Shown: positions 1 to 64,000 of the stretch, piece by piece
Position numbering within the stretch: position 1 is the first letter of the stretch
Layout: every line of letters starts with the position of its first letter
NCBI GenBank assembly: GCA_949130485.1
Contig: OX422187.1
Span: forward strand, 6,460,205-6,524,204
Reading direction: 5' to 3'
Length of the DNA stretch: 64,000 nt
Source of the DNA: Agelas oroides
Taxonomy: Eukaryota; Porifera; Demospongiae; Agelasida; Agelasidae
The notes under the pieces: generated by a model
What the model saw: only the letters and a program-made list of their open reading frames with translations
The model's database searches: none
Told to the model about the DNA's origin: nothing
Translations under genes and position numbers: made by a program

Positions 1-1815
1 CCTGTAAAATAGAATAACCATGCCCACTTAAAAGATGCTATACATGGATGACTATGCAGTTAGTAAACCATGCGTTTGAGGGCATCTTACACTTATGCTC
101 TTGCACAAGCACGGTTAAATAATCAGTCTGTGTGTCAGTCGCCCTTATTTTGGTGACTTCTAAGCAGGAAATAAACAATTAAGTTTCATGTGTTGAACAC
201 CGATACCGGATGGTCCATCATTGTTCCTACGGATGTCGGATTTTCTGCATACAGATTTAGTGTGGAGCTGAAAACTGTGGGGCTATTAATTAGGTCGATT
301 GGGTTGGGGGTTGGGGGCAGTTACAACTAAATGGGTACTAGTCAATACGCTAAAAAAAACAATGGTTTTCTTTTCTGCCCATTACATGACTAACTGCACC
401 CCAAGTGGAAAGGAAACGGTGACTCGAATGCGGGTGGTCAAAACAGTTGTCTTGTCTATATGGTGACTTGAATGCAGGTGAACAAACCAGCTTGTTCTGT
501 CTATTTACAAGGACGTTGTGTGGAAGACTAGCTACAATAGGACAATTATGAAACAGGGAATCAATTGATCAGCTCGTGTGTGTATGTAGTTGTAACTACA
601 CACGCAAAGCCTTTGAGAGACGTACATTGTTCGGTATTCTAAAGAAGCATTGTTGCCACTGCATATGGATGGGATGTGCTGCAGGGTAGCAAGGCAGTAG
701 CTAATTGCGGACTTCACCAAACCGTCAAATTGACTTGTAGCACAGTGTAGCTATGCTGGATTGATCTGCTACCAGAAATGTGTAGCTTGTGAATGGTGTA
801 CATGCCCTAGTCTTTGTACAAGGCTCAAGAGTGGCATGTCATGGATAGTGGTGTGGTCACTGAAGGGACAACACTTTTGATCATAACTCAGGTTAGCAGT
901 GGTTTTGCATATGCCTAGGTTCTGTAAAAACAAGTACCCGCAGAGGTCAGCAGATGGCTACACTTCGCCTCTGCATAAGCCATACTTGATAGTAGCTGCT
1001 AAGAGAGAAAAAGTGGCTGCATGGCAAACTACATGCATTTAATTTCTGCTCCCTCATATGAGTAAGGAATTGCTCACAGTGCAGCTTGGGCTCATCACTA
1101 ACAACAAACAGCAATAAACCCTGCTGCCAAAGCTTCATTAACAATCTAAGTAGGTATATGTCAATTTTCTTCTACTGTTGTGCAATCTCAGGTTCATACT
1201 TGAATGGGTAAGGGGAACAAAGATATTTTGAAGGCATGATCAGCAGGTTGTTAAGACATTTGTATACCACATAAAAATTTAGTGCTGCTCTTCTCTCAAG
1301 TTAGCTTTGAGGAGTTTTGCCAATTCGTATGGTTCTCGCCACCACTTTGTCCATACCTTGGTTGGACTAATTTTTGGACAGATTCAAGTACTACAGTGTT
1401 AAACCTAAATTATAACAACATCCACCTGCCCACATCCTTTTTGAGAATGATAAACTGACAATGTTTATTGGAATGACCTTAACTAGGTTTTAAAGCACTG
1501 GTCAAGCTGAGTAGTTTCGACTCCTTGACTAGCAGTTGAGTCATTCAATGATCCTGTTTTTACCACTCTTCTGCTTCGGTGTAAAAATCACAAATGGGGC
1601 GGGGGAGGCCTGGCTGCTGCTTTGATAGGGCCGGATTCATAGTCCTTGCCAGTATTGCTTTGGTTAACTATAACAAGTACTTAATCAGTAGTTGATGCCT
1701 GTCTTTCTGTTTGTGACCATTTTCCTATTCATCTACTGTCCTAGTTAGCAAGTTATTGTACGTAGTCCAAGCAACAAAAGATCAAGTAGGTATGGCCTAA
1801 ACTAAACCATCCAAG
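1..1815. other. Intergenic, no gene seen
   Basis: No supported exon. Two dispersed strings recur elsewhere: GCACCCCAAGTGGAAAGGAA near 398 (also 46,595) and ATAACTCAGGTTAGCAGTGG near 883 (also 29,168). Confidence 0.6.
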
Positions 1816-2014
1816 ATGAAACCACCACTTTTATTTAAAATTGTTGGCCAAACTGGAAACACACATATACACGAGTACACATGCACACACGCACAAATGC
1901 ATGCATGCACGCATGCACACACACATGCACACACACACACGTACCCCCAGGCCTGTTCGAATTATCGGAGCCGGTTCGATTTTTCAAATGGGCCTGGGAA
2001 CGAGGCTAATCCAT

Positions 2015-2150
2015 CCATCTGATAATAGCCAGCAGATGGATGCTGATATATGTTGGCTAGCAGACAAGTGTCTGTGCTAGCTCTTTGAAGCTAGATGGAA
2101 TTGTGAGGGGGTTGATGAATGATAATTGTGTTTTGGAATTTCTACTACCC
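2015..2150. repeat. Dispersed repeat, copy 1
   Basis: Shares GATAATAGC.AGCAGATGG, GCTAGCAGACAA and AGATGGAATTGTGAGGGGG-type blocks with 40,948-41,130. Confidence 0.75.
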
Positions 2151-2232
2151 ACATGTTCGATGAACCCTGAAACTGCAGTAACCATGCACTGGTAGGCATT
2201 TCAACCAAATAATTTTTGCAGTGGCACGCACG

Positions 2233-2370
<138 letters not shown>

Positions 2371-3469
2371 GAGCAATGTTGAAGTAACCCTGAAGTTGCA
2401 GAAGCAGTGCTAGAGAAGTTAATTGGCAAGCTCAATGTGCCCTGGAACTTTACTGGATCAATGTGGCCTGGCTATAGCAATAATAAATCTGAAGATCACA
2501 AGCTCTCTCACACTTGCGAGACCTTTCATGACTTAGTCAGTGTACACTGCCTTTCTTGGTTTGACATCAGCCAGAGCAGGGATACTGGTTGTATGGCAAA
2601 TGTCATGGAGAGTTGCTATTGGTAGAACTAGGAAGATGCCTCATCATCATGGGGTGAGCCTGAGTGAGCAGCACACTGTTGGTCCATCACCATGTAGCTC
2701 TCCCAGTAGGATTGTACATAATTTGAGCTGCAATATGCACAAGTCTTACATGAAACCGCGTCTGACAGGGGTTGTTAGCAACATGCACAGAAATTATAGC
2801 TTGTAATTGTCATGCAGCCCCATGACAGCCACTATGAAGTATGGCCTTGAGCGCTCTGCCCACACGCTAAGTCTAGCCTAGCTGTCATGCATAGTCCTTA
2901 CTTGAAGCTCTTTGAACAAGGAGTTGTAAGTCACCATGCATACGCACAATCTTCAATAGGCAGTCATGCTGCTTTGTTCGCCTGTGTTATGTAGCTTGTT
3001 AGCTTAGACCTCACACAGAAAAGTACCCACAGTCTCATGCTCAGAGTACCCTCTTGGCTGTCTGACTAAACGAGTAAAAGAGAAGCCCATGTGGTGCTTG
3101 AATTTTTCATGACATGCGCGAGAGTTCACTATTCATGGTCACGGAAGTGTATTTATGGTAAGACGTGAGGCCTGGTATTGGCCGAAATGCGTCCATACAG
3201 ACATGCTCCCGTTCAACTTGTCAATGTGTGGCTTGCTCAGACTCATCCCTATTATGATTATGAATACCATACACTCACTGTTGTCTTGTTTTTGTGGGAG
3301 GAGTAACGTGCTTGAAAGTTTCACTGACAATTGTATTGCATCACCTTACTGAGCAAGGGGTAGTCACCTATATGTCCCCTATTGAAGTGTTTTCGACTGG
3401 GATCAAAATGGGATCGATGTCCTTTTTAAGAGCCAATCAGGATGACAACTGAGCTGTAAAAAACAAGTG

Positions 3470-3862
3470 ATTGAAGATACTAAGGTGTGGCTGCTAGTTT
3501 TACCATTGAACCACTGTAAATCAATTGATGGAAGATACTAAGATGGTGTGGCTGCTTTGAACCACTGTAAATCAAGTGATGGAAGATACTAAGATGGTGT
3601 GGCTGCTTTGAACCACTGTAAACTAAGATGGTGTGGCTGCTTTGAACCACTGTAAACTAAGATGGTGTGGCTGCTTTGAACCACTGTAAACTAAGATGGT
3701 GTGGCTGCTTTGAACCACTGTAAATCAAGTGATGGAAGATACTAAGAAGGTGTGGCTGCTTTGAACCACTGTAAACTAAGATGGTGTGGCTGCTTTGAAC
3801 CACTGTAAATCAAGTGATGGAAGATACTAAGAAGGTGTGGCTGCTTTGAACCACTGTAAATC
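3470..3862. repeat. Minisatellite with alternating 34- and 51-bp units
   Basis: Core ACTAAGATGGTGTGGCTGC, then TTTGAACCACTGTAA. A 17-bp extension (ATCAAGTGATGGAAGAT) is present in some units and missing in others. Confidence 0.93.
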
Positions 3863-4810
3863 TTTAACCAGCGACATATGAGTGACTACCCCTTCGTGAG
3901 CTCATATGTCCAAGTTCCTATAGAGTTTAGTGCAATCCCCGTTCGCATACAGTTCGAACTCACAACAGTTACCAGGCCATCTCTCCTACTTAGCTGCCTG
4001 GAAATGAGCAATGTGACCCTGAACTACTGGTTCTCATTACCCGGGTGTGCTGGCGTTAAATTTAAGGTAACAGGTGAACTTGGAACAAAATAGCTTTCAT
4101 GGGCTCTAACTCCAAAATGATTCCAAGTTACCCCACTCATCAGTTTTGCTAAAGTGAAGCCTGTTTCCTCTAATGGCAGAGTAATTCATACTTCCAAGCC
4201 GTACTTGCAATACCACCTTTCTATGACAGTATCACATGTATCTCTCATGAGCTTGCCTCTTTTGTACAGCAGAGTGTGTAGTTACCCCGCGCGCAAGCGC
4301 AAGGGCTAAAGTGATTGGTTGTGTCCGTCTATCGTCATCTATCAGTCTGTCTGTCTGTCCGTCTTATCTGTCTATCTGTCGGCACACAAAATGCCAGTTC
4401 TCCAGATCCAGGCTGCTCTATTGGTGCTAAATACCTTCAAACTGTGCAAAACGTTGAAAAACTGCCTTGTTGGTGCTTATTTTTGTTAGATACACTCTAC
4501 AAATGCTGTACAACGTGAGATGACGGTTTCAGTGTTCCTACCTAGGGTTCACTATACAGCGTGCATTTGTGAGATGACAGTTTGTTCCTATCCTCAAGGA
4601 AAGCACACACATAGCTACATGGCACGTTGGGTATGTGCTCTACAGAGCTCTAGTTCATTTCGTTCACTGTTCTGTTGCTTTCTCAGTTTCTGGTTGATAC
4701 CTTTAATGAACATCATGCGTACTTATGTACATTCAGTTCATTAAGGTAGTGCCCTAATGCATGTACAGTATATAGCCAATATAAAGTACAAGGAGTTTGC
4801 CACTACCATA

Positions 4811-4898
4811 TAGCCTCATTCCCAGGCTCTCCAAGTCTGCAGTTAGGCTCATTTCCAGGCTCTCCCCCATCAGCAGGGAGAGCCTGAGAATGAGGCTA
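4811..4898. repeat. Foldback hairpin
   Basis: Starts TAGCCTCATTCCCAGGCTC and ends GAGCCTGAGAATGAGGCTA, with the same termini as other foldbacks in this window. Confidence 0.85.
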
Positions 4899-5232
4899 GC
4901 CACCACACACTATGGGATTTTTAGTTTAAATCCTACAATATGATATTCCCATAAACCTAGCAGTGTTTCTATGCTAACATGTACGTAATCCCAGGTATCC
5001 TCTGGTGATGGGTACACAACTAGCTTGAAATCCCCTCTGCTGAAATGTTGAGATTTCAAAATCCTCATGCATACACAATTGCGATCTGTTGAAGATCATT
5101 GATAATGCACAATTTAAGGGAGCTCTAAATGTAATTGTTGGAGTGCATGCTCACTGCTAGGTTATTGTCTTCAGTGCATGATAAATGACACACTGAATTA
5201 AGAACTGTACACCCTCTAGGGTAAGGACACTT

Positions 5233-5299
5233 GGCCTCATTCTCAAGCTCCCACCCAGCCGACAAAAGCTGGGCCCAGAGGAGTGAGAGAGTGAGGCTA
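5233..5299. repeat. Foldback hairpin, diverged
   Basis: GGCCTCATTCTCAAGCTCCC opposite GAGAGTGAGGCTA, with a short spacer. Confidence 0.65.
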
Positions 5300-5859
5300 A
5301 AGATACTCTACTGATGGATACTTTAGTGGTGATCTTTGAAATATGAACACTAAAGGTTCCAATGTGTCAAATATGACTTAGTTCTATCGATCGAATTTAC
5401 TTCAAGTGAACTCTTAAAAGCATGCACAAAATATACGGTTGCAGGACTTGTTATGCTTCCTTCTACACACCGATCATCTTCACATGCAGTCGTGGACTCA
5501 TGGCTAGTTGGCATCAGGATAACTCCATCAGCAAGTCTAGTTGCAAACCTCAGTGATGATCCAATGTCTCAGTCCTCTAGCACATAGATAAATTCCACCA
5601 TATTGTAGGTTGTCAACCCGAAATCAGACATTACAGGTTTTGGCTTCAAGGCTAAGTTTCAGGGTGGTTGCGTCTCTGTTTTGTAGCAAGGGAAAATGCA
5701 CTCATGCCCAGACCCCCACCCTCTTGGTTAGTCATGTGACAGGGTGACACCAAATGATGTGAAGTATTGAGACCCAGAGGAGGGAGAACATGACATCACG
5801 TCGTAGTGACAATTAGCACGATGACATTCCGAGGGCAAGAATCGTGGATGCAAGCTAGT

Positions 5860-6262
5860 CCCATGGCCAGACTACTTTTCGCCGAGTGGAAAAATAGTCT
5901 GGTAAACTGCCTATACCGTTTTGGTTCCAATATTTTGAAGCCACCGTGATGTCACGTCAACTGGATTGTGAGTTCAAAAGCGCTCTGGTAAACAGTGAAC
6001 TTTGAGGCAGCGTACTCGTGTTCCTTTTGAAAGATAGAATAGCCTAGTCTACACGCGGCAGCTAGGGTTGCCCGATCAATGTCCATTTCGCTAGTAGATC
6101 GTTGGCACACAATGTGGAATGCAATCTTTGATGACGTCAAGCGTTAAATTAGAAAAGAGCAATGCGCTAGCATTCTGACACACGTGAACGAAAATGAAAT
6201 AGGCAGTTGACCAGACCCATTTTTCAGGGGGGTGCGAAAAATACGGTCTGGGAACGAGATTA
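5860..6262. mobile_element. MITE-like element, copy 1
   Basis: About 400 bp that recurs inverted at 9,755-10,092. Shared blocks include CAATGTGGAATGCAATCTT / its counterpart CATTCCACACTGCATG, GTTTACCAGACTATTTTTC-type text and CGTCA sites. Ends resemble the GTCTGGGAACGAGA foldback terminus. Confidence 0.75.
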
Positions 6263-6468
6263 GATACAAGCTACAAGGATCGCTCTATCGGCTAAGTCAC
6301 AATGGGCACATAGTGTTTTCAACCTAAGCTGATCTGGCTAGTCAAAATTGGATATTTTGGCTCATGATCAGCTTGCTTGCTAAGCTTGTAAGTTGCCAGT
6401 TTAACGCTGGGTGAGTCGTGGGGGGCCATTTTAACTGCCAGACATGTTCAGCTTCAAGGGGTGGTCAT

Positions 6469-6720
6469 TCCCATAGGCGCCATAGTCACAGCTGCGACAG
6501 GGGTCAAGAAGCGGTCAAGGGGTCAAGGACAATTTTCAAACTCGGTAACAGCGGTCAAGATGTTTATGTTTTGCGCGTGCGTATTGCACAAGTGTAGTCA
6601 AGTGTGTGTGGTCAAACGGTCAAGGTCCTGTTTGCGGTGCGGTCAAGCGGTCAAGCAACAAAAACGATGGTCAAAATTTTTTGACCCCGGTTGCAGCTGT
6701 GACTACAGCGCCTATGGGAC
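6469..6720. mobile_element. MITE with CCCATAGGCGC termini and CGGTCAAG repeats
   Basis: Left CCCATAGGCGCCATAGTCAC and right GTGACTACAGCGCCTATGGG are inverted. Inside, GGTCAAG occurs about ten times (6,500-6,670). Confidence 0.85.
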
Positions 6721-7671
6721 TTGAGCTTTGTCGAAAACCTTGCACGGCCATTGCCCCTATTGCGACTTTGCCCACAGAGTCGTTCATTTAACTTGTATTC
6801 ACACTTCTTGATCTTGGAATGTCAGTTAATCGTAGCTATCACGTGATCGCATCCTTCCCCAAGATCTGACTGAGACCCATCACTGGATAGCCTAGCCGTT
6901 GCCACGCCGTAGACTAAGCGTGACCGTTTAATAGGCAGCCCAGTAAATAGACACCAACCTTATCAAACAGCCTTCTGATGTCACGCAACTCCGTATCAGT
7001 CAAATCCTCTGCCATCAACAATATCTGCAGCTTCAAACGATCTTCTGGATATTTTTGGTTTACAGGCCTACGGAAATAAAATCCGTAAATTACAGTGTCA
7101 CGCAATCCACCAGGTGGGCCATGGGCTGGGCACGATCTTGACAAAAACTATCCCCGAGTTGAAGAGCTACGGCTAGTCTGTGACCCTTCGTGATAAGCTA
7201 CGCGAATCAAATCCCCCCTCTAAACCGGCTAATCCAGCAACAACTGAAGATCATCTGCGACCGACATTCGACGTTCCAAGCTACAAAAAGCCAGGGTGGA
7301 ACTCCGAGTCTTCGGCCAATGCTGCACATGCACCGACGTTCCAAAATCGCTTGGAAACAACGGAAACTCTCTGATAAATTAATCCTAACAATCCAACCAA
7401 CCCAGCTAGGGAATCTTACTTTAAAGGACATTTGCGATCATGTGGGGTGATGGGGGGTGGGGGTGCCACCGTTGCAGTAAAAGGTGTATAACCGAAAAAT
7501 GAACGCTCGGTTCTTCTTATCTGGGCTTGTGGCTATACACTGAAAGGCAAGTTACATAGTATTGAAGCTGAACATGGCTTTGGCCATAGTTTTTGGATTC
7601 TGCAAGCTGAATTAGTAATAACGCAGTTTAAGTGAAGTGTAGCTATGGGGATTCCTGTTTGGTTTTCCTGG

Positions 7672-7820
7672 CAGTCCAGGTGGAGTGCACAGTGTATGCC
7701 TGTGTCTTTCCTGTGCAGTCCAGGTGGAGTGCACAGTGTATGCCTGTGTCTTTCCTGTGCAGTCCAGGTGGAGTGCACAGTGTATGCCTGTGTCTTTCCT
7801 GTGCAGTCCAGGTGGAGTGC
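7672..7820. repeat. 44-bp minisatellite, 3.4 copies
   Basis: Unit starts GCAGTCCAGGTGGAGTGCA and contains CAGTGTATGCCTGTGTC. The same GCAGTCCAGGTGGAGTGCA forms an arm of the hairpin just downstream. Confidence 0.93.
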
Positions 7821-7880
7821 ATCAGGTTTTTTGCATCAGGTTTTTCGCTTTCTTGCCATAAGCAAAACATATGCTGTCCA

Positions 7881-8044
7881 GGAAAATTAAAAAGGTACGT
7901 ATGTCCCATGCACTCCACCTGGACTGCATGTAGCTACTCTGTCAGGAAAATTAAACAGGTATGTCTCAGAGGCCAAAGTTCCTGACAGAGTAGCTACGTG
8001 CAGTCCAGGTGGAGTGCATGGGACATATACCTTTTTAATTTTCC
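7881..8044. repeat. 164-bp inverted repeat, arms about 66 bp
   Basis: Left arm 7,881-7,948 and right arm 7,979-8,044 pair almost throughout around a 30-nt loop. A further related fragment lies at 8,337-8,412, and the CAGAGGCCAAAGTTCCTGAC stretch is repeated at 8,049. Confidence 0.93.
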
Positions 8045-8773
8045 TTGACAGAGGCCAAAGTTCCTGACAGAGTAGGTATATTTCAACGCCAGACTTTGTA
8101 GTACCTGTGATATGAATTAACAAACCTGTATGCTCTTAATTAATTGTTTTTATTTTTATTTTTATTCTGCCTCATTTTCTTGTTCTTTTTTATTCGCTAC
8201 TTGCATATATTTTGTTGCCTTGCCAAGCCCATCACTCCTCTGTGTTGTTGTCCTAGGCTACTTACCTGTACTTCATCCTATATTTACTAGTTACGTACAT
8301 AGCATTTGGATGAATGGTATTTCTCTCTCTCACGTGTAGTCCAGGTGAAGTGCATGGGACACGCCTGTTCAATTTTCCTGACAGAGGCCAACATTCCTGA
8401 CAGATACTCCAGTCAAGGTGAAGTCAGTACATGCCAAGGACTTTTGTGTTTCACTAAGTTGCTCTGTGTGTATGTTCATCGTTCCAGTTGGCTTTCACAC
8501 AGCCAGCTATAGGCTATACTGCTGCAGCTTGCTGATCATGTATACCTTCATGTTTGTGCATTGCAAATACAAGATCTTTAACAGTCTCAGTGCAGACACA
8601 TAATTATAGCTTGGATTGTGGTTTCACCACAGTAATGTCAAATGCCGTTGGATATAGAGAAATACGTGTCATAGCCTAAAACAATCAGCAACATATCAAT
8701 TCAGAAAAATAATGCCGGAATAAATAGATGCGTTAAGTTCAACACCATAACAACAACTGATTACTAAGTATTA

Positions 8774-8827
8774 GTTGAAGGTTGAAGTACACTTTGGGCA
8801 AAACCAATCCCCCTCTGGTGGCTCATG
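8774..8827 (-). pseudogene. PHD-finger C-terminal exon fragment
   Basis: The minus strand ends in HEPPEGDWFCPKCTSTFN and a stop codon. PPEGDWFCPKC is the characteristic end of a PHD zinc finger, with the last Cys pair. An AG precedes CCACCAGAGG, so it may be the last exon of a gene, but no upstream exon with the remaining zinc ligands was found within the next kilobases. Confidence 0.45.
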
Positions 8828-9754
8828 TGTAACTGAGAATAGGACCCATGAATATGCTAACACGCAAATCCGTACGAGTTTCGGCTGCTTTAGGGCTGAA
8901 CTAACACTCAAATCGGTATGAGATGGCTTAATTTTGCTTGGAACTAACATGCAAATTCGTACGTCAAGAAAACAAACTAACACGCAAAATCTGCATGAGT
9001 TAGTAGCAATAACACTCATACCCGCGTACGTGATACGGTGTCCACACGTCCCTTGTTGAAATTGCAGTAGTCGGACCATGTGCATTGCTGTTTGCCGCGC
9101 CATGCCATGCCAAAGCTGTCTTTAGATTTCCTCTGACTGGGAAAAACTATCAAGTTTTAAGAGGAAAGTGTATAGCATCGGTTGGTGTTTATCGGTAAAC
9201 TTGTGTATAGTGCGTTTAAACACCTTCAGGCATGAGTAGGTTGTTTTGTCAACATTTTCTTTCCTTCGTGTTTCTGGTAAAAGAAAGGTGCAGAAAAATA
9301 TTTAGAGTAGTGTTGTTTTTAGTTCTGTAGTTTCAATCAGGAGCTCATCATAAGCTCCTGTGTTTCAATTTTACCTTCCTTCGTGGAAAGTGTCCAAGTC
9401 TTCCATATTTTCCTGCATCTTGGTGAACTTGTTCAGGGAAAGGGTTACCATTTGAGAGAAGCTCCCTGCATGTTGGTTAATGTTGGGAGAAGGGGTTGTC
9501 TTTTTTGGGGAGGTGAAAGTCGGCTGGGCGATCCTTTTTTTAGGGGACCAGTATTTTCATAGAGGGGAATAATATAGGTAGTGTTTCACTACCCCCTTTC
9601 AAAAAAACCAGCATAATAATAACAATTTGTGCTTCAGACTCATATCACCTCTTGCACTTATATGTGTGATCGAGTTATACATATATAAAATACGGCCATT
9701 ACAGCAAGGGCATGGGTACATTAAACTTCATCTCATTATTTTTTACGCCTGCTG

Positions 9755-10092
9755 GAAATATGGGTCTGGTCAACTGCCTATTCCATTTTCGTTCAAGTGC
9801 ACCAGAATGCTGGCGCATTGTTCTTTTCTAATTAAATGCTTGACGTCGTTGAAGATTACATTCCACACTGCATGCCAACAATCTCCTAGCAAATGGATGT
9901 TAATTGGGCAACCGTAGCTATTCTATCTTTCGAAAGGAGCATGAGTAGACTGTCTTGGAGTTTGCTGTTTACTAGAGCGTTTTCAAATTCACAATCCACT
10001 TGATGTGACGTCACAGTGATCCAAAATGGTAGAGGCAGTTTACCAGACTATTTTTCTGCTTGGTGAAAAGAAGCCTGGGTACAAGATTAAAC
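9755..10092. mobile_element. MITE-like element, copy 2 (inverted)
   Basis: Inverted relative to 5,860-6,262, with GGTCTGGTCAACTGCCTATT at the left and TTTACCAGACTATTTTTCTG at the right end. Confidence 0.75.
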
Positions 10093-11627
10093 TTGGGGTA
10101 GGATTTGTGACATACCTTTTACGGGCAGTCCAAGTGCTGGACATGCCTGTATTTCTTCTTTCCCTTCCAGCATTGTTCCCCACAACCTTCACCCTTCCAA
10201 TCTTCCTCAGTTTCATCGCCTTTTTTGTAACCAGCCTGTGTGGTGCCTACTCTTCTGCTAAATTGGATCCCCTCAAAAATTATCAGTGCAGCAGCCTTCC
10301 ACATAAGTGGAGTAGCAGAATTTCTTCTGCTTGATTGGATCTACTGTTCTATCAGAATAATGACAGTACACTAGAAAGTGACAATTAAAGCCACAGTGAA
10401 GTTTTGCCTATATTAAGATCAGAAAGTCATGGTGAACATTTTTCGGAATCATTATCACCAGTAACTTAGCAGTGTGGTCGTAGGGTCATAGGCAGTCCAA
10501 ATTGTGGCCGCAATTACAATGTAAGATTGTGCTTATAGGAATGGCTATACCCTTGATTGTGCATCATGCAACCCTATAGGCAAGTGTCATTACTCAACAC
10601 AGTGGTATAGTACAATCTATCAGGAAGATAGAGGACAGAAAAGTGCTTGTAGCTCTGTAAACACCTTTACTGCATTTGATGTTCTCCTTGCTACATTGCA
10701 TCTAGCTTGCTGTAGCCATCAGTCACTGAGAATTTCAGGTTATAGCCATACTCCACTCCCAAATCCAATTAAATAACACACTTGGAGAAATGATCCATTT
10801 TGAACAACAGAATTGTAGACCAGACAGCAAGTTGTAGACTGAACTTTTTTTTTTGCAACAAACATATTTAGATACCAAAAATCATATTGTGCACGAGCAT
10901 AATTTCACAACCAAGTGTGGTTCACCTCATGCTATATTTGTCTCTTACCTACATCCTTGTGGAATGTTACACCACTACATGCAATACTTTAAATTTGTTG
11001 AATGTTCAAAGTATCTTACTGGTAGGCAACTAGCTTGTAGCATGTTTTAAAAAGTTGGAGTCCTCACTTGTATATGCACTGTCTCAGGTATTTGTACACC
11101 TTCTGACTATTAGGTGTTAGTGTTTGTGTAAATAGCTGTCAGTGTTAGGTATTTTGTCAGTTATTTTGGTTCCGTATTTAAGTGCTCATTGTTTTACTTT
11201 TTTGTTGATCTATCTTTGGTTCTGGTGTGCACATTCTAGTAGTGAATTATTGTAATGCAGCAATTGACAAATCAAATCACAAATAACCATTAAGCATATC
11301 ATGGCTCTCCATCCTGCATGGTCTAATGCCACAAACTTAATAAAGAGTTATCATTGATCTGTAATTACATAAGACAAACATGGCAAAAACTATGCGACTA
11401 GATGTTACAAAACTAATTCTATAACCAATTGATGCAGTAGTTGGTGGTTAATTACTACCCAGTTTTAATAATGGTGGCATAAGGCCACAAATAGTTGTCT
11501 ATGGTGGCAAATTGAGGATGTTAAATACTTGTTGTACCATGACCTTCCAGAGTAGACAAGATAACAGTAAAGGTTGGTCGAGCCTACAAAAGAAGATGAA
11601 ATATGAATGATGAAATGATCTGACATA
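10093..11627. other. Intergenic, no gene seen
   Basis: Only short random frames; no splice-bounded coding segment or structured repeat recognised. Confidence 0.5.
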
Positions 11628-11990
11628 ATCAGCAGTAGCCTCATACCCAGGCTCAGTACAAGGCTAATCAGCAGTAGCCTCATACCCAGGCTCAGTACAA
11701 GGCTAATCAGCAGTAGCCTCATACCCAGGCTCAGTACAAGGCTAATCAGCAGTAGCCTCATACCCAGGCTCAGTACAAGGCTAATCAGCAGTAGCCTCAT
11801 ACCCAGGCTCAGTACAAGGCTAATCAGCAGTAGCCTCATACCCAGGCTCAGTACAAGGCTAATCAGCAGTAGCCTCATACCCAGGCTCAGTACAAGGCTA
11901 ATCAGCAGTAGCCTCATACCCAGGCTCAGTACAAGGCTAATCAGCAGTAGCCTCATACCCAGGCTCAGTACAAGGCTAATCAGCAGTATA
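11628..11990. repeat. 39-bp minisatellite, about 9 identical copies
   Basis: Unit AGTAGCCTCATACCCAGGCT, then CAGTACAAGGCTAATCAGC. Copies are essentially identical, implying recent expansion or conversion. The unit is a miniature foldback (TAGCCT...AAGGCTA). The long minus-strand frame over it is an artefact. Confidence 0.96.
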
Positions 11991-12126
11991 GTCATTTAGC
12001 AACCATGTACATGAATTGTGATGTCTAGTGCCAAGAGGGTATCATTATTTGTGCAGTGATAAACTAAGTGTGGACAGTGGTAATAACAGTGATAATTTGT
12101 GTCTGTTTTTTCCTCCAAACTCTAAA

Positions 12127-12205
12127 TACCATATAGCGGGAAATTTTTGTGAGGCAGAAATTTTCACTATTTTCACAAGTACACACCAGCTCGCCAAGAA
12201 ATTTC
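12127..12205. repeat. Diverged partial copy of the 47.5-kb MITE family
   Basis: ACCATATAGCGGGAAATTTTTGTG and later AGCTCGCCAAGAAATTTC resemble its terminal and internal blocks. Confidence 0.5.
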
Positions 12206-13548
12206 TTACTGACGGAACCTCCTCTGCAACATGCATGTGCCATGCCATACTTGTACCTTTTTCAGTAACTGTTGCAAGAGCTTGATCAAATCCATGCCAC
12301 TAACAACACCCACTGATTAGCAGAATCCATTATTCAGGGACCATCCAGACTGATCACTGGGTATATATAGTAAAACATAACAGTAACAAGTTTCGCTGTG
12401 TAAGACAACCCAAGCTTGTTTCGGCTGGAAGAAATGATAGAAAGCCAAGTGAGAAATAATGCTAGTGAATGGATCCAACCTAAAAAAAAGCCAACCCACA
12501 ATCTCCAAGCAGTCTCAACCCCACCTCCTGCTTGGATTATGGATGATCGATAAGCACACTATGAGGTGAAATGCATGGTGCTCACATGTTGTTGGAACAG
12601 CATCATCACACGGATTGCAGACTGCACTTAGCCTCGTCGTACCATGCCTCTAGCGATTGTCACTTCAGAAGCTGAACTATAATGCTAATTAGCTCTTTGG
12701 CTCCTCCCCCCGTGTTACTATTACCAAGTATTGCGAGTGATAAATGCTGGAGTGAGAAGGCTAGGATATGAGTGGCAGTTTAGTGTGCCAAGGACACCCA
12801 TTGTATGTGCTCTTGCATGCACACTCCATCATCCCTGCTGACCCCGCCAAACTGAACTGTCAATCGTCTTCACTTGCTGAGGAGTTGCAGTAGCTGACTA
12901 TGGCATGTTGCCTCTTCACTGGTTGGAATCATGCACCAGGATAATATTTTGTGGGGGCACTAACCCCCCATATAAAACTTTGTGGTCGCATGTGCCCCCA
13001 ATGCCCACAAGTTCCACTGCCTATGTATGACCTCTGGTTTCAGCTAGAGGATGCTGTACATGTACCAGGCTATCATCCTATATTGTCATCAAGACGGTCT
13101 TTACACTCTTTTCCTTGACCAGTAGGTTTGTGCTAGTTTTTTTTTATTAAAGAGGTGGCAGGAGTCATAAGTCTGACCGATTGTCTGGACAATTGTCTGA
13201 TATCATAAAATATGGTGCAATAGTAAATTAGTAATAGGCATGCACCCAACTAGTGAATATGGTGTGTTGGAAACTTGCAATCCAGTCATTGTCTAACTAT
13301 AAGGGCCGGGCTTTTTTCCCCTCTAATAAACTTCTTGGTCCATGGGCTGTATAGCAGTGTCCTTATATCCCTTCATACCAGGATGCTCCCATTTCTTGCA
13401 TTTTAACATTGTATTGTGATGTACATTGTAATTTAGCCTTCCAAGCTTCCACTTCTATTATTCTGTATTACAAGCAAACAACCTAGGATCAAGGCTAACA
13501 AATAAACAAACAAACAAACAAACAAAAATAATAAACACATGGATTTAC
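12206..13548. other. Downstream of kinase, last exon not found
   Basis: The final kinase exon should lie here or further left. I saw no frame encoding the expected RPSF-like helix. An (AAAC)n run is at 13,500-13,526. Confidence 0.4.
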
Positions 13549-16500
13549 CTCAGGAGTGTCTTCCCAGCACATCTTCAACAATTCGACAAGATATTGTCCA
13601 TGATAATCTGGGATGAGTGGCCTCTGATTGAAACAATAATGTATGCACTCATCAACCTCAAGCATGCCTAAGGGATACTGTGACTCATATTACAAACTGT
13701 ATATGCTTTGTATTCTGGACCAGCTCTTCCTAACTCATTAGAATCTCAGTGCTAAGATATAGAAAAGTCTGTGCGTCACAACCTTATTGACCAGAAGCAT
13801 TTACCTCTTGTCCTTTAATCTTAGTGGCTGCATCTACTTCAGAATCATTTTCAAATGGCTCTTTGTGTTCCAAGAGCTCCCACATAACCATCCCATAGGA
13901 GAATACATCGCAGGGGAATGAAGCATGTTCCCCCCTAAGAATCTGGAAATTCATGAAAACAATCATTGAAAACTTGAAATGCATGCAAACATTAGTGAGC
14001 GGTTCACCTCAGGAGCCATCCATCTAAGGGTTCCCATTTTGGACACTGTTTGTGCATCACAACCAACAAGAGACTTTGCACAGCCAAAGTCACATATCTG
14101 TGAAAGAATGTGAAACCTGTGGTCAGCCATGCAGTACAGTTACTCCCTAAGAATGTGCATCATCACACTTTGATGTAGTAATTTATGTATACTCTTTACT
14201 GACCATAATGCATGATTGCAATGTTACGATGAACACAAAGATCAAGACTATGTGTTACATATACTCTGGGTTATATCTCCAGTTGTACAAAAGAGGTACA
14301 GATCAGTTGTAAAAAGTTACAAAGCGTAGCAATGCACTTAACGCTAACAAACATGTCTGTCTACTGCACAGCATCCAAAAAATCCCTTCAGCAATGACAT
14401 ACATGTGTGTATCCTAGGTTTTGCCCAGCTCTGCTGTAGTTTTGAATTATGACTACAGTAGAAGCTACAAAAGAAACCAGAAGTTGACATACTGGAAGTC
14501 ACTACTTTTGATCTGTTATGATACTTATAACTTGGCAGTTTAATTTCTGTCTGGTTTGAAGTTTCAAGTGAGGTTAGAGCTTTCTTTTAGCTCTATGTAG
14601 CTTTTTACTGTTTCTCTGTAGCATGTCTAGTTCTTGAGATCGGTTACAGCTTTGTTGATTGCAACAGAGTCATATGCTGTACAACACTCAACTTCAAACT
14701 CGTACAGTGCTCCAAGACAAGAGAGCAAAGGTTTTGAAATACTTCAGATTATATAGTAAAGCCTCCCCATTATCTTATTAACACATATAAATGGTACAAA
14801 TCGTTGTTATTTGCATGTACACAGCCTGTGCTGCGAGTTTTAGCTTCTGACCATCTGTCTTGAGTTTCCAGTGGAGGTACAAAAATGTTATGGCCGTGTC
14901 TATTGACACCGACCTCTGTTCCAAACTTTTTCCCCATCTAGGCTACAGCTCAGCAGTTTAGCTGGAAGCGGTTGTAGATGAGGCTCGAACATGTTCATGT
15001 TGAGATACGAACAGAACACAGGAGAAGTTTAATAGAGAAGTGATCAAACAATAGATTCATCAATGCTGGCATGAACCAGCATATCCAATGCATATTTGGC
15101 ATGCATAATTTTATGATGTCAGGGATACATTAAATTATGAATCACTAAATGTTTAGATTTATAGTGAAATCACTGTATTTGTGTCTCTATTATTGGTTGC
15201 CAGCTAGGTGAAGTATTTTGAAAGAATGCACTGTCACTGCACTTTAGTGATATTCTACTGAGCTATTGTGACCTTGTGCACAACTAAGAAGTTTCTCAGT
15301 CCTGTGTGTTTCTCCTACGTCCAGCAGCAACGTTTGCTGTAATCTCAAGATGCTTCAAGTTTGTATGACAATTTAGACCTTGCTATTGCCAGCACAAGAT
15401 TGATAACCACATTTCTGAAACCTCTAAAGATTGGTGAATTCAATCTGAACACAGGCGATGAAACCCTTGTATGACCGCCCTCAGAAATTAATTTCAAGTG
15501 CATTTCTTTGGCCCTTTACCAGACACGAGGCTAAATGATACCATTTTACTCATGTTGACATCAAAACTTCAAAGAATGTATCTGGTTTACGGCTCTGCAA
15601 ATGTCATGTTGACCGAGAACTGTTGCAAAATTTTGTTTGCTTAGTGAATACTTAGCATGTTACTGATAACAGCAAATTTCTTCAACTTAAATGGCTTGTC
15701 TGCCATCCACTTGCAGTTCAACAGCTTGCCGTGTAGTAATCTGGAGGGGATAATGTATTGAACCAGGCTATGTCTTTTATTGCCACCGGAAATTACGTTA
15801 TTGCTGACTCAGATGCAGTTATTTTTAACACAAGCTGCCAAAACAGCTCGTCTGTCATTCGCTTACAGATTTATAGGTGACTGGACCATAGCCTGGAAGA
15901 GAGCAGTGGGAGGGAAAGCTTGGAACAGAGGTCGGTGTCGAATAGCTATTTCGTTGTTCTTACTGCCACCGGAAGTCGGTGTCAATAGACACGGCCAAAT
16001 GTTAAACTATATTCACCAAACCTCCCTTTTTCTTAAGGGGATCTGGGCACGAGACCAGTCATCACATGCCAATAGACTATGCCTCTTTTCTTCATGATCG
16101 TAGGGGCTGCATATTAGATATTTGGTACGTACTAGGTATTGTGCATTAGATTATTTTGGTGTTGGGTATATTGTGTATCAGGTATTGTATAGCTGGAAAT
16201 TTCTGTAGTGCAAGCTTTCGCATAAATCCCTGTCAGGCCTTTTGAAGAAATTTTTGTAATATATTTTTCACACGCACATCCTTGTGTTTGGCAGCAACAC
16301 TTCATTTTGTAGCTCAGAAATTTTTATGGCATCGTTCTCTGCTCAGGCAAATATTGAGAGGCTTGTATAGTTTGTCAGTGTAGCGTGAAGATGGCAACAG
16401 AGTTAGATCAGAGAGGAGGCCATCAGTGAGCAAGTAGGCCACATTCCAAAGTTTCTCCACATGCTGAGGTGGCTTGATCATTAGGAAGGGCATATGGACT

Positions 16501-18491
16501 GGCACAATAACCAACCCCCACAGGGAGGCAGTGAGTAACATCCAAAAAATCCCTTCAACAATGACGTACATGTGTGTATAACGAACACTGATCCTCCTGG
16601 AATCATGTTTGTCGAGTTTTTGTGACCAGCTATGGATTGGTAGTACCCATCCAGCTGCATTGTTTAGCACCTGATGAGAAACTAAAAATCAACGAATTGG
16701 GGTCTAAGTAAGCCAAGTATATGTATATATATATAGACTGGTGGCAATTGACCTCTTAGGAAATGATCACATGAAAGGAAGCCATTTGGACTAGCTACAG
16801 GTATAGGTGCAGTATTAGCCTAATGTAGCATAGTAGCCCATTCTCCTGTGCATAAGAATGAATTTTAGAAATGCATGATTGTATAAAATAAGTCAAAAAG
16901 CATGCAAACAAGAGGGATGATTAAAAGTGAAGGTAAATATACAAAGCCCTATTCATCTCTACATTTGCACACAAAATTAAAGAATAGCACCCCACAGCAC
17001 TTAGCAGGTATCTATAGTGGTGGGTTCAGTGCAAGTTATGAAAATGCTGGGTAGTTGTGGATCAGTGTGCTGAGATAAGGATCAGTTTCACACTAAAGCT
17101 ATGGTAAAAAACTTTTGAGTTGTCATTGATTTTAAGTTTCTCATCAGGTGCTTCCCCTGCATGCACATAATGCAGGTGTGTAGGTATTACAATATGTATT
17201 TATCCAGATATAGCTCATGAAAATAAACTTAACAAACACGATACCTGGAAGATTAGTGTTTGTTTTACACCACTATAGTAAGATTCTTTTTGATTCTGTG
17301 CAGTAGACAGACGCATTGTTAGTGTCACCTTCATTGTCACACCTATCTGTACATCGTTAGTATGTGAAAATAAAATTCGATTGCAGAAAATTCATGCAGG
17401 TGGCCGATGAGAAACTGATAACGGATTGGGGTCTTACCAGGTGCATCTTCCTACAATATTTCCTCAAACCTGACCCAGTTCTCATGCCTGGGGCAAAGCT
17501 GATCCTAGAGGCAGGCTTCAAACTGTGATTTTTGAAAAGCAGTGAGATCAGTTTACCTTCACAGTCATGCTTGACAATTTAGTCACCGCAGCCATCCCAG
17601 GCATTGTAGGCGTCTCAGTTGTAAGCAGAACTACAGTGTTGGCAGAAAAATGAAACACATTTGAATACAGTTTCACACACAGGTTTATTCACAACACTCA
17701 CCATTCTCAGATTTTAAGTCCCTGTGGACAAGCTCATGCTCATGCAAGTAATTCATTCCTGTCAGATGAACAGCACAGTATCAGTGAAGGCGTTTGTCCA
17801 TGCTCAACACTCGTATGTTCTACCTTCAGCTATCTGCTTTGCCCAAAGCAGACTTTGGTCCATGTTAATGGCCTTCCTTTTCTGATAGAGGAGTCGGTAG
17901 AGGGATCCTTCCTTGGCAAATTCTAGTCATTGATTGCAAATCTTGAACAAACAGCATTTGGCCAAATGTGTATGCATATAGACTAACCTGTTACAAGGCA
18001 ATTGTAATTTGGTGTCTGAACTGCTCCATAAAACTGGATGATGTTTGGATGGTCTAACACGCTAATCAGTTCAACCTGCAAATTTTGGTAGTGGAAGGAG
18101 AATATTGGTACAACTAGGAATAACACATAATGTAGCAAAAACTTTTGTTCTTTATGTTATTCTTGTTGTGAATTCAAGAGTGATCATGTAAAATCATCAT
18201 ATGTCATGCATAGTAGGTCTTTATTCAGTGGTAAGTGACAAACAGCTGGGTGAATACGTTTGAAGAGACTAGGACTAACCTCTTCTGTGAGCCCAGTCAG
18301 AACTTGTTTGATAGCCACATCAACATTCCTGGACTTCCACTTCCCTTTCTTTACAACTCCGAATCCACCTTTTCCCAAAGTTTTTTCCGAAATTTGTAGC
18401 TCATTCATCTCAATCTTTGTTACATCCAAGAATTCTGACGAAGAATTCAAGTACATATTTAGCTCAGAGCCAAGAAATTTCTCAAGCTCCT
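13549..18491 (-). CDS. Active-type protein kinase domain exons (TKL/MAP3K-like)
   Basis: Exons: 18280-18491, 17988-18075, 17824-17922, 17702-17758, 17557-17630, 14008-14097, 13805-13942, 13549-13623. Motifs in order: glycine loop LGKGGFGVVKKG, VAIK lysine, helix C in VELISVLDHPNIIQFYG, HRDLKSEN catalytic loop, ICDFGCAK, GTLRWMAPE, CDVFSYGMVMWELL, and KMCWEDTPE. All catalytic residues are present, so it is predicted to be an active Ser/Thr or dual-specificity kinase; RWMAPE and the HRDLKSEN loop place it in TKL or TK, and I favour TKL. A short insert between the catalytic loop and DFG is encoded by the 74-nt exon. Exon lengths 88, 99, 57 and 138 nt match the pseudokinase exactly. The 3.46-kb intron at 14,098-17,556 is unusually long here. 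The last exon, expected to resemble RPSF, is not located. Confidence 0.88.
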
Positions 18492-21400
18492 CTTCCAATT
18501 ACTCTAACAGAGTACATTGCTACCTACGTATTACAGATGGAGACTTACCTTTATTCTTCAGAGCAGCTAAGATCTTTGTAAAGCTTGGCCTGGCCTGTAT
18601 ATGGTTAAACGATTAGCATTTGTAGAGATAAGTAGGCCTCGCACAGATCATCCTGCTTTTCTGTATTGCAAGCAACGGAAACCTGAGCGGGGCCTGGAAA
18701 TGAGGCTAAGCGTAGCCTTTACACAGATTACATCACAACTATTTAGCTGTGCTGGCTGAACAAAGTGGGTGTGACTGTTCAAGTTCATGTGTTATAGTAA
18801 TGCTATAATAATGTGACTAATTTAAATTAATGTGGGCATAGATTTGTGAGTGCGAAAGAGTTTGGCTGACTAAGATGTAGTAGCTAGCTGTCCAGGAACA
18901 GCAACAGGTATGGACTTCCAGCTATGAACAATCAACGAACCACATCTCCCTTATAAAACAGGCCTAGATGTTATGCAAAGTCACCCACTGCGCAGGACGC
19001 GTTTCGGCCAATACCAGGCCTCATCAGCTGCGCTGGGGTGACCTATGCCCACTCAGGCTTGCCCTGAGTTTAATGTGATCTGACTGTGCTAGTCTTATCC
19101 CCAGACAAAATTTATCTGTACGTCACAAACTTGTGCGTCCTTGTAATTGTAAAATCTAGATGCACATGCACCTACAAATATCCACCTTAACGGTGTATCA
19201 CATAACTTCCCTTTTGTTACTCCAAAGGCTAGACATGATTCATCTATAACTGAAATCATGTTTGGGAAGCTTGTAACATAGATAAAACACAACCTTGTGA
19301 TCTGCCTTCCAGCACATCTGCATCAGCTTGTAGAGGTAGTGAGTAGCAAAAGGAGTAGGCCTAGGGATGGGAGGCCTCTGCAAGGCAATATGGAACAAGC
19401 TTGAATAATGGAAAAGCTGTGTCAGATAATATATAGAGTGTGCTGCCATTGAGAATGAATATACTCTACCTTTCTGTGTAACACCTCGTTGCACACCTCT
19501 GCAGCAGGTAGCTCAGCAAAAGGCTGTTTGTGGCTCAGAAGCTCCCACAGAAGCATCCCATATGAGAACACATCACTGTAGAATGTTGCTGGTTCATGCC
19601 GCATGATCTGAACAAGTCAAATATATTATAGAATAAGTGAACAATGCATGTTCAGCCACCATCAATAATCAGCCCCTCACCACAGGAAACAGGGAAGTAG
19701 GAGGCCTTACCTTTCTGACAGTGGAGATGCCACCACTCCATTGTGGTTCCAAACTGAAATAGCAAACGGAGCTGTATTTCTGTATTGGAGTAATCTATTG
19801 AGCAACCTACTGCAGTTAACACTGGCTCAGTTTTTAGGTCAAATCTGCACAAGTGGTTCTGTGTTTGCCACTTAGATCGTGTGAAGTAGACAGTGTAACT
19901 TACCAGAGTAAGCTGTACACAGAATTTCCTGAAGTCGACCTCAAGGCTCGCTAATAGTTTACTATTGGCATGCTCAGGCAGCCTTAGGCATAATTAGATT
20001 CATATGCCAGCCACACAAAGCCAGCTGCTAGTGAACAGTGTAACTTTGTGCCATTTTGTGGAAGGTAAAATAAAGCTGTTTGGAGCTGAAATTTTCAACA
20101 GTTTCTCTGTGGCAATTGTTGTACTAGAATCCGGTTGGAAACAGTGCATATGTACAATGTACAAGCCACTGGAAGTTGTAATATGCAAGTTTCTGTCCAT
20201 TTTAGCCCAACTTTTCGGCTTATATTTAGTTTAGGAGGGTGCTGTACTTAGTTTCCAGGCAAATTCGTCTTCTTCAGGTGGTAAGCTTTCCAATGGTGAC
20301 AAAATTGCTACAATTTACCTGGTGTTCACAGTCCGCATTTTGGAAAATAGTTGCAAACACTGCTCAATACTTATTGGCATTATGCACGCAGTACTGGCTT
20401 GGCTAGGGCTTCCCCAGCTCCAGCTTTTAATCACTTGCCATTACTGTTAAGTTATCAAAACTGGAGCCAGGGAAGACCTGAGAATGAGGCTACACATTGG
20501 TTGCATTAGGCCAATTTATGCTGTTTTACCAATCAACTTTGCAAACACATTGCTCAAACAGTAAATTACAGCAGCTGTGTTTGCTACTCTAGTGCCTAAA
20601 GGGAAGTGCCTGCTACTTCTTGTTTCCTGTGGTGAGTGGCTGATTATTGGTGGTATTGGAACACTGGTGTTGGAGAATGAACAATAATTTTGATCTTGTT
20701 ACATCACGAAACCAATTCAAAATTACATGGAATTACCTCTGGAGCCATCCAGCGATAGGTATCAGCAAGTTCTTCAATTGCAGCATACTCAAGAAATTTT
20801 GCAAAACCAAAGCCACATATCTGCAGTGGAAGGAGCATATTTTCACATAAAAGAATCCAAGGGGGCTTTGTATATTACAAATACTGATATATGCTCTAAT
20901 TTCACTGCTCTGCCCCTGTTAGCCTTGATTCCAGGCTTTCAACTATGAATTTGTCTCCCAGCTGTTCTCCAAAGCTGCGAAACCAAATCTATAATGGAAA
21001 CCCTGGGTCCAAGGCTCCAAAGCTGTGAGACAATAGCTGTAATGGATATCCTGGGTCCAAGGCTCCAAAGCTGTGAGACAACAACTGTAATGGATAGCCT
21101 GGGTCCAAGGCTCCAAAGCTGTGAGACAATAACTGTAATGGATAGCCTGGGTCCAAGGCTCCAAAGCTGTGAGACAATAGCTGTAATGAATAGCCTTGGT
21201 TCAAGGCTCCAAAGCTGTGAGACAATAGCTGTAATGGATAGATAGCCTTGGTTCAAGGCTCCAAAGCTGTGAGACAGTAGCTGTAATGGATAGCCTGGGT
21301 CCAAGGCTCCAAACCTGTGAGACAATAGCTGTAATGGATAGCCTGGGTCCAAGGCTCCAAAGCTGTGAGACAATAACTGTAATGGATAGCCTGGGTTCAA

Positions 21401-24400
21401 GGCTCCAAAGCTGTGAGACAATAGCTGTAATGGATAGCCTGGGTCCAAGGCTCCAAAGCTGTGAGACAATAACTGTAATGGATAGCCTGGGTCCAAGGCT
21501 CCAAAGCTGTGAGACAATAACTGTAATGGATAGCCTGGATTTGAGGATTTTCCCCCCTGTTAAAACGATCTTCTTCCACTATAATCAATACCTTTGCATC
21601 CAATTCCTCAGTAAGCAGCACTACAACAGAAGAGATGTGCACAATCACGTATTAGCATAGCAGTACAATATGTATAAGCACATTAGCTGCCATAATTATG
21701 AAACATTACCATTGCTGGGTTTTAGGTTCCTATGAAAAATTCTCAGGCTATGGAGGTAGTGCATCCCTGTACATGTTAGAAAATATGTAATCATCATAAT
21801 AAAATTTTAAGTTATGCATCATTGCAACCACACCTTCAGCAGTCTGCTCTGCCCACCGAATGCTTTCCTTAACCTCAGGCTTGTGACCTTTCACATGAAT
21901 GTAGTCATGAACAGATCCATTCGGAGCAAATTCTGGGGAGCAAACATGAAATTATAATCCCATCTTTTAAAGTACCTGGGCCAAACTGTAAGTGGTAACT
22001 ACCTGTAAGGAAGCACAAGATTTGATCTTGCAGGGATGTGCCGTAGAACTGAACGAGATTATCATGCTTGAGAGAGCCAAGGCGTACAATCTAGAAAGTT
22101 ATATACTATGTTAATTGTGTCAGAGTATAATTATTACAAAATTTAGCCCACCTCATTGGGTTCCAGTTTGCTTAACGCAACAAGTCTTTTTGCAACAACC
22201 TTGATAGCTACATGCTTTGAGTTCCAGAACCCTTCATATGTAGCTCCTAATCCACTTTCTCCCAGCTTCCCTCCATACTCAATATCTGAGTACCTCACTG
22301 CATAGGGGGTGAGCTTATTGTACATTAGGTACTTTGGATTTTCCCTCACTGGCACACAATGCAAGTAAAATTGAAATTGCTGTATTTAGAGCTATGAGTA
22401 TCTGCTCTTGGACCATTCAACTAAGGGCATTTTCAATGTCATTCTATACCAAGGTATATAATTCTCTTTACATTTTGACTAAATGTTAAATTTGCAGATA
22501 TGAAGTTGACTGTCAGTAACATTGTCAGTACACTTCTGCTTTTACATGTACACACATGATCGCCGTAAATCTTATGCACAGAAATTTTAATCTGTAACTG
22601 CTTGTCAGTAAATATTATGATGCTTCAGTTGGTATACATATTCCAGTCTTATAGGTCCCTCTGTACGTTTCATGAGCATTTTGGACTGTGGCTTAACTTG
22701 CTTTTACAGTAAACATTCTTTAACTACATGTATCTGCATTACACAACAGTCAAAAACCATACACCATGACTTATCATTTTAGTGCTAGCTAATGATTACC
22801 TTCCAGCTCTTTCTCTTTTTTCTTCATTGTGCCCATGAATCAATTACATGTGTACATGAAAAGAAACAATGTCAACACGGCATACTAAGGAAGATCAATC
22901 ACACTGCATGTAAAAACAATAGCTCGATCAACTACAATTGTTCAAATATCATACTTGCAGGCATGTACCTTCACTGCATAAAAATTCAACCATATTTTGG
23001 TCAACTCAGTTACGTGTGCATGACACACTGAAGTTCAAGGAATGCATATAGGTCTTTTGAACACCTTGAATTTAGTTAGAATTCCAAATGTTATTATTGT
23101 TTGCTCTTGCACATCTGGCATCATCTTGTTGCATTTTTAGTGGTAGAAATGCCCGGAATGTAGCCAAATAGGTCTTCTGAAAGAAGAGACTGATTTTATT
23201 TATGAAAAAAACCACCTTGACAGGCTTTCACTATTTAGTAGCATTCCTTGGATTGATATTTGTATCACTGCATGATGCAACTGAAATGACCTACAAATAT
23301 ATGGTGAAAGTAAATTGTCTGATTTTACAGTGAATTGGTCCTTGGTACTGCAACTTGGGTCACAGAGATTTGCTTCATGATTTACAGTATCGTGGGAGCA
23401 TATATCTTCTTTATGTCCAAATTAGACAGTAATTCATACTATCATTCCTACACAGTACATTATAACATATTGTACACGTTCTCCAAACAGGTTGCTCACC
23501 TTCTGATAGGTAGAAAACAAAAGAAGAAGAAAGAAAAAGATGGCAATGGTAATTTGTTAGGTTTGGTTGTCACTACATGTAAACTTGCTTCCACTTACCC
23601 ACTAATAAGCAGGTGGCAGCAATTTAAAGCAGGGAAGAGGTAGTAGACGGCATTCTGAGAATATTTGTTGCCTGCAGGTATGTTCACTTACCTCCTGTCA
23701 TCAGCAGGCAGCAATTTGGTAGAAACACATGAAATTAGAACACAATGTACCCTTTGGTGTCTTAACTGAAGAACACTTTATATGTAGCTGTTGTGCATTT
23801 AGATTTGCCATTTAAACAGTTTCTTACCTCCTGATGATGAGCAGGTAGGATTTTTGAAGTTAAAAGGAAAAGTAGATGATATATAGTTCACAGAGTTGTG
23901 CTGTCCAATGTCCACTTACCTCCTGTTGATGAGCAGGCAAGTGAAATGGGAGAAAGGCAGCATACGTTAACTTAGAACTAAAATTCAACTAGTGCAGTTA
24001 CTCTGTTCAGAATGTCCACTTACTCTCTGTGAAGCACATGGAATGAAAAAGGATAAAGGCAGATGACAGAATGCCATTTAGGATCACTGCATGTAGATTG
24101 GTGTAACCTCCAAACAAGGCCACTTACTTTCTGTTGATGAAAAGGCAATTTGAAATGAAACAGAAAGCAGTGGACAATTATTACTCAAACAACTGCACAA
24201 TGTCATGCATGTAGTAACTTACTTTCTGTTGATGAGCAGTTAGCCAATATGAGAAGATTGAAAAAAGAAAAAGCAGCTGATAAACTACAACTGTCACGGC
24301 ATAGAGATGCATTCCACTTACGTCCTAATGAGTGTGCAGCAATGTGGAAGCAGCCAGAAGATAATTCACAAGGGGTGAAACAGAAGGTATAAAATCAAAT

Positions 24401-27400
24401 ACAGTCTTTGCATGCTGATGCCTAATCCACTTACCGCCTCATGGTGATCAGGAGGAAGGTTGCATTGGAAACAAAACATGGACATCAGATTTTCTGTGTA
24501 CTCTATGAGTATTGCATGCCAAAGTCTTTTTCAAACAGCCCACTTACCGCCTGATGGTATGAAATTTGGAAGTAAGAAAGAAAGAAAACAGCAGAGAATA
24601 TACATGTACCTTAGCGTCAGTTATTGCATGTTTACGAACAGAAACAGATCACTTACCAGCTGATAACGAGCATGCAGCAATTTGAACGAGAAGGAAAAGA
24701 TGATAAATGTGTCATTACACTTAACACAACTGAACTGTCACAGAATGATAAGAGTCTACTTACTCTCTGGTGATGAGCAGGCATTGAGAAGTGAACAGGG
24801 AGAGAGGGAACAAGGCAATTTTACTCAATTCTGTGTGTGTACCAGATACAGACTTTCACAAAGACCCAAGTACCTCCTGGTTTTGAGCCAACAGCGTTTT
24901 AGAGGAGAAAAAGGGAAGAAGCAGCTAACAATAATCATACTATCACCACAAATATATTGTTCAAGTAGACATACTTCCTGATGATGACCAGGCATCAATG
25001 TGGAGAAAGCAGTCAACAATCATTCATACTCAGATGTGCCCTCCTAGATATCCACTTACAGTCTGATGATTAGCAGGTAGCACAAGCAAAGGAAAGCAAC
25101 AGTATACCTTTTGGTTCAAAGTACAATCTGCTCCCATGCAGTCTACTTACATTCTGATGAAGTGATGGGGAAGCAATTTGGATGTGAGAGATGAAAGATA
25201 GCAATCACTCCAGACTTTGGATACAATAGTTTTTCATTCAGTCTATACTAACCTCCTGATGATGGTGAGCAAGTGTGATGTGGAAATGAAAAACAACAAA
25301 CAGATGATTATATTGTGTAGTCCCAACATTATACTGTCCAAACAGTTCACTTACTAGCTGATGTTGAGCAGGCAGGTGTGAAGTGAAAAAGGATTCAATT
25401 ACATCCAGTCACTGTGTACGTACAGATGAAGCTAATCTCCAACTTACTTTCTGATGGTCAACAATAATGAAGTGGAAAAAGAAAGTCAGTTTAGGGTCAT
25501 TGTTCACTAATGCTCACAAGAAGCTATACACTTACTTTCTGTTGAGCAGGAATTTGGAAGTCGAACAGGTAGGAGAGGGAGTTTCATATCAGTCCACATA
25601 TATATATACACATGTGCAGCCAGTGCAGCAGTTGTAGCAGCCTACTTACGTGCTGAGCAGTAATAAGAAAAAGTGGGTAAGAGATAATATAATTACTCGG
25701 AATTTTTAATAAGATATATTCCCCAAGCATCTCGCTTACCTCCTGGTGGTGGTGATGCAGCACCAATTTTGAAAGTAAAGGTAGATTACGAATCACGGCA
25801 GGTAGTATGCATTTTATATACATTCATTCCACTTACATCCTGGTGATATTCAGGCAGCAACTCAGAGGTAAGATACAAAGGCAGAAAAGGGAGTTACCGC
25901 ATGCAGGTATGATTTTCAAGCACTCAACTTACACCCTGAATAAAAGTGATGTAAGAAGCAGCCTATAATGCTCAAGTGACTTATGCAGCCTCAGCACATT
26001 ACTAAAGTGTCAACTTACCCACTGATGATGAATGGGTAGCCATGTGGATATGAAAAGGAGAACGAACAGCAGATAGTACTTTGTAAAACTCTATTATGTG
26101 TGCACTTGATTATCTCTTACCATCTAATGATCGATGAGCGGCAACAAGAAAAGAAGAGGTAGAAAATGTTTCAGATGTGACACCTTTTGTACTTGCTACA
26201 TGCAGTAAATATAGTCTGCTTACTTTCTGATGATAAGAAGGCAGCAGTTTGGAAGTAAAAGATGAAGTAACACGCAGTAATTAATCCACTGAATTCACTG
26301 TATTCCCTCCAAGAGGTCTGCTTACCTTCTGATAAGCACGCAAATGAAGAGAAAGATGCATAGTAATTTAGCAAATTCTGTCAAGCATGCAGGTGTACTC
26401 TCCAAGCATTCCACTTACCAGCTAATGGAAAAGAAAAGATTGCATTTCTGATAATTATATTTAAAGTCATTGCATGCTCTCTAAAGCAGTCCACTTACCC
26501 CCTGATGATGACAATTCAGTGATAAAGAAGCAGTAGTTGGTAATTCACAGAACTCAGACATTCTCTCCTTATATGTATGCTCACCTCCTGATGATTGGAG
26601 GAAGCGAACATTAGATGATAGTTCACACGGTTCTATTGTGAACCCTGTTATATAGCATGGAGATTTGCTCCTCTACCACATCACTTACCAACTAATGACA
26701 AACAGGTACCAATTCGGAAAGAGAAAGATAGAAAAGTAGTAAACAGCAAGTCACAGAACTTCGTGTTCAGTCACAGACATGATGCCATAGCTGTCAACTT
26801 ACAGTCTGCACGATGGTCAGCAGTTTGGGAGTATACAGTAAGGAAAAGAGCAACAGACATAGTAGTTAATAAAGTAGTATGTACATGCAATCACTTCTCT
26901 CCAACTATCCACTTACCTCCTGATTATAAGTAGAAATGTTTGGGAATAAAAAGCAGATAGCAATTCACAGTGTTGTGCATTCAAATAATACTATGCAATC
27001 TGCATACCTCCTGACGATAAGCAGACCAATCAAAAAGGGTAGAGAAAGCAGATGACATTTTATATAACTATGCAGTCACAATAGGTAGCAATTAATACGC
27101 ACTTACCAATACGTCCTGATGAAGTGTATATGCAGCAAGGTAGTTGGAAAGGTAAAGCAGATCACATTCTACGTAACTCTCTGCATGCATGGTAATGTGC
27201 TGCAGTGCAAGTCTCACTTACGTTCTACAGATGAGCAGGCAGCCATTTGGAAATAAAAGGGAAGATGCAATTCACAGAGGTATCTGATATACCATGTGGA
27301 TGTTGTCTTTGAGTACCACACTTACCATCTGCATGACAATAATAACCAGGCAGATTAAATTTGAGAAATGGAGAAAGTAGGTAATGTTTCATGTGCATGT

Positions 27401-28097
27401 CATGTGAATGTACTCTCTAGCCACTCCACTTACCCCCTGAGGAGGAGCAGGCTAGCAACATGGAAGTGTGAAAAAGAAAACAGGTGTTCAGCAGATGTTA
27501 GCTATACTGCATATACAATTCTCTCCTGTCCATATAGTCAACTTACCACATCCTGATTAGAAGGCAGCAATTAGTTTCAAAGGAAGGAATTAGGGTGAAT
27601 GCATTTCAGAGGTGTTCATAGTCACTGCATGCAGATGCAGTTTCTAACAAGTTCACATACCGGCTGGAAAAGAGTAGGCAGTCAGTAAATGAATGCAAGA
27701 GCACATGATGGTTTGGAAAAGGATACATGTATGCAGATTTGCAGTGCACTTACATTCTGATGACAAGCCAACCACAGTTAAGAAGTGAAGGGCATAAAGA
27801 AATGGATTATAGTTTAAATTATGGAATTTATGCATAGACTGTCATACTCACTGGTTAATATACTTCTGTATTTGAACACAACATACACTAATTAACTCAT
27901 TACAATGACATTAGCTTACATTCTAAAGTTCCATCATTATCATGTTGTCAGTTGGCACATGGAGATAGAAAGAATCATGTTTCCACACATCAGCAATGTT
28001 TGGTACGGCTGGTTTTGTAAAACTCACCCCCTGAAGAGAAAGGTTGTACGTTTTATCCACATAATTAGGCATTTTCAGTAAAATTGCTTACCATCAG
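13549..28097 (-). CDS. Tandem pseudokinase-kinase gene with microexon-encoded coiled-coil N-terminus (whole gene model, 3' end missing)
   Basis: Joined model on the minus strand. In order: a start region at 28,097-28,092 (CTG ATG, then a splice donor), an array of single-codon exons down to 23,500, a 22-nt Lys/Glu-rich exon (22,821-22,800), nine pseudokinase exons (22,348-18,549) and eight kinase exons (18,491-13,549). All splice phases agree: the 22-nt exon ends in phase 1 and the next begins in phase 1; the last pseudokinase exon ends in phase 1 and the first kinase exon can begin in phase 1. Introns in the kinase part are mostly 57-90 nt. The order coiled coil, pseudokinase, kinase recalls JAK-type pairing, but the kinase motifs look TKL/MAP3K-like. 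The exon after 13,549, expected to carry the final helix, was not found. Whether the two kinase domains share one transcript or are two adjacent genes is inferred from phase only. Confidence 0.6.
14098..17556 (-). other. Long kinase intron with dispersed repeats
   Basis: No exon recognised. A roughly 40-bp string (beginning ATCCAAAAAATCCCTTCA) occurs at about 14,369 and again near 16,540, and two paired blocks (about 14,880-14,990 and 15,780-15,985) share CACCGACCTCTG / CACCGGAA-type text in opposite orientation, so the intron probably holds decayed mobile elements. A 118-codon minus-strand frame at 16,314-16,670 has no recognisable domain. Confidence 0.5.
18549..22821 (-). CDS. Pseudokinase domain exons (TKL-like, HRN and GFG)
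   Basis: Exons: 22800-22821 (KKEKELE, phase 0 to 1), 22152-22348, 22003-22090, 21834-21932, 21710-21766, 21592-21620, 20737-20820, 19470-19607, 19294-19377, 18549-18594; all have GT-AG borders and compatible phases. The N-lobe has a glycine loop (GESGLGATYEG), VAIK lysine and a helix-C Glu before IVRLGSLKHDNLVQFYG. The catalytic loop reads HRNLKPSN, so the catalytic Asp is Asn. The metal-binding motif reads ICGFGFAK, so the DFG Asp is Gly. RWMAPE, SDVFSYGMLLWELL and the closing RPSFTKILAALKNK are intact. ATP binding may survive through Lys and Glu, but phosphotransfer is unlikely. A 48-bp minisatellite sits in the intron between 20,820 and 21,592. The acceptor of the 22-nt exon lacks a good pyrimidine tract, so an ATG just upstream (22,827) could instead start a shorter isoform. 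Confidence 0.82.
18980..19043. repeat. Short inverted repeat with GCGTTTCGGCCAATACCAGG
   Basis: GTCACCCACTGCGCAG opposite CTGCGCTGGGGTGAC, enclosing text also found inverted at about 3,166-3,192 (CCTGGTATTGGCCGAAATGC). It lies in a pseudokinase intron. Confidence 0.6.
19711..19753 (-). pseudogene. Orphan kinase activation-loop-like exon
   Basis: A 43-nt segment bounded by a good acceptor (TATTTCAG) and donor (GTAAGG) reads EPQWSGGISTVRK in one frame, resembling the end of a kinase activation loop. It lies between pseudokinase exons that already join in phase 0, and 43 nt would break the frame, so it looks like a leftover of a further duplicated kinase copy or a rarely used exon. Confidence 0.35.
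20995..21537. repeat. 48-bp minisatellite, about 11 copies, inside pseudokinase intron
   Basis: Unit is close to AGCCTGGGTCCAAGGCTCC plus AAAGCTGTGAGACAATAGC and TGTAATGGAT. One unit carries a 4-bp duplication near 21,240. Long open frames on both strands are repeat artefacts. The AGCCTGGG...AAGGCT part is a short version of the foldback termini seen throughout the window. Confidence 0.95.
23500..28097 (-). CDS. Array of 47 one-codon microexons
   Basis: 47 units at about 100-bp spacing (64-136), each with AG acceptor, exon, GT donor on the minus strand; about three quarters of donors are GTAAG, and acceptors often end in CTGCTCATCATCAG. Lowest coordinate and exon in transcript order: 28092 CTG-ATG, 28028 GGG, 27920 AAT, 27848 TGA, 27754 AAT, 27661 CCG, 27547 GAT-GTG, 27434 GGG, 27326 ATG, 27222 AAC, 27107 GAC-GTA-TTG, 27008 GAG, 26917 GAG, 26803 ACT, 26689 TTG, 26585 GAG, 26499 GGG, 26419 CTG, 26326 AAG, 26224 AAA, 26121 ATG, 26019 TGG, 25933 GGT, 25837 GAT, 25740 GAG, 25650 CAC, 25536 AAA, 25448 AAA, 25355 CTA, 25253 GAG, 25151 AAT, 25060 ACT, 24975 GAA, 24874 GAG, 24764 AGA, 24657 CTG, 24548 GCG, 24435 GCG, 24322 GAC, 24223 AAA, 24128 AAA, 24024 AGA, 23920 GAG, 23828 GAG, 23692 GAG, 23599 TGG, 23500 AAG. 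Phase 0 has one stop (27848, probably a dead unit); phases 1 and 2 have several. Leu/Trp fall on a 3-4 heptad pattern. Splicing itself is inferred. Confidence 0.8.
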
Positions 28098-28418
28098 CTG
28101 TTGTTATTGTGGTCAGAGAGAGAGCAAAGGTGAGATTCTGCATTAGAGGACACATAAAATGTATGACAGTGAAAGCAATGTAGCACAAAAGTTGTAAAAT
28201 TCAAAGGCAATGTTTGTTGTTGTGTATTGAAATACCAGTTATAGTTGTAACACAGTACAAGTGATGTATGTTCTAACTTGCACTTTGTTCCAACTATGAC
28301 TGCAGTATTTCAAGCCATGAATTAGAACATAGCTGGATTAAAATAGCCAGACTGCACCTGCAGTGAAACATAGATTTAGACTTCTTGCTGCTGGAACATG
28401 TTAAGCCTAACATCTTAC

Positions 28419-28482
28419 CTTTGCAGGTTGGTCTCACTGGCTCAAGATCTGCTGGAAAGTTTATGCCAGACTTCAAGTTAAC
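28419..28482 (-). other. Possible upstream exon of unclear frame
   Basis: Bounded by an acceptor (TTTTGTTTCAAGCAG) and donor (GTAAGATG). The frame NLKSGINFPADLEPVRPTCK is open but ends in phase 1, which does not fit the phase-0 microexon array next to it. It may be an untranslated first exon, an exon of another isoform, or nothing. Confidence 0.3.
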
Positions 28483-31400
28483 CTGCTTGAAACAAAATAA
28501 CACTCATTTGAGAGTAATAACTGACCAACTAGAGTGTACTTGCCAGTGATGTTTAACTTTTCCAGGATGGCAGAACAGTTCCAGTGCTATACCTAGAAAT
28601 TAGAGTCGGAAGTAGTTCTGTCATGGTGACAAGTTGCATTCATAGGGAGAGTTAGCAGAGATGACCATGAGTGTAACTATTCCCAAATGGCATAAACTTC
28701 CAGGATCAAGTGTGAACCTATGATAAGCCACTGGCCAAAGTAAGCTAACTGCTCAATATTGCCTCTATCAGTCTAGGAGCTGATGCTACCATGCAATGAT
28801 GCTAAGACACTATTGGACATGTAGTGTACCTCAATTTATATCAGGATATGCCTATATGGCCCTTAATGGTGTCTACCATGATTGTTTTACAAGCTTTGCA
28901 TCAGGTGCAGAACTCTACCAACAGTACATGGTTGATGCTGTGATCAAATAGCATGTAGTGAATATTTTCGCAGGGGCGTAATTTGTGGTTTTTGGTAGAG
29001 TAGAATCTGTGAAAAAAAAATAGCCCACAAAAATGTATGTGACTCCTATTCATGTGTGTGTAGTTCTACAGACAGTTGTGTCCATAAAACATGAATTTAT
29101 GCAAGGTTCCAGAGCTGCCAGTCAGGATGACGAGCACGTCATCACTGAAGTGTCAACATTTTTGGCCATAACTCAGGTTAGCAGTGGTTTTCATACTGGT
29201 TCTTTTTATTTCTTGGGGTGTAACAAGTGCATGGGAAGGTAGCTGGATTGGTCATCTTGACAGTCTGTCACAAGGTGTACAAATACAGGTGGCATATATA
29301 CCATATAGCTGAACAAGAATGAATATGATGTGAGTTGGTGACAATCTTGTTCCGATTAAACCCCAAGACTGATTGGACTAGATTCTCTTGTATTGTATCA
29401 GGGTTTTTTTTTTATTCTCTTTTTTAGCAGATCCTAATTGGCTCAAAACTGGTGATCTCAGAGTGAAAAAAATTGCTGAGGGGGAGGGGCCGGGGCATGC
29501 TTATGCATGAACAATATATAGGCTTGATGTTTCTTACTGGTAACGACAGTAAGCGCTCATGAATGATGATGTTTTGGTTGAGAGAGTGAGAAATAAATCC
29601 ACAGAAAAAAATCCGGGATCCAGGTAGATTCGAACCCAAGACCTGAAGAACACTAGTCAGATGACAAACTACATAAGCAGCATTGCCTAGAGGCCTCAGA
29701 ATCTGTATCAGTACTGTAAGTCACATGATAATCTGTATCAGGTGCTACAAGTCATGCGCACTATGTCTAATGTGCAATGAAATTGGAGGTTCGTTTGATA
29801 AACTCATCATAACCATAGTACCCAGTTCTACAGGAAACATATCACTTGTTTTTTGTGCTTGGATTGATATTTGTGCTGTCCACTCATAACAATACAAACA
29901 GCAACAAACTCATGATATTTTCCTGCATAGCTTTGTACGAGGATTCCAGAAGGGTTGAGAAAATGAGAGTTGAAGCTCATGTATGCCACTAATTCAGTTA
30001 TGTATTGCATAGTTCAATAAATTAGTGGTCATGCTTGGGTACATTTCTACTTTGAGCTTCAACTTTCACTCCCCCATCCAACCTGCAATCCTGTTTACTG
30101 TGGTGATACGTTTATATTATGCCCAGTTTACTATAGATACTTGTTGGGAAAGCTACATGTATTAGCTGATTGAATCATGGTGTGCACTACCAAATGGGTT
30201 TGGTGTAGTGTACCTCAGTAGGCTGATAAGGGTCATTTGCTCACAGCTGAAGATGTGGTGCAAGTGGGTGAGTAGTAAGTAGCTGATATGTATGGGATAT
30301 GTTCTTTGTATAGTTGTATGTATTCCTGACACCCCCCCCCCAGACACAACTATTGCATGTCCTGTAATACTGAATTCAGTGTGATATTATCGTCTGCAAA
30401 ATATCACAACTTTGTTGCCATCTGTATTGTTACGAGTGCACAGCACAAGTAGCTAACAATACCAAAGGCAACAAATGAGTAACATTTTTTCCAATATAGC
30501 TTTGTACTATGGTGATCATGATCAACCTTTGATCTCATTGCATATTCAGACGTAGTGCACATGATTTGTATATACGGAATTCTTGCATTACTGATGCAGA
30601 TTCTTGCGTGATTTGCGGTATTGATTAAGATGTTCATGTGACTTGTAGCATGGGTTTTTATTAACTGCATGTACCTACAAGGCTTCCACCATTGACTTGA
30701 TCCTATACATTCACATGAGAATAATTTTCAGTAGCTTCAGAGTGTAATATATACTAGGTATACACATGCGCATCATGTGCCTCACGCTGAGCACGTGGAA
30801 AGCTGTTGATTGGATGAAACAGCAAAGCACGGTCGAGATGATTCAGCTTCAGTACCTCTGCTCTGGAGTCTCCCTACTGCGATGCCGTGCTCTCCTCCAC
30901 CTATCCAGTTCATGGGTCAGCGAGCGAAGTGAATCGCTCAGGTGCTGATGCACAAGTTGTCTCCTGTCTCTGTTATCTTGTTGTCTTTCATCCCTATGTT
31001 GAGCAGTTAACCGTCTTCTATATCTCTGGACTCATTCTCTAGCCTGCCGTTGTCTTCTATCGTCCAAGTCCTCCATCGCATGCGATGGCACCATGAGTGG
31101 TACGTGCCAGAAAAGTGCGTAAACCATGAGTAAACCCGTATATTTCAACCGAAAACCTGTTACGGACAGACATACATACATGTACAAGCACAACCTCAGA
31201 CTAAAACCCCACTAGCGCCCGCTGCACCCGCATGATTATGAAGGCTCACGCGCTTAGGCATTCGGCAATTAATCATGCTCTGAACTCAGTGTGATATGGG
31301 GTTATTGAAAGCATAATTAAAGGTCCCAAAATCATGACTTAACACACCAAACATTCGTTTTGCTACAAGTATGCAACCAAAATGCTTTGCAAAAACTGGT

Positions 31401-34225
31401 CAGCTCATTTGGAGCTTTCATGCTTAAACATCTGCCAAATGTGTATGAGTCAGTGAGGCATGACAGTGGAATTCTAAATATGATGCACACACAATTTGCT
31501 TTTACTAGGATAATGTTACTGGGTTGAAGTGTAAAACGTCTGCCTGGACATGTAGGAGTCAATTAGCTATATCACCAAAATGCCTGTGGGATTTCTAGGT
31601 ATAAAATGAAATTAGCACACCATAGTAACTCTTTTTAACCACCTAGGTCATTCACTATAGAAGTCTAATTTTGGGTATTAATAACTTCCTTGGGCCATAT
31701 TTCCACTTCTGCTTGGAGCTAGCACTGGAAACTTGAGCCAAAGCTTCCTTGACGCAATCTCTTGGGGTTCATGACCTTGACCACACCCACTCACTGGTGA
31801 GCTTTCAATGATCAGGGCTCTCTGACCCGCAAACACTCCTCCTGCCTACAGACCAGAGATAGTGCCCCTACAAGGGGAGGTGAGTGGTTTCTACACCCAA
31901 AACGTTAAGAGGTGGTCCAGCCAGTGCCGATCAAGGCCATTCTACAGCCAGCCAAGGTAGCCACCATGTGCACGGCATATCTTATATATGCCTGCCCACC
32001 TCCCCCTACCTCACCTTTTTTGCTAGCGGAAAACCTATCGTCAAAATGGATTGTGCCAACTGATGACATGCAGCCAAAGTCAGATGACACCAAATGGCAT
32101 CATCGGTGGTTAAAGAGTTAATCAATGGGCATTTTGTTACTAACTTGTAAACGCATAATTATTATACAGAACTGGAGTTGTACAGCAGGTGGCTGGGGCC
32201 TTAATCCTACATATTCCACACTAGTAACTAAGAGCAGTTATTGAGTACTTGAGCATGCAAAAATCTTTTGTATAAGATAGCTAGACCACTTCTTCCAAAC
32301 GGGGAAGCAAGGATGATTTTTACTACCATCTCCCTTAGTCACATCTACATAGTTGTTCTGATACATTGTTTTGAGCTGTGTATGGTAGTTGTACTGTGCA
32401 CTATACTGGCTGGAAATATCACTCATCTGGTGGCTGTTATTGGCACTCATGCATGCCTGCAGCACTCATGCCAGTACATGCCAACAGACCTGCAATCATG
32501 TCAAGTGAATCATTACCACTTTGACACAGAAAATTACAAAACTCAATGGCAGATGCTTTGAATCAGGTATTGGTGGGATTTAGCCAGTGCAAGTATGTTC
32601 GTTCCTAGGACTACTAGCCACAACGCTTAGTAAATTATAACCCTGCCAACCATGCACTGGTTCCAGAGGGATTACGATAAGAAACCACTGGTGTTTGTGC
32701 ATTTCAATCAACTACACTTTGGAATGCACATGGTTGAAGGAGGTATTATGGCAATGGCTGTGGATTCACTGTGGCAAACTCTCACTGTAAGTCTCAGATT
32801 GTCATGCTGAATTTTTTTTTCTCGCTAAAAGTACATAATAGTTGGCTTTGATGCTCCCATTTAAAAAATGGGAAGTTTGCTGGGAGCTGAAACTATATTA
32901 GTGAATGGCATTTACTGTGGAAACCTTGAATGTACAGCCGAAATATGTTGACAAGGATATTACTTATATGTCTTCTGGGAATGGGTTCCAGTGCTTGGGC
33001 AAGGCATAATGGAAAAGGGTGTACAATGCAAGAAATACTGACCTCTGAATGGTTACTCAAGTTTCAGTGTTCATTGGGTTGGTGTTGCGCATTGGTCCGC
33101 CTCCTACATATATCTTATGTTTCATTGGCATTGCAAATATCCAGACTATAGTACTAGCTGCAACAGCTAAATTTGTTACAAGGACTGGAAACTGCACAAC
33201 CACAGATAGTATGCAGTTGAGATGACAATACATAAACATGCAGCACATTCAGTTGATGCGTGTGCTTTGTGTTTGCCCATAACTATAGCTGCCATGAGAG
33301 ATTGTACACTTGGAAAAAATGTTTTGACCTCTGCCTTTGCCATCTGGAGCTTGGAGCACTACAACAATTGAAGTTGCTACATACGTAGGCCACAGATAGC
33401 TTATGAGTCTTTCAGTTCACATAACAAGGAAAAGGAACAATGCATGCTTTGTTTACAGTGATCTTTCCACTTTAATAGCGAAAGTCTTGCCTCAACAAAT
33501 GGGAGCTACGATGTGCGCAGCAGTGTTGGTGCTCTCCCACCTCACACCCCAACTTCTTACTTCATGCATGCGCTTTGTATTTGTTCATAGCCAGTTGTCA
33601 CGATGAATATACATGCAATAGCGCACGCCGCTCCGGGCACCCCTTGATGTTAACTTGGTCTATAACTGCATTATTTTGGTCCTAACTATACGTGCTTATA
33701 TAGGTTCTTCATTTTTGTTATAGATAGGGTGCCATACAAATGTAACAACGAAATCAGGAAGCAAAGCTGGAGTGTTACACCTACTGTTTCAGGGCTAACA
33801 GTAGCACTTACCACTGCTATCCTATGTCCAATATATGTTTGGCTAGCAAAGTCTGACAAGCTCTGTCATTGAGTGGAGGCGGTTGTGACCAAAGGCTTGG
33901 GAGCAAATAAGGACGCTGTCTGTAGTTTTGTTATTTAGCACCACATTTTCATATGTGTTAGCGAACAAAGTGTGTTAGGTGCATCATAGCACTTACAAAT
34001 TGAGTTAGATGCTTTGTGGAGGTGTAAGTTGTATCATATTGTATATTACAAGTCTAAAGTGCACCCAAGAGCTTAAACATTTGCTAAAAATCAGCTACAA
34101 GTGATATATTGAATGTCCACTGCTTCCTCTGGACAGTGCATTAACTTATTTATAGAAATCCTTGCATCTTGAGGTTAACATCCTTTATCTTGCATCTTCA
34201 TATATCATGTGTGGAGAAAACCTAA
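28483..34225. other. Gene-poor stretch upstream of the microexon gene
   Basis: Apart from a degenerate tRNA-like repeat near 29.65 kb I see no supported gene. Near 30,890-31,090 the minus strand has Arg/Gln-rich text (DDRRQRQARE) broken by a stop, possibly an old mobile element. Confidence 0.5.
29613..29686 (-). repeat. Degenerate tRNA-like repeat with B box
   Basis: Minus strand carries GGGTTCGAATC at 29,627-29,637 with tRNA-like text upstream, but no clean acceptor or anticodon stem. Confidence 0.3.
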
Positions 34226-34475
34226 TCTCGTGCTCTTTCCCCACCATTTCATGAGAAAAAGCGGTCTGGTGAAGCAGGTCGAATTTCTAGCAACATTTTG
34301 TGACACACCTGCTCAAAAAATGTTGGGATAGCCAAAATTTTACTGCTGTAAGGACGATCTCGCAATCTCATTTGTCCTTAACACATTCTGGTAATAGGCA
34401 CAAGAAATTTGACTTATATGACCAGATCGTTTGTCGCCAGGAGACACATGTGGTCAGGGCATGAGACTATGGAAA
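34226..34475. mobile_element. Foldback element, diverged
   Basis: Left CTAATCTCGTGCTCTTTCCC, right GGTCAGGGCATGAGACTA; about 250 bp between. Confidence 0.6.
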
Positions 34476-35054
34476 ATCAATGCATAATGCAGAAGGTATT
34501 GGGATCATCAATTTAATTAGTGTGCCCAAACTGCAAAGGCCACTCAATTAGGGCCTCTCAAGCCGCTGAAGGTGACATGTAACTCACATACCCTAGTGAT
34601 GCAAGCAATAGCGTTTGCCACACCTCCTTACATAAATACATCATGTGGATGTTACTATTTACATGTGAAAATTAAAAAACAAAAAATTTCTTCCGCACCT
34701 ACGAAAAGTTCCCGCTATATGGTATATTTATGTATACCATATTATTTGCATTTATGCAAACTATCACACAACAAGTTGCTCCAACATGAGTGAGATAGAG
34801 GAAGGGACATAGAAAGTACTATGGTGTGGGAGAGTTTTAACATGCCATCCAAGTGTAAACAGCTGGTACTAGTAATGCCCTTAAAATAACCCGTGTGGTT
34901 ACTCCAGTTTCAGAGTTTATAGATCTGGTGAGTACTACAAAACAAAAAGGCCCTTTTCCTTGTTGTGTGAACTGTTCATCCTGTGTGCTGTGGGCATAGG
35001 CTGCGCTATGTCTAATGTCAACTAGATACTGTGTAAACAAAACTAAGTCAACAG

Positions 35055-35127
35055 CATGTGGTGGCCTAATGGATAAGGCACCTGACTCTCAAACTGAACT
35101 TTGTGGGTTCAATCCCCAGCAGTGCAT
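35055..35127 (+). tRNA. tRNA-Arg-like SINE head
   Basis: TGGCCTAATGGATAAGGCA matches tRNA-Arg A-box text and GGGTTCAATCC is a B box at the right distance. The anticodon arm (CTGACTCTCAAACTGAAC) and acceptor stem do not pair well, so it is a degenerate tRNA-derived repeat. Confidence 0.5.
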
Positions 35128-35743
35128 GTGCAGCACTTTTTTTTCTTCACTTCCTTGGTCACTGTTTGTTGGCTTTCTTTCCTTGCAGACAATGGTAGAT
35201 ACGTGGCAGTCCAATTTTTTCAAGCCTGTATTGAACTCTCAGGTCACTAGGAGCATCTTGGGATGTGGTTTAGGGCAACCGTGGTGAGCCCCACACTATT
35301 GAGTTGAGTTGTGTAGATATATATCTGGAGTACGTCGTTCCATATGTTTTTGGATGCTGTAATTTAATGCGATAGCTGCAGACCGTAAGATTTTCGTACA
35401 ACCCAGGCAGCCAGCTCAGCCTTAGGCTGCTAGCTCCAAAGTGAGCTTGAAAGATTATGCTTACAAAAGAGAGCCAGGAAGGACAGTAAGAGCGTGCATA
35501 CCTATTGTACATTGGATAGCAGTTGTGTTGCAGCGAGATTGGAATAGGCAGCTGGAGTGTCGTCTTGCAAGCCAGACCCCTTCTGTTCCACAGCACCGAT
35601 TGCTGTCAGCTTGATGTGTGGTGACTCCCATCTGCCAGCCTTTCTCTAAGATGCCTTATTGAGGACTATGCATGACAAGTCAGGCTGTGTTCAGACGTAG
35701 CCTACAGTTCACCAGAGTAGCTGCTTAGGTAGAACAAAGGCTC

Positions 35744-35972
35744 CATTGCGCTATCCCATTTAATAAGAGTACCCCTGTTCAGAGATGGTTTTTCAGTCCC
35801 AGAGGGTATTGACACATTAGAATATTTCCGTACTCTCTTGTAAATTCTATAAAATTTGCTGTAATCCTCAGTAAACAACACTCTGTCCTGGGGATATCAA
35901 GCCAAAATTTTTGTCTCAAGGTAGGAAAATAGCAGTGTCATCCATAGGGGGTCCCTTATGGAATAACCCACT
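35744..35972. mobile_element. MITE family copy 1
   Basis: Starts CATTGCGCTATCCCATTTAA. Shares TTGTAAATT, CTGTAAT, TCTGTCCT and GTAGG blocks in order with 46,642-46,875. Confidence 0.75.
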
Positions 35973-38344
35973 GTATGGTACCACTCTATGACAAGCCATC
36001 CTTTGTAATCATGGCAGTTTTCTCTAAGCTGTTAAGGTGGCGGCGGAAGTCTCTTGGCGGAGGTTAATGAAAACATAAACAGTCAGGACCAGGGTTACTC
36101 CTAGTTTCAGGGTTAGGGTTTGGTTTAGGGCAATCTTGCTTTGCCAAATTTTAAAAAAAGGATTTTAGTAGCTTATTAACATTCATGACCCAAAATTGCC
36201 ACTCGGTGGACACATCTACATGCTCACTGTAGGTAGCATCCTAACCACCAATGTATATCAGTCTGTGCCAGCTTTTGTTCAGAGCTACTCTCAAAGTCAG
36301 GCTAGACTCATGTTTGTCACTGCTCTTGGAATGGACAACTTTGACTGCACCAAAATGAATGCACATTTTAAAAAATTCACAGCTTGTCTACGGGAGGGGC
36401 TCATTCACGAGTGGAAGCAAGCCCCACCTCTCCCCCTTATGTCGCTAAACAACTCACAGCTCTGTTCCACACACAACCACTCTTCAGCTTTCTTGTCTAC
36501 TGCAGCGTAGTACCAACGATATATTGCACATTCTAGTTAAAGCCCAGCCCAGCACTTGAAGCACCGGGCCACGGTCACCTACTAGGCTTGGCATACGATC
36601 GCAAGACCTGGGCCTACCCAATAGTACAGTCTTGGCCACTGCGGCCTTTCTGCTGCTTCTAGACACAAGCTTGCTTTCACAAGCAGGCATTACGCACTAC
36701 TCACAGCTACTGACACTGCAGCACTCTACTAAATTCCTTTTCTTTTTTTAAGTCAATCTAAGCTTATCTTCAAAGTTCCGACCACCACATGAGCGGTTCC
36801 GCCAGGCCACATCTTAACTAACTTAATTATAAACTGATTATTGGATGCCAATGCCGACAGGAAACAGGGAAAATCCCCAATTTTACGGACAGTGAACGGT
36901 TGAAGACTCCCAAAACTGACTGTGCACTAAAAGCTTAACAAGACAAAGAAGTCTATCAGCTTGGATTCCAGGTTTGTCGACCTTGAAAGTACAGGGTTCT
37001 CTGCCACCTTAAGCACTTTTGCAGACAGTAGAGTGATAAACCTTGTTTAACTACATGCCACGGCTTGCGTGCTGTGATCTGATACTTCACTGGAATATGT
37101 AACAGTTCAATGCTGCTCGCTCACACTCGCTCCACAATGTTCTATATTCACCTTGTATAAACTTCATTTAATGATTACCATGCAAATAGAAAGGTTAGAG
37201 CAGCTCATGTGACATGAAAGGGATGTGCCACCAATACAGCTTCTTTCTGGTACTGACTAACAGCAGTAGCCACTATACTAAGTATGCAGTGAAACTATAC
37301 ATGCTAGGAACCATTCATTTACTGTGCAAAGTATACACTAAGTCTTGTTAAAACTATAGACATCGATCCTTTCCTTACTTGAGGGTGCTATGCATACATG
37401 AGCATATTTCACCAGTACAAAAATGATCGACATGTTTAATAACAGGCCAGGGTTTGATTGTTTGTGAACTGTATTTGTGAATTCATGTTGAGTACTCTAT
37501 GAGAACTTATTCAGGCCCACTACCGGCTTTGCTAGCCTAGTAGTAGTTATACCCTGCATGTGAAAGGTCAGCAGTACTGGAACATCTACTGTCTGTTCCA
37601 GGTGAATGTGGCAAAGGCTACTTCACACGTGGCACCACAAAACACGCACCCATGCACTGTCTCTCGCGTTGGTCAGCGCAGCAAACTGCCCAGAACTGAA
37701 AGCTCCCCTGTACAGAATTTTTACACAAAGTACATGTACAAGTATGACAGCAGTTACACGCACTTATTCTTGGCTCTTCAGCTCAACACGTAGCGGAACT
37801 TTCATGCCGTTTGACCGCTGCAACCGACTCCCCCTGCAAATGACTCCTTCGGCTTCGCAGATGTTCGGGTAAGCTAAGTGCTTCCTCTGAAATTATACGT
37901 CCAACTTTATTGAAGTGGGAGGGGGCGTTTACTCAAATAATCAAGCACGCACGAGGTCGACATGCAGTGTCCGCGATGCATAACATCACAAGTCATACCA
38001 TGGGAAATCACCGGCGGCTGTTGGAACTAAGGTAGCGAAGTAACTGGCAAATTATTAGTGGTAAAAGCTAATCTACAAAGCTTCACAACATGGCACGCAT
38101 GATATTAAGTTCTAAAAAACGCTCACTACGGGGAAACACAAATGAACTGTGTGGGGGTAAGACGGGTGGGGGGGAGGTAATCGATATTTAAAAGACACAG
38201 TGCATGTTTATATTTTTGACAAGTGCAAGACTCTAGGCAGGAGTAGCGAGTTAACTACAGAGTGCCAGAGCGGGTTACCCTGGTTGCAGAAACAGCAGTG
38301 CTTGCACGTACTGTGACACTGTGTTGACATATTCATAGGTTCTA
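35973..38344. other. Intergenic, no gene seen
   Basis: Frames at 36,196-36,510 and 37,560-37,872 have no recognisable domains and no flanking splice logic. Confidence 0.45.
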
Positions 38345-38425
38345 CTGTGAGGTCCATAATCCAGTCCATAGTCCAGTCTATAGTCCAGTCTAATAGTCCA
38401 GTCCAGAGTCCAGTCCAGTCATTAG
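38345..38425. repeat. AGTCCAGTCC short satellite
   Basis: Repeats of CCATAGTCCAGT-type text directly left of the 892-bp element; related text resumes on its right at 39,428. Confidence 0.85.
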
Positions 38426-38474
38426 TCCTGCCTGTCCTGCTGCATACATTTCCCGTTCAAACTTTACCCTGCCC

Positions 38475-39366
38475 CGAGGGGTCCGTCACGAAAGAAATCT
38501 CGTACACCGTCGGCAGAAATCCAAACTGAAATCCAGAAATCCACTGTGAAATCCAGAAATCCAGAAATCCACTATGAAATCCAGAAATCCAATCTGAAAT
38601 CCAGAAATCCACTCTGAAATCCAGAAATCCAATCTGAAATCCAGAAATCCACTGAAATCCGGAAATCCAATTCAGGATTCTATTAAAATACTCCGCAAAT
38701 ATCCGTATACTTTACATTAATTACACTACAAGGACGTGCATGTGCACCGATTTTCTATGACGTAATAGAACGTCACCACAATGAATGACCTTTGTATACG
38801 TACGCGGCCGATCTTCGCGGTCGGGTACAAAGGTCATTCTTCCAAGGTGATGTAATTGGATGTATTATGTATGACGAACATGCAGTACGGTATGAATATG
38901 TATATAAACTAACACGCAGTATGCGTATGAATATGTATGACAATCAACGAACACACAGTATGCGTATGAATATGTATAACAATCAACGAACACACAGTAT
39001 GCGTATGTATATGTATGACAATCAACGAACACGCTGCCTATGCGCTATGTAGCGGTGAACTGCCTGTGACATTGTATTCTGTTAGCATATAGGCTGAGAG
39101 GAATGTGGTTCATGAGCTGTATCTTCAGAAATAGCGAAATCCAGAAATCCGCTTTGAAATCCAGAAATCCGCTTGAAATCCAGAAAAATCCAGAAATCCA
39201 CTTGAAATCCAGAAATCCACTTTGAAATCCAGAAATCCACTTTGAAATCCAGAAATCCACTTTGAAATCCAGAAATCCAGAAATCCAAACTGAAATCCAG
39301 AAATCCACCTAAATCCACTGGATTTCGAAATCTCGTACGCCGAACCGCGCCGTGACGGACCCCTCG
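38475..39366. mobile_element. 892-bp inverted-repeat element with 8-bp target duplication and internal satellites
   Basis: Termini CGAGGGGTCCGTCACG and CGTGACGGACCCCTCG are perfect 16-bp inverted repeats. The 8 bp CCCTGCCC flanks both sides (38,467-38,474 and 39,367-39,374), as for hAT-type insertions. Just inside each end is an array of GAAATCCAGAAATCCACT units (38,515-38,680 and 39,135-39,320), both in the same orientation. A 39-bp minisatellite occupies 38,895-39,040. No transposase is encoded. Confidence 0.9.
38895..39040. repeat. 39-bp minisatellite within the 892-bp element
   Basis: Unit contains AGTATGCGTATGAATATG, then TATGACAATCAACGAACACAC, about 3.5 copies. Confidence 0.9.
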
Positions 39367-39427
39367 CCCTGCCCATTGGGTGCCCAACATTCATAGTATT
39401 CTGTGAACACCAAAGCAGTCATAATCC

Positions 39428-39760
39428 AGTCCACATTCTTGTCCAGAGTCCAGAGTCCATGTTTATAACTGGTCCACATTCCACTCCAGAATCCAGAGTC
39501 CATGTTTATAACCTGTCCACATTCCAGTCCAGAGTTCAGAGTCCATGTTTATAGCCTGTCCACATTCCAGTCCAGAGTTCAGAGTCCATGTTTATAACCT
39601 GTCCACATTCCAGTCCAGAGTTCAGAGTCCATGTTTATAGCCTGTCCACATTCCAGTCCAGAGTTCAGAGTCCATGTTTATAACCTGTCCACATTCCAGT
39701 CCAGAGTTCAGAGTCCATGTTTATAACCTGTCCACATTCCAGTCCAGAGTCCATGTTGAG
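39428..39760. repeat. 43-bp minisatellite, about 7 copies
   Basis: Unit is TCCACATTCCAGTCCAGAG, then TTCAGAGTCCATG and TTTATAACCTG, with AGTCCAG text shared with the block left of the 892-bp element. The element probably inserted into this satellite. Confidence 0.92.
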
Positions 39761-39965
39761 TGTTTAAAGGAGGTTTACTTTGGTATTAGAAGGCCAGAGG
39801 TAGTTTCCTCCTATTTTCCTCATTCAGCAATGAGGAAAAGAGGAGGAAACTGCCTTCACTATGAACCCCAAGAATAGCATCTAGCTTGCAGTCTGGGTAC
39901 ATCCAGGTCCAGGCAGTGGCCCAATTTCTTTTGCTGTGGTTTAGGGTTCCATCCTTTGTCCAGCC

Positions 39966-40399
39966 TAGCCTCGTCCCCAGGCCCCACCAAAGAAATCGGG
40001 AAAGGGGCCTGGTGTCACTTGGAAAAATTCCCGCATGTACTGTGTCAGCAGTCTTTGTTTGGAGTAGAATTACCAATTACTGAATTCTTGACACATGAAA
40101 GTGGTAGATTCGTTCCAAAACCAATTCAAAATGGGAGCGAGGCTAGCATACTCCTCGAATTTCAGAAACTAAGAGTGTAGTTACGTCTGCTAGGCAACTA
40201 CTCTTGCCTAATAGGATTTGCCTGTAGTCACACTGTAGCAAGATCGATCTGTTCATCTACTCTGTAGTAGCTGGCTACCACGTGATCACATAAGGCACGT
40301 AATTGTTACATAATATCTTGACTCAGCACATACGAGAAAGTTTGTAAGTGACGCCAGGCCCCTTTCCCGATTTTTTGGGTGGGCCTGGGGACAAGGCTA
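39966..40399. mobile_element. Foldback element, TAGCCTCGTCCCCAGG termini
   Basis: Left end TAGCCTCGTCCCCAGGCCCC, right end GGGGACAAGGCTA preceded by GGCCCCTTTCCCGATT, inverted against GGGAAAGGGGCC on the left. No frame inside. Confidence 0.8.
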
Positions 40400-40947
40400 T
40401 GTCCAGCCAACGTTCCAGCAAAACATGACTCAAACATGACTCGGTTGCAAAATCATATTCATTTGTAACTGCATGTTTCAGAAGTGGAACTCTGACTATA
40501 TTTATTGGATGAACTCTGGAAATATTCATATATTATGGGTTAGCCTCTGTGCTGTATTCATATACCTTAACGTAATTAGTCTTGTTTTACTGAACTACAA
40601 GGATGTAACCCTACACTGTGGTAAAAGTGGGAGGTGGTATGGGCCAAGGTCCTGCATAGATTAAAACAACCTCCAGTTTTTTCCAGTGTTGTCTGCAACC
40701 AGGTAACCATTCTGCTGTAAAACAACCAATCTGTTTGTATCCGCCCATATAGGCTGGAGGGTTGGTTGCATTGTTATTACAAAAATCCAAGCAATGTAGC
40801 CAAATAGGTCTTCTGAAGGAGGAAACTGATTAGAAGCTCCTCCATGCATGTGTCACGCTCAGTGCAATTGAGATGATCTAATATTCCCAAACATCTTCAA
40901 TCTCATTCATCAAACTTCTTTAAGCAATTATCCAGTTCAAGGAACCT

Positions 40948-41140
40948 GATAATAGCTAGCAGATGGATGCATTAAAATTCCGATATACATTAGCTAGCAG
41001 ACCAATGTCTGCATCAGCTCTTTGCTTCTAGCAGATGGAATCATAACTGCCTGGTTTAGCTAGCAGACAATTGTCTGCTGAATGATCAAAGCTTGATGGA
41101 ATTGTGAGGGGGATGACTGATTGTAATTATGTTTATGAAT
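40948..41140. repeat. Dispersed repeat, copy 2
   Basis: Same orientation as 2,015-2,150 but with an extra internal duplication of the GCTAGCAGACAA block. Confidence 0.75.
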
Positions 41141-41234
41141 TCTCTTCATAGTATTCATGCAGCAGTTCAACTTAGTTGTGTTATCATTCTTCAAAGCACT
41201 TGTAGTCAGTAATGGTAAGTATAGCCATGCACGT

Positions 41235-41651
41235 TCTCAGGCCTCTCCTGTTTGCATTCACAATAATACACAGCTGACGAAGAACGGGGAAGGCCTGGGA
41301 GCATTCATTACGTGAATGACATCAGGTGGACATGAGGTGGATGTGGGGGGGGGGGGGGGGGGGGGGGCCAACTGCCACAACAATGCACTGGATCATCCAA
41401 TCGAGTGCTCTATTGCAGTTTTGGACTCCAGACATTAGCGTGATCAAAATTACTCGTCTTGACCTGTAAGAAACTTGCTTTGAAGTTTAGTATGTACGGA
41501 ATATCGGCCCCTCCCCCCTACGTCCACCTCTCATTCACTCACGTGATGAATGCTCCCAGGCCTTCCCCGTTTTTAGCCAGTCTTCCGCTCCCATGTATTA
41601 TTGTGAATGCAAACTGAAGGTAAAAACTGGGGAGGCCTGGGAACGAGACTA
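41235..41651. mobile_element. Foldback element with internal G23 tract
   Basis: Left TCTCAGGCCTCTCCTGTTTG and right end GGCCTGGGAACGAGACTA are inverted, as are TGCATTCACAATAATACA and its partner near 41,590. Nested AACGGGGAAGGCCTGGGAGC repeats point inward. G23 lies at 41,345-41,367. Confidence 0.75.
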
Positions 41652-42532
41652 TTATAAGTACACTCCATATTATTTAACAGCGTACCAACAGTTGCCTCCC
41701 ATCATTTGAAGTAAATGAAGTTGATTGGCAACCTGGAGCAAAATCATAAATGCAAGTCACTACTTTCAAAGTCATCCAATAAAAAAGAACATCACATGCT
41801 AATATGTGGTTGATGAGAACAAGGATCCTGGGACCGACAAGCGATGGATTGTGGTGAAGGACTAGCTGTGAAGCCATTACAGTTGAGTGAGCAAACGATT
41901 CAGGCTTTGAACCAGTTGAAATCTACTGCATCATACACCTGGAGATTTCACTCCAGGGGCAGAGCTTCTGTTCCATGCAGTGCTTCAAGTCAGAGGGAGT
42001 AGCCATATCCCTATACTGTTGACTCCAGGGAGAAAATATCACATATGGACATTGGCTACAACCACTGTTACTTCGCTGGCTAAACTTAGGGCAGAAATTA
42101 GCAGTGGTATGCACTGTGGTGGTATGCCTAAGTGCTAGCAGTTGCTTTCAGTGGGACTTACTAAAAATGCACTAACCTGTGCAAGTTCGAAATGTGGGTT
42201 ACTGTAAATAGGCATGATGTGAGAGTTTGTGCAATGGGTGTCAGTCAGCTCTAGCTACTACATACAATATCGCAACAAGCTACAGCTATCCACCACCCTG
42301 TTTAAATCGCAAGGAAGTCAAGTGACGTATAAAATAGCATCAGACTTTGCACATCCAACTAGTGAAACTGAAATCATTTTATCCAATAGGAAGTGTCGTA
42401 CAAAGGTAATTTCTCCTATAGGTGTACTTCCCTACAAAATATAACACACATTACGAGATAGTATACTGTATAGTAGTATACCTACATGCAGGGAACACAG
42501 TAAAACATGTTTACGTATGGCATGTTTGTTCA

Positions 42533-42973
42533 CTAAACTTCAGATGGATCATATTGTGCAGAAGGATCGAAAAGATCTCGACCGCATTTTGGGCAAATAA
42601 CATAACGATCCACGATGTTTCCTATGTAGGTGTTGCCAGGAGAAGATTCTCCACAGTATGGGCACTCCATAGGTAGATATTGACCAATCGTCCCACCGAT
42701 GAATCTAGCAGATTCAGTCAGTAGTTCTTTCAGATCATGCTTACAGGCTGGGCAGTTAGTATTGCCTTGCATTACTTTGTGAAGAAAGCTGGGGTCCTCA
42801 CGAAGATCGGTCCTGCAGCTTGGGCATTCAAATTTTAGACCGGCCGGAAGCTTCGGAGTTATGGCTGCCGCAGCTTTGTCTATGTAGTCTATCCACCACT
42901 CTGACACTGTCCCTGTCCTTGTACTTCCCTCCTTAGACGCTGCTTCTCCACTACTTTCTTTTTTCTCTGCCAT
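42533..42973 (-). CDS. Double zinc-ribbon protein, 146 aa, intronless
   Basis: A complete open frame from ATG to stop, with Lys/Glu/Ser-rich residues 1-20 and a Trp-Trp-containing stretch near 26-27. Four CPxC knuckles at residues 50-53, 74-77, 104-107 and 127-130 pair into two treble-clef or zinc-ribbon units (50-77 and 104-130). No catalytic motif or membrane segment is seen. Such ribbons commonly bind nucleic acid or scaffold proteins, but I do not recognise the family. The gene faces a possible plus-strand first exon 360 bp away, so the space between may be a bidirectional promoter. It could be an old retrocopy, since its neighbours are intron-rich, but the frame is intact. Confidence 0.85.
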   Translation of the reverse strand: MAEKKESSGEAASKEGSTRTGTVSEWWIDYIDKAAAAITPKLPAGLKFECPSCRTDLREDPSFLHKVMQGNTNCPACKHDLKELLTESARFIGGTIGQYLPMECPYCGESSPGNTYIGNIVDRYVICPKCGRDLFDPSAQYDPSEV

Positions 42974-43137
42974 GTTTTAATATCGGGCAGTAAAATTCAC
43001 GCCGGTGTCTTGTGGAAATGGCGACCCCCCAAAATGGGGACGCCGGGTGCGAATTTTGTATAGAGTTCAAGGGTTTAACTCCACCCATCCACGCATGCGC
43101 AGTTTGTTAGCATGAACTTCGTGCAGAGACTTACATG

Positions 43138-43181
43138 TAGTCTCGTGCCCAGCCGGAAATAACCGGCTGGTCACGAGACTA
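43138..43181. repeat. 44-bp foldback hairpin between divergent gene starts
   Basis: TAGTCTCGTGCCCAGCCGG opposite CCGGCTGGTCACGAGACTA with a small loop, inside the presumed bidirectional promoter. Confidence 0.9.
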
Positions 43182-43235
43182 GCAGAGACTATGTTCGAAA
43201 AGGGTGCGTCAGATAGAAATTCGCATGCCGTATGG

Positions 43236-43325
43236 GGATAAACGCTGGGGTTCACTAAGTTCACCCAACTCCATGTGGTGACGTCATAATTTGTAAAAAT
43301 TTTTCCTTGCGCATTGCGCGCGCGG
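43236..43325. repeat. Promoter-like block, left arm of inverted duplication
   Basis: Contains TGACGTCA and a CpG-rich GCGCGCG run. It is an inverted copy of 45,243-45,305 plus 46,027-46,048. This copy is uninterrupted, so it shows the empty site of the 721-bp element inserted in the other arm. Confidence 0.85.
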
Positions 43326-43332
43326 ATCGAAG

Positions 43333-43395
43333 ATGGAACTGGATCCAGACATGTTAATTGGACCCCGAAGAAGTTCAGTACAAATCCCTTGTGAG
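43333..43395 (+). CDS. Possible first coding exon, MELDPDMLIG...
   Basis: ATG at 43,333 opens a 21-codon frame ending in CCTTGTGAG followed by the donor GTAAAC (phase 0). It lies just downstream of a CpG-rich block (GCGCATTGCGCGCGCGG) and a CRE-like TGACGTCA, head to head with the zinc-ribbon gene. No later exon was matched to it, so its product is unknown. It might be an alternative 5' exon of the plus-strand gene beginning at 46,063, whose exons are also phase 0. Confidence 0.4.
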
Positions 43396-44690
43396 GTAAA
43401 CTTTCACTTACAGCTTGCTATAGTTTTACGGGTCGTAGTTTTATACTTATAGTAACTCTGTGAACTGAATGCAGCATAATTTCTGGACCTGAAGGAGTTC
43501 AGTACTTTTTTCATGCCTTTTTTCTAGCTTGTGAGCTGAATAATACCTACAGTGCAACAGCTAGCTAGCTGTAACTCCTGGTTATAGGAGTAAATGTTCA
43601 TCTACATGCTGTGTGAGTTACTAGTCTAGACTAGACTCTAGTCTTCACGCTCAGGTCTAGCTTCACCAGTCTAGTGAGCAAGTTGTAGTTTGCATGTGAT
43701 GACCTAAATGTTTACTACAGTCTGAGTACAAGAACAAATTTTGTGTGAGCATCTTAGGGTACGGTTTCACTCGACTGCATTATTTAAGATACTAGAAATT
43801 TGCCCCTCAGCAAGTCATGCAAAACAGTTGCTGGAAGGCATACATCAAAACAAAACACCAGAAAAACCACATAGTCTGTATTGTGTCCAAAGATGTTGTG
43901 CAACACTTTAATAAGAATGCTGAACTCTGGCGTACAGACTATTTTCAGAGAAAGCTGCTCTTGCAAACTGAATCATGCACAGCGCAATCTGTCAAAGTGT
44001 ACTCCCGAAGTAGTCTCATTGCTATACTCTCAAAAAGCACAAATGTCTCATGTTCTGAGTGAAATTTCTTGCCAAATGGAATGGTGCTTACTACACAAAG
44101 AATGTCATAATTGCATGTTGATCTCAAAATACCGATGATTTAGTGCTTCTACATCATGATTCACAAAAGATCAAGAAGGCCGTAAAGTTTATTGGGCCAG
44201 TGGTAACAAGGTACTAGACACATTCTCTACGATTCAATATGACAATCTGTTGCTTATGCCATGCTAACATAATTATGCCTTCTGCAATCTGATTGAAGCT
44301 CTCAAATTCAAGAGTGGCTCCGTCCCAAGTGACAAAAATGTCACTCAGAACACCAGACCCTCTTTATACACATACGTGAAGGTTTTGGGCATGAGACTAC
44401 TGTTCCTGGTACATCCAAACTCTGTCCTCTAGCTGAGGCACTTTAATATGCTGCTTGCAGTTTCTGCTCTGGAAACAGCAAACAGTCAACGATGCGTACA
44501 TGACTACATGCCCTGAGTTAGGATTGCAGCCTAACTCATTTTCAGGCTCCACTAATAGGCTTGCAATAAATCAAGTGAGGATGCACTGAGAGTCTGGGAA
44601 GGAGGCTACACTTTGTCATAGTAACCCACAAAAACATGAGGAATCCTGTCTAACTTGGACCTTATAGTCTTACAAGTCACTTACATGTAG

Positions 44691-44890
44691 AAGTGTTTGC
44701 GACCGGGAATCAAGCAATCAAAGCCCCCTTTGGGGGATCAAGAAGTGCTAAAATCAATGGATCAAGAACACACGGCTGCAATTTGACCTTCGACCCTTTG
44801 AAAATCAAGCACTCAAGAGCCCAGTCAGAAGGGAATGATCAAGCGATTAAGCATGTCGATCAAAAGCCTTGATCCCGGTCACAAATGCTT
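44691..44890. mobile_element. MITE with GACCGGGAATCAAG termini
   Basis: Left TTTGCGACCGGGAATCAAG, right CTTGATCCCGGTCACAAA, inverted. Internal ATCAAG repeats parallel the GGTCAAG repeats of the 6.5-kb element, suggesting related architecture. Confidence 0.8.
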
Positions 44891-45305
44891 GAATAGGCGG
44901 CATGTAAGTAACTACCCTTTGGTCTTACACTGTAATGAACTGTTGGTCATAGCTAGTAGGTAACAGGTTAGCTCACAAGCTAGGGACGAGCCTGAGCACA
45001 GTATTCAATATTATACTGACTGAACCTGTTGGGGTTTTTTACACAAGTCCAGCATAAGCTACATAATTTTCTTGCTATAAAATTAAGTTGCACAATCTCT
45101 TTGAACACAATACAGACTACCTGATGTCTTGTCCAACTGGTGTTTGTTGCTGCATGCCCTCCAGCAATCCTTCGCAGAGAGGTGTCATGGGTGTGGCTTG
45201 CGGGACAACATGTCACGTCTGGATCCAGTACTCTATGGCGGTCTGCGCGCGCAATGCGCACATTACAGTTTATGACGTCACCACATGGAGTTGGGTGAAC
45301 TTAGT

Positions 45306-45438
45306 CAGTGGAGTAGGAACCGGGGGGGGGGGCCACTGGCCCCCCCCATAATCCAACAGGGGGGCCTGGCCCCCCAATAATCAGGCTCCATGTTATTCCG
45401 AGCGAAGCGAGGCTATACCCGGGTTCAATTGAGATTTT

Positions 45439-45480
<42 letters not shown>

Positions 45481-46026
45481 ATGGTAAACCGGAAGTTGGC
45501 CAAAAAACTTCGATATCTCAAGAATGGTCTACGGTATCACTATCAGACTAGCAGGCATAAAAGGTCTAGCTGTTACTAAACAACAGTGCACAAATTGTGT
45601 CGGTAGCCCAAGGGAGACAGATGCAGGAGCGAGATATCCGTAAAACACGGATTTCTCCAGAACGGTAGGCACAACAGCAATCAGACTTACTGGTATGACA
45701 GTTCCACCTGTGAGCAACCAACGGCAGACAAATAGCGACTGTAGCATAAGACAAACACGCTCTTCGTCCCTTCTAACTCAAGCTTACAACAGCAACCATT
45801 TTTACATGGTAAGACTGGTCTGGTTCCCAGGTTACGTGGATTGGGAACGTAGAAAACGTAAGTTGGGGAATATGAGGGCAAATGCGGACGTCCGCGGAGC
45901 GAGGTCTTTTGCACAATATGTATCCCTAGTAGTAGATATCATGCTGATTATTATATAACCCTAACCCCACCCCTCCTAATACACCTTGGCCCCCCCCCCA
46001 ATCCAAAATTGGTTCCTACTCCACTG
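45306..46026. mobile_element. 721-bp inverted-repeat DNA element with TTAGT target duplication
   Basis: Termini CAGTGGAGTAGGAACC and GGTTCCTACTCCACTG are inverted repeats, flanked on both sides by TTAGT. The paralogous block at 43.25 kb has a single TTAGT in the same context, confirming the insertion. Inside are C/G homopolymer runs near both ends and a (GTC)13 microsatellite at 45,441-45,479. No transposase frame is seen, so it is non-autonomous. Confidence 0.85.
45441..45479. repeat. (GTC)13 microsatellite
   Basis: Pure trinucleotide run inside the 721-bp inserted element. Confidence 0.97.
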
Positions 46027-46062
46027 TTAGTGAACCCCGATAAACGCTCTACTTCCGCAAAG

Positions 46063-63068
<17,006 letters not shown>

Positions 63069-63688
63069 GTAGGTTTGAATCTATGTGAGATAGGTTGGAG
63101 CATTATTGTTGTGTTAGTGGCTACATTGGTTGTAGACAAATACAGTACTTGATATTGACAGCAGAGAACAATTACATGATAAACCTTTCTTGCACATGAG
63201 TACATTGCTAAGGTAGCCTTGCTCCCAAGTCCCTCTTCTAGTCACTTACACAAAGGGAGGCCTGGATTACTTATTGTGCTTGACTTTGGGGAGGTAGAGT
63301 GAATATAGAGAGAACTTAACTGAATGTGGGTGACCTGTCAATTGTGCCCATGCGCAGAGTTGGCAATCACGTGTTCATACTGCAATGAACACTTCTTGCA
63401 GTTTCTGCAGTAAACAGAATTTTAGCGCCAACAGAACCCTGGAGTGGGAAAAACACATTATTAAACAGAAAGTTTGTATTTAAATGACATTTAGTTGGTA
63501 AATGTCGTTAATAGTAAAGGTGTGGCCAATACCTCGCACATGCGCCGCTAGCAATTAGGACGAGTACATGATCAATTAGGACGAGTACATGATCAATTTG
63601 CAGCCAGCGTCGAATCAAGCAGCTGTTTGTCAGTGGTGTAAAAGAACCGATTGAAAGCACAGCCAGCCGTTGTCACCCATCCTGAAGT

Positions 63689-64000
63689 ATGGGTAGGGTC
63701 GCTAGGAAACTGGTAACCACTCCTAAACACCTAAGGCCACTCGTATCGTGGCTGAGATTGGCAGCCCCATCTCCCAGAGGTATCAGACGCCTTTCAAAGG
63801 AGGCCCTACAACAGTACCTGACGAACAATAGCCTGGACACGTCGGGCACTCACCAACAGATGGTATCATGCACTGCATTTAGCAAGGCAACAAAAGCTCA
63901 CTCTGAGGACCAGCGCCCAGAGAGCAAACAAGCACCGGACCAGTGTCTGGAAGATGACAGTGGGGACAGCACTTCAACCTCTGACATGCAGCTCAGAGGC
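63689..64000 (+). CDS. Open frame running off the window edge, function unknown
   Basis: ATG at 63,689 (MGRVARKLVTTPKHLRPL...) stays open for 104 codons to the last base. The composition is more GC-rich than the flanks. A Leu/Arg-rich first half (IRRLSKEALQQYL) is followed by an acidic Ser/Thr/Gln-rich part (CLEDDSGDSTSTSD). It could be a separate intron-poor gene or an ORF of a mobile element; no family is recognised. It is truncated at the edge. Confidence 0.45.
   Translation, partial: MGRVARKLVTTPKHLRPLVSWLRLAAPSPRGIRRLSKEALQQYLTNNSLDTSGTHQQMVSCTAFSKATKAHSEDQRPESKQAPDQCLEDDSGDSTSTSDMQLRG

Follow-up and report, generated by a model that had tools for sequence, protein, structure and literature searches.

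The closest described systems are the micro-exon genes (MEGs) of schistosomes, whose microexons are shorter than 36 bp and, in MEGs 26-32, symmetric in 26 of 33 cases; their products are secreted (passages of PMC4671649). An exon of three nucleotides is known in mouse Ncam (excerpt of PMC8042270) and two such exons in the fungal gene lipS (excerpt of PMC5639578), and for human RPS24 three microexons in a row are described, with mention of a 3-bp exon (parts of PMC12686416 and PMC11162997). In Drosophila, long introns contain ratchet points, zero-nucleotide exons that serve recursive splicing (PMC8605326, in part). Exon definition should fail on three nucleotides, because the factors of the acceptor and of the donor cannot both fit.

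The window analyzed here (the whole 64-kb stretch of DNA) very probably holds, on its minus strand, an array of functional one-codon exons, at least 43 in number, which would lie in the 5' portion of the coding region of a tandem pseudokinase-kinase gene and would be spliced stepwise by intron definition. The first-pass annotation had read the locus as consecutive single-codon exons that lead in phase into a pseudokinase, and this reading is supported by the sequence. The features are as follows:

27848..28097, minus strand: four leading AG-NNN-GT units (CTGATG, GGG, AAT, TGA), doubtful members of the train
23500..27756, minus strand: train of 43 microexons (unit listing and profile search)
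27552-27547, minus strand: 6-nt microexon of the train
27115-27107, minus strand: 9-nt microexon of the train
22800..22821, minus strand: first exon downstream of the train (22 nt; start phase 0, end phase 1), KKEKELE (hand-built gene model)
22152..22348, minus strand: exon of the linker and pseudokinase N-lobe, VRENPKYLMY...GESGLGATYEG (hand-built gene model)
22090-22003, 21932-21834, 21766-21710 and 21620-21592, minus strand: further pseudokinase exons (hand-built gene model)
20820-20737, 19607-19470, 19377-19294 and 18594-18549, minus strand: further pseudokinase exons, continued (hand-built gene model)
13784..18491, minus strand: second kinase domain, in frame with the pseudokinase, its first exon (18491-18280) joined to the model

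All 47 units of the form AG-(NNN)1-3-GT that had been listed earlier were present where they had been placed, with lengths of 44 × 3, 2 × 6 and 1 × 9 nt. Of the 46-47 microexons claimed on this basis, 43 are secure; the four leading units (28097, 28030, 27922, and 27850) gave no match to the train profile and are not recognizably related to the others, so that their membership of the array is doubtful. The unit at 27850 would encode a stop (TGA), so that an open frame requires it to be skipped, and Met-Gly-Asn is a possible, unproven start of the protein.

The 43 microexons measure 3 nt in 41 cases, 6 nt in one and 9 nt in one, and their joined codons yield the peptide NPDVGMNDVLEETLEGLKKMWGDEHKKLENTEERLAADKKREEEWK. 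The introns are 77-133 nt long and related to each other, with a pairwise identity of about 48% on average (44 introns, two of the leading units included); higher-order repeats were not found in the train, and intron identity was independent of the distance between units. A profile built from the 41 3-nt units (27756 onward), with the 6-nt and 9-nt units left out, gave 43 matches in the 64-kb window, all of them train units from 27756 to 23502 and none elsewhere on either strand; the two omitted units were recovered as well, the 6-nt one at E 6.4e-6 and the 9-nt one at E 0.015. When a single mismatch was allowed, CTCAGNNNGTAAGT matched 17 times, 14 of these inside the array, against 1.29 expected, and none of 100 shuffles reached this number.

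The train combines strong donors with pyrimidine-rich acceptors in the correct order on a single strand, and its AG and GT dinucleotides are unbroken in 43 of 43 units. The donor GTAAGT occurs in 31 of the 43 units, versus one of the 10 ordinary donors compared from this hand-built gene model (a set without GTTAGT, which follows the final modeled exon), and the mean match to GTAAGT is 5.6/6 versus 3.7/6 (Mann-Whitney p 8e-6). The acceptor of exon 22821-22800 is unusual (...atgaag). Genome-wide, the pattern TTTCAGN{1,12}GTAAGT was found 680 times versus 598 for its reversed form, i.e., there is no general surplus of tiny exons.

The predicted continuation of the train into the pseudokinase exons was borne out, as the frame stays open through the train, exon 22821-22800 and nine pseudokinase exons. 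The 43 joined exons contain no stop in frame 0 and three each in frames 1 and 2, which taken alone is weak evidence, as T seldom occupies codon position 1. Both the exon length of 3 nt and the lack of stops go back in part to the ancestral unit and to its base composition. The joined protein of the model matched PF07714 at 1.6e-59 and has, by eye, HRN in place of HRD and GFG in place of DFG, as in a pseudokinase; later ORFs of the second kinase domain, which are not joined to the model, show HRDLKSEN and CDFG. The gene probably encodes a tandem pseudokinase-kinase protein.

The placing of Leu and Trp on heptad positions, also proposed in the first-pass annotation, held up only moderately: exon-order shuffles, in which stretches were scanned as in the real order, gave p values between 0.002 and 0.13 according to the scale and stretch used, and we give this little weight. 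The same score of 3-4 spacing gave p 0.0006-0.04 for stretches picked after the fact, and the hydrophobic moment at 102.9 degrees gave p 0.29 for the whole array and 0.04-0.11 for chosen stretches. Pfam returned no match for the joined train peptide and one match in one of nine exon-order shuffles, which is uninformative. A 119-residue joined query retrieved its own exon and eight weak matches (E 0.06 to 7.8), and none of these pointed to a paralogue that encodes this coil in an ordinary exon.

Searches of open-licence PMC papers showed no report of a run of one-codon exons. Within its own genome the run is not unique, since the 259-Mb source genome contains further trains of this kind, among them one at 4.09 Mb on C1 and an E/R-rich one at 10.17 Mb on C5. 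In three sampled trains (on C1 and C5), the codons are more variable than their nearly identical introns: at least three bases occur in seven of nine codon columns versus 25 of 360 intron columns (Fisher p 6e-7). For the C1 train alone the surplus is modest (two of three codon columns versus 23 of 145), and its codon position 1 ranks first of 148 columns in parsimony changes (11; mean 1.15), with zero changes in AG/GTAAGTT; damaged donors are found among its 30 units (two GG and one GTTTGT). Homology of the window unit to the C1 and C5 units was considered and set aside: the best nhmmer match (E 0.012) covers 27 nt and is limited to the splice motif, so a common origin is not demonstrated. On C1, visual reading had suggested a Death domain following the ZU5 domain; Pfam did not confirm it at E 0.01, and it was dropped.

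On C6, six one-codon exons supply KHLFNR, exactly the residues otherwise absent from a BTK zinc motif (PF00779). With all six codons the motif scores 28.1 bits (Pfam cut-off 24); without any one of them it scores 19.4-23.9 bits, under the cut-off in all six cases, and without all six 18.1. A seventh residue lowers the score to 24.4 bits, and among the versions scored only those with six or seven residues pass. A search of the unspliced genome at this locus found BTK profile positions 11-29 only; the two best copies of the motif elsewhere in the genome cover positions 1-29 and 1-30 without interruption. Searched against PDB sequences, the C6 peptide gave nothing significant; ITK, a BTK-family kinase, came second (E 0.072) behind a ribosomal protein (0.06).

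The exon reading is based on splice signals kept although the introns diverged, on the strength of the donors, on continuity of frame, on the sister trains and on the C6 domain. From the sequence we infer that the codons of the window train enter the mRNA, in which order they are spliced, that the segment is helical and that the array arose by duplication. A unit of one intron and one codon would have been duplicated repeatedly in tandem, and each short intron would be spliced by intron definition, one after another. Once a codon is joined to the upstream exon, the next strong GTAAGT donor would lie directly behind it, giving a ratchet of one codon per step. Every step, or lost step, would keep the frame because each exon is a multiple of three. 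The assembled segment of about 46 residues would be charged and probably helical, leading into KKEKELE and the pseudokinase.

The same symmetry suits combinatorial inclusion, in which the exons are real and different subsets are used per molecule or cell as a generator of diversity in segment length and register: with 43 of 43 exons symmetric, any subset stays in frame, the codons of young trains are variable, and the authors of the schistosome study read their 26 symmetric microexons out of 33 in MEGs 26-32 as favoring alternative splicing (PMC4671649, in the passages cited). However, the heptad order of the window train (p 0.002-0.13) argues for full inclusion, as does the C6 motif, which needs exactly six residues, and strong donors suggest constitutive use; we consider this explanation rather unlikely.

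It is improbable that the array is a single long intron carrying recursive or decoy splice sites, in which the units would help to remove it stepwise or would repress the gene, with no codon left in the mRNA. The units do resemble Drosophila ratchet points with three added bases, and intronic RS-exons in flies are described as always skipped (PMC8605326, in part), but the frame and the exon lengths in multiples of three speak against it, as do the variable codons between near-fixed introns of the sister trains and the highest score of the C6 domain with all six codons.

Slightly less probable still is a mobile, introner-like intron family that entered an older, ordinary coding exon at its codon borders. 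Introns within a train are alike and relatives of the C5-train unit occur at several loci; however, similar introns dispersed over many genes were not found for the window unit, as its pattern with up to three mismatches occurs at 14 places, eight in the array and six elsewhere, all of the latter at three mismatches. Insertion at every consecutive codon border without a miss also seems unlikely, and tandem duplication would be simpler.

The genome is rich in minisatellites containing CAGNNNGTAAG. In three controls with this motif NNN is constant (39/39, 7/7, and 4/4), and some others show two variants (C17 TTG/CTG, C20:7.08 Mb TTT/GTT, C1:4.97 Mb CAT/TAT); two arrays, one on C20 in which GTT is constant and one at C1:4973978 (CAT/TAT), were kept as minisatellites. 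That the window train is a decayed satellite or minisatellite with a splice-like motif by accident is highly improbable: its units are tandem and related, as in these repeats, but near-identity, also of the bases that separate CAG from GTAAG, is expected of minisatellite units, whereas here the codons vary, drift to 48% intron identity is not expected to leave AG and GT intact in every unit, and strong donors and pyrimidine-rich acceptors stand in proper order on the same strand.

If the array is indeed spliced as full one-codon exons, it would offer an extreme natural test of how exons are recognized and joined in cells. A gene needing 43 of them would be a natural assay of intron definition, splicing order and fidelity; if each exon were joined with 99% success, complete transcripts would make up only about two thirds of the total. 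One residue per duplication would be a possible route for the growth of coding sequence. The chances seem evenly balanced that this lineage extends and diversifies proteins residue by residue, through tandem intron-plus-codon units whose codons are driven apart by selection while the splice signals are frozen, with dozens to about 100 one-codon exons joined in several genes. Annotation pipelines tend to miss such exons, and protein parts in such genomes may therefore be wrong.

Tandem pseudokinase-kinase proteins have a JAK-like arrangement, which the gene described here resembles in having two kinase domains in one frame, the first of them here with HRN and GFG; the family was compared via Pfam PF07714/PF00069 only. 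With the schistosome MEGs the gene shares a central coding part of many consecutive, symmetric short exons (by sequence, 43 units), the exon length being divisible by three in all of them, as it mostly is in MEGs. In contrast, 41 of the 43 exons here consist of one codon. MEGs have a signal peptide in a long 5' exon and a secreted product; the exons downstream of the train encode kinase domains. The Drosophila ratchet points are likewise sites where an acceptor adjoins a donor and splicing would be stepwise; at ratchet points, however, AG is directly followed by GT, whereas here 3, 6 or 9 nt lie between them in 43 of 43 units, each step would leave a codon behind and the introns measure about 100 nt. 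The 1-nt exon of Arabidopsis APC11 is likewise far too short for exon definition. In the accounts cited, RPS24 has three alternatively spliced exons versus 43 in the window train, and Ncam, APC11 and lipS have one or two tiny exons per gene versus at least 43 consecutive ones here.

On the minus strand of the window, all 43 units between 27756 and 23500 are composed of a pyrimidine-rich stretch, an AG, an exon and a GT, and their introns measure 77-133 nt. The exon has 3 nt in 41 units, 6 nt at 27552 and 9 nt at 27115. A profile made from the 41 3-nt units matched the 43 units and nowhere else on either strand of the 64 kb, the 9-nt unit being reached at an E-value of 0.015 only. The first-pass annotation had listed 47 units (AG-(NNN)1-3-GT, 28097-23500); these exist as listed, but the four leading ones (28097, 28030, 27922 and 27850) had no match to the profile. 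The codons of its proposed Met-Gly-Asn start are also present, at 28094-27920, but such a start needs the skipping of unit 27850, which would read TGA. Its open phase was confirmed: frame 0 of the 43 joined exons, NPDVGMNDVLEETLEGLKKMWGDEHKKLENTEERLAADKKREEEWK, is stop-free, and each of the other two frames holds three stops. The joined peptide is charged, with Leu or Trp at a spacing of 3-4 that continues into the KKEKELE of the following exon. In exon-order shuffles this spacing gave p values of 0.002-0.13, varying with the hydrophobicity scale and the stretch, and the heptad order noticed earlier is suggestive, short of proof.

The units are related but old; the mean identity among their aligned introns (44, two leading units included) was 48% and was independent of the distance between units. 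AG and GT are intact in 43/43 units, and outside the splice signals the information content of most columns is low. The donor reads GTAAGT in 31 of the 43 units; in the hand-built model of this gene, 1 of the 10 ordinary donors compared does so (the GTTAGT that follows the final exon of the model was excluded). The mean match was 5.6 vs 3.7 of 6 positions (p = 8e-6). We read this as selection on splicing acting at each unit, since drift alone is not expected to spare exactly the AG, GT and donor bases.

The junction with the downstream kinase gene was modelled as follows.
23502-23500, minus strand: last exon of the train, AAG
22821-22800, minus strand: first exon after the train, KKEKELE plus one base, the "next plausible exon" of the hand-built model
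22348-22152, minus strand: next exon of the hand-built model, with nine further exons after it

The suggested in-phase run into pseudokinase exons holds in this model, which is hand-built, not an annotation, and has unusual acceptors (gaag) before 22821 and before 18491. Phases agree at every junction from the train through these two exons and the nine further ones, and the joined 398-residue product matched the Pfam families PF07714 (1.6e-59) and PF00069 (6.6e-52). The first kinase domain has HRN in place of HRD and GFG in place of DFG, which makes it a predicted pseudokinase by motif. Its reading frame continues into a second kinase domain (GKGGFG), and HRDLKSEN and CDFG occur in ORFs further on. 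A 48-bp minisatellite (11.8 copies, 20967-21538) lies within an intron of the pseudokinase gene. The window also contains a 39-bp array (11626-11988), a TG-rich array (57922-58521) and a hAT-family transposase C-terminal region (54114-54851, minus strand; PF05699, 6.1e-15). Death-domain matches across the whole genome (the best 150 of 870 candidates were scored) suggest that it holds many death-fold genes.

We regard a Pfam result from another contig, C6, as the best evidence that runs of one-codon exons are spliced into functional protein in this organism.
C6, about 7318085-7318891, plus strand: six one-codon exons, AAG CAT CTG TTT AAT AGG, reading KHLFNR

This run (read in L069, C6:7317600-7318900, plus strand) stands at the end of a coiled-coil-like gene. 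It is preceded by an exon ending FYLDSENINGTCHWHPG and followed by the last exon, WSCCYKTEEGARGCKTANHVAKL and a stop; for the CAT exon the frame-keeping donor GTACGT was chosen, as the alternative CATGTAC/GTAAGG would break the frame. With all six residues present, the peptide scores 28.1 bits against the BTK zinc motif (PF00779; cut-off 24), its residues 14-41 aligning to profile positions 2-29. Omission of any one residue gave 19.4-23.9 bits, below the cut-off in 6/6 cases, omission of all six 18.1, and addition of a seventh 24.4. A six-frame genome search with PF00779 recovered only profile positions 11-29 at this site; the two best copies elsewhere span positions 1-29 and 1-30, each uninterrupted. 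A PDB sequence search with the peptide gave nothing significant (ribosomal protein, E 0.06; ITK, 0.072; BTK, 1.1).

Searches of the 259-Mb assembly (141 contigs) for two neighbouring CAG-NNN-GTAAG motifs gave many minisatellites, plus trains; the trains noted are those among the matches listed, an incomplete census.
C1:4095880-4090694, minus strand: train 2, 30 units, mostly 118 bp apart, nearly identical
C5:10172215 to 10185162 or beyond, plus strand: train 3, spacing 130 or 125, spanning ~100 units
C5:10490828-10495531: train 4, found by DNA similarity to the train-3 sequence
C5:11234150-11238493: train 5, found by DNA similarity to the train-3 sequence

Each of the 30 units of train 2 has 3 nt between AG and donor, the donor being damaged in three. 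A putative first exon reading MGNCFGKKRY lies upstream, near C1 4096000, and a ZU5 domain downstream (PF00791, 6.1e-10; L071:8236-8817, minus strand); exon, train and domain may belong to one putative transcript. We take the first-exon candidate, and likewise the window's possible start Met-Gly-Asn, to resemble an acylation signal. In train 3, 86 codons were read and 14 were left unread; the former include seven codons only (GAG, CGT, TTG, CAT, ATG, ATT and CTT) and give an E/R-rich, helix-like string, e.g. EMEHLREMELERLREHLR. Just upstream (L075, C5:10171762-10171890), sequences related to the train-3 unit, either isolated or degraded, were seen by eye, one an intact GCT unit and one with a lost donor. 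Trains 4 and 5 were read from short samples only (L076, L077, L078), with the 3-nt exons CCA, GTG, CAT, TAT, CAA and CGA in train 4 (12 units, two samples) and TGG, AAT and TAT in train 5 (three units). A recognisable unit is common to trains 2-5; sequence comparison detected no sharing between it and the window unit. The acceptor-codon-donor portion of the train unit also has short, irregularly spaced matches at C9:9283736-9302635 and C1:1103224-1115605, and the one read (L079) is CTCAG GAG GTAAGT.

On a tree built from the intron columns of 26 units of train 2 (three of 29 aligned, damaged or half-unrelated, were dropped, and unit 4094175 was missed by the search), codon position 1 showed 11 changes, the highest of 148 columns (mean 1.15). 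Codon position 2 ranked fourth with six changes and position 3 had two; AG and GTAAGTT showed none. Across trains 2, 3 and 4 (26, 12 and 8 units), at least three bases occurred in 7/9 codon columns vs 25/360 intron columns (Fisher p = 6e-7, columns within a train not being independent), and in train 2 alone in 2/3 vs 23/145. Three minisatellites used as controls, which share the motif, had a constant NNN (39/39, 7/7 and 4/4 copies); some other minisatellites among the matches listed had two variants (C17 TTG/CTG, C20 TTT/GTT and C1:4.97 Mb CAT/TAT). Such a pattern, with codons that vary and splice signals that stay fixed on either side, is what one would expect if the translated residue were under diversifying selection.

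Exon definition is implausible at an exon size of 3 nt. For a 1-nt Arabidopsis exon, intron definition with recursive splicing, the introns being removed successively, was proposed (PMC4674806). The same combination is the most likely mechanism for the window train: its introns are of ~100 nt, its donors are strong enough to depend little on the exon, and a donor stands right behind each newly joined codon; the order of these steps we infer. The BTK zinc motif and the heptad order both speak for full inclusion of every codon; the symmetric exons and varied codons would suit combinatorial use as well.

Tiny exons are known from several systems. An isolated 3-nt exon is described in mouse Ncam (PMC8042270), two 3-nt exons among those of the duplicated fungal lipS genes (PMC5639578), three consecutive microexons in RPS24 (PMC12686416, PMC11162997) and many symmetric microexons of <36 bp in schistosome MEGs (PMC4671649); 6 nt was stated as the smallest constitutive exon before APC11 (PMC4674806). 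No report of a run of one-codon exons was found in the literature searched. The component parts of the window train are thus already known, and what we call new is its scale and its codon-by-codon architecture.
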